From contig JAIXQP010000027.1 of the NCBI GenBank assembly GCA_027485675.1, positions 1 to 64,000 of the forward strand: DNA of 64,000 bases, in the 5' to 3' direction. A program made the translations under genes and the position numbers. The stretch is from Terriglobales bacterium (GTDB lineage: Bacteria > Acidobacteriota > Terriglobia > Bryobacterales > Bryobacteraceae). Below are positions 1 through 64,000 of the stretch, in pieces. The notes under the pieces were generated by a model. The model was not told the origin of the DNA. It made no database searches and saw only the letters and a program-made list of their open reading frames with translations. How positions within the stretch are numbered: the stretch's first letter is position 1; every line of letters begins with the position of its first letter.

Positions 1-416
1 CGACTTGGGTCGTGTGGACGAAGGTGGATGGGTGAGGGTGGGGGCGATTTCGAGGACGGTGGGGGACGGGTGGGGATGGCTTCGGTCTGGATAACGAAGG
101 CGGAGGGTGGGCGGTGGCCAAGGGTATATGGAGGTTGGGGGACGGGTGGGGACGACTTGGGTCGTGTGGACGAAGGTGGATGGGTGAGGGTGGGGGCGAT
201 TTCGAGGACGATGGGGGACGAGTGGAGAGGGGTTCGGTCTGGTTGACGATGGCGGAGGGTTTGCGGTGGCCGAGGTTATATGGAGGGTGGGGGAAAGGTG
301 GGGACGACTTCGGGTTTGGTTGGGAAGGCGGTGGCCGAGGTTATGAGGTGGGTGGCGGGCGCTTTCGAGGACGGTGGGGAGGAAGGTGGGGATGGCTTCG
401 GGTTTGTTGGCAAACG
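1..416. repeat. 152-bp G-rich tandem repeat, 2 clear units plus a decayed third
   Basis: Units begin at 1, 153 and 305, each starting CGACTT. The first 57 nt of units 1 and 2 are identical and the rest is similar with scattered substitutions; unit 3 is recognisable but has indels and fades toward 416. The plus strand is very rich in G runs (GGGTGGGGGCG, GGTGGGGGACGGG), so it has G-quadruplex potential. 152 is not divisible by 3, so a reading frame would change in every unit; together with the low complexity this argues that the short open frames here are not genes. The array continues beyond the left edge of the window. The remaining stretch to 482 holds no gene that I can see. Confidence 0.8.
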
Positions 417-470
417 TCGAGGGGCGGGCACGTGGCGGCCGGCCCCTACCGCCCCAACGCTGGGCAACGG

Positions 471-476
471 TAGACT
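471..476 (+). promoter_or_regulatory. candidate -10 box (TAGACT) of a leaderless transcript
   Basis: TAGACT lies exactly 6 nt before the ATG at 483, so transcription would start at or next to the start codon. No Shine-Dalgarno sequence is present in the 6-nt spacer and no good -35 box is visible. Confidence 0.4.
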
Positions 477-482
477 GGCGGC

Positions 483-1808
483 ATGAGCTGGGTTGAAGAG
501 CTGGCGAGCCTCGTCACCATCGAACGTTCGGCGACAGTACGGGAACTCCACTCCCGCGATGTCAGCGGCCATGCCGGCGTCTGGCCGGACGCCGTCGCCC
601 TGCCGGAAAATGCCCAACAGGTCGCCAATGTCCTCGCCTGGGCCAATCAAAGACATATCCCCGTTACCCCATGGGGCGCCGGTACCAGCGTCGAAGGAAA
701 TCCCATTCCCATCCGCCAGGGCATCTCCCTCAGCCTCGAACGCATGAACCGGATCAAAGAGATCTCCCTCCCAGACCGCCTGGCCGTCGTCGAGGCCGGA
801 ACCAAATACCGAACTCTCAACCAACAACTGGCACGCTCAGGCTGGCAGTTCGCCGTCGAAATCGGCGGAGACGCTACCCTCGGCGGCATGATCGCCAATA
901 ACGCCGCCGGACCCAAAGCCGTCAAATACGGCTCCACCAGAGCCCATATCCTCGGACTGGAGGTCGCCCTCACCGATGGCCGATTGCTGCGGACGGGAGG
1001 CCGGTCCGCGAAACAAAGCTGCGGCTACAACCTGACCCAGTTGTTCGCCGGAAGCGAAGGGACACTCGGGGTGATCACCGAAGCGATCGTGCGCCTCACG
1101 GCGGAGCCGGCGGTGCGCGAAGTGGTGCTCGCCCGCTTCGGGAGCGTCCGCGAGGCGCTGGGCTGCGTGGCGGCGATGCGAGGGCTCGATGCGGGGGCGA
1201 TCGAGTTTCTCGACCACGCCTACATGGGATTTCTGGGCGAGATCGCGGCCGATACCCTCTTCTGCGAGTTTCATACGGCCGGACACGGCGCCGTGGCCGA
1301 AACCATCTGCCGCGCCGGCGGCGCCGTGAGCGTGGAACGGGCTGGGGCGGAGCTGTGGGCGGCGCGGCTGCGCGCCTACACCGCCTCGCAGGAAGCCAAC
1401 CCCGGGGCGCGCCTTTTGACCACCGACACCGCCGTGCCAGTGGGCGCCTTCGCTGAGATGGTTGCCTTCCTGCAAAGCGAGTTGGCGGGCCGGCGGCTCA
1501 CAGGATACCTGCTCGGCCATGCCGGCGATGGGAATCTGCACGTGATTCTGCCGTGGCGGAGCGCCGAGGAGTGGGAGGCCGTGGCCGCCTTTCAGCGGGC
1601 GGCGGTGCAAAAAAGCCTGGAGCTGGGCGGGACGGCGTCGGGCGAGCACGGGGTGGGCCTGGGGAAGCGCCAGTTTCTCGAGGCGGAGCACGGGGCGGAG
1701 GCCGTGGGCGTCATGCGAGGAATTAAAGCGCTCTTCGATCCGCGGGGAATTTTGAACCCGGGAAAGGTGCTGCCGGAGGGGGGCGGACCGGGTGGGTCCG
1801 AAGAATGA
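483..1808 (+). CDS. FAD-binding oxidase, GlcD / D-lactate dehydrogenase type
   Basis: A 441-residue flavoprotein of the glycolate oxidase subunit D / D-lactate dehydrogenase family, which oxidises a 2-hydroxy acid to the 2-keto acid. Residues about 40-205 form the FAD_binding_4 (PCMH) fold with the FAD-contacting motifs PWGAGTSVEGN (63-73) and GGDATLGGMIANNAAG (128-143). The C-terminal half is the FAD-oxidase_C domain, with the metal/substrate histidine motif HAGDGNLHV and GEHGVG. Length fits the family. No signal peptide is present, so it is cytosolic or membrane-associated. The start at 483 is chosen because the protein begins a few tens of residues before the FAD domain, as usual, and a TAGACT hexamer lies 6 nt upstream. 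The exact substrate (glycolate, D-lactate or another 2-hydroxy acid) cannot be told. Confidence 0.9.
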   Translation: MSWVEELASLVTIERSATVRELHSRDVSGHAGVWPDAVALPENAQQVANVLAWANQRHIPVTPWGAGTSVEGNPIPIRQGISLSLERMNRIKEISLPDRLAVVEAGTKYRTLNQQLARSGWQFAVEIGGDATLGGMIANNAAGPKAVKYGSTRAHILGLEVALTDGRLLRTGGRSAKQSCGYNLTQLFAGSEGTLGVITEAIVRLTAEPAVREVVLARFGSVREALGCVAAMRGLDAGAIEFLDHAYMGFLGEIAADTLFCEFHTAGHGAVAETICRAGGAVSVERAGAELWAARLRAYTASQEANPGARLLTTDTAVPVGAFAEMVAFLQSELAGRRLTGYLLGHAGDGNLHVILPWRSAEEWEAVAAFQRAAVQKSLELGGTASGEHGVGLGKRQFLEAEHGAEAVGVMRGIKALFDPRGILNPGKVLPEGGGPGGSEE

Positions 1809-1850
1809 AAGAATCTATACAAACTTGTTAAGATCTGCCCTTCGCAAAGT

Positions 1851-3086
1851 TTGCTATCCTTTGTTTTAGTGGTCGAATTTTCCTGTTCAACAGCGCTCCG
1901 CTCTGTAGCCGCGCCGGTATCCTTCAGCGAGTTGCGAAGCTGCGGGGAGGGGGGGCAACGGGCGGACGGGTACGGCCATACGCTGGCCGAGATTTTCCAG
2001 CAGCCCGAGATGTGGCGGGACGCGGCTCGCCGGATGGGCGATGCGAGCGAGGACTGGCAGGAGTTGGTGGCCCAGGCGGCGGCGATTGTGCTGACCGGTT
2101 CGGGGAGTTCTTACTACGTCGGCAAGTGCGTCGAGGCGCCATTACAGCGGCGGATGGGCAAGCCGGTGGTGGCGGTAGAGGCGGGCGAGTTGCTGGTGGT
2201 GGGGGCGGGCGCCTTACCGGCGATCCGGCCGTTGTTGGTGGTCTCGTTCTCCCGGTCGGGAGATAGCCCGGAGAGTTCGGCGGTGGTGGATCGGCTGCTC
2301 GAGGAGGAACCGGAGGTTCGCCATTTGGTGATCACCTGCAATCCGGAGGGCCGGCAGGCGAAGGCGGCCGGCGTGGATCCTAGGGTTGGGGTGGTGGTGC
2401 TGGACGAACGGTGCTGCGACCGGAGTCTAGTAATGACCAGCAGCTTTACGAGCCTGGTGGTGGCGGCGTTGGCGATGGGGGGCCCGGAGTTGGAGTATCT
2501 GTCCCAGGTGGACCGGGTGGCGGCGGGGGTGAGCGCCCTGTTGGAGGGACCGTTGGAGGCCATCGAGGAGTTTCCGGTGGAGCAGGCGGAGCGGATGGTG
2601 GCGGTGGGCAGCGGGTCCTTGCAGGGGGCGGCGCTCGAGACCGCGCTGAAGATGCTGGAGATGACCGATGGGCGGGTGTTGACCCGGGCGGAGACGAGCC
2701 TGGGTTTGCGGCATGGTCCGATGTGCTCGCTGCGGGACAGGAGTCTGCTGTTTGTGCCGGTTCCTTCGCAGGAGGTGCCGCGCGCTTATCTGGAGGATCT
2801 GCTGGCCGAGATCGACCGGAAGGGTTTGGCGGGCTGGAAGGTACTGGTCGGCGCGCGGCTCGATGGATTGGAAACGCGGCCGGAGGACTTGCTGGTGGAG
2901 GTGCCGGCGCTCGAAGGGTTGCCGGACGAATGGGTGGCGGTGGCGAGTGTGGTGGTGGGGCAACTGCTCGCGTTCCGGCGGTGCCGGGCGGAGGGGTTGC
3001 GACCGGATGAGCCTTCGGTGGAGAATTCCATTACGCGCGTGGTGCAGGGCTTTAATCTTCACAGGACGGCGGCGGGAGAGATTTAA
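1851..3086 (+). CDS. SIS-domain sugar-phosphate isomerase/deaminase, AgaS-like
   Basis: A protein of up to 411 residues with two sugar isomerase (SIS) domains. The first contains LTGSGSSYYVGK and the phosphosugar-binding FSRSGDSPES; the second contains VGSGSLQGAALETALKMLEM, and ETSLGLRHGP follows. This arrangement matches AgaS-type ketose/aldose isomerases, proposed to deaminate and isomerise galactosamine-6-phosphate to tagatose-6-phosphate. The 3' neighbours, a PfkB kinase and a DeoR regulator, support amino-sugar catabolism. The start is uncertain: the open frame begins at TTG 1851, but the first 43 or so residues do not look like the family, and TTG 1932 or a later codon may be used. The TAA stop overlaps the next ATG (TAATG), implying translational coupling. 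Confidence 0.8.
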   Translation: MLSFVLVVEFSCSTALRSVAAPVSFSELRSCGEGGQRADGYGHTLAEIFQQPEMWRDAARRMGDASEDWQELVAQAAAIVLTGSGSSYYVGKCVEAPLQRRMGKPVVAVEAGELLVVGAGALPAIRPLLVVSFSRSGDSPESSAVVDRLLEEEPEVRHLVITCNPEGRQAKAAGVDPRVGVVVLDERCCDRSLVMTSSFTSLVVAALAMGGPELEYLSQVDRVAAGVSALLEGPLEAIEEFPVEQAERMVAVGSGSLQGAALETALKMLEMTDGRVLTRAETSLGLRHGPMCSLRDRSLLFVPVPSQEVPRAYLEDLLAEIDRKGLAGWKVLVGARLDGLETRPEDLLVEVPALEGLPDEWVAVASVVVGQLLAFRRCRAEGLRPDEPSVENSITRVVQGFNLHRTAAGEI

Positions 3087-4042
3087 TGAAAATCCTGGTG
3101 GTCGGGGAGCTGAACGCCGATTTGGTGTTTGGCGGTCTTCGCTCCTTGCCGCAACCAGGTCAAGAGGTCTTGGCGAGTGACTTTTCGCTGGAGCTGGGGA
3201 GCTCGTCGGCGATTTGCGCGGCGGGGTTGGCGAAGTTAGGAGAGTCGGTTTCGTTTCTTGGCAAGGTGGGGGCGGACGACATGGGGGCCTTCTGCGTGCG
3301 GGCTTTGGCGGCGGCGGGGGTGGACGTCAGCCTGGTGCAGGCGGATGCGGCGTTGCAGACGGGAATTACGGCTTCCTTCAGTGCCGAGGACCGGGCGCTG
3401 GTGACCTATCCGGGGGCGATTGCGCAATTGACAGCGGCGGAGATTCCGGCGGAGACGCTGGCGCAGTTTCAGCATTTGCACGTGAGCTCCTACTATTTGC
3501 AGAGCGGTCTGCAGTCCGGGTTGGCGGGTTTGTTTGAGCGGGCGAAGGCGATGGGGCTGACGGTATCGCTGGATCCGGGCTATGATCCGGCGGGGGAGTG
3601 GAGCCAGGGGATTCTTGCGGTGTTGCGGTACTGTGACGTCTTCCTGCTGAACGAACTGGAGTTGGCGGGATTGGCGGGGACCCCGGACGTGGTGGCGGGG
3701 CTGCGGGCGCTGGGCGGGGGGGCGCGGCTGACGGTGGTGAAGCTGGGGGCGCGGGGGTGCGCGGCGTGGTGGGACGGTCAGCTTTACGAAGCCAGCGCGA
3801 TTACGGTGGACGTCGTGGATACGACGGGTGCGGGCGATTCCTTCAACGCGGGCTTTTTGCGGTCGTGGCTGCGGCAGGAGCCGCTCGAGCAGTGTTTGGC
3901 GTGTGGTTCGATCTGCGGCGGGCTTTCGACGCGGAGGCTGGGCGGGTGCGGCGGGCAGGCGGATTGGCAGGAGGTGGAGGGCTGGCTCGAGCGCACCCTG
4001 CGCGGCCGGGCGAGTTACGCCACAATGAGTAATAGAGAATAA
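3086..4042 (+). CDS. PfkB-family carbohydrate kinase
   Basis: A 318-residue ribokinase-fold kinase that phosphorylates a sugar or sugar phosphate with ATP. It begins with the family's MKILVVGELNADLVF strand and carries the C-terminal signature DTTGAGDSFNAGF with the catalytic Asp and anion-hole glycines. The N-terminal glycine-rich region (LELGSSSAICAAGLAKLG) binds substrate. The start ATG shares one base with the stop of the SIS gene upstream. Next to an AgaS-like isomerase the likely substrate is tagatose-6-phosphate or a related sugar, but ribokinase-type specificity cannot be excluded. No aldolase gene is present in the window. Confidence 0.88.
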   Translation: MKILVVGELNADLVFGGLRSLPQPGQEVLASDFSLELGSSSAICAAGLAKLGESVSFLGKVGADDMGAFCVRALAAAGVDVSLVQADAALQTGITASFSAEDRALVTYPGAIAQLTAAEIPAETLAQFQHLHVSSYYLQSGLQSGLAGLFERAKAMGLTVSLDPGYDPAGEWSQGILAVLRYCDVFLLNELELAGLAGTPDVVAGLRALGGGARLTVVKLGARGCAAWWDGQLYEASAITVDVVDTTGAGDSFNAGFLRSWLRQEPLEQCLACGSICGGLSTRRLGGCGGQADWQEVEGWLERTLRGRASYATMSNRE

Positions 4043-4048
4043 CGATTG

Positions 4049-4894
4049 ATGTTATCCGCGAAGAACAAAGACAGTGCCAAGATTGGTGGAAGAAAGCCCC
4101 GGCTTCTGACGGAAGAGCGGCGGAGGGCGATCCTCGAGATGATCGAACGGCAGGGGCGGGTGGTGATTTCCGAGGTCTCCCGCCACTTCGACATTTCCGC
4201 GGTGACGGCGCGGGCGGACATAAACGCCTTGGCGGAACGGGACATGCTGGTGCGTTCGCACGGCGGGGCGATCCGGAAGCACGACCTGGCGGCGGATGCG
4301 CCGCTCGAAGTAAAAGAGTCGCAGCACCACGATGAAAAGGTCAGCATCGGCGAAGCGGCGGCGGCGCTGGTGCGCGAGGGGCAGACGGTGTTGCTCGATT
4401 CGGGAACGACGACGCTGGAAGTGGCGCGGGCGATCCGGCGGCGGAAGCTGGCGCGGGTGACGGTGGTCACGAATTCGTTGACGGTGGCATGGGAGTTGAG
4501 CCCGGTGGCGGAGATCAACATGATCCTGGTGGGCGGGATGCACCGGCACATTTCGCGATCGTTCGCGGGGCCGCAGGCGCAGAAGATGCTGGCGGATTTG
4601 CGGGTGGACCACCTGTTTCTGGGCGTGGACGGGTTGGAGCCGGAGATGGGCCCTTCGACGCCGGATATTCTGGAGGCGGAACTGAACGCGGCGATGATCC
4701 GGTCGGCCAAAGAGGTGACGGTGGTGGCGGATTCGAGCAAGATTGGGCGGTCGAGCCTGTCGATGATTGCGCCGATTACGAGCGTGAACCGGGTGATTAC
4801 CGATAGCGGCATTTCGGCGTTGCATAAGGCGGTTTTGGAGGAGAAGGGCGTGTCGGTAGTCGTGGTTCCGGGTTCGGCGGGAGAGGTGGGGTGA
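4049..4894 (+). CDS. DeoR-family transcriptional regulator
   Basis: A 281-residue repressor-type regulator. Residues about 17-72 form a DeoR winged helix-turn-helix (EERRRAILEMIERQGRV, then VSRHFDISAVTARADINAL, ending RSHGGA). The rest is the DeoRC sugar-phosphate sensor, with ALVREGQTVLLDSGTTTLEVA, VTNS, LVGG and DSSKIG. It most resembles AgaR-type regulators of amino-sugar pathways. ATG 4049 is preferred over TTG 4046. It sits only 6 nt after the kinase gene, and its stop overlaps the GTG of the next gene (GTGA), so it is probably cotranscribed with and autoregulates the block starting at 1851. The effector is probably a phosphorylated sugar from this pathway (inference). Confidence 0.9.
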   Translation: MLSAKNKDSAKIGGRKPRLLTEERRRAILEMIERQGRVVISEVSRHFDISAVTARADINALAERDMLVRSHGGAIRKHDLAADAPLEVKESQHHDEKVSIGEAAAALVREGQTVLLDSGTTTLEVARAIRRRKLARVTVVTNSLTVAWELSPVAEINMILVGGMHRHISRSFAGPQAQKMLADLRVDHLFLGVDGLEPEMGPSTPDILEAELNAAMIRSAKEVTVVADSSKIGRSSLSMIAPITSVNRVITDSGISALHKAVLEEKGVSVVVVPGSAGEVG

Positions 4895-6504
4895 AGTTGG
4901 GGCGCCTCGCCGCCTTTTTCGTGGTGGTGGGGCTGGGGGTGTGGGGTTGGGCGGGGAGTGTGCCGGTGACGTTCGCGGATGTGGCGGAGCAGGCCGGGGT
5001 GGACTTCGTGCTGCGGAACGGGGCGGCGGGCGAGTGGCGGCAGATTGAAACGATGGTGGCCGGGGCGGTGGCGTTCGACTATGACGGCGACCGGCGGCCG
5101 GACCTTTACTTCGTGAACGGCGCGGCGCGGCCGGGCGAAGGCAATCGGCTGTATCGGAACCGGGGGGACGGCACGTTTGCGGATGTGACGGCGAAGGCGG
5201 GGGTGGCCGGCGCAGGGTTCGGGATTGGCGGGACGGCGGCGGATTTCGATAACGATGGGGACCAGGACCTGTTTGTGGTGGGCGTGGAGCGGAACATCCT
5301 GTACCGGAACCGGGGGGACGGCACGTTTGAGGACGCGACGGCGCGGGCGGGGTTCGGGAGCGGGAAGGGTTGGGCGGTGTCGGCGGGGTGGTTTGACTAT
5401 GACGCCGATGGGCACCTGGACCTGTTTGTCGTGAACTATGTGGCGTGGAAGCCGGGGGCGGATCCGCCGTGCAAGACGGGTGGGGTGAGGACGTATTGCC
5501 ATCCGCGGCATTACGCCGGACTGCCGAATCAACTCTACCGGAACAATGGCGACGGGACGTTTCGGGACGTTTCGGCGGAGTCGGGGATCGGCGCCGCGGT
5601 GGGGAAAGGGATGGGGCTCGCGTTTTTGGATTTCGATGGAGACGGGCGGTTGGATGTGTTTGTGGCGAACGATACGGTGCCGAACTTTCTGTTCCGCAAC
5701 GAAGGGGAGGGACGGTTTCGCGAGGTGGGGATGCGGGCGGGGGTGGGTCTGAACGAGGACGGACGGGCGCTGAGTTCGATGGGGGCGGATGCGCGGGACG
5801 TGAACAACGACGGGCGGGAGGATTTGTGGGTGACCGCGAACGCCAACGAGACGTTTCCGCTGTTTGTGAATCTGGGGCGGGGGCTGTTTGGCGATGAGAC
5901 GTATCCGAGCACGATTGGGCGGGCGACGATGGCGTTGACGGGATGGAGCAACGGGATTTTCGACTTCAACAACGATGGAAGGAAGGATCTGTTTGGGGCG
6001 TGCGGGTCGATTGATGGGAATACGGAGCAGTTTTCGCACCGGCGGTCGAAGCAGGCGAATCGGGTGTTGGTGAACGCGGGTGGGGGTGTTTTCGAGAGTG
6101 CGGCGGTGGCGGGGGGAGAGGCGATGCACCGGGGGGCGGCGTTTGCGGATTTTGATGGGGATGGGCGGATGGACGTGGCGGTGACGCGGATTGGCGAGCG
6201 GGTGGCGCTGCTGCGGAATACTTCGGCGGGAACGGGGCATTGGCTGGGGATTCGGCTGCGGGGGCGGCAGGCGAACCGGGACGGGTTGGGGGCGATGATA
6301 CGAGTGAAGGGGGCGGCGAGCGGGGAGCAGTGGAACCGGGTGACGACGGCGGTGGGGTATGGGTCGGGGAGCGACCGGGTGGCGCATTTTGGGTTGGGGG
6401 GGGATGGGCGGGTGGTGGAGGTGGAGGTGACGTGGCCGGGTGGGGGGAGGCAGGTGGTGCGGGATGTGGGGGTGGACCGGGTGGTGGAGATTGGGGAGCG
6501 GTAG
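4891..6504 (+). CDS. CRTAC1 / ASPIC-UnbV family FG-GAP (VCBS) beta-propeller protein
   Basis: A 537-residue secreted protein with an N-terminal hydrophobic signal (residues 1-22). It contains about seven FG-GAP/VCBS repeats, each with a calcium-loop motif such as DYDGDRRPDLYFVN, DFDNDGDQDLFVVG, DYDADGHLDLFVVN, DFDGDGRLDVFVAN, DFNNDGRKDLFG and DFDGDGRMDVAV, followed by the C-terminal ASPIC/UnbV domain (LGIRLRGRQANRDGLGAMIRV, then VEVTWPGG). Such proteins are abundant in Acidobacteriota and bind surface or extracellular ligands; no enzymatic activity is established. It overlaps the DeoR gene by 4 bp and so is probably in the same operon. The coding strand is extremely G-rich (runs of ggcggg, gcggg), more than the genes after 10 kb. 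Confidence 0.88.
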   Translation: MKLGRLAAFFVVVGLGVWGWAGSVPVTFADVAEQAGVDFVLRNGAAGEWRQIETMVAGAVAFDYDGDRRPDLYFVNGAARPGEGNRLYRNRGDGTFADVTAKAGVAGAGFGIGGTAADFDNDGDQDLFVVGVERNILYRNRGDGTFEDATARAGFGSGKGWAVSAGWFDYDADGHLDLFVVNYVAWKPGADPPCKTGGVRTYCHPRHYAGLPNQLYRNNGDGTFRDVSAESGIGAAVGKGMGLAFLDFDGDGRLDVFVANDTVPNFLFRNEGEGRFREVGMRAGVGLNEDGRALSSMGADARDVNNDGREDLWVTANANETFPLFVNLGRGLFGDETYPSTIGRATMALTGWSNGIFDFNNDGRKDLFGACGSIDGNTEQFSHRRSKQANRVLVNAGGGVFESAAVAGGEAMHRGAAFADFDGDGRMDVAVTRIGERVALLRNTSAGTGHWLGIRLRGRQANRDGLGAMIRVKGAASGEQWNRVTTAVGYGSGSDRVAHFGLGGDGRVVEVEVTWPGGGRQVVRDVGVDRVVEIGER

Positions 6505-6507
6505 GGG

Positions 6508-7170
6508 TCAGGGCTGTTTGCGGCGGCGGAGCTCTTCGCCGCGGGCGAGGGCGCGGGCGGCATCGGCGTCGCGGCCGAGGCGCTGGTAGGCGCGGGCGAG
6601 GAGGAGGTGGCCGTTGGGGTCGGCGGGGTTGCGGCGGGTGGCTTGTTCGAGCTGCTGGGCGGCGGGTTCGAGTTTGCCTTGCTGGAGGAGGACGCGGCCG
6701 AATTCGAGATGGGCGCGGGGGGAGTCGGCCTGGGCGGCCTGTTCGAGGATGGCGGCGGCTTCGGGGAGGCGGCCCTGGCGGAAGAGAAAGGCGCCGAGAT
6801 CGACGCGGGGGTCCTCGGGTGGCTGCGGCGGGAGGGCGACGGCCTGGCGGAGGTGACGTTCGGCGTCGGCGTCGCGGCCGAGGGCGATACAGTTGAGGCC
6901 GGCGGCGCGGTGGACGCGGGCCGAGGGGGCGCCGGCGAGGGCGAGGTCAAAGGCCTGGCGGGCGAGTTCGTATTGGCCGAGGGCCTGGCGGTTGCGGCCC
7001 AAGAAGTAACAGCTATCGACGGGCGGCTGTTCGAGCTGGCAGGCGCGGAGGAGGGCGGGTTCGGCGTCGGTGAGACGGTTGGCGGAGATGTGGGCGAGGC
7101 CAAGCTGGCGCCACTCGGCCGCGGGGCCGGATTGGCCGGCGAGGAGGAGCAGAAGGAGAGGCCAGGCCAT
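6508..7170 (-). CDS. TPR-repeat protein, exported
   Basis: A 220-residue protein with a short hydrophobic N-terminus (MAWPLLLLLLAG, probable signal peptide) and about five tetratricopeptide units, for example RQLGLAHISANRLTDAEPAL and LGAFLFRQGRLPEAAAILEQA, ending with AYQRLGRDADAARALARGEE. TPR domains mediate protein-protein contacts. It is convergent with the CRTAC1 gene (3-nt gap). The start at 7170 has a TAAAAT hexamer 7 nt upstream. CRTAC1 and TPR genes are often neighbours in this phylum, which may mean a functional link, but that is inference. Confidence 0.75.
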   Translation of the reverse strand: MAWPLLLLLLAGQSGPAAEWRQLGLAHISANRLTDAEPALLRACQLEQPPVDSCYFLGRNRQALGQYELARQAFDLALAGAPSARVHRAAGLNCIALGRDADAERHLRQAVALPPQPPEDPRVDLGAFLFRQGRLPEAAAILEQAAQADSPRAHLEFGRVLLQQGKLEPAAQQLEQATRRNPADPNGHLLLARAYQRLGRDADAARALARGEELRRRKQP

Positions 7171-7177
7171 GGCGCCT

Positions 7178-7183
7178 ATTTTA
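7178..7183 (-). promoter_or_regulatory. candidate -10 box (TAAAAT) of a leaderless transcript
   Basis: On the minus strand TAAAAT lies 7 nt before the ATG of the TPR gene. The 43-bp gap to the divergent NHL gene also holds TATTCT (7200-7205), 8 nt before that gene's ATG, so two promoters appear to be packed back to back. Confidence 0.4.
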
Positions 7184-7213
7184 TAGTCTTTGGGCGTGAT
7201 ATTCTGCCGAGCG

Positions 7214-8173
7214 ATGAGAACCCCTTGTTTGCTTTGCCTCTTTGCTTTTGTTTGCAGCGCGCAGGCGCCGCCGGTGCCGCCGACGGCCGAGGAGGCGGCG
7301 CGTTTGACGGCTCTGATTCAGAGTTCGCCGAAGCTGCCGTGGCAGTCCTCGCCGCTGGCGATTCAAGCGCAGACGGAGGGTTGGAATACAGATTACATCT
7401 CGTCGGTGGCGGTGGGGCCAAAGGGGGAGACGTATCTGATCCATCGGAATCTGGGGGAGGATGCGGTGGTCGTGATCGACGCCAAGGGGAAGATACTGCG
7501 GAGTTGGGGTAAGGGGTTATATACGATTCCGCACAGCATCCGGCTGGATCCGCAGGGCAATGTGTGGACGGTGGATTCGGGGAGTTCGGTGGTGTTGCAG
7601 TTTTCGCCGCAGGGGAAGCTGCTGCGGCGGATTGAGGTGGGCGAGCTGCCGCCGGGGCGGCGCGGGGCGCGGGGTACGGCGGATATTGCGTTCGGGCCGG
7701 GGGGGCGGATTTTTATCGCCGATGGATATGGAAATGCGCGGATTTTGGAGTACAACGCGGCGGGCGAGCGGGTGAAGCAGTGGGGGACGGCGGGTACGGG
7801 GCCGGGGCAGTTCAACCTGCCGCACGGGCTGGCGTTGCGGGACGGGGTGATCTATGTGGCGGACCGGCAGAACGGGCGGATTCAGCGGTTCGATTTAGAT
7901 GGGAAGTATCTGGGCGAGTGGAACCATCTGGGCAAGACGTTTTCAATTACGGCGGGGCCGGACGGGAACTTGTGGATTGGGACGCACGCGCGGAATGTGG
8001 TGAACGAGGCGCCGGGTTGGCTCGTGAACGTGGACCGGAAGACGGGGAAGGTGTTGGGATATGTCGAGTCGCCGGGGCTGCATTCGGTGGACGCGGTCCG
8101 GAAGGGGGAGGTGCTGTCGGATCCGGGCCGCGGGAATTTGAACCGGGTGCTGTGGCACCGGGCGGGTCAGTAG
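7214..8173 (+). CDS. NHL-repeat six-bladed beta-propeller protein, secreted
   Basis: A 319-residue protein with a clear signal peptide (MRTPCLLCLFAFVCSAQA). The mature part is a run of NHL-like blades, for example GNVWTVDSGSSVVLQFSPQGKL, GRIFIADGYGNARILEYNAAG and GVIYVADRQNGRIQRFDLDG, each carrying a (V/I)xD(x)xNxRI(Q)xF pattern. The fold resembles the peptidyl-glycine lyase (PAL) and the NHL family, but no catalytic assignment can be made. ATG 7214 is chosen over an in-frame TTG at 7190 because it directly starts the signal peptide. Confidence 0.8.
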   Translation: MRTPCLLCLFAFVCSAQAPPVPPTAEEAARLTALIQSSPKLPWQSSPLAIQAQTEGWNTDYISSVAVGPKGETYLIHRNLGEDAVVVIDAKGKILRSWGKGLYTIPHSIRLDPQGNVWTVDSGSSVVLQFSPQGKLLRRIEVGELPPGRRGARGTADIAFGPGGRIFIADGYGNARILEYNAAGERVKQWGTAGTGPGQFNLPHGLALRDGVIYVADRQNGRIQRFDLDGKYLGEWNHLGKTFSITAGPDGNLWIGTHARNVVNEAPGWLVNVDRKTGKVLGYVESPGLHSVDAVRKGEVLSDPGRGNLNRVLWHRAGQ

Positions 8174-8269
8174 GCCGTTGTCCGGGTGCCGGAGGGGGCT
8201 TTGCGTTTCTTTCGGATGCTTTTCAGGGGGGCCGCGGGATTTCGTGCAGTTGAAAGCGCAAAGCGCTGA

Positions 8270-8275
8270 TAAGAT
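8270..8275 (+). promoter_or_regulatory. candidate -10 box (TAAGAT) upstream of hydrolase gene
   Basis: TAAGAT lies 7 nt before ATG 8283. Just upstream a TTGAAA box (8250-8255) and a perfect 13-bp inverted repeat AGCGC-AAA-GCGCT (8255-8267) are present; the repeat could be an operator. The 8174-8249 part of the gap has nothing recognisable. Confidence 0.35.
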
Positions 8276-8282
8276 ACTGCCG

Positions 8283-10304
8283 ATGAAGACACTCGTGATT
8301 TTGTTGAGTTTGCTTTGCGCCGGGCTGGTGCTGAGCCAGACGGTGCAGGTTCCTTCGCCTAAGCAGGGGCGGGCGGGCGAGATATTGCCGACGACTCGGT
8401 TTCGGCCGCGGACGGCGCCATATGAGCCGACGGCGGAGGAGAAGCAGGCGATTGCGGCGAAACTGGCTGCGTTAGACGGGGAGATTGCCGCGTTGCGGGA
8501 CCGGGGCGTGAGTGATGCGCTGCTGGTGGATGTCGAGGTTTTCGCGGAGGCGGCGCGGTGGATCCTGCGGTTTCCCGAGGAGTTCTTTCGGAAGGAGAGT
8601 GTGGCGTCGACGCTGGCGGTGATGGAGATGGGGTCGGCGCGGGCGGCGCTGCTTGCGAAGGGGGAGTCGCCGTGGACGACGCAGAAGGGGCGGTTGATTC
8701 GCGGGTACCGTTCGGCGGTGGATGGTTCGGTGCAGCCGTACCGGTTGACGGTGCCGGAGGAGTACGATGGCACGCGGGCGTTTCCGCTGGATGTGATTGA
8801 GCACGGGCGGTATGTGACGCGGTACGAAGTGGAGTTCATTCACGCGTTTGAGCGGCGGGGGGCGGACCGGCCTTATCTGCCGGGGACGATCCAGATCGAA
8901 CTGCACGGCCGGGGCAATAACGCGTTCCATTGGCCGGGCGAGGCGGACGTGTTTGAAGGGATCGCGGCGGTTTCGAAGGCCTACAAGGTAGACAAGGACC
9001 GGGTGGCGCTGCGCGGATTTTCGATGGGCGGGGCGGGCGTGTGGCACACGGCGCTGCACCATCCAGGGGAGTGGGCGACGGTGGAGGCGGGGGCGGGCGA
9101 TACGGAGTCGCACCGGATGCGCCTGGTGACGGATTTGGCGCCGCATCAGCAGGCGATGTGCCGGATTTTCGACAACACGTACGAATGGATGTTGAACGCG
9201 TTCAATATGCCATTTATTGGTTACGTGGGCGAGATTGACGGGAGTTTCGCCAAGCACGTGGCGGCGCGGCGGCAGTTGGCGCAGGAGGGTTTCCACTTTG
9301 AGGGCGAGTCGTTTACGACGGGCTTGCGGGTGAAGGAGGTGCCTTCGATTGTGTTCCTGGTGGCGCCGAATACGCCGCATGCGACGGACCCGGAGTTCCG
9401 GAAGCGGATGGATGCGATGCATCTCGAGAACTTGAAAAAGGGCCGGGTGTCGCCGGACCATCTGCGGTTCGTGACCTATACGACGCGCTACAACAAGAGC
9501 CATTGGGCGACGCTCGATGGCCTGGAGAAGCACTACGAGCGGGCGGAGATTGAGGCGCGTCGGTTGGCGAACCGGAGCCGGTACGAGATCAAGACCAAGA
9601 ACCTGAACCGGCTGACGCTGCGCGAGACGGAGCGGGCGGCGGCGGTGGTGATTGACGGGCAGAGCCTGACGGTGAGCGGCGGGGCGCAACTAGTGTTGGC
9701 GAAGGCGGGTGGCCGGTGGCAGGTGGCGCCGGGGGCTGAGGCGGGGCTGCGGAAGCGTCATGGGTTGCAGGGCCCGATTGACGATGCGTTTCTCGAACCG
9801 TTCCTGATTGTGAAGCCGACGGGGACGCCATGGAACGCGGCGGCGCAGGAGCAGGCGTTGGCGATTCTGGCGCGGTTCGACCGGCAGTATCAGTTGGCCT
9901 ACCGGGGGCGGCTGCGGGTGAAGGACGACCGGGACGTGACGTCCGCGGATCTGGACAAATATCACGTGGTGCTTTTCGGCGATCCGGGGAGCAACCGTTG
10001 GATTGAGCGGGTGGCGGCGAAACTGCCTTTGCGTTGGGGACGGGAGACGGTGCAGATGGGCGGGCAGCGGTTCGCGGCCGGAGAGGTGCTGCCGGCGATG
10101 ATCTATCCGAACCCGTTGAACCCAAAGAAGTATGTGGTGTTGAACAGCGGATTGACGGCGCTGTGGGAGGACTGGGCGGGCGACTTCCCTACCCCGCAGT
10201 ATGGCGACTACGCGATCCTGCGCGTGGGTGCGAAGGAGGATCCGGATGTGGCGATGGCCGGGATCTTCGACGAATCGTGGAGTGTGATCCCGGAAAGAAA
10301 ATGA
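8283..10304 (+). CDS. secreted alpha/beta-hydrolase, esterase (PHB depolymerase/feruloyl esterase-like)
   Basis: A 673-residue protein. A signal peptide (MKTLVILLSLLCAGLVLSQT) is followed by an N-terminal region of about 120 residues, then an alpha/beta-hydrolase domain with the nucleophile elbow GFSMGGAG. It then has a C-terminal extension ending in a conserved block ([19 protein letters not shown]) shared with the protein at 52130-53581. The family is probably a carbohydrate or polyester esterase, or a prolyl-oligopeptidase-like peptidase; the substrate is unknown. The ATG at 8283 directly begins the signal peptide. The open frame extends back to 8178, but the added residues are not signal-like. 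Confidence 0.8.
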   Translation: MKTLVILLSLLCAGLVLSQTVQVPSPKQGRAGEILPTTRFRPRTAPYEPTAEEKQAIAAKLAALDGEIAALRDRGVSDALLVDVEVFAEAARWILRFPEEFFRKESVASTLAVMEMGSARAALLAKGESPWTTQKGRLIRGYRSAVDGSVQPYRLTVPEEYDGTRAFPLDVIEHGRYVTRYEVEFIHAFERRGADRPYLPGTIQIELHGRGNNAFHWPGEADVFEGIAAVSKAYKVDKDRVALRGFSMGGAGVWHTALHHPGEWATVEAGAGDTESHRMRLVTDLAPHQQAMCRIFDNTYEWMLNAFNMPFIGYVGEIDGSFAKHVAARRQLAQEGFHFEGESFTTGLRVKEVPSIVFLVAPNTPHATDPEFRKRMDAMHLENLKKGRVSPDHLRFVTYTTRYNKSHWATLDGLEKHYERAEIEARRLANRSRYEIKTKNLNRLTLRETERAAAVVIDGQSLTVSGGAQLVLAKAGGRWQVAPGAEAGLRKRHGLQGPIDDAFLEPFLIVKPTGTPWNAAAQEQALAILARFDRQYQLAYRGRLRVKDDRDVTSADLDKYHVVLFGDPGSNRWIERVAAKLPLRWGRETVQMGGQRFAAGEVLPAMIYPNPLNPKKYVVLNSGLTALWEDWAGDFPTPQYGDYAILRVGAKEDPDVAMAGIFDESWSVIPERK

Positions 10305-10324
10305 AAGAAAAGCAAGATGGACTC

Positions 10325-10353
10325 TTGCATCTGGTTGTAACGACCCGTACACT
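10325..10353 (+). promoter_or_regulatory. candidate sigma-70-type promoter for TonB receptor gene
   Basis: TTGCAT (10325-10330), a 17-nt spacer and TACACT (10348-10353), about 40 nt before ATG 10393. Both boxes match the consensus at four of six positions. The leader is of ordinary length, unlike the leaderless candidates elsewhere in this window. Confidence 0.35.
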
Positions 10354-10392
10354 ATTGCGAAAGTCTTTCCGTTTGCCCGGGGTTTCTCACAC

Positions 10393-13300
10393 ATGACTCT
10401 CTCTCGATTGACTCTATTCTTTGCTGTGCTTTTGACTGCGCCCATGGCTTGGTCCCAGGCTTCCAATGCCACGGTGCGCGGAACCGTGACGGACTCACAG
10501 CAGGCCATGATTCCGAACGCGAAGGTAACTTTGCTGAACACGGCCACTGGCGTGGCTCGCGAATCCATTACTAACAGCGCGGGACTATATGTTTTCCCGA
10601 CCACGATTCCTGGCCCGTATCGTCTCCGGGTTGAGATGCCAGGATTGCAGACTTTTGAAGGGACTTTGACGGTGCAGGTGCAGCAGGATGCGACCGTGGA
10701 TATCGTCCTGCAGGTGGCGACGGCCAATACGATCGTCGAAGTGCAGGATGTTACGCCGCTGCTGAAGGTGGACTCCCCTTCGTTGGGTTCGTCGCTCGAG
10801 CGGCAGCGGATTGAACAGCTACCGGTGAATGGACGCGGATATCAAAACCTGCTGGTAATGGTTCCGGGCATTCAGTGGTCCTCCCATGGCCATGGCATCG
10901 GCGGCATGGTGCGCGGCAATGGTCTGCGTAGTGGTTCGAACACGCTGGTGGTGGACGGTTCGGCGCAGAACGAGGTTTGGGAAGGGTGGGACGTGGCGCG
11001 GACGCCGAGTTTGGACGCCGTCGAGGAGATTCGCGTCGAGGTCAACAACGCCTCGGCGAAGTTCTCGCGGCCGACGTCCGTGATTATGTCGACGCGGTCC
11101 GGCACGAATCAGTATCACGGTGTCGTGTTCTACACCAACCGAAACAGCGGCTACGGCGTGGCCCGGCGGCGCGAGGATAACTTCACGAAGCCGCCCTATG
11201 TGAACCGCAACGAGTTCGGGATCTCGCTGGGTGGACCGGTGAACATTCCGAAACTGTATAAGGGGTCCAACCGGACGTTCTTCTTCTGGAACTGGGAATC
11301 GACGCGGTTTCTGGCCAATACGACCACCCGCATGTCGGTGCCGACGGCGGAGATGCGCAACGGCGATTTCCGCGGGCTGCGCGATGCGCAGGGCCGGCAG
11401 TTTGTCCTGTATGATCCGCTGACGACGGCGGCCAACTGGTCCCGGCTACCGATGACCCACAACGGGGTGACGAACATGATCAACCCGGCGCGGCTGAGCC
11501 CGGTGGCGAAGTTTATGTTCGACCGGACAGCGCTGCCGAATCTGCCGGGGGTGAATCCGCTGGTGGACGCCAACTGGCTTGGCGTGTTCTCGCGGCCGCT
11601 CGAGCAGGATACCCGCAACATCCGGGTGGACCACCGGTTCTCGGACAAGAATCTCGTGTACTTCCGCTATGCCTACAACCAGCATTTCGAACGCTACGGC
11701 GCGACGGCGGCGCCGTTTCTTCCGGTGAACGACTTCCGGACGATTAACCAGACGACGCGTTGGTGGCCGAACCATGCTCTTTCCGGCACGTGGATCCACA
11801 CGTTCTCACCGACGTTGAACAACGAGGTCCTGATCTCGGGTATGCGCGACTGGCATAACCGGGGCGCGGGCGACAACAAGACCAATTACGCGGCCCTGCT
11901 GGGACTGCCGAATCCGTTTGGCGCGGTGAACTTCCCCACGATTGATGGCATGTCGCTGGGGAATGCTGATCCTTATGTCTGGGGTGGCGAGCAGCCGTTC
12001 TTCCTCGTGAGCAACCTGATTACGGCGCAGGACAACGCGACGAAAGTTGTCGGCAAGCATGAGTTTAGTTTCGGCTTCCAGTTCCGCTGGGAGGATGTGC
12101 CGAAGTCGATCGTCTCGGCATCGGGTAACTTCAACACCGGTACGCTGGCGACCAGCCTATATGACACGGTGTCGACTCCGCAGAACCCGATTTCGGTGCC
12201 CTTTTCGGGCCACCCGATGGCGAATCTGTACCTCGGCAGCATGAACTACAACGCGACGTTCCGCCGGCCGTGGGCCTTCCTGCGGCGGCAGGAGTACGCG
12301 CCCTACATTCAGGACAACTGGAAAGTAACTCAGCGTCTGACCCTGAACCTGGGCCTGCGGTATGAGTACCGGACGCCGCTCAATGACCGCAACGGGTTGT
12401 TGACCAGCTTCAGCCCCGAGCAGCGCGCCTACGTCGTGGGTTCCAGCGTCGATAACTTCCTGAACCGGCAAGCCACGTTGCCCGCCAATCTGAATGCTTT
12501 GACGGGTTTCGGGGGCAAGGTGATCACGGCCGAGCAGGCGGGTCTATCAAGCAGCCTGGTAACCAATAACTGGCGGCAGTTCGGGCCGCGGCTGGGCTTC
12601 GCTTTTAAAGCGCTTTCGGGCAAGAGCGCATTCGTCATCCGGGGCGGTTACCGCATCTCTTACTACACGCAGCCGATCGCGGACTGGTTCGGCAGCCAGC
12701 AGAACCAGCAGATCGTTTCGGCGAGTTTCCAGAACAGTGTGACGAATACGGCGCTTTCTCCGGACGGCCTGCCGAACTACGGCCTGCGCACCCCGCAGAC
12801 GTTATTCGCCGGGGTGAATACGTCGAACAACAGCATCATCGACATCAACGATACCCGGACGATCGCCCGTGGCTTTACGGCCATTCAAATTGATCCGTTG
12901 CTCCGCGATCCGAAAGTTCAGGATATGAACCTGACGGTGGAAAAGGAGATCTTTGACAACATGGTGATGCGGTTGGCCTATGTCGGCAACCGGACGACGA
13001 ATATTCTGCAGACGGTGAACCTGAACGAGAGCATCCCGGACTATATCTGGTTTACGACGCGGCGGACCCCGTTGCCGACCGGCCCCTTCGCCAACGTCGC
13101 CCGGCGTCCGTACGATCAGCAGGTTTACGGTAGCGTCAACCGGCTCAGCAGCCCTGGCTACGCCGCCTGGAACGGTTTCCAGGCTGAACTCGAGCGCCGC
13201 TTCAGCAAGGGCTTCGGCTTCCAGTTGTTCTGGGTTTCCGGCAATACGCTGGGGACGACCGGCGTGATCCAGCAGGCGGATAACTTCCTGCCCAACGCGA

Positions 13301-14091
13301 TTCCGACCGACGAGCGGGACCGGAACCGGTTCCTGAACTTCCAGCGGGACATTAACACTCCGCAGCATCAGGTGCGCTGGAACTGGATTGCGGATATCCC
13401 GGTGGGCAAAGGCAAAGCCATCGGCGGCAACATGCGCGGCTTCATGGACAAAGTCTTCGGCGGATGGCAGATGGCTGGCACGGGTAACTTCCGCTCCAAC
13501 CACTTCACTCTGCCGACTAACTTCTATCCGACCAACAACCAACTGGAGCGGTACGGCGAGCAGTATCCGATTGAAGATTGCCGCAGCGGCGTTTGTTTCC
13601 CGGGTTTCCTGTACTTTAACGGGTACATTCCGGCCAACCAGATCAACAGCACCAACGCGCAGGGCCGCCCGAACGGCGTGATGGGCGTACCGGCCAACTA
13701 TAAGCCGGCGGTGGCGCCTCTGATTCCGTGGGGCTCGACGACGATTCCGGCCAATGCTCCGGCCAATACCCAGATGAGCCAGTTCTGGGACACGAACAAC
13801 GTCTGGGTTCCGCTGAACAACAATACCGTGCAGCGGCTGAACTTCAACGATAATCTGGTGCCCTGGCGCAACCAGTATCTGCGGGCTCCGAACCAGTGGT
13901 TTCTCGATGCTTCGCTGTTCAAGTTCACCAACCTGACCGAGAAGGTGGCGCTGCGCTTGAACATCGATTTCTTTAACGTGCTGAACAACCCGAACAATCC
14001 GATCGCGGTAGCCTCCGACGGCATTCTGACGACGCGGAACTCGGGTAGCCCGGCGCGTGTAGTGCAGTTGACGGCGCGGATTCAGTTCTAA
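10393..14091 (+). CDS. TonB-dependent receptor, Oar-like, with carboxypeptidase-regulatory-like N-domain
   Basis: A 1,232-residue outer-membrane transporter. A signal peptide (residues 1-21, ending AWSQA) is followed by a carboxypeptidase-regulatory-like beta-sandwich (about 25-115, starting ATVRGTVTDSQQAMIPNAKV). Next come a plug domain (about 120-240, with PVNGRGYQNLLVMVPGI) and a long beta-barrel ending in the terminal strand ARVVQLTARIQF, with the C-terminal Phe typical of outer-membrane barrels. These receptors take up oligosaccharides or other large ligands using TonB energy; the ligand here is unknown. It is probably monocistronic, with a promoter at 10325-10353 and a hairpin after the stop. 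Confidence 0.92.
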   Translation: MTLSRLTLFFAVLLTAPMAWSQASNATVRGTVTDSQQAMIPNAKVTLLNTATGVARESITNSAGLYVFPTTIPGPYRLRVEMPGLQTFEGTLTVQVQQDATVDIVLQVATANTIVEVQDVTPLLKVDSPSLGSSLERQRIEQLPVNGRGYQNLLVMVPGIQWSSHGHGIGGMVRGNGLRSGSNTLVVDGSAQNEVWEGWDVARTPSLDAVEEIRVEVNNASAKFSRPTSVIMSTRSGTNQYHGVVFYTNRNSGYGVARRREDNFTKPPYVNRNEFGISLGGPVNIPKLYKGSNRTFFFWNWESTRFLANTTTRMSVPTAEMRNGDFRGLRDAQGRQFVLYDPLTTAANWSRLPMTHNGVTNMINPARLSPVAKFMFDRTALPNLPGVNPLVDANWLGVFSRPLEQDTRNIRVDHRFSDKNLVYFRYAYNQHFERYGATAAPFLPVNDFRTINQTTRWWPNHALSGTWIHTFSPTLNNEVLISGMRDWHNRGAGDNKTNYAALLGLPNPFGAVNFPTIDGMSLGNADPYVWGGEQPFFLVSNLITAQDNATKVVGKHEFSFGFQFRWEDVPKSIVSASGNFNTGTLATSLYDTVSTPQNPISVPFSGHPMANLYLGSMNYNATFRRPWAFLRRQEYAPYIQDNWKVTQRLTLNLGLRYEYRTPLNDRNGLLTSFSPEQRAYVVGSSVDNFLNRQATLPANLNALTGFGGKVITAEQAGLSSSLVTNNWRQFGPRLGFAFKALSGKSAFVIRGGYRISYYTQPIADWFGSQQNQQIVSASFQNSVTNTALSPDGLPNYGLRTPQTLFAGVNTSNNSIIDINDTRTIARGFTAIQIDPLLRDPKVQDMNLTVEKEIFDNMVMRLAYVGNRTTNILQTVNLNESIPDYIWFTTRRTPLPTGPFANVARRPYDQQVYGSVNRLSSPGYAAWNGFQAELERRFSKGFGFQLFWVSGNTLGTTGVIQQADNFLPNAIPTDERDRNRFLNFQRDINTPQHQVRWNWIADIPVGKGKAIGGNMRGFMDKVFGGWQMAGTGNFRSNHFTLPTNFYPTNNQLERYGEQYPIEDCRSGVCFPGFLYFNGYIPANQINSTNAQGRPNGVMGVPANYKPAVAPLIPWGSTTIPANAPANTQMSQFWDTNNVWVPLNNNTVQRLNFNDNLVPWRNQYLRAPNQWFLDASLFKFTNLTEKVALRLNIDFFNVLNNPNNPIAVASDGILTTRNSGSPARVVQLTARIQF

Positions 14092-14126
14092 TCCGCACCT
14101 ATCCGCAAATCTCCCTACCTACCAGT

Positions 14127-14151
14127 GCCTCCCGCTCTCAAGGCGGGAGGC
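14127..14151. terminator. hairpin between convergent genes
   Basis: A perfect 9-bp stem GCCTCCCGC / GCGGGAGGC with a 7-nt loop, followed on the plus strand by the T-rich stretch CATTTGTTTG. It lies 36 nt after the TonB receptor stop and 15 nt before the end of the lactonase gene, so it could serve both. The T-tract is imperfect. Confidence 0.65.
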
Positions 14152-14165
14152 CATTTGTTTGGGGG

Positions 14166-15305
14166 TTAGAGTTCGACGAACTTGGCGCACACCGGCGCCG
14201 GCAGGGAGACGGCTTCGCTGTGCCGGCTCAGTTTGCCGGTGGCCGTATCGAAGCGGAGCGGGAAGATCTGGTTCGAGCGTTGCATGAGGGCGAACAGCCA
14301 TTGGCCGGTGGGATCGACGTTGAAGCTGCGGGCGCCGACGCCGCCGGGGGCGAAGGCTTCCACCAGGGTCAGCGACCCGTCCTTGGGGTTGATGCGGAGG
14401 GCGGCAATGGATTCATGGCCCCGGTTCGAAATCAGGACGAAGTTGCCGCTCGGGTGCATAACGGCTTCGGCGGGGGTGGCGCGCCCTTTATAGTCCTCCG
14501 GAACGGTACGCGTCACTGCGCCCTCCCGGAACGTGCCGCGGCGCCGGTCGTATTCGAGCATGGTGCAGCCGGGGCCGGACTCGTTGGCGACGTAGGCCCA
14601 GCGGCCGTTGGGATGGAAGACCAGGTGGCGCGGGCTCGCGGGGTCCTGCAGCCGGAGCGCGGGCGGACGGTGGGGGGCGATGGCCGCGGTGGCGGCGTTG
14701 AGACGGTGGACAAAGATGGTGTTAAGGCTCGTGTCGGTCTCAATCAGAAAGCGATTGTCCGGCGAGAAGACGACGGCGTGGCTGTGGACCTTCGCCGTGC
14801 CTTCCGCCACGTGCTGATAGAAGCCGGAGGATTCGCCCAGCGAACCATCGGGGCGGACCGGAAAGCTGGCCAGGCTGCCCGTCGCCCAGTTGGCGACGCC
14901 TAGCGCACGGCCGGAGGCGTCGACGGCTAAGTGGCACGGCATGCCGCCGCGGGAACTGACGCGGTTGAGCAGCGTGAGTTGACCGGAAGCGGCGTTGATC
15001 GAAAAGGCGCTGACTTCGCCCGGGGTCTTGCCGTCCATCTCGATGTGTTCGTTGACGGCGTAGAGGAGTTTGCGGTTCGGGTGAACGGCGAGATAGGAGG
15101 GGTTGGCGGCTTCGGCTGCCAGTTGTGGGGGGGTGAGTTGGCCGGTGGTGGTGTCCAGGCGGGAGACGTAGATCCCCTTGCTGAGGCCGGTGCCGTAGCG
15201 GGCGCCTCCGGCGGTGTAAGTGCCCCAGTAGACCAGATAGTTGCGGGCCGGTGCGGCGGCGGCGGCCGTAGCGGCGGTGGCGAGGAGAAAGTGGCGACGG
15301 AGCAT
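14166..15305 (-). CDS. lactonase-family seven-bladed beta-propeller, Tat-exported
   Basis: A 379-residue protein related to 6-phosphogluconolactonase of the Pgl (YbhE) type. A twin-arginine signal (LRRHFLLATAATAAAAAPA) implies export folded. The propeller contains the family motifs NPSYLAVHP, NEHIEMDGKTPGEVSAF, GMPCHLAVD, KVHSHAVVFSPDN, SPRHLVFHPNGR and NRGHESIAALRI. An exported form of this fold suggests a periplasmic sugar lactonase rather than the cytosolic pentose-phosphate enzyme. The start is supported by TAAGCT 6 nt upstream. Confidence 0.88.
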   Translation of the reverse strand: MLRRHFLLATAATAAAAAPARNYLVYWGTYTAGGARYGTGLSKGIYVSRLDTTTGQLTPPQLAAEAANPSYLAVHPNRKLLYAVNEHIEMDGKTPGEVSAFSINAASGQLTLLNRVSSRGGMPCHLAVDASGRALGVANWATGSLASFPVRPDGSLGESSGFYQHVAEGTAKVHSHAVVFSPDNRFLIETDTSLNTIFVHRLNAATAAIAPHRPPALRLQDPASPRHLVFHPNGRWAYVANESGPGCTMLEYDRRRGTFREGAVTRTVPEDYKGRATPAEAVMHPSGNFVLISNRGHESIAALRINPKDGSLTLVEAFAPGGVGARSFNVDPTGQWLFALMQRSNQIFPLRFDTATGKLSRHSEAVSLPAPVCAKFVEL

Positions 15306-15311
15306 CCTAAG

Positions 15312-15317
15312 AGCTTA
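15312..15317 (-). promoter_or_regulatory. candidate -10 box (TAAGCT) of a leaderless transcript
   Basis: On the minus strand TAAGCT lies exactly 6 nt before the ATG of the lactonase gene. Confidence 0.4.
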
Positions 15318-15366
15318 TCCGATCCTGACTGCGATTTCACTTCTTTTGCTTTCGATTGCTTTGCGA

Positions 15367-15372
15367 TACAAT
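15367..15372 (+). promoter_or_regulatory. candidate -10 box (TACAAT) for LRR operon
   Basis: TACAAT is followed by the Shine-Dalgarno-like AGGGGGGAT and then ATG 15388, a normal leadered arrangement. The -35 region is T-rich (TTTTGC at 17-nt spacing) but a weak match. Confidence 0.3.
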
Positions 15373-15387
15373 TCAGGGGGGATAGCT

Positions 15388-17364
15388 ATGATCCGACACA
15401 CTGCATTGTTCCTATTGATGGCGACGGCCGGCTGGGCGGCGACCGAGCGAGAGACCGCCGAGTGGGTGATTCGCAATGGCGGCCGGGTGATGTTGAACGG
15501 CAAGCGGGCGCCGTACGGGGACCTGCTGGGGCTGCCGGCGGGGGAGTTCCGGATTACTGGCGTGGACCTGTTTGGCAGCTTGATCAGCGCGACCGAACTC
15601 GAGAAGCTGAGCGGGTTGACGGAGTTGAAGGAGCTGTATCTGCCGGGTCCGATGTTCAATCCGGCGTCGGGGAGCCGTCTTGATGCGAACGCGCAGTTGA
15701 AGTTTCTGGGTGGGTTGCAGAAGCTGGAGCGGCTGACGTTTAGCCTGCACTTTCTGACGCACGTGAACGTGCAGGATAAGGGCGTGGCGCTGTTGACGCG
15801 ATTGGCCGCGCTGAAGGAGTTCCGGTGTTCGCAGTGCAAGCTCGAGAAGCTGAGTCTGGCCCCGTTTGAGAATCTGCACTCGCTCGACCTGAGTAACTCG
15901 GAGTTCAGCGATGAGGCGATGAAGGGACTGGAGCAGTTGAATGGGCTGAAGCGGCTGAGCCTGCGCGATACGTTGGTGACCGATGAGGGGCTGCGGTCGC
16001 TGGCCGGGCTGACCTCGCTTGAAGATCTCGACCTGGGCGGCACGCGCGTGACGGATGCGGGCATGGCGCACCTCAAAAACCTGACGAAGCTGCGGAAGTT
16101 GAATCTGCTGGGCGCGGCGATTACGGACGAGTCGATTCCGGTGTTGGCGGGCATGCCGAACATGACGGAGCTGATTCTGTACCGGAGCCGGATTACGAAC
16201 GCGGGGCTGGCGAAGCTCGAGAATTTGAAGGGCCTGACGGGACTCGACCTGCGCTACAGCCGCGTGACGCCGACGGCCTTGGCGGCGTTTAAAGCCAAGG
16301 TTCCAAACTGCAAAGTAGACTTCGTGGGCGCGGCGGCGGCGAGCGGGAAGCCGGCGGCGGCGAAACCGGCCGGAACGACGGAGAAGGCCCTGGCGGATTG
16401 GATTCAGGCGCTGGGCGGGAAGGCGGAGATGCCGGGTGGGCGGCTGAAGGTCGTTTCGCTGGCTTCGACCGGGATTGGCGATGCGCAGTTAGCGTATCTG
16501 GCCTCCGCGACGGCGATTGAGGAGTTGAATCTGGAGGCGACCGAGGCGGGCGACCTGGGCTTGGCATCGCTGAAAGGGATGGTGAACCTGCGCCGGTTGA
16601 ATCTGGGCCACACGACGATTACGGATAAAGGCCTGGCGCAATTGGCGGGTTTGACGAAGCTGCGCGTGTTGGGCTTGGGCGGCACGCAGGTGCGCGGCGA
16701 AGGGTTGGCGGCGTTGCAGGTGTTGCCGAATCTGCAGGAGATCGACTTTACGGGTTCTGTGCTGGGCGACGAAGGGCTGCGCCAGTTGGCGGGGATGCCG
16801 GCCATGGAGCGGTTGCTGCTGGCGAATACGGACATTACCAACGCGGGCCTGGCGGCACTGACCAAGTTGGCGAAGTTGCAGGTATTGGACCTGGCCGGGG
16901 CGGACGCGGGAGACGACGGTTTGCAGCATCTGGCGCAGATTGCGAGCCTGCGGGAGTTGAACCTGAACCACGGGCGGTTTACCGATAAGGGGCTCGAGTT
17001 GTTGCGGCCGCTGGGGAACCTGGAGCGGCTCGAACTGCTGCGGACGCGGACGTCGAACGCGAGCATGGCGGCCCTGGCGAGCTTGCCGAAGCTGGCGGTG
17101 CTGGGCCTGGACTACACGTCGGTGGACGATAAGGGCCTGGCGGCTTTCAAAGATCACCCGACGTTGCGGGAGCTGAAACTCGACACGACCGGCGTCTCCG
17201 ATGCCGGCATTGCGACGCTACAGACGATGACGGCGTTGAAGGTGGTGAATCTGTATCACACGACGGTGACCGAGCAGGGCGTGCAGCAACTGCAGCGGAC
17301 GCTGCCGGAGTGTAAGATTATCTTCGACCGGGATTCGTCCTTGCCGGTGCGGAGGAGGACGTAA
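15388..17364 (+). CDS. leucine-rich-repeat protein, secreted, two-module
   Basis: A 658-residue protein. A signal peptide (MIRHTALFLLMATAGWAA) is followed by two arrays of leucine-rich repeats of about 24 residues with the pattern L..L..LxxLxLxxTxITDxGL. Each array opens with a cap containing W(V/I)-x-x-x-GG (ETAEWVIRNGGRV near 22, and ALADWIQALGGKAEM near 340), and a short Ala/Pro/Lys-rich linker (GAAAASGKPAAAKPAG) separates them. LRRs are protein-binding scaffolds; the ligand is unknown. ATG 15388 is preferred because it begins the signal peptide and has AGGGGGG upstream. Confidence 0.85.
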   Translation: MIRHTALFLLMATAGWAATERETAEWVIRNGGRVMLNGKRAPYGDLLGLPAGEFRITGVDLFGSLISATELEKLSGLTELKELYLPGPMFNPASGSRLDANAQLKFLGGLQKLERLTFSLHFLTHVNVQDKGVALLTRLAALKEFRCSQCKLEKLSLAPFENLHSLDLSNSEFSDEAMKGLEQLNGLKRLSLRDTLVTDEGLRSLAGLTSLEDLDLGGTRVTDAGMAHLKNLTKLRKLNLLGAAITDESIPVLAGMPNMTELILYRSRITNAGLAKLENLKGLTGLDLRYSRVTPTALAAFKAKVPNCKVDFVGAAAASGKPAAAKPAGTTEKALADWIQALGGKAEMPGGRLKVVSLASTGIGDAQLAYLASATAIEELNLEATEAGDLGLASLKGMVNLRRLNLGHTTITDKGLAQLAGLTKLRVLGLGGTQVRGEGLAALQVLPNLQEIDFTGSVLGDEGLRQLAGMPAMERLLLANTDITNAGLAALTKLAKLQVLDLAGADAGDDGLQHLAQIASLRELNLNHGRFTDKGLELLRPLGNLERLELLRTRTSNASMAALASLPKLAVLGLDYTSVDDKGLAAFKDHPTLRELKLDTTGVSDAGIATLQTMTALKVVNLYHTTVTEQGVQQLQRTLPECKIIFDRDSSLPVRRRT

Positions 17365-17367
17365 GTG

Positions 17368-18291
17368 ATGACCCGCTTTCTTTTCTTATTGGGCTCCGCC
17401 GGGATGTTACTGGCGGCGGACCCGGCGGATTGGATTACTGCGGCTGGCGGCGTGGTAACTCGCGACGCAGCGGGCCGCATTACGGAAGTCGATTTGCGGT
17501 CTAGTTGGGTGACGGATGCGGATATGCCGTTGTTGGCCCGGATGCCGCATCTGGCGAAGCTGGACCTATCGTTGACGCGGATTACGGATCGCGGCATGCA
17601 ACAGTTGAAGTCCGCGCCGGGGATTGTCGAACTGAACCTCTACTACGCCGAGCAGATCACGGACGAAGGCATGTCGGCGATTAAGGGTTGGAAGAAGCTG
17701 CAGCGGCTGAACGTGCGGGGAACGCGGATTACCGATTCGACGCTCGAACACGCGGCCTCCGTGCCGACGCTGCTGGCGCTCGACGCCGGCTATGCGCAGG
17801 TGACGGATGTGGGTTTGGACCACCTGGCTTCCCTGCCCGGATTGAAGGAGCTGTCGATCGGCGGGAATAAGTTGACGGATGCCGGCTTGCAGTCGCTGCG
17901 GTATCTGACCGCGTTGACGCATCTGGATTTGACCGGAATGCAGCGGACAGACTCCGGGCTTTGGTCCGTGAGCTTGACGGACCTGGGCGTGGGCGCCATT
18001 GCGACGCTGAAGCAGTTGCAGCAGTTGAAGCTGGACGGGCTGCCGGTTTCGGCGCGGTGGTTGGAGCGTTTGAAGGGGTTGACGAAGTTGCAGCGGCTTT
18101 CGCTGCAGGGGTGTCTGCGGGTGGGCGACGATGCGGCGACGGTGATCGCCTCGTGGCCGGCGTTGCAGACCGTCGATGTGACGGGCACGGCGATGACGGA
18201 GCAGGGATTGGCGGGGCTGCGGCAGGCGAAGCCGGCCTTGAAGGTGTTTGCGGGTAAGTGGCAGAACCCTGGATTGATGCGGCCGGAATAA
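17368..18291 (+). CDS. leucine-rich-repeat protein, secreted, single module
   Basis: A 307-residue paralogue of the C-terminal module of the preceding gene. It has a signal peptide ([17 protein letters not shown]), the same cap ([18 protein letters not shown]) and about ten LRRs with the ITDxG pattern. It starts 3 nt after the upstream stop, with the Shine-Dalgarno GGAGGAGG at 17351-17358, so the two are cotranscribed and probably arose by duplication. GTG 17365 is an alternative start. Confidence 0.85.
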
Positions 18292-18292
18292 G

Positions 18293-18322
18293 AAAGGCCA
18301 ACCCTTTCGGGTTGGCCTTTTC
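18293..18322. terminator. Rho-independent terminator, bidirectional
   Basis: A perfect 12-bp stem AAAGGCCAACCC / GGGTTGGCCTTT with a TTTC tetraloop and a run of T after the stem on the plus strand. It begins 2 nt after the LRR stop. The flanking A-run makes it usable for the convergent DUF1552 gene as well. Confidence 0.9.
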
Positions 18323-18340
18323 TATTTCTGGTTGCGCGGG

Positions 18341-19666
18341 TTAGGCGAGCAGTTGCGTCAGTTTGCGGCTGGCCGTCGGGAACTTACCCAGCTCCGCCTT
18401 CATGATTTCGTCGGCGAGGGTGAGATAGAGATCGCCGATGGTACCGGTCATCTTGGTGTGCATGCCGGTGGCGAGGCGTCCGGGGCGTCCGGCGATCAGC
18501 AGCGCCATGCCGCTGTTCTTATGCGGATTGGCTTCGGCGTGTTCGTGGGTGTAGACGAGACAGGTGTTATCGAACACCGTGCCGTCGCCTTCGGGAATCG
18601 ACTTGAGCTTGGCGATGAGATAGGCGAACTCCTCGACGTGCCACTTACAGATATCGCGGAGAATGCGCTGCCCTTCCACGCCGTCTGAACCGGGCGCTTT
18701 GCCGTCGGCGTGCGTGTAGTCGTGGTGGCGGGCTGCGGTGAAGCCGAGCCACGGGAAGCGGGCGAGACCCTGGCACTTGGTGAGCATGTAGGACGCCACG
18801 CGGGTTTGCCGCGTGGAGAGCGCCGCGGCCAGCAGATCGCTCTGCAGCTTGGCGATGCGCGGCCAATCCTTCATGTCGCCGTCGAAATCGGGCGCATCGA
18901 CGCGGCGGTACTCGGGCGGCAGCGCTTCGATGGCGCGTTCGAGGTCGCGGATGCCCGAAAGGTGCTCGTCCATGCGGGTCTGGTCGTCTTTCGGGATGTA
19001 CTTCTTCAGCAGATTCGCGTCGCTGCGGACGGCGTCGAGGATGCTGCGCTTCCGGTTGACCCAGCCCTCTTCGCGTTCGCCGAACAGACGGTCGAAGAGC
19101 TTGTGGGGGATCATCTCTGGCGGCAGGGCGCGCTCGTAGCCGGACCAGCTCATGTTGCGCTGAATGCTTTCGCCGAACGACTCCTGGGAGACGCCGATCT
19201 GCAGCGAACGGAAGCGGGAATCGCCGCCGATTTTGGAGGCGATGGCCTGATCAATCGACGGGCCGCTGGCGCCGCGCCCGCTGAAGGGGGTGCAGCTCAT
19301 CAGGCCGCTCATCGACTTGTGATGGCCGTTGCCAGGCCCCGGGGCGGCGGCGGCCGAGTTGTCCAACCCCGAGATGACGTGGACGTCCTGGCGGTAGGGC
19401 GCCAGGGGCGACAGGCAGGAGGTCATCCGGTAGTCGCGACCCTCTTCCGAGGGGATCCAGTAGCGCTCGGGAATGCCGTTGCCGTTGAACCAAAGGACGA
19501 AGCGGGTTTCAATCGGCTTGGCCGCGGCGGCGTAGGCCGTGCCGTGCGAGTTGAACATGGACACGAGCGGCGGCAGCCCGACGGTGATGCCGGAGCCGGC
19601 GGCCGTGAAGCCTTTGAGAATCGTGCGGCGGGACAGCCTAGCGCGCTTGGTGATGATTTGCGACAT
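18341..19666 (-). CDS. DUF1552 domain-containing protein, Tat-exported
   Basis: A 441-residue protein with a twin-arginine signal ([16 protein letters not shown]) and a DUF1552 domain, a family related to the sulfatase/DUF1501 fold. Recognisable family segments are [35 protein letters not shown], the block around [17 protein letters not shown], and [18 protein letters not shown]. Its function is not established. It occurs in Planctomycetota, Verrucomicrobiota and Acidobacteriota next to DUF1592-type multi-domain cytochromes, exactly as here. It overlaps the end of the upstream gene by 29 bp, so the two are translationally coupled. Confidence 0.88.
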
Positions 19667-21623
19667 GAACGGTTTCTCCAGGGTTGAGGAACTCTTTAGA
19701 CTTGATGAACGAAACCATCAACTCTTTGAAGCGAAATTGGGAAGAGCGGAAGTCAGCCAACACCTTGCGGATGAGGGGCCGGTCACCGGAGGTTTCCATC
19801 CTACCGGTAGCATAGCGGAAATACTGTTTGACGACGCATTCCTGGCATTGGGCGCTTTCGTACAGCACCTTGCCCAACTCCATGGGGGAGGAAAAGGTCG
19901 AGTTGGCGACGCCGGCCACGTGACCGTTGGTATCGATGTCGAGTTCGACGACTTTGGGCGGCGTGCGGCGGTTGGCGCCCTTGCCGGTGGGAGCGAACAG
20001 GAGCTTGAAGCGATCGCGCCGGGCGCCGATGGCGTCGAACTTCTCGAAGCCGAAACCGATGGGGTCGATCAGGTTGTGGCAGGTGAAGCAGCTGGGGTTG
20101 GTGACGTGGCCGCTCAAGCGGTCGCGGTTGGTCATCGGCTTGGCTTCGGTGGGCTCGGGCAGGTTGGTGTTGATACCGGGCGGCGGTTCGGCGACGTGCT
20201 GGCAGAGGAACTGCTCGCGGACGAACAAGCCGCGGGCGGTGGGGGCCGTTTCGTCGGGCTTGGCGGTCAGCGCCAAAAACAGAGCCTGGCCCAGGAGGCC
20301 TGCCCGTTCGGAGTTCGGCGGAAACTGGACGCGGGAGAACTCGCGCGCCGGCGCGGCGACGCCGTAGATGCCGGCGAGGTCGCCGTTGATGAAGCTATAG
20401 TCGGCGCGGACGAAGTCCATGAAGTTGCGGTCGTTCCAGACGAGATCGCCGAGGAAGACGCGGGCCTCTTCGGTCATGGCGACGGCGGTTTCGCGGGTGA
20501 ATTGCGGGTAGCGGCGGCGGTCCTTGCTGGCGGTGAGGATGCGGTCAAAGCGCATCCACTGGGAGATGAACTCGTCGAAGGCGTCGCGGGCTTTGGTGTG
20601 GTCCAGCATGCGGCGGGCGGCCTTTTCGACGGCTTCCGGAGTGGCCAGTTGATTCTTCGCGGCCGCGTCGAGGAGGGTCGCGTCGGGCATGCTATCCCAG
20701 AGCGTGTAGGAGAGCCGGGCGGCGGTGGCGAACGGTTTCCACTTGGGGTTGGCGGTCTCTTCGAGGCGGAAGAGGAAGTGGGGCGACTGGAGCATGGCTT
20801 CGACGGCGAGTTGGGCGCCGTTATAGAAGTCCGTTCCCTTGCGCATCAGGGTTTCGTAGCGCTGCTGTTCCTCGGCTTCGAGCGGGCGGCGGAACGCCTT
20901 TAAGCCGAACTCGCGCACGAACTGCGTGCGGCAGACGGCCGAGGGCTTGCAGGGGATCAGGCCGCGGGTGTCGCCCCCGCGGAAAGCGTTGCGGGCGAGC
21001 TTTTCGGCGGCGGCGCCGTAGGATTCGAGCAGGAGCGGGGAGAGATTCTGGGCCTGATACTGATTCTTGAAGCCGTTGACGAAGTCTTCCGGGGGGAACT
21101 GGTTGGCGGGAGAGGTCTGGTCGCCGAGCAGGTCGCGGACGGTGTTGTTGTACTGGCTGTGGGTCAAGCGGCGCAGGGCCACTTTGGGAGCGGCCTGGCC
21201 TTGGCCGGCGGCCTCTTCCTCGCGATACTTGAGCGCCCGGGCGAGGTCGTTGCCCGAAATGGTGGCGAGTTGGCGGACCCAGGCGGTGAGCATCCGTTCA
21301 TCGTTGCTGCCGGCGGTGAGACGCGCGCCGCCGGCGTGCGGGATTTTGTTAGTTGGTTTCTTCAGCAGCAGCGATTCTTCCGGCTTCTGCCGGTCCACCA
21401 GCACTACCAGCGACTGGCCGAAACGCTCGATTTTGTCGGGCGTGGCGTCGGTTTCCGGAAAGAGCAGGCGGGTGACCGAGGCGACGCCGTCCGGATTGTG
21501 GCAGGAGCGGCAGGCCGCTTTTTCGAGCACCTGGAAGGCCCCTTCGCCAAACGATTGGTTCTGGGCCCAGGCCGGGCACAAAGAAAACGCAAGCAATGCA
21601 AACGAGTACGGATAACGTCTCAC
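19638..21623 (-). CDS. DUF1592/DUF1588/DUF1595/DUF1585 multi-domain c-type cytochrome-like protein
   Basis: A 661-residue secreted protein. A signal peptide ([20 protein letters not shown]) is followed by an N-terminal heme motif CRSCH (after EKAA) and the DUF1587/1595/1592/1588/1585 string: [65 protein letters not shown] with [20 protein letters not shown], and a C-terminal [11 protein letters not shown] second CxxCH is CFTCH. This domain string is typical of Planctomycetota/Acidobacteriota. It is probably involved in periplasmic electron transfer linked to polymer breakdown (inference). The start is taken as GTG 21623 because it begins the signal peptide and has TAGAAT 7 nt upstream; the open frame reaches 21770. 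Confidence 0.88.
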
Positions 21624-21630
21624 GTGCTCA

Positions 21631-21636
21631 ATTCTA
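21631..21636 (-). promoter_or_regulatory. candidate -10 box (TAGAAT) of a leaderless transcript
   Basis: On the minus strand TAGAAT lies 7 nt before GTG 21623. It supports the internal GTG rather than the upstream ATG at 21770. Confidence 0.4.
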
Positions 21637-21754
21637 CTGCACGGCGGCCAGTGGCGCAAGGGAGCTACTTTTGTTTTGGTTTCGATTGTTTTCGTTCGGG
21701 AGGGCGCCCGGCAGGCAGGAATTCGGGCGGGAGAAGTGATATTGTCTGTTCTGC

Positions 21755-22792
21755 ATGACACGGAGAACAATGATCGGGGCGAGTGCGGCGGCAGCCGGCA
21801 TGATGGCGGCGGGGCCGAAGGTTCTGCGCTACATGGGGACCGCCGGACCGGGTTTGACGGCGCGGATTCGCAAGATGGGCAAGGAGTGGGACATCGTCGA
21901 ATACGCGCACGAAAAGGGCCTGGGCGCGGCGCATACGTCGCTGCCGCTGGATCTGAATCCGGAGGGAATCGCGAAGATCCGGCGGCAGATTGAGAAGTAC
22001 GACATGCGGCTGACCGTGGGGCTGCGGACGGCGAAGTCTGACGCGGATCTGCCGAAGTACGAGGCGGCGGTGAAGGCGTGCGCCGAGATGGGGGGGCGCG
22101 TGGAGTGCGTGCACGACCCGTTTTCGGGGCGGCGGTACGAACAGTTCAAGTCGGCGGCCGAGTTCCACGCCTTCGATGCGGTGTGCAAGGCGGCCGTGCA
22201 GCGCGTGGAGCCGATTCTGCGGAAATACAAGATGCGGCTGGCGATTGAGAACCATAAGGGCTGGCGCAGCGACGAGTTGGCGGCGTGGGTGAAGTCCACT
22301 GGGAGCGAGTACGTCGGGGTTTGCCTGGATCTCGTGAACAACGTGTCCTTGATTGAAACGCCGCAGCAGACGATCGATACGCTGGCGCCGTACACGATCT
22401 TCGTCAGCTTTAAAGATGTGGGCGTCGACTTCTATCCGGAGGGCATTCTGCTGTCCGAGGTGGCGTTCGGGGAGGGACATCTGGATCTGGCCGGAATCGT
22501 GGCGCGCTTTCAGAAGAAAGACCCGAAGATGCTGTTCCAGTTGGAGATGTTGACGCGGGACCCGTTGAAGGTGCCGCTGTTCACCGAGCAGTATTGGAAG
22601 GTTTACGACGATAAGAGCCCGGTGCCGCCGCGCGATCTGGCGATGCTGCTGGCTTGGGTGCGGAACCATCCGCCGAAACGGCCGCTGCCGCAGACCGCGG
22701 GTCTGTCGCCGGAGGGCGTGCTGGCGCTGGAGGATAAGTTGAACCAGGAATGCATCGACTACGCCCGGGCGTATTTGCCGACTTTGGCCTAG
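21755..22792 (+). CDS. sugar phosphate isomerase/epimerase (xylose isomerase-like TIM barrel), exported
   Basis: A 345-residue AP_endonuc_2/xylose isomerase-like TIM-barrel protein. The N-terminus has a short Tat-like signal ([19 protein letters not shown]). Barrel features include [29 protein letters not shown] (with the metal-binding Glu) and VCLDLVNN (metal-binding Asp), followed by [12 protein letters not shown] and LDLAGI. Related proteins isomerise or epimerise sugars, keto acids or inositol derivatives; the substrate cannot be named. The gene lies 17 nt before the PQQ dehydrogenase gene but that gene seems to have its own promoter. Confidence 0.8.
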
Positions 22793-22797
22793 ACGGT

Positions 22798-22803
22798 TAG
22801 AGT
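22798..22803 (+). promoter_or_regulatory. candidate -10 box (TAGAGT) of a leaderless transcript
   Basis: TAGAGT lies exactly 6 nt before ATG 22810, just after the stop of the upstream gene. Confidence 0.35.
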
Positions 22804-22809
22804 TGGGGG

Positions 22810-25059
22810 ATGAGATTTCGCGCTGCGGCGTTGGTCGTGCTGACGGGAATGAGCCTGTGGGCGCAGCCGGGGAAGAACGGATACCAGGCGCGGTGTGTGG
22901 GCTGCCATGGCGAGGACGGGAGCGGCGGCGGCCACGGTCCGGGGTTCCTGAACGTGCGGACGCCGCGGGCGACGACGCGGGCGCAGGTGAGCGAGGTGAT
23001 CCGGAACGGCATTCCGGGGGGCGGGATGCCGGCGTTTGCCCTGCCGGCGGCGGAGTTGGAGGCGATTGCCGATTATACGTGGGGGTTGAAGAACGCCGCG
23101 GCGGATAGGACCGTGGTCGCCGATGGCGATGCCGCGGCCGGGGCGCGGCAGTTTGGGGCGCAATGCACGGGTTGCCATATGGTGCGGGGCCGCGGGGGCG
23201 TTTTGGGGCCGGACCTGACCACCGTCGGCCGGGACCGGACGCCGGCCCAGATGGCGGCGGCGCTGCGCGGCGGCAAGGGTGGTTCGATGACGGTGACGCT
23301 GCGGGACGGGCGGGTTATCCAGGGAATGGCCAAGAATCAGAGCCCGTTTGACCTGCAGTTGCTGGGGGTGGACGGGAAGCTGCATCTGTTGCGGGCGGCG
23401 GAGGTGCAGTCGGCCGTGGCGGGCCCTTCGCTGATGGCGCCGGTGCGCGGGGAGATCGGGGACCTGGTGGCTTACTTGAAGACCCTGCGGGAGCCGGTGG
23501 GGGTGGCGGCGGGCGCGGGGGTGGGCGCGGGAATCTCCTTCGCCGAGATCGCCCGGCCGCGGCACGGCGACTGGCCCAGTTACAACGGGTTACTCAGCGG
23601 GAGCCGGTTCAGTGCTTTGGAACAGATCCGCGGGAGTAACATCGGGAAGCTGGCGCCGCGGTGGATGTTTCCGCTGGCGGGGGCGCCGGCTGGCTTACAG
23701 ACGACGCCGGTGGTGGTGGACGGGGTGATGTATGTCACCAGTGTGAATGAGGTATATGCGCTGGACGCGGGTACGGGGCGGGAGATCTGGAATTTCAAGC
23801 GGCCGCGGACGCAGGGCCTGGCCGGGGACGCGGCGAGCGGCATCAACCGGGGCGTGGCGGTGCTGGGCGACCGGGTTTTTGTCGCGACCGACCATGCGCA
23901 TCTGCTGGCGTTGCAGCGGGCGACGGGGCAGGTGATCTGGGAGGTCGAGATGGCGGATTACCGGCAGAACTACGGAGCGACGGGGGCGCCGCTGGTGGTG
24001 AACGATCTCGTGATTGCGGGGATTTCGGGGGGCGACGAAGGGGTACGCGGGTTCCTGGATGCCTATAGGGCGTCGACGGGCGAGCGCGTGTGGCGGTTCT
24101 GGACGATTCCCGCGCGGGGTGAGAAGGAGGCCGAAACCTGGAAGGGGAACGCGCTGGAGCACGGCTGCGGGACGACCTGGTTGACGGGCACTTATGACCC
24201 CGAAGCCGGGCTGCTCTATTGGCCGACGGGCAACCCGTGTCCGGACTATAACGGGGACGAGCGCGTGGGGGATAACTTATACACGGACTCGGTTGTCGCC
24301 TTAGATCCGGCGACTGGCAAGTTACGCTGGCACTATCAGTTCACGCCGCACGATGTGCATGACTGGGACGCGACGGAGCCGCCCGTGTTAGCCGATCTAG
24401 ACGGCCGGAAGTTACTCGTGCAGGCGAACCGGAACGGGTTCTTCTACGTGTTGGACCGGGTGACCGGCAAGGTGGTGCGGGCCGAGCCGTTTGTGAAGAA
24501 GTTGACGTGGGCGAGCGGGATTGGCGCCGATGGGCGGCCGGTGCTGTTGCCGGGGAATGAGCCGAACGCGGCGGGGCAGCGGACGTGTCCTTCGGTGGCG
24601 GGGGCGGCGAATTGGACGTCGACGGCGTTTGATGCGCGGACGGGGTTGTACTACTTCTTCGCGCATGAGTCGTGCACGATTTACTCCAAGCGGGCGGAGG
24701 AGTGGCAGGCGGGCCAGTCCTTTTACGGGGGCGGCACGCGGAACTCGGCGGCGGATGGCCAGGCGAAGTTCTTGAAGGCGGTTGATGTGCGGACGGGGAG
24801 GGTGGCGTGGGAGATCCCGGATATTGGGGGATCCATTCTTGGAAGCGGATTGCTGGCGACGGCGGGCGGGGTGCTGTTCTATGGCGACGGGCGCGGCGCG
24901 TTTGTGGGGGCCGATGCGGCGAATGGGAAACCGCTGTGGCACTTCAACAGCGGGCATCGGTGGCGGGCCGGTCCGATGACGTATCTGGCTGACGGCCAGC
25001 AGTTTGTCGCCATTGCGGCGGGGAATACGGTTATCGCGTTCGGGTTGACGGGGGAATAG
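22810..25059 (+). CDS. PQQ-dependent dehydrogenase with two N-terminal heme c domains
   Basis: A 749-residue periplasmic quinohemoprotein. A signal peptide (residues 1-18) is followed by a cytochrome c domain with CVGCH (29-33), then a second heme domain with CTGCH (119-123). The second has a GPDLTTVGRD motif and a DGRVIQGMAKNQSPFDLQLL segment resembling the PVC-type heme-binding domain (TIGR02603). The eight-bladed PQQ propeller (about 245-745) shows tryptophan-docking repeats (ALDAGTGREIWNF, ALDPATGKLRWHY), the Asn of WPTGNPCPDYNGDERVGDN and the catalytic-type Asp of HDVHDWDATEPPVL. It likely oxidises an alcohol or sugar and passes electrons to its own hemes. Classical type II enzymes carry the heme at the C-terminus, so the order here is reversed. 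Its 3' end overlaps the convergent HAD gene by 29 bp. Confidence 0.88.
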   Translation: MRFRAAALVVLTGMSLWAQPGKNGYQARCVGCHGEDGSGGGHGPGFLNVRTPRATTRAQVSEVIRNGIPGGGMPAFALPAAELEAIADYTWGLKNAAADRTVVADGDAAAGARQFGAQCTGCHMVRGRGGVLGPDLTTVGRDRTPAQMAAALRGGKGGSMTVTLRDGRVIQGMAKNQSPFDLQLLGVDGKLHLLRAAEVQSAVAGPSLMAPVRGEIGDLVAYLKTLREPVGVAAGAGVGAGISFAEIARPRHGDWPSYNGLLSGSRFSALEQIRGSNIGKLAPRWMFPLAGAPAGLQTTPVVVDGVMYVTSVNEVYALDAGTGREIWNFKRPRTQGLAGDAASGINRGVAVLGDRVFVATDHAHLLALQRATGQVIWEVEMADYRQNYGATGAPLVVNDLVIAGISGGDEGVRGFLDAYRASTGERVWRFWTIPARGEKEAETWKGNALEHGCGTTWLTGTYDPEAGLLYWPTGNPCPDYNGDERVGDNLYTDSVVALDPATGKLRWHYQFTPHDVHDWDATEPPVLADLDGRKLLVQANRNGFFYVLDRVTGKVVRAEPFVKKLTWASGIGADGRPVLLPGNEPNAAGQRTCPSVAGAANWTSTAFDARTGLYYFFAHESCTIYSKRAEEWQAGQSFYGGGTRNSAADGQAKFLKAVDVRTGRVAWEIPDIGGSILGSGLLATAGGVLFYGDGRGAFVGADAANGKPLWHFNSGHRWRAGPMTYLADGQQFVAIAAGNTVIAFGLTGE

Positions 25060-25666
25060 GCAGCACGCCGCGGGCCGTGAGATGTTCGAGCAGGTTGGCG
25101 TAGCCGGTAAACGGTTCGGCGTCGATGCCGGCCCGGCGGGCGCCTTCGACATACTCGGGGATATCGTCGGTGAAGAAGCACTCGGCCGGGTCGGCCTGGG
25201 CGTGGGCGAGGGCGGCGGCGTAGATCTTCGGATCGGGCTTCATGGCCTTGACTTCGTGGGAGAGGACGAGATGGTCGAAGTGGCGGAGGATGCCGTAGTG
25301 CTCGCGGACCATGTCGATGTGGATGGCGTTGGTGTTTGAGAGCACCAGCAGCCGGTAGTGCCCCTTGAGCTGGAGGATCAACTCCTCCGGGATCAGCGTC
25401 TCCGGCAGGAAGATGGAGCTCCAATGGCGGCAGAAGTCGGCGTAAGTACCTGGAAAGTCAATGAGACGGCTGATCTCGCCCACGAAATCCCGCGGCTCGA
25501 TGAGGCCGGTTTCCAGTTGGACCACCAGGCCCGTAGCGGCGATGCGGGAACGGATCTCGGCGGGGGGCAAGCCGCAATCGGCGGCGATGGCGCGGTAGCC
25601 GCGTTCGAAATCGAAGGGGATAATCACCTTGCCGAGGTCAAAAATGATGGTTCGCTTGGCGGCCAT
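25031..25666 (-). CDS. HAD-family hydrolase (haloacid dehalogenase-like phosphatase)
   Basis: A 211-residue cytosolic HAD protein. Motif I is IIFDLGKVI (the second acid of DxD is replaced by Gly, as in YihX-type glucose-1-phosphatases). Motif II is VLSNTNA. Motif III/IV is KAMKPDPKIY with FFTDDIPEYVEGAR. The cap is alpha-helical and lies between motifs I and II. The likely reaction is hydrolysis of a small sugar phosphate. The stop lies inside the 3' end of the convergent PQQ gene (25031-25059 shared). Confidence 0.87.
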   Translation of the reverse strand: MAAKRTIIFDLGKVIIPFDFERGYRAIAADCGLPPAEIRSRIAATGLVVQLETGLIEPRDFVGEISRLIDFPGTYADFCRHWSSIFLPETLIPEELILQLKGHYRLLVLSNTNAIHIDMVREHYGILRHFDHLVLSHEVKAMKPDPKIYAAALAHAQADPAECFFTDDIPEYVEGARRAGIDAEPFTGYANLLEHLTARGVLPIPPSTRTR

Positions 25667-25725
25667 AGGAGAATAATTGGATAGGGAGTGAGCTAATCCG
25701 CGGACGGCTTCCGCGTGTCTGTATT

Positions 25726-27195
25726 ATGTGTGCACCTTGGCTTCGTTTCGCAATTCTGCTCGGGGCGGCCCATGCGGCAGCCTTTGCGCAATCGGCTTCC
25801 TTGACGGCGGCCTGGACGTTTCAGAATACGTTGAACCCGGTGGTGGGCTCCGCGGCGCTGGTGGCCGTGGATCCGCTGAATCGCGGAACGTACGTGACCG
25901 ATACCGTCCTGGGGACGCAGCGGACGGTTTACCAGTTTTCCGGCTTACCAACGGAACAGGCCGGGCTCTCGCTATCGACGGTGAATGTGGTGAACCCGCT
26001 CTCGTACTCCTTCGAGATGGTGTTCGCGTTCACGGAGCGGGCGGGAACCTTCCGGCGGGTGTTCGACGTGTTGGACCGGACGTCGGACCGGGGTCTGTAT
26101 CTGAATGCGCAGAACCGGTATAACTTTGCGGCCCTGGCCACCGGTACGGCGACCCAGACCACCGGCCAGTATCAGCACGTGGTGCTGACCGTTACCGGAA
26201 ACCGGGCGCGGTTGTACGTCAACGGGCAGTTGGACATCAACCTGGGGACGAATTCGATGAACCTCGAAACCCCCAACCGGGTGGTTCACTTCTTCCTCGA
26301 TAACCTGGCCGATCAGAGCCGGCAGGACTACGCCTCGGGAAGGATTGCGCTGCTGCGGGCCTATACGAACGAACTCTCGGCTTCCGAGGTGACCCAACTG
26401 GCGCGGGATCCCTTCTCGGCTAACGTGGGAGCGACGGCGCCGTCGTTTACGGCGTCCGGCGTGCGGAACGGGGCCTCGTTCGCGGAGACGACGCCGCTGG
26501 CGCCGGGGGCGTTCTTCTCGATCTTCGGGGCGAGCCTGAGCGCAGGAACCGGCGATTGGAGCCAGGCGTTTGTGGACGGCAACGGGCCGCGGTCGTTGAA
26601 CGGGACGCGGGTCTTCCTGGGGAGCCAGGAGGCTGTGCTGGTGTTCACGAGTCCCGGCCAGGTGAACGGCATTGCGCCGGAGGGTCTGGCGGCTGGCCCG
26701 ATCTCGGTGGTGGTGGAGCGGGACGGCGTCCGCAGCGCTCCGGTGACGGTGCAGGTGGGGGCGCTGAACCCCGCATTCTTCACCTATGACCAGCGGAACC
26801 GGCGGTTCGCGGCGACCCTGGCGGCGGACAACTCGGCCTACATTGCTCCGCGCGATCTGTTCGGGGTGAATACGGTGAACGGTCTGGCGGTGCGTCCGGC
26901 GCGGCCGGGCGAGTTCGTCATCGCCTACGCGATGGGCTTAGGGGCGACGAATCCGGCGGTGCCGACGGGACGCATCCCGGCGCCGCGGGATGGCGGCTAT
27001 CCGGTGACGGGGCAGGTGCGGTTGACGCTGGGCACCCGGACGATCACGCCGCTCTATACGGGCTTATCCAGCTTTGCCGGGGTGTATCTGGTGGGATTCC
27101 AAGTGCCGGGGGATCAGGCGGATGGCGAGTTTGAGTTGCGGATCTCCATCAACAACATTCCATCGGCTTTGACCTATCTTCCGGTGGCGCAGTAG
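25726..27195 (+). CDS. LamG-like domain protein with TIGR03437 C-terminal domain, secreted
   Basis: A 489-residue protein. A signal peptide (residues 1-21, FAILLGAAHAAAFAQSA) is followed by a LamG/concanavalin-like beta-sandwich (about 22-228), with YSFEMVFAFTERAG, GQYQHVVLTVTGNRARLYVNGQ and GRIALLRAYTNELSASEVTQL. The C-terminal half (about 240-489) is the 'Solibacter' TIGR03437 domain, beginning GVRNGASFAETTPLAPGA with FFSIFGASLS and containing TSPGQVNGIAPEGLAAG. LamG domains commonly bind carbohydrate; TIGR03437 has no known role and is nearly restricted to this group of bacteria. Confidence 0.82.
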   Translation: MCAPWLRFAILLGAAHAAAFAQSASLTAAWTFQNTLNPVVGSAALVAVDPLNRGTYVTDTVLGTQRTVYQFSGLPTEQAGLSLSTVNVVNPLSYSFEMVFAFTERAGTFRRVFDVLDRTSDRGLYLNAQNRYNFAALATGTATQTTGQYQHVVLTVTGNRARLYVNGQLDINLGTNSMNLETPNRVVHFFLDNLADQSRQDYASGRIALLRAYTNELSASEVTQLARDPFSANVGATAPSFTASGVRNGASFAETTPLAPGAFFSIFGASLSAGTGDWSQAFVDGNGPRSLNGTRVFLGSQEAVLVFTSPGQVNGIAPEGLAAGPISVVVERDGVRSAPVTVQVGALNPAFFTYDQRNRRFAATLAADNSAYIAPRDLFGVNTVNGLAVRPARPGEFVIAYAMGLGATNPAVPTGRIPAPRDGGYPVTGQVRLTLGTRTITPLYTGLSSFAGVYLVGFQVPGDQADGEFELRISINNIPSALTYLPVAQ

Positions 27196-27204
27196 GGCGC
27201 TGGG

Positions 27205-29601
27205 CTAGGCCACATCGACCGGGGGGATGCAGGGCGCAATGGCCGGCGTCCCCGCGGGTGCGGTGCGGAGGCGGTCTGCCGTTAGCGTCTCGCCGAGTCG
27301 CTTGACGTCCCCGGGGGTGGCTTGCGCCCACTCGACCACCCGGGGCAGGCGCGAGGCGCGCAGGCCGGGCGTGAGCAGGTTTGACGGCAACGGCGGGCTG
27401 ATGAGGAAGCCTTGGACATCGTCGCACTGCAGCGCTGTGAGGGACTGCAGTTGTTCGCGGCGTTCGACTCCTTCGGCGATTACCCGCAGTTTCAGATCGT
27501 GCGCCAGGGTGATGAGCCCTTTGGCGATGGCGCGGGTGCGGCTGTCGGTGGCCAGATCGGCGACGAAACACCGGTCCATCTTCAGGGTCTGGAAGGTGAA
27601 TTGGCGCAGGTAGTTCAGCGAGGAGTACCCCGTGCCGAAGTCGTCAACGGAGGTGCGGATGCCCAACCCGGACAGCTGTTGCAGCGTATGGGGAGCTCGA
27701 TCGAGGGTGTGGATCAACGTGGTCTCGGTCAGTTCCAGTTCCAGCATCTGCGCGGCCATGCCGGTTTCGCGCAGGGTGGCCCGCAGCCGGGAGACAAACT
27801 CGGAATCCTGCAATTGGCGAGCGGAGATGTTGACCGACATGCGAACGGGCGGCAGGCCTTGGCGAGCCCAAGCGACGCTTTGGGCGCAGGCGCCGCGGAG
27901 CACCCAGTCGCCGATTTCGTGGATTACCCCCATATCCTCAGCCAGCGGAATGAACTCCGTGGGTCCGATGAGTTCGTCTGGCCGCCGCTGCCACCGGATG
28001 AGGGCTTCGACGCCCTGAATCTGTCCGGTGGAAAGCGATACGAAGGGCTGATAGTGGAGCACCAGTTGTTCGCGTTCAATGGCGCGGGCGAGATCGTTCT
28101 GCAGGTCCAGGACGCGGGAGTTGGCCGCGCGGAGGCTTTCGTCGTAAAGCTGCACCTGGCCGCGGCGCTGTGTCTTAGCGTGATACATGGCGGTATCGGC
28201 GGCGTGGAGCAGATCATCCGCCGAATCGCCCCGGTCGTGCCCCATGACGATGCCGATGCTGGCGCCGCTGATTACCTCTTTCCCGCCGAGATCGTGCGGC
28301 ACGGCCAAGGCGTCCCGGATGCGCATCGCAATCCGGATCGCTTCGTCGGTATCGACCACCTGTTCGAGCAGTACGGCGAACTCATCGCCGGCGAAACGGC
28401 TGACCATGTCCATCGGCCGGACACAGCGGCGCAGGCGGTCGGCGACGCCGAGCAGGAGTTGGTCGCCGGCCAGATGGCCCAGGCTATCGTTAATGACTTT
28501 GAACCGGTCCAGGTCCAGGAACAGGAGGGCGAACAAGGGCGCGGCGCGGCCTTCGGTGGCTTTGCGCGTGGTGAGCTGATTCAGCCGGGCCATCAGGAAC
28601 CCGCGGTTCGGCAGGTTGGTGAGTTTGTCGTGGAAGGAGTCGTGCAGCGTGGTGCGGCTTGTATCGATCACCGACGTCATGTCGCGCAGGGATCCGGAGA
28701 GCGAGACGGGTTTGCCCTTCGTATTGCGCTGGCAACTGCCGCGCGCGGACACCCAGACGTAAGTGCCATCCTTGCGCAACAGGCGATGTTCGTTGGAAAA
28801 CAGTGGCACCTGGCCGCCCAGATGCTCCCCGATGTCCGAACGGAGATGCTCGATATAGCCGGGATGAACGCGGTTAAGCCACTCGTCGACGTCGTCCCGC
28901 AGTTCGCCCGGCCGGTGGCCCAGTAGGCGGGCCCAGGACGCGTTGTAGCTGAACGAACCGCTGGTCAGGTCCCAGAACCAGAGTCCATCCTGCGTCGCCT
29001 CTCCGGCCACCAGGAATCGTTCGCGTTCCAGTTCCGCCGCAAGTGCATCCTTCAAAGCGACTACCGTCGGGGCCGCCGGCGTGGTGCGGGCGCGGCCCCA
29101 CTGCAGGGCCGCCGTCGCGATGGTTGTTACCCCAAGGGCGAGGATTCCTTCCGTCCGCTCGTTGGCCGAGAGAGTCGTGGTGGCGTACAGGATCCAGCCG
29201 AGGAAAACCGGGCAAACCAACAACGAGAACCACTCCTTCCAGGGCATCGCCATGCACGCTCCGGCGAGCAGGACCAAAACCGGACGGAGGATGGATACCG
29301 ACTGGCCCGACCACCACTCCAGATTGATATGGAGGGCCAGCAGCGTCGCGGCGGTGCGGAGGATGAGCGACACATAGTTGCAAGGAATCCGGTTGTTCCG
29401 TAGTCCGATTCCCACGCCCAGAAGGCAAACGCTTAGGAACGCTTCGATCAGGTGATGCAGGGGCGGTATCCCCGGTAGGGGTGTGGCGCTTACCAGATAG
29501 ACCAGATAGACCAGCCCCAGCAACGGGAGAACCAGTTGCAGATGTGCCTGTGCGGCTACGCCTCCCCGAACGCTACTCTGGACCATACCTGATCGAACCA
29601 T
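27205..29601 (-). CDS. membrane PAS-GGDEF-EAL cyclic-di-GMP signalling protein
   Basis: A 798-residue protein. The N-terminal 170 residues hold several transmembrane segments (VLPLLGLVYLVYLV, FLSVCLLGVGIGL, VLVLLAGACMAM, LLVCPVFLGWILYA). A PAS/PAC domain follows (about 195-312). The GGDEF domain (about 320-488) has the active-type signature AGDEF at 404-408 and an RxxD inhibitory site (RPMD, 395-398) five residues before it. The EAL domain (about 500-745) keeps EAL (532-534), NISARQL, DDFGTGYSSL and AEGVE. So it could both make and degrade c-di-GMP, with the PAS input setting the direction. TATTAC, an imperfect -10 box, lies 7 nt upstream of the ATG. Confidence 0.92.
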   Translation of the reverse strand: MVRSGMVQSSVRGGVAAQAHLQLVLPLLGLVYLVYLVSATPLPGIPPLHHLIEAFLSVCLLGVGIGLRNNRIPCNYVSLILRTAATLLALHINLEWWSGQSVSILRPVLVLLAGACMAMPWKEWFSLLVCPVFLGWILYATTTLSANERTEGILALGVTTIATAALQWGRARTTPAAPTVVALKDALAAELERERFLVAGEATQDGLWFWDLTSGSFSYNASWARLLGHRPGELRDDVDEWLNRVHPGYIEHLRSDIGEHLGGQVPLFSNEHRLLRKDGTYVWVSARGSCQRNTKGKPVSLSGSLRDMTSVIDTSRTTLHDSFHDKLTNLPNRGFLMARLNQLTTRKATEGRAAPLFALLFLDLDRFKVINDSLGHLAGDQLLLGVADRLRRCVRPMDMVSRFAGDEFAVLLEQVVDTDEAIRIAMRIRDALAVPHDLGGKEVISGASIGIVMGHDRGDSADDLLHAADTAMYHAKTQRRGQVQLYDESLRAANSRVLDLQNDLARAIEREQLVLHYQPFVSLSTGQIQGVEALIRWQRRPDELIGPTEFIPLAEDMGVIHEIGDWVLRGACAQSVAWARQGLPPVRMSVNISARQLQDSEFVSRLRATLRETGMAAQMLELELTETTLIHTLDRAPHTLQQLSGLGIRTSVDDFGTGYSSLNYLRQFTFQTLKMDRCFVADLATDSRTRAIAKGLITLAHDLKLRVIAEGVERREQLQSLTALQCDDVQGFLISPPLPSNLLTPGLRASRLPRVVEWAQATPGDVKRLGETLTADRLRTAPAGTPAIAPCIPPVDVA

Positions 29602-29695
29602 AACCCAGGTAATAGGACCATGAATCTACAGGTTCATTTGCGCATAGGAGACAGGTACCAAATCGTCCTAAGTGCTAAACCTTAAAAAGGAAAAA

Positions 29696-29722
29696 CGGGG
29701 AGCCAACTGGGTTGGCTCCCCG
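29696..29722 (-). terminator. Rho-independent terminator of the minus-strand TonB receptor gene
   Basis: A perfect 12-bp stem CGGGGAGCCAAC / GTTGGCTCCCCG with a 3-nt loop. Read on the minus strand it is followed by TTTTTCCTTTTT, a good T-tract. It sits 22 nt after the receptor stop. The rest of the 143-bp gap (29602-29695) shows no gene. Confidence 0.9.
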
Positions 29723-29744
29723 AGGTGTTTCCCTCGCCAATCGG

Positions 29745-32700
29745 CTAGAAGCGGATGCGAATCCGCATCTCCACCTGCCGCGGGTCGAGGGTTCCGAGGC
29801 CCCACGTACCGAAGCTCTCGTTCTGGATCATGCCCGGCGCGATGCCGCGGGCGGGGTTGGCCGCGGTGAAGATGTTCCCGGTTCCGGCGTTGACCGTACC
29901 GGTGAACTGCGCCCGGTTCCATAAATTCGTCGCTTCGGCCGAGAAGGTAGCGCGAATTCGCTCGGTGATGGCGAAGTCCTTTTGCAGGCTGACATTGTGG
30001 TTATAGTAAGCGGCTCCGCGGATATCGGCGTATCGCAGCGCCGAGGTGCCGAACCAGTAAATATCCGGCGCCGTGTTGCCGTTGGGGAGGGTGACGGTGC
30101 GGCCGCGGAAGGCGTCGGGGTTGTAGCGGAGGAAGGTGAACCGGGCGGGGGTGATCTGCCGGCCGGAGGGCAGCGTAACGGTGCGGTCGGCCGGGTTCGG
30201 CGAGTCGTACCAGCGCTGCAGATTGGCCGGGACCTCAATATCAACGCCTTCGACGCGGTCGCAGAGCCCGTTGAGCGAGTTGCAGCCGCCGAAGCCATTC
30301 TGGGGTTGCCCGCTCTGGAGCGAAAGCACGTTGCCGAGGTTCCAGCCGCCGGCCAACGCATTCAACACCGGGTTGCTCAGGTCGTATTTCCGGCCCTTGC
30401 CGAAGGGCAGATTGTAGACGACGGTGGCGACGAGGCGATGGGGGATGTCGTTCGTGGACAGGTTGTAGGAGTTCTTGTAGTTTCGGCGGTCCACATTGCC
30501 TTGAATGAAGCCGCCGTTCTCGCCGAAGTTATTGTTCTGCAGTTCGGGGGCGCTCATGTCGATGGCCTTGGACCAGGTGTAGTGAATGTTGAAGAGCAGG
30601 CCGCTCGAGTAGCTCCGGTTGAGGCTGACCATCAGGGCGTTGTAAGTGGAGAAGCCCACGAAGGTGCCCACGAGGTTGCCGGTGAACAGGGGATAGGGAA
30701 TCAGCGTTTCGCGCAGCGGGATATTCGGATTCCGGAGGTTGCCGTTGTACTGGATGGTGCCCTGCGGGTTGAACGGATTGGGCACCAGTTGGGTGGCCGG
30801 GTTGTTTCCGTTGGTGGCGATATAGGCCGAACGCCAGGAGTCGAGCAGGGCCTGCGGCAGCAACTGATCGTTGTTGATGTTGAAGCGGGCCATGAGCAGG
30901 CGGCTCCCTTTTGAACCGGCGTAGCCGGCGCTCAGGACGTAATTGTTGCCCAGTTTCCGCTCGATGAAGAGATTCCACTGGTAGACCCGGGAGTTGGTGA
31001 AATCGTTCCGGTCGAAGCGGGGTTCGTTGCCGCCGGCGCCGTAGTATTGGGGCGCGGTGGGGTCGGCGCCGATGACCGGAATCAGGGTGTTGACCCGGTT
31101 GAACGGCTGCAGGACGGCGGCCTGCGGGGTGGGTCCAAACTGCAGCGCGTTCGGCGCGCTGAGCACGGGGGCGAAGTTCTGGTTGCCGTAGTAGTAGGGG
31201 CCGCCGTAGTAGCCGGTGTTGGTGGGCAGGAAGTTCAGGCCGAAGCCGGTGCGCAGCACCATCTGGTCATTGAGCCGGTAGGCCAGGCCGACGCGGGGGC
31301 CGAAGTCGCGCATTTGGGTTTCATAGAGCCCGCGGTCGCCGGAGACGCCCGGGAAGTAGAGTTGGCCGGGCGTCCCGGCGGTCTGCCCGCGGTAGCTGAA
31401 ACTGCTCAGGCGGTTGTAGCGCTCCGAGGGGGAGGGCTGAATATCCCAACGCAGGCCGAGGTTCATGGTCAGCCGCTTGTTTACGCGCCAGTCGCTCTGT
31501 TGGTAGAAGGCGAGGTACTTGGCCGAAAGCGCCATCAGCACCGCGTTTTCCCCGGCGGCGACGGAGCCGGCGCCCAGCAGGTAGCTGGCCAAGCCCGAAC
31601 CGGCCAACTGGGCCGTGACGTTGTTGACGTTGTTGGCCGTCGGGCCCAGGATGTTGCCGGAAGTAAAGTTGGCGCCGGTATTGATGGCGTAACTGCCGCG
31701 CGCGTCGGAGTAGTTCGAAAGGTAGTTGCGGAACTCGCCGCCCCACTTGTGCGTCCAGCGGCCAGCCGTCTTGGTGACGGAGTAGACCAGGTTCCAGTTT
31801 GTCTGCCGTTCGATTTTGGCGAGATAGGCGGTTTGGTTGAGGGCCGAAATCTGACTCCAGCCGCCGCCGAAGGAGGTGATTTCGGGATAGGCGCCGGCGA
31901 GGCCGATGGCCGAACTCCACTCGCCGGGGATGCCAAAGGCGCTGTAGTCCATATCGGCGAAGGTGGCGGCGCGGTTGTCGGCGGCGACGCGGGTGACGCC
32001 GACGCGGATATCCGCCACGAGCGAGGGGGTGATCACCCAGGTATCGCCGAGCGAGGCGTAGTAGTTCCGGTCGCCGTTCACGGCGCCGATGAAGCCGCCC
32101 TGCTGGATGAAGGCGCGGGTGCCGTCGCCCCAACCGTTGGGCGAACTGATGGAGGCGAGATTGGCGCCGCCGGTGAAGTAGAAGTTATGTTTCGTGAAGC
32201 GCTGGTCGAACCGGGCGTTGGTCGAATTGCGTTCGAAGCTGCGGACGGCGCGGTTGAAGTAGTTGTTGGTGTTGAGGACGGGGTCCTGCGGCGGCCGGTT
32301 GGGGGCCGGGAATTCATTGACGAAGCGGCGGGTGAAGGGGTTGATGCGGTTGGCCGGAATGATGGCGTTGGGGAACGGCACACGCTGCCACTGATTCACG
32401 CCGACGCTCGTGACGCTGAAGGGGTCAAACACCTGCACGGGAAGGAATTGGCCGGCCACATTGGCGCGGGTGTTCGAAAAGTCGCCGTTGCGTTCGGCCG
32501 CGGTGGGGATTGTGCGCAGGTAGTCGAGGGCGTTGTTGAACCGGAGCCCTTCGTAGGAGACGAAGAAGAAGGTCTTGTCCTTGCCGTTGTAAAGCTTCGG
32601 AATAATGATCGGCCCGCCGAAGGTGGCGGAGTAGTTCTGTACCTTGAAAGGCGCCCGGGCGATGCCTTGGGCGTTGCTGCCGAACGAATTGGCGTTCAAC

Positions 32701-33512
32701 GCCTCATTGCGGAGCCGGAATTGGCCGGAGCCGTGATACTCGTTGGTGCCGGACTTCGTCGTGAAGACCACCGTGCCCTGGCTACGGCCGTACTCGGCGC
32801 TCATGTTATTGACGTTGGTCTTCACCTCTTGAATGCCTTCGGTGTTCGGCATGATGGCCACTTCGTTCCACGCCGAGGCCTGGATGGAGACGCCATCCAA
32901 TTGAATGTCGTTCGTGAACGAGTTGCCGCCGTTAACGGAGAAGTTGCTCATGGCCCGGCGGCCTTCCGTGCCGATGCCGAAGGAGTTGGCCGTCTGCGTG
33001 CTGTTCATCGACTGGCGCGCGACTACGCCTTGCGTCAGGGTCGCGTAGTTCAGCGGGTTGTTATTGATGTTGGGGATCGACTTGATCACCTCTTCCGAGA
33101 CCGTGTTGACCACCCGGCTCGATTCGGTTTGGAGTTCGACCGCGCTGCCCGTGACGACGACCGAGTTTTCGACGGATCCGACCTCCAGCCGGAGGTCCAC
33201 CCGGAGGGTTTGGTTCGTGGTCAGGGCTAACTCACTCCGCGTGGCGGACTTGAACCCCGTCTTGCGGACGGTGACCTGGTAGGAACCGAAGCCGAGGTAC
33301 GGAGCCGTGTACTCACCCGCGGCGTTCGTCCGCACCGTCAGGACGGCGTTCGTGCTCGTTTCTTTCACGACCACTTCGGCGTCGACGACCGCCGCGCCGG
33401 ACGGATCGATCACCGATCCGAGGATGGTGCCGGAGCGGATCTGGCCGAGCGCCAGACCGGCGAGCAAGAACAGGGCACACGCCTGGTGTGCAAGACCATT
33501 GCGAAACAACAT
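29745..33512 (-). CDS. TonB-dependent receptor, Oar-like, with carboxypeptidase-regulatory-like N-domain
   Basis: A 1,255-residue outer-membrane transporter. The signal peptide runs to LALGQ. The carboxypeptidase-regulatory-like domain (about 26-110) begins SGTILGSVIDPSGAAVVDAE. The plug (about 115-260) has ITRE-like IPNINNNPLNYATLTQG, GGNSFTNDIQLDGV and MSAEYGRSQGTVVFTTKSGTN. The barrel ends with RQVEMRIRIRF, terminal Phe. A Shine-Dalgarno sequence (GGGAGG) precedes the ATG. It is divergent from a membrane-anchored regulator, and the 179-bp gap contains an inverted repeat, so it is probably regulated by its neighbour (inference). The ligand is unknown. Confidence 0.92.
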   Translation of the reverse strand: MLFRNGLAHQACALFLLAGLALGQIRSGTILGSVIDPSGAAVVDAEVVVKETSTNAVLTVRTNAAGEYTAPYLGFGSYQVTVRKTGFKSATRSELALTTNQTLRVDLRLEVGSVENSVVVTGSAVELQTESSRVVNTVSEEVIKSIPNINNNPLNYATLTQGVVARQSMNSTQTANSFGIGTEGRRAMSNFSVNGGNSFTNDIQLDGVSIQASAWNEVAIMPNTEGIQEVKTNVNNMSAEYGRSQGTVVFTTKSGTNEYHGSGQFRLRNEALNANSFGSNAQGIARAPFKVQNYSATFGGPIIIPKLYNGKDKTFFFVSYEGLRFNNALDYLRTIPTAAERNGDFSNTRANVAGQFLPVQVFDPFSVTSVGVNQWQRVPFPNAIIPANRINPFTRRFVNEFPAPNRPPQDPVLNTNNYFNRAVRSFERNSTNARFDQRFTKHNFYFTGGANLASISSPNGWGDGTRAFIQQGGFIGAVNGDRNYYASLGDTWVITPSLVADIRVGVTRVAADNRAATFADMDYSAFGIPGEWSSAIGLAGAYPEITSFGGGWSQISALNQTAYLAKIERQTNWNLVYSVTKTAGRWTHKWGGEFRNYLSNYSDARGSYAINTGANFTSGNILGPTANNVNNVTAQLAGSGLASYLLGAGSVAAGENAVLMALSAKYLAFYQQSDWRVNKRLTMNLGLRWDIQPSPSERYNRLSSFSYRGQTAGTPGQLYFPGVSGDRGLYETQMRDFGPRVGLAYRLNDQMVLRTGFGLNFLPTNTGYYGGPYYYGNQNFAPVLSAPNALQFGPTPQAAVLQPFNRVNTLIPVIGADPTAPQYYGAGGNEPRFDRNDFTNSRVYQWNLFIERKLGNNYVLSAGYAGSKGSRLLMARFNINNDQLLPQALLDSWRSAYIATNGNNPATQLVPNPFNPQGTIQYNGNLRNPNIPLRETLIPYPLFTGNLVGTFVGFSTYNALMVSLNRSYSSGLLFNIHYTWSKAIDMSAPELQNNNFGENGGFIQGNVDRRNYKNSYNLSTNDIPHRLVATVVYNLPFGKGRKYDLSNPVLNALAGGWNLGNVLSLQSGQPQNGFGGCNSLNGLCDRVEGVDIEVPANLQRWYDSPNPADRTVTLPSGRQITPARFTFLRYNPDAFRGRTVTLPNGNTAPDIYWFGTSALRYADIRGAAYYNHNVSLQKDFAITERIRATFSAEATNLWNRAQFTGTVNAGTGNIFTAANPARGIAPGMIQNESFGTWGLGTLDPRQVEMRIRIRF

Positions 33513-33625
33513 GGATTCCTCCCTGACTGACTAGGTCATCGTTCCCGATGAAATGAGTGAACTTGAGCCCAGTATGAGGGAATTCCGGACGGGATACTCG
33601 TAACATTGCGCCGGATTTTCTGTTT

Positions 33626-33647
33626 TTAACGGCCTCCTAACCGTTAA
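33626..33647. promoter_or_regulatory. inverted repeat, candidate operator between divergent genes
   Basis: TTAACGG - 8 nt - CCGTTAA, a perfect 7-bp inverted repeat in the gap between the TonB receptor (33512) and the divergent regulator (33692). Its half-site spacing suits binding by a dimeric helix-turn-helix protein. It could instead form a small hairpin. Confidence 0.45.
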
Positions 33648-33691
33648 GGTTTAAGTACAACTCTATGTGATAGGCTTTTCTTTAAAGGAAG

Positions 33692-34939
33692 GTGAATATC
33701 CCGGATCGATCCACCGCTACCGCCGCGCAGCCCATTGAGGATTCCGCTTCGCAGCAGATTCTCGCGGAGTTAGAAACGGTCCTCGCCGGTGCGACTTTCC
33801 GAAGTAGTAAACGATGCCAGGAGTTCCTCCGGCACGTGGTGGCAGAGACGGTGGCCGGGCGCGGGGATCGGCTGAAGGAGCGGATCGTCGGGATGGAGCT
33901 CTTCGGGCGGGGGGCGGATTATGATCCGTCCTCCGACGCGATCGTCCGGGTGCGGGCGTCGGAGGTGCGCCGGCGATTGAGCCAACACTACGAACAGGGG
34001 GAACGTCCGCGAGTGGTCCGGATTGAGCTGCCCTTGGGATCGTACGTGCCGGAGTTTCGTTGGATGGCCAGCGAGCCGGTGGCGCCGCCGGCACCGCCCG
34101 TCGCGGAGCGTTCCTGGCGGTGGTGGTGGCTGGGGGCGGCCTTGTCGGTGCCTCTGGCGGCCCTGCTGGCGGGTTGGGCGATGCGTCCTGCTCCGTCGCG
34201 TTTTGAACAGTTCTGGCAACCGATGGTGGCGAGTTCGCATCCGGTGGTCGTTTGCCTGGGCCAGCCGGTGGTTTATACGTTTTCGAAGCGGGTCCATGAG
34301 CAGTACACGGCGCGGTCGCCGCAGCCGAAGGCGCGAGGACCTTATGTGTTGCCACTGGCGGAGCTCGAGTTTACCGCGCAGGATGTTTTGCCGGTGCCCG
34401 ATCAATATGTCGGCGCGGGGTCGGCGGCTGCGGCGATGGCGGCCGGGAACGTGTTAGCCCGTTTTGCGAAACGAAGCCAATTGCGGATTGGGAACGAGTT
34501 CTCCGCCTTCGACTTGAAGAACTATCCGGTGCTGCTGGTGGGAGCGTTTTCGAACGCCTGGTCGCTGCACGTGCAGGAGCGGTTTCCGTTCCGGTTTGTG
34601 CAGGAGAATTCGCGCCGGGGAATTCGCGAGACGGTGGGAGAGCGGCGGGAGTGGTTCCTGCACGAGTTGCAGCCGAACGGGCGCACGCCGGAGGACTACG
34701 CGATGGTGGTGCGGACTTTCGATGGGAGCACAGGGGAGCCGCTGATGATGGTGGCGGGGGTGACGCAGTACGGCACGCAGGCCGCGGCGGAGTTCTTCAG
34801 CTCGGAGCCAGACATGGAAAAGGCTCTGGCGCAGGCGCCCTCCGATTGGCCTGGGAAGAGTATTCAGATCCTGCTGCGGGTGGCGGTGATGGGGAACACC
34901 CCTGGGCGCGCCCAGTTTGTCGCGCTGCATACCTGGTAA
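33692..34939 (+). CDS. membrane-anchored protein with winged-helix-like N-terminal domain, putative regulator
   Basis: A 415-residue protein beginning at GTG after AAAGGAAG. Residues about 20-120 form a conserved domain seen at the N-terminus of many acidobacterial and rhizobial regulators (RCQEFLRHVVAETVAGR, LKERIVGMELFGRG, YDPSSDAIVRVRASEVRRRL, then VRIELPLGSYVPEF). It is predicted to bind DNA, but I know of no proven case. A single transmembrane segment (WWWLGAALSVPLAALLAGWA, about 146-166) follows, then an extracytoplasmic region of about 240 residues without recognised motifs. The divergent position next to a TonB receptor suggests that it senses something in the periplasm and controls that receptor (inference). 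Confidence 0.7.
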   Translation: MNIPDRSTATAAQPIEDSASQQILAELETVLAGATFRSSKRCQEFLRHVVAETVAGRGDRLKERIVGMELFGRGADYDPSSDAIVRVRASEVRRRLSQHYEQGERPRVVRIELPLGSYVPEFRWMASEPVAPPAPPVAERSWRWWWLGAALSVPLAALLAGWAMRPAPSRFEQFWQPMVASSHPVVVCLGQPVVYTFSKRVHEQYTARSPQPKARGPYVLPLAELEFTAQDVLPVPDQYVGAGSAAAAMAAGNVLARFAKRSQLRIGNEFSAFDLKNYPVLLVGAFSNAWSLHVQERFPFRFVQENSRRGIRETVGERREWFLHELQPNGRTPEDYAMVVRTFDGSTGEPLMMVAGVTQYGTQAAAEFFSSEPDMEKALAQAPSDWPGKSIQILLRVAVMGNTPGRAQFVALHTW

Positions 34940-34944
34940 GGGAT

Positions 34945-36696
34945 TCAGTTGCCGCGGCGGGTGAGGATCAGGTAGCGCACCTCGGCGACGGACTCGCCGG
35001 TGACCCGTAGCGCCCGGAGCGCGAGCTGGTTTCGGCCGGCGGGCAGTTGGATCACGCCGAGATTCCAGGGCCGGAAGTCCTTGGCGTAGGACTCCGGACC
35101 CCGGTCGTGCCGGTCTTCGTTGGCGCCGAACGGCGGCGGATTATGGGCGGCGGGTACGATGGATTCGAGGCGGGCGGGGCCGCAACTCAGGACGACGAGG
35201 GAGCCGGCGGCGGGCGCCGTGTAGTGGAGGACGGCTTCATAAGCGCCGGCCTGGGCGACTTCGACGTCCCAGTAGATCCGGTCGGTGGTTTGCGTCCAGT
35301 TGGTGAAGTAGGAGCTGTTGGGCGCCGTATTGCTGCGGCGGACGGCTCCGGTGGCGTTGCCATCGCGGGCGGGGAGGTAGGTCAGGCGGGTATGTCCGAC
35401 GGGAAAAGGGCGGTCATCCGGGCCGGCCAGGGGGAGGAGTTCCCTGCCCCACGCGGCAGCGGCGGCGCGGAGGCGTTCGGCCTCAGCCGGGAACTCGGCG
35501 GCGACGTCTCGGGTTTGGCCGGGGTCATTCGTCATGTCAAACAAGCGCCCTTCGGCGTCGAGGCGGAAGCGCTGCGTCCGGACGCTGATGCGTTTGTTCC
35601 AATGGGAAAAGATCATGCGGTCTTCCCATACTGTCGCTCTGCCGGTAAGCCGGGGAGCAAAGTTGCGGCCGTCGAGCGGTTTGGTGCTGCCCACGGGGAT
35701 GCCGGCTAACGCAGCCAGCGTGGGGAACAGGTCGATGGCGGCGGCGATTTCCGAAATGAGCCGGCCTGCCCAGACTCGGCCTGGCCAGCGGATGAAGAGT
35801 GGGGAGCGGACGCCCCCTTCATCCACTGAGCCTTTCCGCCCCTTCATGCCGCCGTTCCACCGCCAACTGTTTGGGCCGTTGTCACAGAAGAAGACGACGA
35901 TGGTGTCCTGCTCGAGGCGGAGTTCGCGGAGGCGGTCGAGGAGGCGGCCGATGTTCCAGTCGATGTTCTCGACCATGGCGAGGGCGGCGCGGGTCATGGC
36001 GACGTCCTCCTGGGCCGGGTCGGTGGCTTTCAGTTTGGGCTCAAACCGGGCGAATTTGGCGTAGAAGGAGTCCGGCACCTGCATGGGCGAGTGCGGGGTA
36101 TTCAGAGGGAGATAGCAGAAGAACGGCTGGGTTCGTTTTGGGCTGATGAAGGCGATGGCGCGATTGGTCAGATCGTCGGTGATGTAACCCTTGCCTTTGA
36201 CGAGTTGGCCGTTGTGGTCCATTTCGGTGTCCAAATAGTGGGCCCAATGACCGGAGGTGAAGCCGTAGTATTCGTCGAAGCCGCGGGAGTTGGGGTGGTA
36301 GGGCGCCTGCGAGCCGTTGTGCCACTTGCCGAAGGCGCCGGTCGCGTAGCCGGCCGCGCGGAAGGATTGGGCGATGGTGTGTTCGTCGAGGTTCAGCCGC
36401 TCCTGGCCGGTGCTGACGCCGCGGACGCCGGTGCGGAGATGGTAGCGGCCGGTGAGAAACTCGGCGCGCGTGGGCGAGCAGACGGGACAGACATAAAAGC
36501 GATCGAACTGGGCGCCCTCGCGAGCGAGGGAGTCGATTCGCGGCGTGGCCAGGTTGCTGTTGCCGTGCCAGCTCAGGTCTCCCCAACCCTGGTCGTCGGT
36601 GAGAATCACGAGGACGTTGGGCCGCTTGGCCGGTTGCTGGGCGCCGAGAGCCGCCGCGGGGAGGGAGGCCAGAAAAGCACGCCGGGAGAGAGCCAT
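34945..36696 (-). CDS. sulfatase (arylsulfatase family), Tat-exported, with C-terminal beta domain
   Basis: A 583-residue type I sulfatase. A twin-arginine signal (ALSRRAFLASLPAAALGA) is followed by NVLVILTDDQGWGD with metal-binding Asp34-Asp35. The formylglycine motif is CSPTR at 73-77 (Cys73 would be converted by a formylglycine-generating enzyme). Other motifs are GKWHNG and FFCDNGPN. The catalytic domain ends near residue 430, and about 150 residues of beta-rich C-terminal domain follow, a likely carbohydrate-binding or accessory module. It hydrolyses sulfate esters, probably on a polysaccharide. ATG 36696 begins the Tat signal and has TATAGT 6 nt upstream; the open frame extends to 36801. 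No sulfatase-maturating enzyme is present in the window. Confidence 0.9.
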   Translation of the reverse strand: MALSRRAFLASLPAAALGAQQPAKRPNVLVILTDDQGWGDLSWHGNSNLATPRIDSLAREGAQFDRFYVCPVCSPTRAEFLTGRYHLRTGVRGVSTGQERLNLDEHTIAQSFRAAGYATGAFGKWHNGSQAPYHPNSRGFDEYYGFTSGHWAHYLDTEMDHNGQLVKGKGYITDDLTNRAIAFISPKRTQPFFCYLPLNTPHSPMQVPDSFYAKFARFEPKLKATDPAQEDVAMTRAALAMVENIDWNIGRLLDRLRELRLEQDTIVVFFCDNGPNSWRWNGGMKGRKGSVDEGGVRSPLFIRWPGRVWAGRLISEIAAAIDLFPTLAALAGIPVGSTKPLDGRNFAPRLTGRATVWEDRMIFSHWNKRISVRTQRFRLDAEGRLFDMTNDPGQTRDVAAEFPAEAERLRAAAAAWGRELLPLAGPDDRPFPVGHTRLTYLPARDGNATGAVRRSNTAPNSSYFTNWTQTTDRIYWDVEVAQAGAYEAVLHYTAPAAGSLVVLSCGPARLESIVPAAHNPPPFGANEDRHDRGPESYAKDFRPWNLGVIQLPAGRNQLALRALRVTGESVAEVRYLILTRRGN

Positions 36697-36702
36697 CGGA
36701 TC

Positions 36703-36708
36703 ACTATA
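36703..36708 (-). promoter_or_regulatory. candidate -10 box (TATAGT) of a leaderless transcript
   Basis: On the minus strand TATAGT lies exactly 6 nt before the ATG of the sulfatase gene; five of six bases match TATAAT. This is one of the strongest of the leaderless candidates. Confidence 0.45.
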
Positions 36709-36744
36709 CCGGCCCTTCCAAACGGTTGTCGAGGCTGTACTATC

Positions 36745-37218
36745 ATGGAGGCTCAGCGGTACACGACCCCTATGAGCACGATTCGATTCGGCGCCACTCA
36801 CGAGTACCAGATTCTCCGGCGGGAAGAGATGCGTTCCCGCTGGACTAAAGAGAACGCTCTTCGCTTTCTTGGCCGTTTCAAGAACGATCCGACCGCAATG
36901 GCTGGGTTCCGTAAGATGGTTCCGAAGGCGCGGAACGAGCAGGGCGTGCTGGATGAGATTGCCCGGATGATGGTCTCGGGCCAGTTACTCGTTGTCGAGC
37001 AGCGGGGCTTGGTGGATCATAACCATCTCAGCCTGAAGATCCACCAGGAAGATGCGCCCGCCGCGCCGCCGCAGCGGGTTGCGGAGCCGGAAGCCGAGGA
37101 GGAGGAGGCCACCTTTGCCGCCCAAAGCGATGGCCAGGCACAGGCAGCGACACTGATTGCCGCCGCCCGCTCCGGCGTGCCGTTCTGTGAAGAGTGCGCC
37201 CGGGCGGAAGCGGCTTAG
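36745..37218 (+). CDS. small uncharacterised protein, first gene of DUF4123/pseudokinase operon
   Basis: A 157-residue protein from ATG 36745; ATG 36772 (MSTIRFGATHEYQ) is an alternative start giving 148 residues. The N-terminal part is mixed alpha/beta. A stretch of acidic residues (EPEAEEEEATFAA) precedes a C-terminal tail (AATLIAAARSGVPFCEECARAEAA, seen at its two parts AATLIAAARSG and VPFCEECARAE) with a Cys-x-x-Cys pair. I recall similar Cys-containing tails on proteins near VgrG/DUF4123 genes, so it may be a partner of the next gene product. That is inference; it has no family I can name with confidence. It lies 5 nt before the next gene. Confidence 0.7.
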   Translation: MEAQRYTTPMSTIRFGATHEYQILRREEMRSRWTKENALRFLGRFKNDPTAMAGFRKMVPKARNEQGVLDEIARMMVSGQLLVVEQRGLVDHNHLSLKIHQEDAPAAPPQRVAEPEAEEEEATFAAQSDGQAQAATLIAAARSGVPFCEECARAEAA

Positions 37219-37223
37219 TCCTT

Positions 37224-39338
37224 ATGGCAACCGACCTGCGCAGCGTCCTTTGGCCGAAGGGACCCCGCTCCGATGTGTGGGCCATTCTCGATCCGGCGCG
37301 GGATCCGAACGCGTATTGGACGTTAGTCAACTCCCATCTCAATTACAGCTGCCTGTATGCGGGCCGGTTACCGGATGCCTTAGAACAGGTCGCGCCGCAT
37401 CTGGTGCAACTTGACCCCGAGGATGAGTTCACGGACTTTCTGGCCGCGCAGGTGGGTAACAGTGTAGGCGTGTTTTTTCAGTGCGACGGGGCGATGAAGA
37501 CGGTTCGCCATCATTTGCGTAAGCTTTTGACGGTAAGAGATCCGCGCGGGCGCAAGCTCCTGTTCCGTTACTACGATCCGCGTGTCCTGCGCGTGTTTCT
37601 GCCGACTTGCGACACGGCGGAGTTAGAGCAGATGTACGGACCAATCAAGACCTACTGGGCCGAGTCCCCGGAACCCGGCCAAGTGATTGAGTTCCGGCGT
37701 GGCCGTCTGGGGCTTGAAGTCGCCAACCATAAGATAGTAACTTCGCGGGCCGCCTTCATCTCCGAAGAGGAGGATCTGCCGGCGGCCATCCTGCCGCAGG
37801 CGCCCGTGGTTCTGGTGCAGCGGGGACGTCCGGCTCTGCTGCGGCTCCCGATCGTGCTGCAGTCCGCCGGTTTGGGCGGGCAACTGCTGCGATCGAACGG
37901 ATTGCTGCGGCTCTACCGGACGTCCACCTTGGGCGAGCCGATCGCGTTCTTCGATAACCGGGTGGATCTTCCGGTCGCGAACCTAGATCCGGACCTGACG
38001 GTTTACGCCGAAGGGACCGGGGCCGGCGTTGAGACGTTGACGCTTGAACTGGGCAAGCATGGGGCGGCGAGCGCTGCCTTAACCGTCGTCGCGGTGACGC
38101 TCGAGACCGGCGCCGGAGCGGCGCAGTATAGCGAGGGAATCCAGGTGGGCCTCGCGGGCCGTACCCGCGTGGTGGTGCGACCTGCGACGCCAGAGACCTT
38201 TCGCGGCCAGATGACCTTGCGGTCGGCCGGCGGTCCGAAGCTGCTCTTGTTCCGGGAGGCGGAGGGCGGCGAGGGCGAGTCCTTGCACGAGGGGGTTACG
38301 TTTCCCGCACCGAATGAGCCGCTGTCGTTCTGGCTGCAGGCGGAGTCGGCCAGCGCCAAGGCCGGCGATGCGATGTTGCAGTTGGGGATTGAGGGCGTGG
38401 AAGGCATCGGCGATTGGTGCCTGGTGACGGCGGTGTCGATTGCGGTGCAGGCCCCCGGGGCGGGCGACGGGGCGCTGCTGTGGGGGGCGTCGGCGCCGGT
38501 GGTGGTTACGGCGGAGACGACTCCGGCCGGGGTTCCGGTGCAGTGGTCCTTGGCGCGGGCGGCGGATGACGGGGAGGCCGTCGTGGCGGCGTCGCCGCGG
38601 GCCTTGCCGACGATGGCGGTGGACGGCGCCAGCGTGGCTGTTTCGGCGGATGCTGTGGGCACGTTTGTCGTGTCCGCCAGCGCGGCGGGGTCGGCCGGAT
38701 GGGGCGGTCCGCAGGGCTCCTGCGAGGTGGTGATGGTCCGGGCTGCGCTCGAAAGCAACGAGAGCACCGTCAACGGAAGGTTCGCCCGTTGCGCCGTGGA
38801 TCCGGTGTCGAAGCAGTTCGTCTTGACGAGTGTCCGCGATGCCAGCCAGGAGGCGCCCGTGCAACTGCGGGCGACGATTCGGCTGGTGGGCGGCGGGCCG
38901 TCCGGCGAGCGGGGCGTGGGCGGATTCTTGGCGGGGTGGGCGCACCGGGTGAGTTCGGACAATACGGGCGCGCGGTACAAGGGTGGGGTGACGGTGGGCC
39001 GCAGTGCTCCGGCGGTGGAACCGCTCTCGGCGATGGTGGCCAGTAGCGGGAGCTCATTGCGGGTAGAGACAGGGCTCACGCCGGAGATCTCCTTTCCCGC
39101 CGCGTCCGGCGACAAGCCCATGGAACAGCTTTGGAGTTACCTCGATTGCGAGTCGTCCCTGGTGATCCGTTCGGAGTCCCGTCCGGACGCCTACTTCCAG
39201 GTGATGTCCCTGGCGTGGTCCTTCACGGGCGATTACACGTGCGCCGCCGGGCGGGTGCGGGCGCCGCTGGTGGCCGCGAAGTTGGCGGCCGGGCGGCCGG
39301 TGATTCCCCCCTCCCTCGTGCCATACACCGTAGACTAG
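37224..39338 (+). CDS. DUF4123 domain protein with long beta-rich (Ig-like) C-terminal region
   Basis: A 704-residue protein. Residues about 15-145 are a DUF4123 domain: LDPEDEFTDFLAAQVGNSVG, then HHLRKLLTVRDPRGRKLLFR, then YYDPRVLRVFLPTC. DUF4123 proteins (Tap/TEC) are adaptors that load specific effectors onto the type VI secretion spike VgrG. They are usually about 150-300 residues; here about 550 more residues follow with several Ig/Big-like beta-sandwich segments (for example WGASAPVVVTAETTPAGVPV and GTFVVSASAAGSAGW). No VgrG, Hcp or sheath gene is visible within 64 kb, so this is an orphan adaptor, a fusion of adaptor and cargo, or part of another contractile system (inference). ATG 37224 is chosen just after the preceding stop; the frame opens at 37194. 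Confidence 0.72.
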   Translation: MATDLRSVLWPKGPRSDVWAILDPARDPNAYWTLVNSHLNYSCLYAGRLPDALEQVAPHLVQLDPEDEFTDFLAAQVGNSVGVFFQCDGAMKTVRHHLRKLLTVRDPRGRKLLFRYYDPRVLRVFLPTCDTAELEQMYGPIKTYWAESPEPGQVIEFRRGRLGLEVANHKIVTSRAAFISEEEDLPAAILPQAPVVLVQRGRPALLRLPIVLQSAGLGGQLLRSNGLLRLYRTSTLGEPIAFFDNRVDLPVANLDPDLTVYAEGTGAGVETLTLELGKHGAASAALTVVAVTLETGAGAAQYSEGIQVGLAGRTRVVVRPATPETFRGQMTLRSAGGPKLLLFREAEGGEGESLHEGVTFPAPNEPLSFWLQAESASAKAGDAMLQLGIEGVEGIGDWCLVTAVSIAVQAPGAGDGALLWGASAPVVVTAETTPAGVPVQWSLARAADDGEAVVAASPRALPTMAVDGASVAVSADAVGTFVVSASAAGSAGWGGPQGSCEVVMVRAALESNESTVNGRFARCAVDPVSKQFVLTSVRDASQEAPVQLRATIRLVGGGPSGERGVGGFLAGWAHRVSSDNTGARYKGGVTVGRSAPAVEPLSAMVASSGSSLRVETGLTPEISFPAASGDKPMEQLWSYLDCESSLVIRSESRPDAYFQVMSLAWSFTGDYTCAAGRVRAPLVAAKLAAGRPVIPPSLVPYTVD

Positions 39339-39351
39339 AAGGAACCTTCGT

Positions 39352-41442
39352 ATGATCGGCAAAACGATTGAGCATTACTATGTCCTCGAGCAGATCAGTA
39401 CGTCCGATCTGAGCGTTGTCTACAAGGCGCGCGACCTGAAGCTGGATCGCCTGGTGATGCTGAAGGCGATTGACGTGCCACCCAACGATGCCGATGCGCT
39501 GGCCTCCTTTCAGAAGGAAGCCAAGGCGGGAGTGTCGCTCAACCACCCCAATATCTCGTCGATTTTCGACGTGATTGATCAGAAAGAGGGGCGGTTCCTA
39601 ATCTATGAGTACCTGGCGGGGAGTTCGCTGCGGGAGCGGATCGAACGGGCGACCGAGACCGGGGAGTTGTTGCCGATTGACCGAGTGCTCGACTACATGC
39701 TGGCCGTGGCTCAGGGATTGGCCGAGGCCCATCGCCACGGCATTGTCCATCGGGATGTCTGCGCTGAAAACGTGATCGTTACCCCGACCCACGCCGTGAA
39801 GATCACCAACTTCGGGAAAGCGAAGATGGGCGACGCGCCGACGTTTGCCGCCGGTGGCCGGGCGCTGACGAGTTCGTTTGGCGCTTTCGTGCCCGAACAG
39901 CTGCAGGGCGCCGGGGTGGATCACCGCTGCGACATCTACGGCCTGGCTTCGCTGCTGTTCGAACTGCTGACGGGGGAACCCGCCTTCAAGTCCAGGAACG
40001 CCGCCGCCCGCCTGCACGAGATTCTCTACAACCCCGTGCCCAATATGCAGGATCTGCGGCCGGGGATTTCGAACGGGCTCCAGCGGCTGGTCGAGCGCGG
40101 CATGGCGAAGAAGCCGGAAGACCGCCACCCGACGATGGAGGCGTTCATCGAGGATCTCCGCGCCGAAGCCCGCGAAGGCATGCAGCAGACCGAGCCGTTG
40201 CCGGACGAGCCCGCCGTGGCCGTGCTGCCCTTTGCAACCCTGGCCACCGATCCCGTGTTGAACGAGTTCTGCGACGGGCTGACCGAGGAGCTCTCGTATC
40301 AGCTGCAGCAAGTGGAGGGGCTCCGCGTGGCGGCGTCCACCTCCGCCGCGCGATTCCGCGGCAAGACGGAGGACCTGCGGAAGGTGGGCGCGCATCTGAA
40401 CGTCAATCTGTTGCTCGAAGGCACGGCGCGGGCCGCGGGCTCGAACGTGCGGTTGATCGTGAAACTGACCGATGCGGAGACGGGCTATCAGCTGTGGTCC
40501 GAACGCTATGACCGGGACCTGCGGAAGATGTTGGAGGCGCAGGACGACATTGCCGCTTCCGTCACGCGGATCCTGCGGGCCAAGGTGCTCGGCGAACCGC
40601 TGGTCAGCACGCCCACCCCGCCGCCCACGGGTTTGACGGGCCAGTTTGCCACGGCCTTCGCGGTGCCGGATCTGAATCTGGATGACGTGCTGAGCGCGGC
40701 CAAGGGCCTGCGCAATCCCGAGGAGACGATGCGGGAGGCGCTCAAGGCTGCGCAGCGGGTTCTGGACGTCCGGCCGGATTCGCTCGACGCCTTCGTTTCT
40801 CTGGGCTACGCGCATGCCGTGCTGGGCAATGGGATGGCGGCGGAGCAGGCATTCCTCAAGGCGCTGCAATTGAATCCGGAACGGACGGATGCGCGGGCCG
40901 GTATGGCGCTTTATGTGCTGGCGCCCCGTGGCGAACTTTCGAGCGCCGAGGCGTTGCTTGAGGGCGACCCCAATCCCTCGCTCGAACTCGCCCTGGGCTT
41001 GGGTTGGATCTACTTCTGGCAGGGCCGTTTTGAAGAGACGGTGAACCAATGCCGGCGGGCGTTCAAGATCGACTCGAACTCAGCGGAGATCTACCTGTTG
41101 CTCGGCCGCGCCTACGCCGCTCAGGGTCAGCATCGGGAAGCGCTGATAGCGCTGGGCCGCGGCCAGTTGATGGCGCCGGAGGATGCGCGGCTGCTCGCCG
41201 CGACCAGCTATACCCATGCGCTGTCCGGACAACCCAAGGAAGCCAACCGCCTGGCGGACGACCTGGGGGCCATTGCGCAAAAGCGCTACGTCTCGATGAT
41301 GGAACTGGCGCTGCCTTACGCGGGCCAAGGGCTGGCGGAGTGGGTGGACTGCTGTATTGAAAAGGCGAAGGAGACCCACGCGGCGGCGCTGCTGTGGTGG
41401 AAGCTCGATCCGGCTTGGAAGCCCTTCCAGAAGGCCGCTTAG
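39352..41442 (+). CDS. degenerate protein kinase (pseudokinase) with TPR repeats
   Basis: A 696-residue protein. Residues about 8-270 have the bacterial Ser/Thr kinase fold. The VAIK-type Lys (VMLKAI, Lys38) and the HRD Asp (HRDVCAEN, 133-140) are kept. However, the glycine-rich loop is ISTSDLSVVYKA with no glycine, the catalytic-loop Lys is Cys (HRDVC instead of HRDIK), and DFG is NFG (153-155). Loss of the DFG Asp usually abolishes metal-ATP binding, so it is probably a pseudokinase. A TolB/adenylyl-cyclase-like alpha/beta region (about 285-400, with VLPFATLATDP) and TPR repeats (about 470-660) follow. It begins 13 nt after the DUF4123 gene and is probably cotranscribed. Confidence 0.85.
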   Translation: MIGKTIEHYYVLEQISTSDLSVVYKARDLKLDRLVMLKAIDVPPNDADALASFQKEAKAGVSLNHPNISSIFDVIDQKEGRFLIYEYLAGSSLRERIERATETGELLPIDRVLDYMLAVAQGLAEAHRHGIVHRDVCAENVIVTPTHAVKITNFGKAKMGDAPTFAAGGRALTSSFGAFVPEQLQGAGVDHRCDIYGLASLLFELLTGEPAFKSRNAAARLHEILYNPVPNMQDLRPGISNGLQRLVERGMAKKPEDRHPTMEAFIEDLRAEAREGMQQTEPLPDEPAVAVLPFATLATDPVLNEFCDGLTEELSYQLQQVEGLRVAASTSAARFRGKTEDLRKVGAHLNVNLLLEGTARAAGSNVRLIVKLTDAETGYQLWSERYDRDLRKMLEAQDDIAASVTRILRAKVLGEPLVSTPTPPPTGLTGQFATAFAVPDLNLDDVLSAAKGLRNPEETMREALKAAQRVLDVRPDSLDAFVSLGYAHAVLGNGMAAEQAFLKALQLNPERTDARAGMALYVLAPRGELSSAEALLEGDPNPSLELALGLGWIYFWQGRFEETVNQCRRAFKIDSNSAEIYLLLGRAYAAQGQHREALIALGRGQLMAPEDARLLAATSYTHALSGQPKEANRLADDLGAIAQKRYVSMMELALPYAGQGLAEWVDCCIEKAKETHAAALLWWKLDPAWKPFQKAA

Positions 41443-41605
41443 CGGATCCAGACTGTGACGGGGCTGCGGCTGGCGTGGCTTCCGGCGGTGGGGTTCGCGT
41501 GGTGCCCGGCTGGGTATCCGGATGGGCTGATCCGGCGAAGAGGAGTTCGGCCGGGACGGGAGCAGCGAAAGCGCGTGGGCCGGCCCGACGGGGGCGTTGT
41601 GGAAA
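41434..41605. repeat. 172-bp decayed tandem duplicate of the adjacent gene's 3' end
   Basis: GCCGCTTAGCGGATCCAGAC occurs at 41434 and again at 41606 (offset 172). The region between is a deletion-riddled copy of the 3' end of the minus-strand gene that starts its stop at 41611. Shared blocks are GGGGCTGCGGCTGGCGTGGC, GAAGAGGA(G/C)TTCGGCCGGGA and ACGGGAGCAGCG. In both copies GCTTAG contains the kinase-type TAG and a minus-strand TAA, so two genes with overlapping stops were duplicated together. The 168-bp gap after the kinase stop thus holds a pseudogene fragment and no gene. Confidence 0.8.
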
Positions 41606-41610
41606 GCCGC

Positions 41611-43041
41611 TTAGCGGATCCAGACCGTGACGGGGCTGCGGCTGGCGTGGCTTCCGACGGTCCAGACCACCGGTTCGGCCCGGGGTTCGCGGGGCGTCCG
41701 GCTGGGTAGCCGGACGTTGAGTTGGGTCAGGCCAATGAAGCCCGGCACTTCGCCCGCGAAGAGGACTTCGGCCGGGACGCCGCCGACTTCGACGCGGGAC
41801 GGGAGCAGCGTGACGGCGTGGGCCGGACCAATGGGGGCGCCCGTTTGGCGCGGTGCGGCCACGTCGCCCGCCCCGGCGCCGAACAGGAGCAGCACGCTGC
41901 CGGGCAGGGCCGGAGAGCCGGGGCCGTTGCGGCTGCCATCCTGGTTCACCGCGATGGCGTGCCGCGTGGCGAAGTCCTGAAACAGTTCGGGCGCGGCTTC
42001 GGCGACGGGGACGTTGACGCGGTTCGAAGGCACCGCCGAGCCGAAGACCTGGACCGCAGCCGGCGTGCCCGGACGGAGTTCATAGGGCACCTGGATGTTG
42101 ATCTGATAGGCGTCGGTGTAGAGCAGAGGCACGGGTTCGCCGTTGACGAGCACCCGGGTTCCTTCGAGCTCGCGAGGCAGTTGCCCGCGGGCGTCCAAGC
42201 GGCCGGCGGCGGGCCGCTCCGGTCCCAACTGCTCGACAAACAGCGTCATCAACGCGCCGGGGACGAGGGGCGCGGCGGGGCCGCCGGCGGCATTGGCGAT
42301 GGCGTCCGGGCGTAGGAAACCGAACCCGAAGGGATCGCCGGTGGTCCATTGGAGGACGGTCTGTTTGAGATCGGCGCAGGCGCTTTCGGCGGTGGGCGGC
42401 TCATAGCTGGGCAGGGCGGCGGCGGCCCAGGAGATGCCCTGATTCTCAAACTCGAGGAGGGCGAGAAACGCCGATTCGTCGACGCAGCCCGTGGGAGCAC
42501 CCCAGTCGGCGGCCAGGACGGGGGCGCGGCCGAGGTGGGGACGCAAGGGATCGAGGAGGTTCGGGCCGACGGTGAGCCGGGCGGCGTAGACCACCTGCGG
42601 ATCGTTGACGGCGGGGCCGAGGCGAACCAGCGGATGGCGGGCGCCGGCGCTGCGGACGGCGGCGGCATCGGCGTTGGCGTCGATCTCGAGCAGCACGCGG
42701 GGATTGGCTCCCCATTGTCGCCAGTCGGCCTCGCGGCTGCCGGCGAGGATGACGGCGAGTTGGCTATCGAGGGCGGCTTGTATGGCTGTGACGCCGAGCG
42801 CGGCGGGTAGGCGGACGGCGTTGAGGTTCCAGCGGACGCGCAGGATGCCGAAGGTTTCGCGGGGTTGGCCGAGCCCTTCGGGCGGGACGTTCATGGCACG
42901 CAGCGTGATGGGGGTGCCGCGGTCGAGCAGACGGGTTCCCTGCACCGTGAGGGGGCCAGCGACGGGCGGGAGAACGGGGGCGTGGGCCCAGGCGGATACC
43001 GCTACCCAGCCGAGGGCGAGAGCGAGCTTACTCAAACTCAT
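41611..43041 (-). CDS. secreted protein with cellulase-like (GH5-like) N-domain and TIGR03437 C-domain
   Basis: A 476-residue protein. A signal peptide (MSLSKLALALGWVAVSAWA) is followed by a region of about 250 residues resembling a glycoside hydrolase family 5 barrel (RLLDRGTPITLRAMNVPPEG, NLNAVRLPAALG, LAADWGAPTGCVDESAFLALL), though no pair of catalytic glutamates is evident to me. The C-terminal part is the TIGR03437 domain (VPGALMTLFVEQLGP, NVRLPSRTPREPR). ATG 43041 begins the signal; the open frame extends upstream in the DUF5671 gene, whose stop overlaps it by 14 bp. The 3' end has been tandem-duplicated (see 41434-41605). Confidence 0.75.
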   Translation of the reverse strand: MSLSKLALALGWVAVSAWAHAPVLPPVAGPLTVQGTRLLDRGTPITLRAMNVPPEGLGQPRETFGILRVRWNLNAVRLPAALGVTAIQAALDSQLAVILAGSREADWRQWGANPRVLLEIDANADAAAVRSAGARHPLVRLGPAVNDPQVVYAARLTVGPNLLDPLRPHLGRAPVLAADWGAPTGCVDESAFLALLEFENQGISWAAAALPSYEPPTAESACADLKQTVLQWTTGDPFGFGFLRPDAIANAAGGPAAPLVPGALMTLFVEQLGPERPAAGRLDARGQLPRELEGTRVLVNGEPVPLLYTDAYQINIQVPYELRPGTPAAVQVFGSAVPSNRVNVPVAEAAPELFQDFATRHAIAVNQDGSRNGPGSPALPGSVLLLFGAGAGDVAAPRQTGAPIGPAHAVTLLPSRVEVGGVPAEVLFAGEVPGFIGLTQLNVRLPSRTPREPRAEPVVWTVGSHASRSPVTVWIR

Positions 43042-44083
43042 CGTAGGCGGGCGCCTTGGTCGCATCGAAGGAGAAACAGTGCCGGCCCATGGGGCGCTGG
43101 CCGCTGAGGCTGGGCGCGCCAAAGGTGGCGCAGAGCTTGTACTTGCTGCCGGTGGGCTCGGGTTCGTAGCCGTAGGGTTCGTTCGTAACCGGGTCCGTGG
43201 AGCGCACGATGCGGCCGGCGGAGTTTTCGCGGAGTGCGCTGAGGTCGGCCGGGAGTTTGCGATCGGCGACCAGCGGCCACGCGGTGTAATCCTCATAGAT
43301 GCGGCGGGCCAGGGAGTTGATGTCCTGACTGCGGCGGCGGTCTTCGGCGAGGATGCGTTGGCGGTCGGGCGAGCCGGTGTAGGAGAAGCCGGCGACAAGG
43401 GTAGCTACGATGAGCGTGGCGGCGAGGGCGGCAAAGCGAGTGTGCCAGGTTTTGGCGAGCGCGTTTTCCTTGCCCATACCGCGGGTGTAATAGGCGAACA
43501 CCGCGCCGGCGAGGCCGAGAACTACTAACGATTTGGCCAGGAAGCGGCGGGTGAGTTCGCCTTCGAGAAAGACGGCGAGGACGGCCACCAGGTCGCCGAT
43601 GAAGACCGTCGCCGTGATGAGCAGGGCGATGTTGGTGAGCCAGCGGCGGACGGGAGACGCGGTCTTGTCCGGGTTGGCCGAGAGGTCGCCGAGGATGCTG
43701 CGCGTGGCGACGACGAAGACCGGGAAGGCCACGACGATGGCGGCAATCTGCCAGCTTACCTGGCGGAGCGCCCAGGCTTTGGTGGGGCGGTCGAGCGCAT
43801 CGGGTACCCAGTAGTCGATCATGGTGAACCAGATGGAACCGATAGCGCAGATCCAGCCGCCTAGCGTGCCGAAGGCGAGCAGATGATAGAAGGCCTCCCG
43901 CGCGGCTTCGAGGGTGCTGCGGGGCGTGGGCATGGGGACGCCGGTGGTTTCGGCGTACCACGCCCCGAGCGCCTCATAGACGGTCCGCGCCGGCCAGCCC
44001 TGCTGCTTTAGGAGCTCCACCAGGAACGAGTCCGAGGCCCCCGCCTGCTTGGCCGCGCGCAGAAACCGTGCCAGTTCGTCCAT
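43028..44083 (-). CDS. DUF5671-type integral membrane protein
   Basis: A 351-residue protein. A short N-terminal helical segment (LARFLRAAKQAGASDSFLVELLKQQGW, shown as LARFLRAAKQAG and LVELLKQQGW) precedes about six transmembrane helices (HLLAFGTLGGWICAIGSIWF, WQIAAIVVAFPVFVVA, NIALLITATVFIGDLVAVLA, SLVVLGLAGAVFAYY, FAALAATLIVATLVAGF). It ends with a soluble C-terminal region of about 100 residues. The pattern fits DUF5671. The function is unknown. The start has TATTGT 6 nt upstream with the spacer AGAGGC, which could also act as a weak Shine-Dalgarno. It overlaps the next gene downstream by 14 bp. Confidence 0.75.
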   Translation of the reverse strand: MDELARFLRAAKQAGASDSFLVELLKQQGWPARTVYEALGAWYAETTGVPMPTPRSTLEAAREAFYHLLAFGTLGGWICAIGSIWFTMIDYWVPDALDRPTKAWALRQVSWQIAAIVVAFPVFVVATRSILGDLSANPDKTASPVRRWLTNIALLITATVFIGDLVAVLAVFLEGELTRRFLAKSLVVLGLAGAVFAYYTRGMGKENALAKTWHTRFAALAATLIVATLVAGFSYTGSPDRQRILAEDRRRSQDINSLARRIYEDYTAWPLVADRKLPADLSALRENSAGRIVRSTDPVTNEPYGYEPEPTGSKYKLCATFGAPSLSGQRPMGRHCFSFDATKAPAYDEFE

Positions 44084-44087
44084 GCCT

Positions 44088-45581
44088 CTACAATACCGTT
44101 TTCACTTCGAACGGTTTCCAGGCCGCATCGAGCGTGGGCCGCATCTTGTGCCATTCAGTAGCTTGTTCAAAGGCGTGCGCGAGCGCGAGGACCTTCTCTT
44201 CGGCCCACGGGGCGCCGGTGATCTGCAGGCCGATGGGGATGCCGTCGGCGAAGCGGCCGCCGGGGATGGAGATGGTGGGCAGACCGAAGATATTGAACTG
44301 CGAGGTATTGGCGAGCGTGGGGGGGAGCGGCTTATCGGTTTCGACGCGTTGGATGGCTTCCTGGATCGGGTAGGGCTTGATCTTGGTGGTGGGGGTGATG
44401 AGCAGGTCGCAGGTTTCGAAGACCTTGACGACCTCGCGGCGGAGCAGGCGAACGGCGCGCATGGACTCAACGTAAGTGGTGGCGGGCATGGCAGCGGACC
44501 GGCTGAGCCCTTTGCGGGTCGACGGCATATAGGCGGCCTGCGACTTGGGATAGTAAGGCAGATGGTACGCCGCGGTCTCGGCGCCCCCGGCGCTGGGACC
44601 GTAGGCGACCGCGGGGAGGATTGCGTTCTTGGCTCCGGCGGTCAGCTTGCTCAGCACACCCAAGGCGGCTTCGACGGCGGTGGCCACTTCGGGGTCGAGT
44701 TTATCGAAGAAGCTCGCCCGGGGAACGCCGAGGCGGAAGCCTTTCACGGGCGCTCCGATGGCGCGGGTGAAGTCGGGGACGGAGCGGTCGACCGAGTCGA
44801 TATCGAGTTCGTCATAGCCGGCGATGACCTGCATCATGGCGGCGGCGTCGGCGACGGTTCTCGTCAACGGGCCGACGTGATCGAGCGACCAGACGAGGGG
44901 GATGATGCCGCGGATGGAGGCGCGGCCGTGGGTGGGCTTGAAGCCGACGACGCCGCAGAAGGAGGCCGGGGTGCGGATGGAGCCGCCGGTGTCGGTGCCC
45001 AGGGTGCCGTAGGCGAAATCGGCTGCCGCGGCGACGGCCGAGCCGCCGGAGGAGCCGCCGCAGTTGCGGTCCGGCGAGTAGGGGTTGCGGACGGGGCCGA
45101 AGAAGGAAACGGCGGTGGTGCCGCCGGCGGCGAACTCGTGGAGGTTCAGCTTGCCGAGGAGGATGGCGCCGGAGGCCTGCAGGCGCCGCCAGACTTCGGC
45201 GTCTTCGGTGGGGACGCGGTCGGCAAAGAGGGCGCTGGCGGCGGTGGTGCGGATGCCTTTGGTATCGATGTTGTCCTTGAGGGCGATGGGGATGCCGTGC
45301 AGGGTGCCGCGGGCCTTACCGGCGGCGCGTTCGGCGTCGGCGCGGCGGGCGGCGTCGAGGGCGAACTCGGGGGTAACGGTGATGAAGCTATTCAGGCCGC
45401 GGTCGAACTTGGCGATGCGGTCGAGGCAGGCCTGGGTGAGTTCGACGGAGGAGGCGCGTTTGAGGCGCAGGGCTTCGGCGGCGCCGAGGAGCGTGAGTTG
45501 GGTGAGGTCTGTGGGGGCGGCGCGCAGGGACGTGGCGGCGGCGAGGGAGGAGGAGAGGAAAAGGCGGCGAGAGACGGTCAT
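44088..45581 (-). CDS. amidase (amidase-signature family), Tat-exported
   Basis: A 497-residue amidase-signature enzyme that hydrolyses a C-N amide bond. A twin-arginine signal (VSRRLFLSSSLAAATSLRA) implies export. The Ser-cisSer-Lys triad is complete: Lys in GIPIALKDNI, the cis-Ser in GGSSGGSAVA, and the nucleophile in GTDTGGSIRTPASFCG. It differs from GatA by the export signal and by lacking GatB/GatC neighbours, so it is not a tRNA amidotransferase subunit. It ends 5 nt from the start of the DUF5671 gene and is cotranscribed or followed by a separate promoter. Confidence 0.9.
   Translation of the reverse strand: MTVSRRLFLSSSLAAATSLRAAPTDLTQLTLLGAAEALRLKRASSVELTQACLDRIAKFDRGLNSFITVTPEFALDAARRADAERAAGKARGTLHGIPIALKDNIDTKGIRTTAASALFADRVPTEDAEVWRRLQASGAILLGKLNLHEFAAGGTTAVSFFGPVRNPYSPDRNCGGSSGGSAVAAAADFAYGTLGTDTGGSIRTPASFCGVVGFKPTHGRASIRGIIPLVWSLDHVGPLTRTVADAAAMMQVIAGYDELDIDSVDRSVPDFTRAIGAPVKGFRLGVPRASFFDKLDPEVATAVEAALGVLSKLTAGAKNAILPAVAYGPSAGGAETAAYHLPYYPKSQAAYMPSTRKGLSRSAAMPATTYVESMRAVRLLRREVVKVFETCDLLITPTTKIKPYPIQEAIQRVETDKPLPPTLANTSQFNIFGLPTISIPGGRFADGIPIGLQITGAPWAEEKVLALAHAFEQATEWHKMRPTLDAAWKPFEVKTVL
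44090..44095 (-). promoter_or_regulatory. candidate -10 box (TATTGT) upstream of DUF5671 gene
   Basis: On the minus strand TATTGT lies exactly 6 nt before the ATG of the DUF5671 gene. It overlaps the stop region of the upstream amidase gene. Confidence 0.3.
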
Positions 45582-45615
45582 GAGCGATGGTACACTGAAA
45601 TTGGATCGAAACGTT

Positions 45616-45963
45616 GGGGGCGAAACGGCTTCGACGGGATCGAGTCATCGTAGAGAGGCGTGTCGGGTTCCGAGCTCCCGTAAAACGATCGGAAAACCAT
45701 AACTGCCAATCAGCAGTTTGCTTACGCTGCTTAATTAACAGCGTCGCTCTTCAGTTGGTGTCTGCCACGGCTGAAGCAAGCGTCACTCGGTGGACTGGAC
45801 CGCAAGCTTCTGTTCGGAGCCCAGGGTTGAGATCAATCGGACTGGGATTGGGGCGTCTTGCTGGTTTAACTGCTCCTTTCTGAGACACACGAATCAGATA
45901 CACACGTAGGCTCTTTACTTTGAGCGTTCTCGGACGCGGGTTCGACTCCCGCCGCCTCCACCA
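45616..45963 (+). ncRNA. ssrA: tmRNA (ssrA), tag peptide ANQQFAYAA
   Basis: This is transfer-messenger RNA, which rescues stalled ribosomes with SmpB. The 5' end GGGGGCG pairs with CGCCTCC before ACCA at the 3' end (one G-U pair), and the start GGGGGCGAAACGGCTTCGA is the universal tmRNA signature. The T-arm GGACGCGGGTTCGACTCCC closes the tRNA-like domain, with CCA encoded. The tag reading frame is at 45705-45734: A N Q Q F A Y A A stop, with the resume codon GCC after CCATAACT. The tag's ending AYAA is unusual compared with the common ALAA. A TACACT box lies at 45591-45596. Confidence 0.96.
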
Positions 45964-45965
45964 AC

Positions 45966-46621
45966 TTAGGATCCCGATTCGGCTTCGCCGGCCTGCAGGG
46001 CGCGGAGGAAGCCGGTGAGGCGTTCGGCTGTATAGTCGACGAGCGGGACTTCGAAGCGGGCGGACTTGCCGCCGGCGGTGAAATCGAGCAGCCTTTGGGG
46101 ATGGGGGATGAGCAGCTTCTGCCGGAGGGTTTGCGGTGGCGGATCGACGACGCGGAGGGCGATGCGGTCGAGGGGGCCATCTCGACGGGCTGTTGTTTCG
46201 CGCTGGATTTTCGGCTGGGAACGAAGAAGAGACCGGGTTGGCCGAGGTGGAGAACGCCGCTGACGGGACGTTTGGAACCGATGACGAGTGCGGCGGGCAG
46301 GCGGTAGCGGAAACACTCTTCGCCTTCTGGCCGCTCGAAGATCCAGTCCTCTCCGTTGTAGAGGCCAGCGTAGATCCTGATAGTGTACTCTCGTAATGCT
46401 AGCGAGAGAAAAACACCGAATCCAAGACTATAGAATAGAAAAATTAAGGCTAGACGCACATACTGGATCACGTCGCCTTCAATACTCCTCCGGTCAGATG
46501 ACAACTCAATGAGGAGCATAACCAGCCCGAAGTAGAGCCCAGAAACCCAAGCGGTCCGTTTCCACTTGCCGGACTCATCCAGAGCATATGCCGAGCACGG
46601 AAGCACGTTTTCCGGTTTCAC
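45966..46621 (-). pseudogene. two-transmembrane protein gene with frameshift in a C5 tract
   Basis: The GTG start at 46621 opens a protein with two transmembrane helices (GLYFGLVMLLIEL and LALIFLFYSLGFGVFLSLAL) and a soluble domain (GEDWIFERPEGEECFRYRL, GVLHLGQPGLFFVP). At 46172-46176 the coding strand has CCCCC; one more C would join this frame to a well-formed C-terminus (DRIALRVVDPPPQ, LLDFTAGGKSARFEVPLVDY, LRALQAGEAESGS) ending at 45966. Without it, the frame continues into low-complexity Ser/Pro sequence and through the tmRNA antisense to 45866. So the gene carries a -1 frameshift, or there is a base-call error or slippery-site frameshifting. The in-frame end stops 2 nt from the tmRNA CCA. 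It is otherwise unrecognised. Confidence 0.75.
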
Positions 46622-46646
46622 TTCCGGCTATCGTAACAATCTGCTC

Positions 46647-47168
46647 TTATAACCGCTGAAAGGTCGCCGCAAACTCGGCGAGTAACTGCGCTGGCGCCCG
46701 GTCGAGGCCATCGACAACAGCCTTGGCAAAGGCGAAATACTCCCGCTTGCGCTGCTCGTCCCAGTCCGCCGGCGGGCTGTTCAGGATCGATCGCAGGTTC
46801 GAAATTTTGTCTGCCGCTTTGATGGCCTGCGCCCCGGCCGACTTATGCGGCGCCCGCTCCACTTGCAGCCGCTTGCGCTCGGCCTTCGGCAGCGACTTAT
46901 CATCGGTCAACTCCATGACCATGGCGGCGACCGCCTCGCCGAACTCGGCCACTAGCTCCTCGCGGGTCGTGGCGGTGTCTTCGACGGTGTCGTGCAACAG
47001 AGCCGCCGTTACCGTGGTGGGATCGAGGCCCGCCTCCGCTACCAGATGGGCGACCTCCAGCACATGGTTCACATAGGGTTCGGCCGCCTCGCCCTTCCGC
47101 CGCTGCGCCGAATGCTTCCCCGCCGCAAAATGCGCGGCCCGCAAGACCTGTCCCACCGCATCAGCCAC
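46647..47168 (-). CDS. HD-domain hydrolase, SpoT/MESH1-like small (p)ppGpp hydrolase candidate
   Basis: A 173-residue HD-fold protein. It has RRKGEAAEPYVNHVLEVAHL, the HD pair in TAALLHDTVEDT, and the distal Asp in AADKISNLRSIL. This arrangement is that of the RelA/SpoT hydrolase domain, so it may remove pyrophosphate from (p)ppGpp or act as a MESH1-like NADPH phosphatase. No synthetase or TGS domain is present. GTG 47168 is preferred, with AGGAG 8 nt upstream; the frame opens from TTG 47192 inside the previous gene. It is the last gene of a four-gene minus-strand run. Confidence 0.8.
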   Translation of the reverse strand: MADAVGQVLRAAHFAAGKHSAQRRKGEAAEPYVNHVLEVAHLVAEAGLDPTTVTAALLHDTVEDTATTREELVAEFGEAVAAMVMELTDDKSLPKAERKRLQVERAPHKSAGAQAIKAADKISNLRSILNSPPADWDEQRKREYFAFAKAVVDGLDRAPAQLLAEFAATFQRL

Positions 47169-47173
47169 TGCAG

Positions 47174-47575
47174 TTACTCCTGGGTCAACCAACGCCGGGC
47201 GAACTCCTCCGCCCCGCCGGTCAAGGTAATCAATTCGCTTGCCGTCCGCACGCCATCGACGGAGTACTGCGCTTCAATGCCGTCCGCCGTCGGGACTAAC
47301 TCCAACCGCTTGGCTTTGGCGTCGAGCCGCAGCGTGTCCCCGATCCAGGTGAACTGCACCAGCACCCGCATCCCGTGGCCGATCACGCGGCATTGGGTCA
47401 ATAACTCCGAGGTGAACGGTGACTTCTTCAACGCTTCGGCGTGGGGGGCGCGCAGGAGCGCCGCCGCACGGTCCGCCTCGCGCTGTTCGTGTTCGCGGCG
47501 CAGCTTTTCGGGGTCCTTCTCTTCCCTGCTCTCCAGTGCTTTTAGGTTGTTTTCGAGACTATCGAGAAAACTCAT
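47174..47575 (-). CDS. hypothetical protein, 133 residues
   Basis: A small cytosolic protein with a charged N-terminal helix (SLENNLKALESREEKDPEKL and REHEQREADRAAALLRAPHA) and a C-terminal beta-rich part (GMRVLVQFTWIGDTLRLDAK, VDGVRTASELITL). No family is recognised. It is coupled to the amidase upstream by a 4-bp ATGA overlap and to the HD gene downstream by a 5-nt gap, so it is likely a real gene of the same operon. A small helical protein with many Glu/Arg could be a chaperone-like or regulatory partner, but nothing supports that. Confidence 0.72.
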   Translation of the reverse strand: MSFLDSLENNLKALESREEKDPEKLRREHEQREADRAAALLRAPHAEALKKSPFTSELLTQCRVIGHGMRVLVQFTWIGDTLRLDAKAKRLELVPTADGIEAQYSVDGVRTASELITLTGGAEEFARRWLTQE

Positions 47576-48999
47576 TCTTCACCGCCGCCGCGGGCTACCT
47601 GGAAGTGGCTCAGCGAGTCCGCGTATTGCGTGATGCCCTTGGCGAGCGCCTCGGCCATCTTCTGCCGGACTTCCGGCTTCCGCAGTTCGCGCTCGTCGCG
47701 GGCGTTACTTAGAAAGCCGATTTCGGCCAGCACGCTCGGCATATTTGCCCCGATCAAGACGACGAACGGCGCGCGCTTCACGCCCCGGTTGCGGACGTTG
47801 GCCGCCTGGTTGTACCAGCCGCGGTAGAGGGCCGTGTTGATGCGGGTGGCAAACTCGCGAGACTCGTTTACCTTCTCCTTGAGCGCGATCTTTTGCAGGA
47901 GATCCCGCAACTCAAATACACCGAGATCGGAGGAGGCGTTCTCGCGCGCCGCGGTTTCGAGGGCGTCTTTCGCCGTCGTGAAACTCAGGAAGAACGTCTC
48001 GACGCCGGAGACCGACTTGATCGGCGAACTATTGGCGTGGATCGAAAGAAACAGATCGGCCCGGCTCTCGTTGGCGATCTTGGTGCGCTCTTCGAGCGGG
48101 ATGAACCGGTCGTCGCGGCGGGTGTAGATGACTTCGGCGCCGAGTTCGTCGGTCAACAACTGGCCGAGGCGCAGCGCAATATCGAGCACCACCTCCTTCT
48201 CGGTCAATCCGGAGGCGCCGGCGGTGCCTTGATCGTGTCCGCCGTGCCCGGGGTCGAGCACGATGCGGCGAATCTTGAGCCCGAGGGCGCGGGTCATGGA
48301 GGCGGCGGCCTCCGTGGCCGGTTTGGCCTGGCGTTCAGCCGGCGCGGCCCGGCGCGGCGGTTCCACCGGAGTGCGCGCCACGGTTACGGGCGCCGGTTTA
48401 GCCAGTGGTGAACGGAACGCCGGAAACTGCGGCGTTGCCAGGGCGATCAGAGCCGGAGGCAGCGGGCTGGCCAACTCCGGCGGTTCGGCGAGCGGCAGCG
48501 GAGCCGGCGGCACGAACCGGGCCGGACGCCAAGACCGCTTCGGGCTCTGCTGCGAAATCACGGTGGGCTCGGGGGCGGGCGGCGCCGGGGCCGCGGGCTT
48601 GGCGACCGATCCCGGCTGCCGCAGTTCGAAGATCAGGCGGGTCGGGTTCGTGAGGGTCTCTTTCGTGATGGTGACGTTCGCGGCGAGGTCCAGCACCATG
48701 CGGGCGACGCCAGGCTTCGCTTCGCCGACGCGGATCTGCCGCAGTTGCCGGTCGTTCACGGTGATCGTGGCGGCGAGGCGTCCGTTGACGCGGGCCCGGG
48801 TATCGAGGAAATCGAAGAAGATCCGGTCCGGGTTGCTCAGCCGGTTCTCATGGAACTCGGGTAGGGCCGATAACTCGACGGCCACCCGGGTGACCTCTCC
48901 CTGCGACCAGAAGCGGATATCGCTGAGAACAGTTTGCGCAAAACAGTGGCCGCCCAGAAGGGCGACACCCAGCACCGATTTGGCAAGAGAGCGGATCAC
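47572..48999 (-). CDS. N-acetylmuramoyl-L-alanine amidase with AMIN domain
   Basis: A 475-residue periplasmic cell-wall amidase that cuts the bond between MurNAc and L-Ala of peptidoglycan. The signal peptide is SLAKSVLGVALLGGHCFA. Residues about 22-130 form an AMIN domain (VLSDIRFWSQGEVTRVAVEL), which targets the septum or peptidoglycan. A Pro/Ala-rich linker spans about 130-240. The Amidase_3 domain has zinc ligands in LDPGHGGHDQGT and LTEKEVVLDIA, SIHANSS, and the catalytic Glu in LAEIGFLSN. The start ATG overlaps the transglycosylase stop by 4 bp. It likely works with the adjacent transglycosylase in cell separation or wall turnover. Confidence 0.93.
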   Translation of the reverse strand: MIRSLAKSVLGVALLGGHCFAQTVLSDIRFWSQGEVTRVAVELSALPEFHENRLSNPDRIFFDFLDTRARVNGRLAATITVNDRQLRQIRVGEAKPGVARMVLDLAANVTITKETLTNPTRLIFELRQPGSVAKPAAPAPPAPEPTVISQQSPKRSWRPARFVPPAPLPLAEPPELASPLPPALIALATPQFPAFRSPLAKPAPVTVARTPVEPPRRAAPAERQAKPATEAAASMTRALGLKIRRIVLDPGHGGHDQGTAGASGLTEKEVVLDIALRLGQLLTDELGAEVIYTRRDDRFIPLEERTKIANESRADLFLSIHANSSPIKSVSGVETFFLSFTTAKDALETAARENASSDLGVFELRDLLQKIALKEKVNESREFATRINTALYRGWYNQAANVRNRGVKRAPFVVLIGANMPSVLAEIGFLSNARDERELRKPEVRQKMAEALAKGITQYADSLSHFQVARGGGEE

Positions 49000-49727
49000 T
49001 TGGTTCGCATGTGGACTCTCCCCTCACTATCCGTAAAGACCTCAATCGGCCGGTGTTCCGGCGGTCGAGGGACTTCCGGCTGGGGGGAGGCAGCGGCGGT
49101 CTGAACTGGGTTGGCGGCTAACGCTTTGCGGGCGTCGCCGTACTTCTTCCCTACTTTGTACACATAGTCCTGGGTTTCCCGGTAGGGCGGGATCCAGCCA
49201 TACTTTTTCACGGCGCCGGCTCCGGCGTTATAGGCGGCCAAGGCCAGACGATCGTCTTTGTACTGGTCCTGCAAATCGCGTAAATGTTTCACGCCGGCGC
49301 GAATATTTTCTTCGGCATCGAAGGCGTTGCGGACGCCGAGCTGGCGGGCGGTGCCCGGCATCAGCTGCATCAGGCCCTGGGCGCCGACGGGCGACACGGC
49401 ATGGGGGTTGTAGTTGGACTCCACCGCGATCACGGCGTGCACCAATAAGGGGTCCACTTGATAGTGCTTGGCCGCATCGCGCACCATCTGATCGATCTTG
49501 CGGTCCGCCTTGAGTTCGGCGGGTTCGGCCGGGGCGCCGGGCTTCACCTCCACGGGGGAGATGATCCGGGGCGTGACCACCACAGCCCGGCGAATCAGTT
49601 GACCCGTCCGGCGATCCGCCTTCACCTCATAACGCACCCCGCCCGCATCGGCCGCACAAAGAAGGCCCGCGCCGGACAGCAAAATACAGAATAAGGTGAT
49701 CTTGTTCAAAACAAATCTTGTCCGCAA
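48996..49727 (-). CDS. lytic transglycosylase, SLT domain
   Basis: A 243-residue soluble or membrane-tethered peptidoglycan lyase. An N-terminal hydrophobic segment (KITLFCILLSGAGLLCA) acts as signal or lipid anchor region. Residues about 80-195 are an SLT domain: catalytic Glu in HAVIAVESNYNPHA, then GLMQLMPGTARQLGV, then ALAAYNAGAGAVKKY. It cleaves the MurNAc-GlcNAc bond with 1,6-anhydro product formation. The start is TTG 49727 or a later TTG at 49709; both give a signal-like N-terminus. First gene of the run that continues with the AMIN amidase. Confidence 0.9.
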   Translation of the reverse strand: MRTRFVLNKITLFCILLSGAGLLCAADAGGVRYEVKADRRTGQLIRRAVVVTPRIISPVEVKPGAPAEPAELKADRKIDQMVRDAAKHYQVDPLLVHAVIAVESNYNPHAVSPVGAQGLMQLMPGTARQLGVRNAFDAEENIRAGVKHLRDLQDQYKDDRLALAAYNAGAGAVKKYGWIPPYRETQDYVYKVGKKYGDARKALAANPVQTAAASPQPEVPRPPEHRPIEVFTDSEGRVHMRTK

Positions 49728-49774
49728 TGATCGTACACTCCAACGCGAAGTGCAATCGAGGATAACCCCGATGC

Positions 49775-49780
49775 TATGAT
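49775..49780 (+). promoter_or_regulatory. candidate -10 box (TATGAT) of a leaderless transcript
   Basis: TATGAT matches the -10 consensus in five of six bases and lies exactly 6 nt before ATG 49787 (spacer TCTCTC, no Shine-Dalgarno). Confidence 0.45.
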
Positions 49781-49786
49781 TCTCTC

Positions 49787-50329
49787 ATGGAAATCTGCCG
49801 TGGATTCGTCCTTGCCGGAGGCCGCAGCCGCCGCATGGGCGAGGATAAAGGCAGGCTGGACTGGCAAGGGCAACCGCTCGTCCGCTATCAGTGGCAGCGC
49901 CTCGAACAGTTGGCTCCGCCGGCGCTGATTGTCGGGGGCGCTTATGACGATCTGGGCCTGCCGTCGCTGCCCGATGCTCATCCCGGCCAAGGTCCTTTGG
50001 GCGCTATCCTGACAGCTCTGGCGGAGAGCCCGGCGGCGCTGATCCTGGCCGTGGATATGCCGCTGGTCTCCGCTTACGCATTGGCCGAACTGCTGGGCCA
50101 ACCCGGCGGCGATGCCGTGATTCCTAGGAATCCGGACGGCAAGGTGCAGCCGCTGGCGGCGCTCTATCGCGCTTCGGCGCAGCCCAAGCTGGCTGCGGCT
50201 TTTGCGCAGGGCACCCGGCGCGTCGTCGATGCGCTCGCGGCTCTTGACGTCCGCTGGTGGGACGCCGGGCCGGAGGAGTTTCGTTCGATGAATACGCCCG
50301 CCGAATACGCGGAGGCGCTCGAAAACTAA
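49787..50329 (+). CDS. mobA: molybdenum cofactor guanylyltransferase MobA
   Basis: A 180-residue nucleotidyltransferase that attaches GMP from GTP to molybdopterin cofactor to make the MGD form. It carries the diagnostic N-terminal motif LAGGRSRRMGEDKGRLD (GTP/phosphate loop), the GQGPLGAI segment and the metal-binding AVDMPLVS. The length is normal for the family. It ends exactly where the next ATG begins (TAA-ATG), so the two are cotranscribed, though function is unrelated. Confidence 0.92.
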   Translation: MEICRGFVLAGGRSRRMGEDKGRLDWQGQPLVRYQWQRLEQLAPPALIVGGAYDDLGLPSLPDAHPGQGPLGAILTALAESPAALILAVDMPLVSAYALAELLGQPGGDAVIPRNPDGKVQPLAALYRASAQPKLAAAFAQGTRRVVDALAALDVRWWDAGPEEFRSMNTPAEYAEALEN

Positions 50330-51088
50330 ATGCCGCGCGGCGAGTTCCCCCACTACATCGAATTTCGTCACGTCTATAAGACGTTCGACCGCCCCGTTTT
50401 AGCCGATTTCAATTTTTACATTGATTCCGGGCAGACCGTGGCGATTGTCGGCCGCTCGGGCGTCGGCAAGAGCGTGAGCCTGGGCCACATCATGGGCTTT
50501 CTCAAGCCGGACTCCGGCCAGGTGATTGTCGCCCATGAGGACACGACCAACTTCGGCGAGGCGGATCTGCGCCGCATCCGGAAGAAAGTCACGATGGTGT
50601 TCCAGTCCGGCGCGCTGTTTGACTCGCTGACGGTGGGGGAAAACATCGAGTTCTCGCTGGAACTGCGCGACGATTACGACGCGAAGAACAAAGAAGACGT
50701 CGTAATGGGTCTGCTCGATCTGGTGGACCTGTGCGACTACCGCGACTCGTTTCCTTCTGACCTATCGACCGGCCATCGCCGCGCCGTCGCCATTGCCCGC
50801 GCTCTGGCCGCGCAACCCGAGTGCATCCTCTACGATGAGCCGACCACGATGGTGGACCCGATTATGTCGGACCATCTCGGCAATCTGATGCTGCGGCTGA
50901 AGTCCCAACTGCGGCTCACCTCGGCGGTGGTGACGCATGATCTGGATCTGATGCGGAAGGTGGCCGATGCGGTGATCTTCCTGCATGACAGCCGGATCAT
51001 CTACTTCGGGCCGGTGCAGGACCTCGAGAAATCGGACCATCCGCACATCAAAGAGTTCCTCGCCATGGATCGGGTCGAGATCTCTTAG
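50330..51088 (+). CDS. ABC transporter ATP-binding protein, MlaF-like
   Basis: A 252-residue ATPase. Walker A is GRSGVGKS, the Q-loop is [17 protein letters not shown] (typical of MlaF/Ttg2A), Walker B is [13 protein letters not shown] and the H-loop is VVTHDLDLM. The ABC signature is LSTGHRR in place of the usual LSGGM-type motif. The family powers phospholipid transport across the envelope by MlaFEDB. No MlaE permease or MlaD (MCE) gene is adjacent, so this ATPase is separated from its partners. Cytosolic. Confidence 0.87.
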
Positions 51089-51108
51089 ATACAATAGGCC
51101 CGTCGCAC

Positions 51109-52143
51109 ATGTCGAAACTCATCATCACCTTCGGCGAGATCATGCTCCGCCTCGCCCCCCCGAATTTTGAGCGGTTCCTGCAGTCTCCGCAGTTCCTGGC
51201 CACCTTTGGCGGCGGGGAGGCCAATGTGGCCGTCGCGGTCTCCGGCTTCGGACTGCCGGCGCGTTACTTGACTGTCCTGCCGGGGAACAACGCTCTGACG
51301 GATGCCTTTATCGGCGAAATGCGCCGCTTCAACGTGGATGCCAACCACATCGTCCGCGGCAAAGGCCGTTTCGGCATCTACTTTGTTGAGACGGGCGCCA
51401 ATCAGCGTCCTTCGAAGGTTCTGTATGACCGCGAAGGCTCGGCGATCGCGCTGGCCAAGCCGGGCGCCATTGACTGGTCGACGGCGCTGGGGGGTGGCAC
51501 CTGGTTCCACATCACGGGCATTACCCCGGCGATTTCGGAGTCGGCCGCGGCGCTGGCGATTGAGAGCGTAAAGGCCGCCCGGGCCGCGGGATTGAAGGTC
51601 TCCTGCGACCTGAACTTCCGCAAGAACCTTTGGAAGTGGGGCAAGACGGCCGCTGAGTTCATGCCGGAGCTGTTCCAGTATGTCGACGTCGGCATCGCCA
51701 ACGAAGAGGATTGTCAGATGACGCTCGGCATCAAGAACGACGCCGATGTTCATTCGGGCGAACTCGATCTGGCCCAATACGAGAAGCTTTCGAACGCCGT
51801 GCTCGAGGCCTATCCGCAGCTCGAACTGATTGCCATCACGCTGCGCGAATCGCATAGCGCGAGCCATAACGGCTGGTCGGCGTGCTTGAACAACCGCAAG
51901 GAGTTCCTGCATTCGCAGCACTACGAGATCCGCAACATCGTGGACCGCGTGGGCGGCGGCGACTGCTTTGCAGGCGGCTTGGTGTACGGCCTGAACGCGC
52001 TCGGCAGCCATCAGGAGGCGCTTGAGTTCGCCGTGGCTTCGTCCTGCTTGAAACACTCGATTCCGGGCGATTTCAACCGCTTCTCGGCCGATGAGGTGCA
52101 CGGGCTGATCAAGGGCGGAGGCTCCGGCCGTGTGCAGCGCTAG
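51109..52143 (+). CDS. kdgK: 2-keto-3-deoxygluconate kinase (PfkB family)
   Basis: A 344-residue PfkB-type kinase: [19 protein letters not shown] at the N-terminus, then [16 protein letters not shown], and [17 protein letters not shown] at the C-terminus with the catalytic Asp (the usual GAGD is GGGD). The N-terminal MLRL/APP segment and this region resemble KdgK, which phosphorylates KDG made from hexuronates such as pectin or alginate. Specificity is inferred. A TACAAT box is 13 nt before the ATG. The stop region overlaps the GTG start of the next gene by 14 bp. Confidence 0.82.
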
Positions 52144-53581
52144 GGTTCTGCTGCTGCTGGCCGCCGCGGTTGCCGGGTACGGGGAGACCTATGTTTCGCG
52201 GGTGGATGGATCGACGCAACCGTATCGCGTCCATCTCCCCGCGAACTATGACGCGGCGAAGCCCATGCGGCTCGACGTGATTCTGCACGGCCGCAACGCC
52301 AAGATCACGCCCGAGAGCTTTCTGGCCGCCAAGCCGCACGTGGTGACGGACCGGATTGAACTCGAAGTCTATGGCCGGGGCAACAACGCTTACCGGTGGG
52401 CCGGCGAAACCGACGTGATGGAGGCCATCGGGGCGGTGCGCGCCAAGTACAAAATCGACCCGGACCGGATTGTGCTGCGCGGCTTTTCGATGGGCGGCGC
52501 CGGCACGTGGCACCTGGGCCTGCATCATCCGTCGCTGTGGGCGGCGATTGAAGCGGGCGCCGGCTTTACGGAGACGATCGTCTATGCGAAACGAACCCAA
52601 TTGACGCCGGTGGAACGCGCGGGGCTGCGGATTTACGATGCCGTCGACTATGCGCCGAATATTCAACTGGTGCCGGCGGTTGGTTATGGCGGGGAGTTGG
52701 ATCCGCAGTTGAAGGCCTCGCAGAATATCAAAGAGGCCGTGGCGGATTTGACGGGTCTGCGCGCGCTCTGGCTGGTGGGGCCGAAGACGGAACACAAGTG
52801 GCATCCGGAGAGTAAGGCGGCGTCGGAAGCGTTTCTCGCGCAGCATCTGCCGCGGAAGGCGAACGACCCGTACCGCTTTGTGACCTTTACGCCGCGCTTC
52901 GGCGATGGCCGCATTGAGGCGCTCGAGACGATGTATCAGTCCGCGACAATTGAGCAGACCGGCTCCACCGTGACGACGAAGAATGTCGCCATGCTGCGGC
53001 TGCCGGCGGGCAGCTATACGATCGACGGGCAGAAGCAGACCGGCACGGTGTTCCACAAGGCGGATGGCCGCTGGAGGAAGGGCGAGCCGAAGGGCCTGAT
53101 CAAGCGGGCGGGCCTGCAGGGGCCGATCGACGATGCCTTTATGGACCGGTTCGTTTCGATTGGCGAACCCGACGCGACCTTCGCGGCCAACTGGAAGCGG
53201 CACATGAACGGCGAACTGCTCCGCGCCGAAGGCCCGGTGAACGACGCGCATCTGGTGCTGTGGGGAACCCCCGAAACGAACCCAACGCTGAAGAAGGTTT
53301 TGCCGAAGCTGCCCATCCAATGGGCGGCGGGAAAGCTGACGGTGAACGGGCAGACGTTCGACGCCGCCACGCACGCCCTCGCGATGATCTATCCGAACCC
53401 ACTGAACCCTGCGAAGTATGTCGTGCTCAACTCCGGCCACACCTTCGGCACGAAGGACTTTGAAGGGACGAATGCCCTGCTCTATCCCCGCTACGGCGAC
53501 TATGCCGTGATCGAAAAGGCCTCCGGCGCCGTGAAGCTGTCGGGCTACTTCGATAGCCGGTGGCGCTTTGCGAATCCATAG
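52130..53581 (+). CDS. secreted alpha/beta-hydrolase, paralogue of the 8283-10304 gene product
   Basis: A 483-residue protein from GTG 52130. A signal peptide ([16 protein letters not shown]) is followed by a hydrolase domain with [26 protein letters not shown], and the nucleophile elbow [18 protein letters not shown]. The C-terminal part shares [11 protein letters not shown] and [19 protein letters not shown] with the protein at 8283-10304. The latter has an additional N-terminal region of about 120 residues. The fold is of the esterase/peptidase type; the substrate is unknown. Position between KDG kinase and a GHMP kinase suggests action on a sugar ester or uronate polymer (inference). Confidence 0.83.
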
Positions 53582-54575
53582 CACGGCGCCCATTCGGGTT
53601 TGCGACAACGGCGGGTGGACGGACACCTGGTTCGCCCGCCACGGTCGCATCTTCAACATCGCGGTATACCCGTGCGCGGAGGTGCAGGTCGAAGTGCGGC
53701 CGCTCGATGGGCCGCGGATCACCATCCACGCCGAGAACTACGGCGAGCGGTATTCGCTCGATACGCCGCGCGGGCAGTATTCGAAGCATCCGCTGCTCGA
53801 AGCGGCCTTTGACGCGATGGCGATTCCGGACGACCTCGCCATTGAAGCTTCCATCTATTGCGACGCGCCCGCGGGCTGCTCCACGGGGACTTCGGCGGCC
53901 GTGAGCGTTGCCCTGATTGGCGCCCTCGACTGCCTGACTCCGGGGCGGCTGCCGGCGCAGGAGGTGGCCCTGATCGCCCAGCAGATTGAGACCCGGCTGC
54001 TCGGCCAGCAGTGCGGGATTCAGGACCAGTTGGCGAGCGCCTTGGGGGGCATCAACTTCATCGAGATGGACGCCTATCCGCATGCCACGGTCCATCCGGT
54101 GGTGCTGCCCGCGGAGACGGCTTGGGAGCTCGAAGCGAGGCTCTCGCTGATCTACGTGGGCGATTCGCACTGCTCGACAGCGGTGCACGAAAAGGTGATT
54201 GCGAGTCTCTCGCCGGAGGACCGGCGCCTGGCGCCGCTGCGCGAGACGGCCGCGGCGTCGCGGGATGCTTTGGTGGCGGCCGATTGGGAAGGCTTTGGCC
54301 GCGCGATGAAGGCCAATACGGAGGCGCAGCGCGGCTTGCACGCCGAGTTGGTGGGCCCGGCGCACCAGCGGATTATCGAGATGGCGAGCGAACACGGCGC
54401 GTTGGGTTGGAAGGTGAACGGAGCGGGCGGCAGCGGCGGATCGGTGACGCTGTTGCACGGCGCCGACCGGGCCGCGCAACGGAGCCTGCTTCGCACGATT
54501 GCGCAGGAGAACTCGAGGTTTCAATCGATCCCGATCCGCCTTGCGGCCACCGGTCTGCGCCGCTGGCAGAGTTAG
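53568..54575 (+). CDS. GHMP-family sugar kinase
   Basis: A 335-residue GHMP kinase. The N-terminal motif is APIRVCDNGGWTDTWFARHG (the substrate-binding loop), motif 2 is APAGCSTGTSAAVSVALIGAL (the phosphate loop), and motif 3 is VNGAGGSGGSVTLLHG. It resembles galactokinase, L-fucokinase and D-glycero-D-manno-heptose 7-phosphate kinase; the natural sugar is not clear. TTG 53568 is the only plausible start and overlaps the preceding gene by 14 bp, so the KDG kinase, hydrolase and this kinase are one coupled unit. It is convergent with the copper cluster (4-bp overlap). Confidence 0.82.
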   Translation: MRIHSTAPIRVCDNGGWTDTWFARHGRIFNIAVYPCAEVQVEVRPLDGPRITIHAENYGERYSLDTPRGQYSKHPLLEAAFDAMAIPDDLAIEASIYCDAPAGCSTGTSAAVSVALIGALDCLTPGRLPAQEVALIAQQIETRLLGQQCGIQDQLASALGGINFIEMDAYPHATVHPVVLPAETAWELEARLSLIYVGDSHCSTAVHEKVIASLSPEDRRLAPLRETAAASRDALVAADWEGFGRAMKANTEAQRGLHAELVGPAHQRIIEMASEHGALGWKVNGAGGSGGSVTLLHGADRAAQRSLLRTIAQENSRFQSIPIRLAATGLRRWQS

Positions 54576-54889
54576 GGCGCCTTAACCTCCCCTAACCAGT
54601 AGCCATACCCGGAGGCGGGCCGGAATACGGTGCCCCGGATGGTTTCGCCTTTGCGCAACTTCACCAGGTCCACCGGATCCTTCACCAGGAACTCCATCGT
54701 CATCGGCGGCATCCACACCTCGCCCTGGGCATCGGCCAAGGGGCCATGCTGGATCATGGCCACCTTGCGTTCGGCGTCGACACGCACCACTTTGCCTTCG
54801 AGCGGGTAGCGGCTCACCGGTTCCGATTCCAGGGGCCGCCGCCCCGCGCAGGCGCTCAACAGCAGCACGGCGGCCGCAAGCCACTTCAC
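54572..54889 (-). CDS. CusF-like copper-binding lipoprotein
   Basis: A 105-residue periplasmic lipoprotein. The lipobox LLSAC is at residues 10-14 after MKWLAAAVL. The domain is a CusF/Cu_bind fold: GKVVRVDAERKVAMIQHGPL, then the copper motif WMPPMTMEF (with the preceding His, the Trp and the two Met that bind Cu(I)), then VDLVKLRKGETIRGTV. It would hold periplasmic copper. It is the last gene of the minus-strand copper cluster, directly abutting the SOD stop. Its GEVW-MPPMTM is closely similar to the C-terminal domain of the peroxidase at 55561-57252. Confidence 0.85.
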   Translation of the reverse strand: MKWLAAAVLLLSACAGRRPLESEPVSRYPLEGKVVRVDAERKVAMIQHGPLADAQGEVWMPPMTMEFLVKDPVDLVKLRKGETIRGTVFRPASGYGYWLGEVKAP

Positions 54890-55564
54890 TTACACCAGCT
54901 CCTCGTGGCGTGTGGTGACGAAGTCCCAGTTGATCACCTGCAAGACGGCGGTGAGATAGTCGGCGCGGCGATTCTGATACTTCAAGTAGTAGGCGTGCTC
55001 CCAAACGTCGATGCCCAGCGCGGGCGTGGCGCCTTTCATCCAGGGGCTGTCCTGATTGGGGGAGGTCTCAATCTGCAAGGTGGTTTCGTCTTTGGCCGTC
55101 ACCCAAACCCAGCCGCTGCCGAACTGGCTAAGCCCGGCGGCCTTCAGCTTGTCTTCAAACGCGGTTTGCGAGCCGAAGCTCTTGGTGATGGCCGCGGCGA
55201 GCTTGCCCTTGGGGCCGCCCTTGGGCTTGCCCAGAATCTGCCAGAAGAGCGAATGGTTCATGTGGCCGCCGCCGTTGTTGCGCACGGCCATGCGGATGGG
55301 TTCGGGCACCATGTTCAAGTCGCCGACCAAGTGCTCGACGGGATGGGCGGCTACCTGCGGATAGCCGGCCAGGGCCTTGTTGAGATTGTCGACGTACGTC
55401 TGATGGTGCTTGGCGTAGTGGATCTCCATGGTGCGGGCGTCGATATGCGGTTCGAGTGCGTCGAAGGCATAGGGCAGTTTGGGCAGGGTCGCCGCGGCGG
55501 CCATCATCGGCCGGAGCGAGAGGGCGGCGCTGGCGCCGCTCAGGATCCAGGATCGTCTCGTCAT
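54890..55564 (-). CDS. Fe/Mn superoxide dismutase, exported
   Basis: A 224-residue SOD with an N-terminal twin-arginine signal (TRRSWILSGASAALSL). Metal ligands are His in MEIHYAKHHQTYVDNLN, His in MNHSLFWQIL, Asp in ALGIDVWEHAYYLKYQNRR and the following His. It dismutates superoxide to peroxide. The Fe/Mn form is normally cytosolic; the export signal and the position between copper genes suggest a periplasmic role. The ATG overlaps the TGA of the MbnH-like gene by 4 bp, so it is cotranscribed. It could be Mn, Fe or cambialistic. Confidence 0.9.
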   Translation of the reverse strand: MTRRSWILSGASAALSLRPMMAAAATLPKLPYAFDALEPHIDARTMEIHYAKHHQTYVDNLNKALAGYPQVAAHPVEHLVGDLNMVPEPIRMAVRNNGGGHMNHSLFWQILGKPKGGPKGKLAAAITKSFGSQTAFEDKLKAAGLSQFGSGWVWVTAKDETTLQIETSPNQDSPWMKGATPALGIDVWEHAYYLKYQNRRADYLTAVLQVINWDFVTTRHEELV

Positions 55565-57252
55565 TTTTTCACTACTCCTTTTCTGATTGGTTCCAAAAAA
55601 TAATCCGCGCCGCGCTTGCGCACGCCGGCGGTGAACTTCGTCCCTGGCTTTAGAGATGCCAGGAACTGCTTATCTGCTACCAGGAACTCCATGGCGTTGG
55701 GCGGCGGCATAGCTTCCATGAACCCGGGCACCGATTCGTGATAGACGGCCACGGCGCCATCTTCGGGAAACACCCGCACCACTTCGCCGCGGAGAACGTA
55801 CTTCGGCGGTGGAATCGCCGTGACCACGGGCGGAGCCCAGGGGTTGGCCAGTTGCGGGTTGGTCAGCAGCTTGCGGTCCGTGAGGCTGAGCAGGAACTGC
55901 ACGAGGTCTTCGCGCTCCGCGGCCGTCAGATCGATCTGCTTGACGAACTCGCTGCGGTTGGGATGGCTGGCGCGGCCGCCCTTGGCGTAGTGGTCGATCG
56001 CCTCGGCGAGAGTCTTTACGCTGCCATCGTGCATGTAAGGCGCTGTCAAGGCGATGTTGCGCAGGGTGGGGGCCTTGAACTTGCCTTTGTCGGATTCCTC
56101 CTGCGTGAACTCGTAGAGCCCGACGTTGGGTTCTTTGTAGTCGGCATAGAGGCTCGTATTGTGGAACTCCACCTCGGTCATCCCCTTGCCGAGGTAGTCC
56201 ACCGTGCCGGTGAAGTTGAAGCCGCCGTGGCAGTGGAAGCACTCGAGGCGCTCACTGAAGAACAGCGCTTCGCCCCGCTTGGCGGCGGCGGAGATGGCGT
56301 TGGGGTCGTCGCCGCGCTGGTACTCGTCGTAGGGCGAATCGCCGGAGAGGATGGTCCGTTGAAAGCTGGCGATGGCTTTGGTGACGTGGGCGATCGTGAA
56401 GGGTTTGGCTTCGGCGGGAAAGGCCGCGGCGAAGAGCTTGCGATACAGCGGCTGCGCCTGCAGCCGTTGCAGCAGCAGGTCCTCTTTACCGGCCATGCCC
56501 ATCTCCACCGGGTGATCGCCGAACAGCGGCACCAGGGCTTGCTGCTCGAGCTGGCGCATGTTGGGATTGGCCCAGGTGAGGACCGGGGCGTAGGCGACGT
56601 TGACGAGGCTCATCGGGCCGCGCGGATGGAGTTCGCCCGTTGAGCCGAGGCCGCGGCCGCGGGGGTCCGCGAAGGCTTTGTCCTGCCGGTGGCAGGTGGC
56701 GCACGACTGGGTCTGGTTCAGCGAGAGTCGCTTGTCGTAGAACAGGTGGCGGCCCAGCGCTACCTTCTCCGCCGTCATCGGGTTGTCCGCGGGTACGTTC
56801 GGAAAGGGGAAGCCTGGAGGCAGTTGCCACTCGTAGGGCCCCAACTGCGCCTTTTCCTTAGCCCGCTGGCGGGCGCGGAGTTCGCGGACCACCATGACCA
56901 TCTGCCAGCGATCCGCCTCGTTCAATTGGGCGGCGAAAGCGGGCATGCGGGTTTCGATGCCGTGGGCGACCACCCAGTAGATCTCGCCATCCTTCATTGA
57001 CTCCATCAAGTAGTTGGTGAGGTCCGTGGGGCGTGTCGCCATGGCGCCAGCGGCCTTTGTGCGCGAGCGGCCATCGGGGCCGTGGCAGTTTCCGCACAGT
57101 GCTATATAGCGGTTAAAGTCCGCTTCCGTGGCCGGGCGGACGGCCGGATTGCGCAGCCGCCGCGCTTCGGGAGGTGCATTCAAACGGCCATGGGCATCGT
57201 GGCCCCAGAGGGACCACGATGTCAGCAGGCCGGCTAGACAGAGCCAGCGCAT
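55561..57252 (-). CDS. MbnH-like di-heme peroxidase, tri-heme, with N-terminal cytochrome c and C-terminal CusF-like domain
   Basis: A 563-residue periplasmic enzyme. The signal peptide is MRWLCLAGLLTSWSLWG. A cytochrome c domain has CGNCH at 53-57. The MauG/CcpA-type di-heme peroxidase body follows with CATCH (184-188) and CFHCH (338-342), and APTLRNIALTAPYMHDGSVKTL, a typical peroxidase segment. Residues 485-560 form a CusF-like copper domain (GEVVRVFPEDGA, then AMPPPNAMEFLV). The MbnH partner oxidises a Trp in MbnP to kynurenine so that MbnP can bind copper; the adjacent upstream gene is MbnP-like. ATG 57252 begins the signal; the frame opens at 57651. It lies 2 nt after the MbnP stop. Confidence 0.85.
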   Translation of the reverse strand: MRWLCLAGLLTSWSLWGHDAHGRLNAPPEARRLRNPAVRPATEADFNRYIALCGNCHGPDGRSRTKAAGAMATRPTDLTNYLMESMKDGEIYWVVAHGIETRMPAFAAQLNEADRWQMVMVVRELRARQRAKEKAQLGPYEWQLPPGFPFPNVPADNPMTAEKVALGRHLFYDKRLSLNQTQSCATCHRQDKAFADPRGRGLGSTGELHPRGPMSLVNVAYAPVLTWANPNMRQLEQQALVPLFGDHPVEMGMAGKEDLLLQRLQAQPLYRKLFAAAFPAEAKPFTIAHVTKAIASFQRTILSGDSPYDEYQRGDDPNAISAAAKRGEALFFSERLECFHCHGGFNFTGTVDYLGKGMTEVEFHNTSLYADYKEPNVGLYEFTQEESDKGKFKAPTLRNIALTAPYMHDGSVKTLAEAIDHYAKGGRASHPNRSEFVKQIDLTAAEREDLVQFLLSLTDRKLLTNPQLANPWAPPVVTAIPPPKYVLRGEVVRVFPEDGAVAVYHESVPGFMEAMPPPNAMEFLVADKQFLASLKPGTKFTAGVRKRGADYFLEPIRKGVVKK

Positions 57253-57254
57253 GG

Positions 57255-58109
57255 TTATCTCCGGGCCGAACTCGCCGGCGTGGCTCCGGCTTGCCGCCGG
57301 AACAGTTTCTGCTGGCCGGCCGGGGCGTCGCCGAGGGGCAGGCCGAGGTTGGCGAACAGCGGGCGGCAGGCTTCGGTCTGCGGGCCCGACATGCAGCCGG
57401 ACATCATCTTCCCGGCGAGGTCGACGTTCGAATCGGCGAGAAGGGCGGCGAGGTCGGCGACGACCGTGTCCTGCGCCGGGTCGAAGGCGGGCAGGTAGAC
57501 CTCGGCCCGGTTGGGCGCACTGCACGACGTGGGGATGGTGGTCTTCGTCTCGTTGGGCGTGCAGCCGGTGCTGCCGAGGTGGATGGCGTAGCCGCGCGGG
57601 GCGCCGGTGCTCGAAAAGTCGAGCCGGGCGAACTTGCGGCCCGCGTTCCACACCCAGGCCAAGGCCGTGAGGTTCAGCGGCGACGGCATCTTGGTGAGGT
57701 CGGTGTGGTTCTTGGCAAACGGCACGCCGAGGGTGAAGCGGAGGCCGCGGTAGTCCCCGCGGGGGGCGGTGCCTTTCAACAGGTCGTTGCGGTCTGGCGT
57801 GCCGTTGCCGCAGGAGCCGGTGGCGTCTTCAAAGTCGAGCAGGCCGACATCGTCGAGCTGCCATTTTTCGTCCTGATCGAGTTGGACGGGCACTTCGTGG
57901 CCGGCGGCGTCGACGAGCCGCAGGTTGTGAACGTAGAAGCGGAAGTCGCGCGGGGTGATGGTCGACTTGGTCGTTCCAATTCCCGCGTACGATTTCCCGC
58001 AGACAAGGTCTTCGGCGCCCACGACCGCACGGAAGCGGATGGTCACCGGTTCGGCAGCTTGCGCCCAGGCGGCGGCTGCGCAGACGAACCCCCAGAAGAG
58101 GTGTTTCAT
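57255..58109 (-). CDS. MbnP-like copper-binding protein (metallo-mystery pair partner, TIGR04052-type)
   Basis: A 284-residue secreted protein. A signal (residues 1-19) is followed by a region with FRAVVGAEDLVCG, LRFYVHNLRLVD-like FRFYVHNLRLVDAAG, and FTLGVPFAKNHTDLTKMPSPLN. The motif WVWNAGRKFARLDF at 152-165 holds Trp152 and Trp154, one of which is a candidate for conversion to kynurenine. Cysteines are at 37, 100, 183, 196, 239 and 248, matching the four-Cys motif plus the terminal pair. In MbnP, copper binding requires modification by MbnH, which is here the next gene. A Shine-Dalgarno sequence (GGAGAAG) precedes the ATG. Copper binding is predicted, not shown. Confidence 0.85.
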   Translation of the reverse strand: MKHLFWGFVCAAAAWAQAAEPVTIRFRAVVGAEDLVCGKSYAGIGTTKSTITPRDFRFYVHNLRLVDAAGHEVPVQLDQDEKWQLDDVGLLDFEDATGSCGNGTPDRNDLLKGTAPRGDYRGLRFTLGVPFAKNHTDLTKMPSPLNLTALAWVWNAGRKFARLDFSSTGAPRGYAIHLGSTGCTPNETKTTIPTSCSAPNRAEVYLPAFDPAQDTVVADLAALLADSNVDLAGKMMSGCMSGPQTEACRPLFANLGLPLGDAPAGQQKLFRRQAGATPASSARR

Positions 58110-58210
58110 TAATCTTCTCCAGTTGGAAAGGTCACCCGCCGCGCCGCTTCTGTGGCGGCTTTCGTCAACGGGTTATCGCGATTCGGTTGTTCCCTGGAAG
58201 ATGGTGCGGA

Positions 58211-59359
58211 CTACAACGTTTGCTTAGCTACAGTGATGACGCGGACCTTGCCGTCGCGCCAGGCGACCCAGACCTGGTCACCCGAGACGGCGACTTTCGG
58301 AAAGCCCGCGGAACGGGCCGCGGCGACGGCGGCCACCACGCGGCTTTTGCCGAGGCGGCCATCGTGACCGATGCGGCGGATGCGAACCTCCGCCTTCCCT
58401 TCCCCGGTCCTTTCGAGCCACACGGCCACGTCGTTGTTGGCATCGAGGACAGTTAACGCCGGCCGCCCGAGCGGATTGCCGTCGTCGAGGCGAAGTGGCT
58501 TTTGGAACGTCGCCCCGCCATCGGCCGAGACCGCGGCCTGCACCCGCGCGACGTCGTTGGCCCGGGTGAGCCAAGCCACGCCGACGTGGCGGCCGCTGGT
58601 GGCGAGCGACGGCCCATCGGTGGGGCAGCCGTTGATCTTCCAGCCATCGGCGTGTACGGCCTGCGGCGGGGTCCACGCGCCGTCCCGCCAGCGGACTACG
58701 GCAATGTCGCGGATTTCGCCGGGTTGATGGTCGCGGTAAGCGGCCAGCAGACCGTTCTCGGTGGCGACCACCGCCGTCTGGCAGCAGGAGCAGACGTCGG
58801 CGTCGACTTCGCGATCGCCGCCCGGTTGGCCGGACTGATCGAACCGGACGTAGCGTAGCGTCTTGCGATGACCCTCGCCGCCCCCGCCGCTGGCCGGTGG
58901 CGCCAGATAGACGGCGCCGCTGCCGTCGGGCACGAAGCTGAGGAATCCGGCATAGTCCTCTTTTTCGTCCAGGCTCATGCCGTAGATCTCGCTCCACTTC
59001 CCGGTGGCCGCCTCGCGCCGGGCGACGCGAATGCCGTAGCCGTACTTCTTGGCATCGTCCGGGCGGGCCAGCCAATGCGCCAGCATCGTGCCGTCCGGCC
59101 GGATGGCGATGGCGGGAAAATCGGCCCAATTGACGAACCAGCGCTGGCCGCGGGCGACCTCTTCGGCGGGCGTCCAGGACGAGCCGGTCCACTTCGACCA
59201 GCGCAGCGCGTGGCCGGCGGGCGGCACCGGGTCGATCCAGGAGAGATAGACCTCGCCCTTGGCGCCGGCGGCCAGATATGGCATACCGCTCTCCGGACCC
59301 ACCGGGGGCTGGGCCAACATGGCTAACGCTGTCAGTACTCCGAAAGCGGCCACCCTCAT
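58211..59359 (-). CDS. secreted beta-propeller (sialidase/BNR-like) with CSCC motif
   Basis: A 382-residue protein. The signal peptide is MRVAAFGVLTALAMLAQ. Asp-box-like blades (SADGGATFQKPLRL) and WSKWTGSSWTPAEEV suggest a six-bladed sialidase-like propeller, but the catalytic Arg triad, Glu and Tyr of real sialidases are not evident. A CSCCQTAVV motif around residue 215 contains three close cysteines (in VDADVCSCCQTA), a possible metal or disulfide site. The ATG overlaps the stop of the upstream CcmH-like gene by 4 bp. It belongs to the copper-themed cluster by position only. Confidence 0.75.
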   Translation of the reverse strand: MRVAAFGVLTALAMLAQPPVGPESGMPYLAAGAKGEVYLSWIDPVPPAGHALRWSKWTGSSWTPAEEVARGQRWFVNWADFPAIAIRPDGTMLAHWLARPDDAKKYGYGIRVARREAATGKWSEIYGMSLDEKEDYAGFLSFVPDGSGAVYLAPPASGGGGEGHRKTLRYVRFDQSGQPGGDREVDADVCSCCQTAVVATENGLLAAYRDHQPGEIRDIAVVRWRDGAWTPPQAVHADGWKINGCPTDGPSLATSGRHVGVAWLTRANDVARVQAAVSADGGATFQKPLRLDDGNPLGRPALTVLDANNDVAVWLERTGEGKAEVRIRRIGHDGRLGKSRVVAAVAAARSAGFPKVAVSGDQVWVAWRDGKVRVITVAKQTL

Positions 59360-59781
59360 CGATGGCTCCATTCGGTTTCCGGCAGCTCCGGCAGGTTCGT
59401 TGGCTCCGCTTCCGGGGCCTTCTGCTTCATCTTCCGCAGAGCGAGGGCCAAAGCCGCGAACCCGACGGCGGTGGCAGCGACGGGCGTCCACCAGAGCCAC
59501 TGGCCTTTGGCGCCTGCGGGCAGCGCCAAGATGCGCACGGTGTATTCGCCGATGAGGCTGGCGCGAATCTCGTCGTCCGTCTTGCCCGCTTTCACCGCCG
59601 CGGCGATGGAGGCGCGGAGCTCATCGGCCTTGGGCGAATGATGCACCATCAGGTTCTCTCGCCAGCAACAGGGCGCGATGTAGGTGGAATACAGCTTTTC
59701 GAGGCGCGGGTCGTTGTGGGCCAGATTGGCCGCAGCGGGCAGCGCCGTGCCCAGCAATAGATAGAGATCTCGTCTCCGCAT
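59356..59781 (-). CDS. CcmH-like cytochrome c maturation protein, variant active site
   Basis: A 141-residue protein with a short Tat/Sec-like N-terminus (MRRRDLYLLLGTALPAAA) and a CcmH-like region (about 27-90): YSTYIAPCCWRENL with adjacent Cys38-Cys39 in place of the usual CxxC, then ADELRASIAAAVKAGKTDDEI, then LIGEYTVRILALP. A transmembrane anchor follows (WLWWTPVAATAVGFAALALAL). CcmH reduces apocytochrome thiols during heme attachment. A Shine-Dalgarno GGAGGAG precedes ATG 59781. It may serve the tri-heme peroxidase of this cluster (inference); no other Ccm gene is in the window. Confidence 0.75.
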   Translation of the reverse strand: MRRRDLYLLLGTALPAAANLAHNDPRLEKLYSTYIAPCCWRENLMVHHSPKADELRASIAAAVKAGKTDDEIRASLIGEYTVRILALPAGAKGQWLWWTPVAATAVGFAALALALRKMKQKAPEAEPTNLPELPETEWSHR

Positions 59782-59835
59782 AACTCCTCCAGGTAGCACG
59801 TTCTTGGCGTGCCGTAGCACGCCGGTGGCGGACCG

Positions 59836-60213
59836 TTAGAGCAGGAGGAGCGATGGGGGCGGCCGCTGCCATTGGGTGCGGTCGAGGCCGGTGGCGGGTT
59901 CGGTGCGCCGGTCGACGCTGCTGAGCGGAGCCGAAAGCAGGGGCCAAGCCGCGTGTGCCGCCGAGGCCTGCGCGAAAGGCTTATCGGTGGACGGAACGAG
60001 CTGGCAGCAGCACTTGGCGCCGCAATCGGAGCCGGCGGTGAGCGTGGCGCCGGAGGTCCGGAGCGTCTTGCGCTTGCAGCAGCCGTGGGTACCCTTGCCC
60101 TTGCGGCAACAAGCCATTCCGGGTTCGGCGGTGGCGATCCAGGCAGCCGCCAGCGGTTGCCCCGCCAGCAGGCAGAGCAGCAGGGCCGCGACCATGTGGG
60201 CCAGACGCCGCAT
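59836..60213 (-). CDS. small Cys-rich secreted protein, probably metal-binding
   Basis: A 125-residue protein. The signal peptide is RRLAHMVAALLLCLLAGQPLAA. The mature part has eight cysteines in three clusters: MACCRK (35-36), HGCCKR (45-46) and DCGAKCCCQL (64, 68-70). Such clustering suggests copper or other thiophilic metal binding, or several disulfides. A Pro/Leu C-terminus follows. No family is recognised. TAGTCT lies 8 nt upstream of the ATG. It appears to be the first gene of the seven-gene cluster, so it is well placed for a periplasmic metal role (inference). Confidence 0.7.
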   Translation of the reverse strand: MRRLAHMVAALLLCLLAGQPLAAAWIATAEPGMACCRKGKGTHGCCKRKTLRTSGATLTAGSDCGAKCCCQLVPSTDKPFAQASAAHAAWPLLSAPLSSVDRRTEPATGLDRTQWQRPPPSLLLL

Positions 60214-60248
60214 TCCTCTTCAGACTAACGCAAGTACTACCCATCCGT

Positions 60249-60264
60249 GTAACGGTCACGTTAC
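60249..60264. promoter_or_regulatory. near-palindrome, candidate operator
   Basis: GTAACG - GTCA - CGTTAC, a perfect 6-bp inverted repeat with a 4-nt centre in the 64-bp gap between the divergent copper cluster (60213) and the Gfo/Idh gene (60278). It might be a binding site for a dimeric regulator of either gene. TACAGT (60262-60267) overlaps its right half. Confidence 0.4.
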
Positions 60265-60277
60265 AGTAGACGAAGGA

Positions 60278-61579
60278 ATGTTCACCTTGACCCGCCGTAC
60301 GGCCCTTGCGGCCCCGTTTTTTTTGAAGAACCTGCTCTCGGCTCCGCCCAGCGACCGGGTGCGTTTGGCCTCCTTTGGCGGAGGCGGGATGGCCTGGGCG
60401 ACACTGAATGCCATCTCCACGCACCCGAATGTGGACCTGATCTGCGTGGCGGACGTGGACACAACGCGCACGGGCCGTGTGCAATCCACCTACCCGAAGG
60501 CGACCCTGCATCAGGACTGGCGCAAGATGCTCGACGCTCACGCCAAAGAGCTCGATGCGGTGTGCGTGGGTACGCCGGACCATATGCACGCCCCGCAGGC
60601 GATGGCCGCCATGCGGCGCGGCCTGCACGCGTATTGTCAGAAGCCGTTGACCTCCCACGTGCACGAGGCGCGCCAACTGACCAAGTACGCCGCGGCGAAG
60701 GGGCTGGTGACGCAGATGGGCATCCAGATCCACTCGAACGCCGAGTATCAGATTGCCGTGGCGCTGGTGCATCAGGGCACGATTGGCAAGGTGAAAGAGG
60801 TTCACGCGTGGTCGAACAAGAAGTGGGGCGATGAGGCGCCGCGGCCCACGCAGACCGATCCGGTGCCGGATACGCTCGATTGGGAAGGCTGGATTGGCGT
60901 GGCGCGGCCGGAGCCGTTCATCAAGAACTATTGCCATCCGGGCAACTGGCGCAAGCGTCTGGAGTTCGGCACCGGCACGTTCGGCGATATGGGTTGCCAT
61001 ATCTACGATCCCGTGTTCGGCGCCCTGGGTTTGACGGCTCCGTTAACGGTGCGGGCGGAGGGTCCGGCGCCGAACCAGCATAGCTATGCGACCAACGCCA
61101 TTGTGAAGTACGTCTTCCCGGCCACGCCCTACAGCGCGGATAAGACCGTCGCTGTCACCTGGTACGACGGCGACGAAAAGCCGCCCCAGGCGGTGCAAGC
61201 GCTGATTGAAGGCACGAAGCTGCCGAGCCAGGGATCGATCATCATCGGCACCAAGGGGGTTCTGCTGGTGCCGCACGTCGAAATGCCGTCGCTCTATCCC
61301 AAGGCTGCCTTTGCGGATTTCAAGATGCCGGATCTGCGGACGAAAGACCACTACCATGAGTTTGTCGAGGCGATTCAGGGCAAGACGAAGACTTCCACGG
61401 CCTTCAACTACTCGGGCCCGTTGAGCGAGACCGTTCTGCTGGGCAGCCTGGCGACACGCTTCCCCAAGACGACGCTTGAGTGGGACTCGGCCCGGCTGAA
61501 GTTCCGCAATGAGAAAGCCGCGAACCAGTACCTGAAGCGGCGCTATCGCCCGGGCTGGAAAGTGAAGGGCCTTGGATAA
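60278..61579 (+). CDS. Gfo/Idh/MocA-family oxidoreductase, Tat-exported
   Basis: A 433-residue NAD(P)-dependent sugar oxidoreductase. A twin-arginine signal (TLTRRTALAAPFFLKNLLSA) implies export with cofactor bound. The Rossmann part has RLASFGGGGMAWATLNAI, VCVGTPDHMHAPQAMAA and the substrate-binding HAYCQKPL. The C-terminal domain contains MGCHIYDPVF and VTWYDGDEKPP. Related enzymes oxidise, epimerise or deglycosylate sugars; the specific reaction cannot be told. ATG 60278 is taken as start, but TTG 60287 (Shine-Dalgarno GAAGGA 9 nt before it) is also plausible. The stop is followed directly by the ATG of the next gene. Confidence 0.86.
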   Translation: MFTLTRRTALAAPFFLKNLLSAPPSDRVRLASFGGGGMAWATLNAISTHPNVDLICVADVDTTRTGRVQSTYPKATLHQDWRKMLDAHAKELDAVCVGTPDHMHAPQAMAAMRRGLHAYCQKPLTSHVHEARQLTKYAAAKGLVTQMGIQIHSNAEYQIAVALVHQGTIGKVKEVHAWSNKKWGDEAPRPTQTDPVPDTLDWEGWIGVARPEPFIKNYCHPGNWRKRLEFGTGTFGDMGCHIYDPVFGALGLTAPLTVRAEGPAPNQHSYATNAIVKYVFPATPYSADKTVAVTWYDGDEKPPQAVQALIEGTKLPSQGSIIIGTKGVLLVPHVEMPSLYPKAAFADFKMPDLRTKDHYHEFVEAIQGKTKTSTAFNYSGPLSETVLLGSLATRFPKTTLEWDSARLKFRNEKAANQYLKRRYRPGWKVKGLG

Positions 61580-64000
61580 ATGCGGTTTGTTCTCGTGCTC
61601 TGGGCCGTGGCGGTCTATGCGCAGCAGCCCAACATTCTCGGCCGCGTCGATGTCCAGAAGGGCGAAGCGCGCCGTAACGAGAACATCTTCATCACGGCGC
61701 TCGATAACAATACCCAGAGAGAGTCGAACGTGCGCCTGGGCACGACGGCCACGGCGATTACGGAGTTCAACGCGGCCACCCGCTACTACGGTGCGGAGTT
61801 CGGTCTGGCGCCTTCGGGGCTCGTGCACCTGACGCCGGGGCGCGCGGCCAAGGCCGTCCATGGGAACGTGCAGTGGACGCACGCAAACTCCGTGGTGGCC
61901 GCGCGCAGCTTTTTTCAGGTCGGCGACGTCCTGCCGGCCCGGCAGAACATCGTGGCCGGGCGGATGACGGCGCCGCTGTGGAAGGACTCGACGCTGGTGC
62001 TCGACGCGGCGCAGGACAACCGCTCCGGCTACGTGAACGGGAACGTGCTGGTGCCCCTGGCGGCCGAACGCTCCTGCCTCTCCTCTGATGCGGCCATCTG
62101 CGCCGTGATTGACCGGTTCTTCCGGGCCTGGCCGGCGCTCGAGCCGAATCGCAAGGACATCAGCGCCCGCTCGCTGAACACCAACGCCTCGCAGTCGCTG
62201 GCCACTTCATCCACGACGGCGCGCCTGGACCAGACGCTCCGGAACCATCGCTTCTCGGCCCGCCACACCTGGACCAACCAGCAGGTGGACGCCTTCCAAC
62301 TCGTGGCCGGCCAGAACCCGATTACGACAACGAAATCCCACGATGCCCGGCTGACTTGGACCTATGTGCGCAACGCCCGGACCACCCTGGACGCCACCGC
62401 CGCCTTCAGCCGGAACCGCACTCTGCTGGTGCCGGAGGCCAACGCCGTGGGCCCGCAGGTGCAGATCGGCACGGCGTTCGAGAAGCTCGGCCCCGGCTCG
62501 TCGATTCCGCTCGACCGGGTGCAGAACCGCTTCCGCTACTCGCTGCGGCTGCAGCACCAGTTCTCGCGCCATACCTTTTCGGTGGGTGGGGAGTTCGCCC
62601 GGCTACGCTTTAACGGGCGCGAAGCGTCGTCCAACCGGGGGAACATCTACTTCCGGAACGATTTCGGCCGCGACGCCATTACGAACTTCCGGCTCGGCGC
62701 CGTCAGCCGGTACTCGTTCGCGGTGGGGCCGCTCGACCGTGGCTTTCGCCGCAACGAACCCACACTGTTCCTGCAGGATGTGTGGCGCCCGTCGAGCCGC
62801 CTGGCGATCAGCTTCGGCCTCCGCTATCAACCGCAGACCGGCATTGCGGAAGTGAATCAGATTACCCCGATTCCGTTTCGCTGCGACTGCAACAACGTGG
62901 CGCCGAACTTTGGCGTGGCCTGGCGCCGGGTGCGCCTTTCTTACTCCACGCAGTTCGGCGAGATCTTTCCGGCCACGTTGCAGCAGTTACGCTGGAATCC
63001 GCCGGAGTTTCAGAAGATTGAGAATCAGGCGCCGCCGCTGCTGAACCTGTTGCAGGGAATTACCCTCGATCCGAATGGCCGGGCTATCTTCTTCACCTAT
63101 CCGGAGAACCTGCAGACACCCTATGCGCACCAGTACAGTCTCACGGTGCAGTTGCCGTTCTTCGCCGCCCTGGGCAAGCTCGAAGGCGCCTATATCGGCA
63201 GCCGGACCTGGAAACTGCTCTACATGATGTATCTGAACCGTGCCATTCCCACGGCCGGGGTGCCGCAGACGACGGCCACCATTAACGACCGCCGGCCGGA
63301 TCCGCGTTACTTCGATCTGCGAGTTCTCACTAACTCTCCGCGTGCTTACTACGACGCGGCGAAGCTGACCCATTCCTTGAATACGAAACGGGGCCTGACG
63401 CTCGAGTCCTCTTACTGGTTTTCGAAAGCGATTGATACTGGGGCCACCTATGTCAATATCGCCGCCGGCGATGATGCTTCGCAAGGTCAGGCACAAACGC
63501 CCACCAATATTGCCGCCGATCTCAGGGGCGTCAGTGACTTCGACCAGACCCACGCGCTGCTGATGCGGCTGACTTACGAGCTGCCGGTGCGGCAGCGCTG
63601 GTTCCGGTCGTGGCGGATCTCTTCGATTTTCGTCGCGAAGTCCGGCATCCCATTCAAGATCATTACGGGAGCGGATTCGCCCGGCTTCGGCAACGTTGAT
63701 GGCGCTCCGGGCGACCGTCCGAACATCCTGACTCCGCAGATTCTCGGCCGGACGATAAGCCATCCGGACGTGGCCTCCGCGCTGCTGCCCCGCAGTTCCT
63801 TTGGGTTTCCGAACCCGACCGACCCGCGCGGCAACCTCGGCAGTAACGTGTTCCGGCGCGCCGGCTACCGCAACCTAAACGCGAGCGTGGAGCGGCGGTT
63901 CCTGATGCCGCACGAACGGGCCATCTCGTTCCGGGCGGAGTCCATCAACGCGCTCAATACGCCGCAGTTCGCCGAGCCGGTGGGCGACTTATCGAACCCG
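61580..64000 (+). CDS. TonB-dependent receptor-type outer-membrane barrel, short plug, truncated by window end
   Basis: An open frame of at least 807 residues that continues beyond the window. The signal peptide is MRFVLVLWAVAVYA. Unlike the two other receptors, there is no carboxypeptidase-regulatory-like domain, and the plug is only partly recognisable (ATAITEFNAATRYYGAEFG, SGLVHLTPGRAAKAVHGNVQ). The barrel then shows many paired beta strands, for example FSVGGEFARLRFNG, FLQDVWRPSSRLAISFGLRY, AHQYSLTVQLPFF and LTLESSYWFSKAIDTGATY. It starts directly after the Gfo/Idh stop (TAA-ATG), so the two are coupled. A TonB box was not found. Its ligand is unknown; it may be a partner-dependent or derived receptor. 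Confidence 0.85.
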   Translation, partial: MRFVLVLWAVAVYAQQPNILGRVDVQKGEARRNENIFITALDNNTQRESNVRLGTTATAITEFNAATRYYGAEFGLAPSGLVHLTPGRAAKAVHGNVQWTHANSVVAARSFFQVGDVLPARQNIVAGRMTAPLWKDSTLVLDAAQDNRSGYVNGNVLVPLAAERSCLSSDAAICAVIDRFFRAWPALEPNRKDISARSLNTNASQSLATSSTTARLDQTLRNHRFSARHTWTNQQVDAFQLVAGQNPITTTKSHDARLTWTYVRNARTTLDATAAFSRNRTLLVPEANAVGPQVQIGTAFEKLGPGSSIPLDRVQNRFRYSLRLQHQFSRHTFSVGGEFARLRFNGREASSNRGNIYFRNDFGRDAITNFRLGAVSRYSFAVGPLDRGFRRNEPTLFLQDVWRPSSRLAISFGLRYQPQTGIAEVNQITPIPFRCDCNNVAPNFGVAWRRVRLSYSTQFGEIFPATLQQLRWNPPEFQKIENQAPPLLNLLQGITLDPNGRAIFFTYPENLQTPYAHQYSLTVQLPFFAALGKLEGAYIGSRTWKLLYMMYLNRAIPTAGVPQTTATINDRRPDPRYFDLRVLTNSPRAYYDAAKLTHSLNTKRGLTLESSYWFSKAIDTGATYVNIAAGDDASQGQAQTPTNIAADLRGVSDFDQTHALLMRLTYELPVRQRWFRSWRISSIFVAKSGIPFKIITGADSPGFGNVDGAPGDRPNILTPQILGRTISHPDVASALLPRSSFGFPNPTDPRGNLGSNVFRRAGYRNLNASVERRFLMPHERAISFRAESINALNTPQFAEPVGDLSNP

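What the first reader, a model, noticed from the sequence alone, without database searches (positions are those of the whole stretch)
39352..41442. Probable pseudokinase: no glycine loop, HRDxC and NFG in place of HRDxK and DFG
Seen: ISTSDLSVVYKA without the glycine-rich loop, HRDVCAEN with Cys for the catalytic-loop Lys, and NFG for DFG, while the VAIK-type Lys and the HRD Asp remain. Known: the DFG Asp binds the metal-ATP complex. So phosphoryl transfer is unlikely and the domain probably works as a binding or regulatory module joined to TPR repeats.
Basis: partly seen in the sequence, partly recalled or inferred. Interest (0 to 1): 0.6.

Follow-up and report, generated by a model that had tools for sequence, protein, structure and literature searches.

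The report
Dead kinase paired with secretion adaptor
An acidobacterium and its close relatives keep, under strong selection, a protein-kinase-shaped protein that has lost key catalytic parts and sits right behind an adaptor gene of a kind known from a bacterial injection machine, so it probably works by holding other proteins rather than by phosphorylating them.

Summary
ORF 39352-41442 (+, 696 aa) is a kinase domain joined to a TolB_N-like domain and TPRs, with HRDVC for HRDxK and NFG for DFG. It is no recent error: 12 of 12 orthologues (own genome plus 11 of 18 same-genus genomes) have Asn for the DFG Asp; 11 have Cys and one Ser for the catalytic Lys; all keep beta3 Lys, alphaC Glu, HRD Asp and catalytic-loop Asn. 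Kinase-domain dN/dS is 0.02-0.17. The clade has one origin among canonical kinases. Only the glycine loop drifts.

DUF4123 proteins are T6SS adaptors that carry the product of the next gene to the VgrG tail. The small protein ends in the ..AA..G.PFCxxC tail that VgrGs carry when DUF4123 follows (6 of 6 readable in the genus; 0 of 21 without).

Best reading: a non-catalytic client or scaffold of a modified DUF4123 adaptor. Loss of catalysis and all binding steps are inferred. Whether it is secreted is open: one module-bearing genome (93% complete) shows no VgrG or TssF. New variant of a known kind.

The parts
39352..41442 (+). pseudokinase gene, 696 aa: kinase domain (res ~6-270), TolB_N-like domain (res ~286-412), TPRs (res ~458-690)
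   Evidence: the name TolB_N-like is recalled, no Pfam model matched that part; TPRs past res ~617 rest on the helical AlphaFold model
39394..39417 (+). degenerate glycine loop (res 15-22)
   Evidence: mean pairwise identity of res 15-24 is 0.36 against 0.74 for the kinase domain
39463..39465 (+). beta3 Lys K38, retained
   Evidence: 12 of 12 orthologues
39517..39519 (+). alphaC Glu E56, retained
   Evidence: 12 of 12 orthologues
39748..39771 (+). catalytic loop HRDVCAEN: D135 and N140 kept, Lys replaced by C137
   Evidence: Cys 11 of 12, Ser 1 of 12 orthologues; codons of 11
39808..39816 (+). NFG in place of DFG
   Evidence: N153 in 12 of 12 orthologues; codon AAC or AAT, so silent changes occurred while Asn was kept
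37227..39338 (+). long DUF4123 protein (adaptor), 703 aa, with a mostly beta C-terminal extension; start at 37227 is proposed, the listed ORF opens at 37194
   Evidence: PF13503 E 5.1e-29; only DUF4123 gene found in the genome; AlphaFold model, res 187-703 nearly all strands
37275..37631 (+). DUF4123 domain
36772..37218 (+). small protein, 148 aa, ending in a VgrG-like tail
   Evidence: no Pfam or NCBIfam match
37180..37197 (+). PFCEEC of the tail
   Evidence: same motif at VgrG C-termini

Best explanation
The protein is an old, selected pseudokinase that very likely cannot carry out normal phosphotransfer and serves as a protein-binding fold. It is the cognate partner of the DUF4123 adaptor encoded just upstream. 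By analogy with DUF4123 adaptors elsewhere, the DUF4123 domain docks on the PFCxxC tail, here carried by the small protein and not by VgrG. The adaptor's beta-sandwich extension and the pseudokinase/TPR protein then form the client side of a three-protein complex. Shown: the residue losses and their conservation, the selection, the single origin, the conserved gene trio, the shared tail. Inferred: lack of phosphotransfer, binding of tail to DUF4123, binding of adaptor to pseudokinase. Unknown: whether the complex is loaded on the T6SS or stays in the cell as a scaffold (the first two rivals are these two sub-readings).
For: Fixed substitutions in 12 of 12 orthologues. Low dN/dS and silent changes in the N153 codon (11 of the 12 sequences, 12 chosen pairs of 55). 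Single origin, SH-aLRT 100, stem 1.07 changes per column, beside kinase-TolB_N-TPR proteins with all catalytic residues (quick tree). All three genes found in 12 of 12 genomes: on one contig in 10 (in G010 the small gene is cut by the contig end), on two contigs in G005 and G012. Adaptor and kinase genes overlap by 1 nt (G003), 4 nt (G004, G005, G010) or 20 nt (G014, G002). Of 396 genomes of the phylum only the own one matched the DUF4123 protein at full length; 14 others matched the DUF4123 part alone. VgrG tail: 6 of 6 readable VgrGs with DUF4123 next door, 0 of 21 without. [quoted passage not shown]
Against: No binding, expression or kinase data. G003 (93% complete) has the module but no VgrG, no TssF and only the weak TssC-like paralogue. 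The own VgrG lacks the tail. In the ten genomes with VgrG hits every hit lies on another contig than the module. The window's downstream neighbour recurs behind the pseudokinase only in the two closest relatives, so there is no sign of a linked immunity gene. In the AlphaFold model of the pseudokinase the N-lobe and active site are under pLDDT 50, and the DUF4123 domain itself was modelled poorly. L147 and L148 of the own genome also lack the catalytic-loop Lys while keeping DFG, so that change alone does not show inactivity. Retained K38, E56, D135, N140 mean that other chemistry is not excluded.
Confidence: 0.55

Rival explanations
1. Sub-reading 1: the pseudokinase is a T6SS cargo. The adaptor loads it on the spike and it is injected into other cells, where it binds a target.
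For: Effector slot behind a DUF4123 gene; T6SS operon in the own genome (TssC; VgrG).
Against: No toxin domain in the Pfam scan, no sign of an immunity gene, own VgrG without the tail, module kept in G003 where no VgrG or TssF was found.
Confidence: 0.25
2. Sub-reading 2: the trio was built from T6SS adaptor parts but now works apart from the T6SS, as an intracellular scaffold or regulator.
For: Tail on a stand-alone small protein, with one to three copies; VgrG hits on other contigs than the module; G003 keeps the trio without a detected VgrG or TssF.
Against: G003 is 93% complete, so a missing locus cannot be ruled out. Ten of the 12 module genomes have both TssC and VgrG; the two others are G003 and G012 (58% complete).
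Confidence: 0.25
3. It still binds nucleotide, or does unusual chemistry, because K38, E56, D135 and N140 are kept; the conserved Asn and Cys would be part of a new active site.
For: Residues 142-157, ending in NFG, are the best conserved of the segments measured (0.95 mean pairwise identity). SelO and SidJ are kinase folds with other activities (PMC12599244, section 4 part 1).
Against: Glycine loop not conserved (0.36); DFG Asp lost in 12 of 12; one orthologue has Ser for Cys.
Confidence: 0.15
4. A decaying kinase gene on the way to a pseudogene, or sequencing errors.
For: Loss of several motifs.
Against: Kinase-domain dN/dS 0.02-0.17; ORF complete in 10 of 12 genomes and cut only by contig ends in G002 and G010; the same substitutions throughout.
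Confidence: 0.01

Closest known systems
DUF4123 (Tap/TEC/Tla1) T6SS adaptor loci: vgrG - DUF4123 - effector
   Same: DUF4123 domain, client gene directly downstream, C-terminal AA..G.PFCxxC tail on the protein encoded upstream
   Different: tail on a small stand-alone protein and not on VgrG, ~515-residue mostly beta extension on the adaptor, pseudokinase in the client slot, away from the T6SS operon
EssB/YukC, pseudokinase of T7SSb (PMC12599244)
   Same: degraded kinase domain used as a scaffold linked to a secretion system
   Different: EssB is degraded in all three motifs and is a membrane protein; here Lys38 and HRD remain, no membrane segment is apparent, T6SS-type partner
Bacterial Ser/Thr pseudokinase families ActPs1-3, GLW, CP1, DYD, DLHK (PMC12599244)
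   Same: bacterial kinase folds with motif losses kept under constraint
   Different: beta3 Lys and HRD kept, DFG to NFG with Lys to Cys; kinase-TolB_N-TPR architecture; the term acidobacteria does not occur in that paper's text. CP1 motifs vary, so CP1 is set apart by its COG3899 domain and not by motif
Acidobacterial kinase - TolB_N - TPR proteins (L021, L022)
   Same: aligned over nearly the whole length (res 1-694 and 2-693) at 30-31% identity, sister in the quick tree
   Different: all catalytic residues and a glycine loop present

Membership tests
Hanks-type Ser/Thr kinase fold | Pkinase domain over the curated cut-off | tested here: met
   112.3 bits against cut-off 31.7
Catalytically competent Hanks-type kinase | beta3 Lys, alphaC Glu, HRD Asp, catalytic-loop Asn | tested here: met
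   12 of 12
Catalytically competent Hanks-type kinase | catalytic-loop Lys (HRDxK) | tested here: not met
   Cys or Ser in 12 of 12; L147 and L148 of the same genome also lack it while keeping DFG
Catalytically competent Hanks-type kinase | DFG Asp | tested here: not met
   Asn in 12 of 12
Catalytically competent Hanks-type kinase | glycine-rich loop | tested here: not met
   ISTSDLS in the window; IGTAGLG in 3 of 12 orthologues, otherwise degenerate
Catalytically competent Hanks-type kinase | phosphotransfer in vitro | not testable with these tools
   needs an assay
ActPs2, ActPs3, GLW, DYD pseudokinases | replaced beta3 Lys (Arg in ActPs2 and DYD, Leu/Trp in GLW) or all motifs degraded (ActPs3) | tested here: not met
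   K38 and HRD kept in 12 of 12; definitions (ActPs2, passage)
CP1 pseudokinases | linked COG3899 domain, a predicted ATPase | tested here: inconclusive
   no ATPase family in the Pfam scan, but the COG model itself was not run; definition
DLHK and ActPs1 pseudokinases | family constraints | not tested
   their sections were not read and no family model was at hand
EssB/YukC | transmembrane segment | tested here: not met
   highest 19-residue Kyte-Doolittle mean 1.18 in the window protein; up to 1.71 in orthologues; no dedicated predictor was run
T6SS DUF4123 adaptor (the neighbour 37227-39338) | DUF4123 domain | tested here: met
   101.4 bits against cut-off 25.8
T6SS DUF4123 adaptor (the neighbour 37227-39338) | vgrG directly upstream | tested here: not met
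   small tail-bearing gene instead
T6SS DUF4123 adaptor (the neighbour 37227-39338) | binds VgrG tail and client | not testable with these tools
   needs an interaction assay

The most novel reading that the evidence does not exclude
A T6SS adaptor system has been taken apart and rebuilt: the VgrG docking tail was moved onto a stand-alone small protein, the adaptor gained a large beta-sandwich arm, and its client became a catalytically dead kinase. The trio forms a signalling or assembly complex that no longer needs the secretion machine, the first pseudokinase run by a DUF4123 adaptor.
Probability: 0.25. Interest if true: 0.75.

Novelty: new variant of a known kind. Interest (0 to 1): 0.55.

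Why it matters
Bacterial pseudokinases are largely unexplored experimentally and the families described so far have unknown functions (PMC12599244, abstract). Here a pseudokinase comes with a likely partner, a likely docking tag and sister kinases with all catalytic residues, so 'what does the dead kinase bind' becomes one co-purification. The PFCxxC tail rule, if right, also lets one predict from sequence which spike proteins use DUF4123 adaptors.

Tried and rejected
Recent error or pseudogene: rejected. Descent from T6SS PpkA-type kinases: the quick tree puts the clade with acidobacterial TolB_N/TPR kinases, but PpkA-type kinases were not in it; the kinase beside the Azospirillum T6SS genes has HRDMSTDN and DFG. 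Anti-phage kinase: the pseudokinase matches 33 PADLOC families, the best PD-T4-6 (E 6e-58), which I take as general kinase similarity; the two neighbours match none; not pursued. AlphaFold of the pseudokinase: mean pLDDT 56, N-lobe and active site under 50, not used beyond the helical C-terminal part. Fold of the adaptor extension: Foldseek gives many Ig-like and beta-sandwich chains with low TM; VIA-align best Z 10.5, rmsd 4.3, 186 aligned residues, N-terminal part of peptidylarginine deiminase 4. Read as tandem beta-sandwiches only, not as kinship. N-terminal part of the small protein: no Pfam or NCBIfam match; weak hits of relatives (FAM24, zinc ribbon) taken as CxxC noise. PHROGs and the viral collections were not searched. 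One search held two rows translated on the wrong strand (L010, L018); they were replaced. Absence in print of a pseudokinase-DUF4123 link and of the PFCxxC tail rests on (20 of 21 papers listed; 11 of 11; 12 of 16 listed; 12 of 31 listed; no papers), all in an open-licence library; the main adaptor paper (Colautti 2024) is not held and may describe the tail.

Full report
Observation. ORF 39352-41442 (+) encodes 696 aa. Pfam finds a kinase domain (residues 13-264, E 3.5e-32) and TPRs. Also kept are the alphaC Glu (E56) and the catalytic-loop Asn (N140); APE reads VPE. No membrane segment is apparent (highest 19-residue hydropathy mean 1.18).

Is it a recent error? A search of 41 genomes (own, 18 of the genus, 22 more distant) gave orthologues in the own genome and 11 of the 18 same-genus genomes. 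Two of the 12 (G002, G010) are cut by contig ends. In their alignment N153, K38, E56, D135 and N140 are invariant; C137 is Cys in 11 and Ser in one. For 12 chosen pairs among 11 sequences, kinase-domain dN/dS is 0.018-0.168 in 11 pairs; in the twelfth (own/G011) silent sites were saturated. Several dS values are above 1, so those ratios are rough. The Asn codon is AAC in some and AAT in others. The kinase domain is more conserved than the TPR part (0.74 against 0.60 mean pairwise identity over 59 pairs), residues 142-157 ending in NFG are at 0.95, the glycine loop at 0.36. So the ATP-clamping loop drifts while the rest of the cleft is held.

Other kinases. Of 32 kinase domains found in the own genome the pseudokinase alone lacks the DFG Asp; the catalytic-loop Lys is absent in two others (L147 with HRDVAPDN, L148 with HRDLSFGN), both with DFG. 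So the Lys change alone would not show inactivity; the Asp change carries the argument. The best non-orthologous hits of 17 other genomes have all motifs (L031 reads HGD, L037 matched outside the kinase region). A quick tree of 60 kinase domains puts the 12 orthologues in one clade (SH-aLRT 100) on a stem of 1.07 changes per column, next to two kinase-TolB_N-TPR proteins with all residues. One loss followed by diversification under constraint fits; the long stem makes the exact sister less sure.

Context. Directly upstream lie a 703-aa protein with a DUF4123 domain (PF13503, E 5.1e-29) and a 148-aa protein. All three genes are found in each of the 12 genomes: on one contig in 10 (in G010 the small gene is cut by the contig end), on two contigs in G005 and G012. 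The window's other neighbours recur around the trio in the two closest relatives (G017, G001), the upstream sulfatase gene also in G006, and not beside it elsewhere. Adaptor and kinase genes overlap by 1 nt in G003, 4 nt in G004, G005 and G010, 20 nt in G014 and G002 and lie 13 nt apart in the window. The own genome has one DUF4123 gene, this one. Among 396 genomes across the phylum 15 matched the DUF4123 protein; beyond the own genome all 14 matched only the DUF4123 part. A scan of the GTDB-based collection with the extension returned 11 loci, titled as acidobacterial MAGs; ten have contig lengths equal to those of genus genomes already seen, so they are not independent.

The tail. The small protein ends ...QAATLIAAARSGVPFCEECARAEAA; relatives have one to three copies of this piece. 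The same tail closes VgrG proteins whose next gene is DUF4123. One search listed 32 VgrG genes of the genus (33 rows, two of them pieces of one gene). I read 30 (G005:C233 and C166 were not fetched) and dropped three (L160 open at a contig end, L175 with an early stop, L178 a fragment). Of the 27 left, 6 have DUF4123 next (five seen, the sixth, L176, by the DUF4123 piece at the contig end) and all 6 have ..A(A/S)..G..FC. In the other 21 a residue-motif scan of the same strand found no DUF4123 in up to 3 kb downstream, and none has the tail (for L162 and one VgrG of L151 under 2.4 kb was at hand). These are related genes, not independent draws. Outside the genus 11 of 14 DUF4123 loci of the phylum show the tail on the gene upstream (10, counting L101 with PFVEM; one PAAR, L106); L098, L100 and L105 do not. 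Of seven plasmid regions of environmental bacteria, five have a vgrG upstream and four of those five VgrGs end in [PA].C..C (Azospirillum twice, Sagittula, Thalassospira with a PAAR gene between; not Eleftheria). In published work the DUF4123 domain contacts the VgrG C-terminal extension and the adaptor's C-terminus the effector (PMC13133936, passages); swapping VgrG C-terminal tails switches the delivered effector (PMC8668125, passages). I infer that the PFCxxC tail is the docking tag.

T6SS. The own genome has a T6SS operon on another contig (TssB, Hcp, ImpE, TssA, gp25-like, TssF, a Clp-type ATPase, PAAR; TssC; VgrG). Its VgrG has no such tail. Of the 12 module genomes ten have TssC and VgrG; G012 (58% complete) and G003 (93%) show no VgrG and no TssF, and of TssC only pieces or the weak paralogue that in the own genome stands apart from the operon. 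Six genomes without the module (G007, G009, G013, G015, G016, G018) have both TssC and VgrG; G008 (62%) has neither. So T6SS and module do not go strictly together, which speaks against a plain 'injected effector' reading and leaves secretion open.

How it probably works. The gene behind DUF4123 is normally the adaptor's client (PMC11114119, passages). I take the pseudokinase to be the client or a scaffold partner: its kinase fold and TPRs bind proteins, the adaptor binds it through its beta extension (AlphaFold residues 187-703 nearly all strands, mostly pLDDT over 70), and the DUF4123 domain binds the tail of the small protein. All binding steps are inference.

Known kinds. Bacterial pseudokinases are known, and EssB/YukC is one that scaffolds a secretion system (PMC12599244: section 4 part 1, sections 8, 10, 12 and passages). 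Of the families described there that I read, ActPs2, ActPs3, GLW and DYD differ in motif; CP1 motifs vary and CP1 is marked by a COG3899 domain, for which the Pfam scan gave no sign; ActPs1 and DLHK were not read. I found no paper joining a pseudokinase with a DUF4123 adaptor in the listings (the latter showed 12 of 31). Hence a new variant of a known kind.

Noticed in passing
36772-37218; L067, L093-L097, L099, L101-L104, L106, L151-L154, L157, L176, L201, L202, L204, L206: A C-terminal tail ..AA..G.PFCxxC (second Cys not always present) is shared by VgrG, a PAAR protein and small stand-alone proteins encoded upstream of DUF4123 genes, in acidobacteria and proteobacteria: a probable docking tag for DUF4123 adaptors.
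   Followed up: partly
L081, L085/L158 (G005, G004) and L073/L156, L075/L155 (G007, G013): Other small tail-bearing proteins precede short DUF4123 genes with other genes behind them, so small protein plus DUF4123 may be a reusable pair.
   Followed up: partly
L043:6254-7078, L044:5982-6791: A DUF900 alpha/beta hydrolase gene precedes the trio in G003 and G004; not checked wherever the upstream sequence was short.
   Followed up: no
41434-41486 and 41606-41658: The last bases of the pseudokinase gene and the sequence behind it recur about 172 bases on, at the end of the convergent gene 41611-43398: a short local duplication, seen by eye.
   Followed up: no
L179:9883-11466 (own genome, contig 54): A TssC-like protein away from the T6SS operon, with a relative in G003 (L180:9462-10958); function unclear.
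   Followed up: partly
L147; L201: A kinase of the same genome with HRDVAPDN and DFG, and an Azospirillum kinase beside T6SS genes with HRDMSTDN and DFG: loss of the catalytic-loop Lys alone occurs in other bacterial kinases.
   Followed up: no
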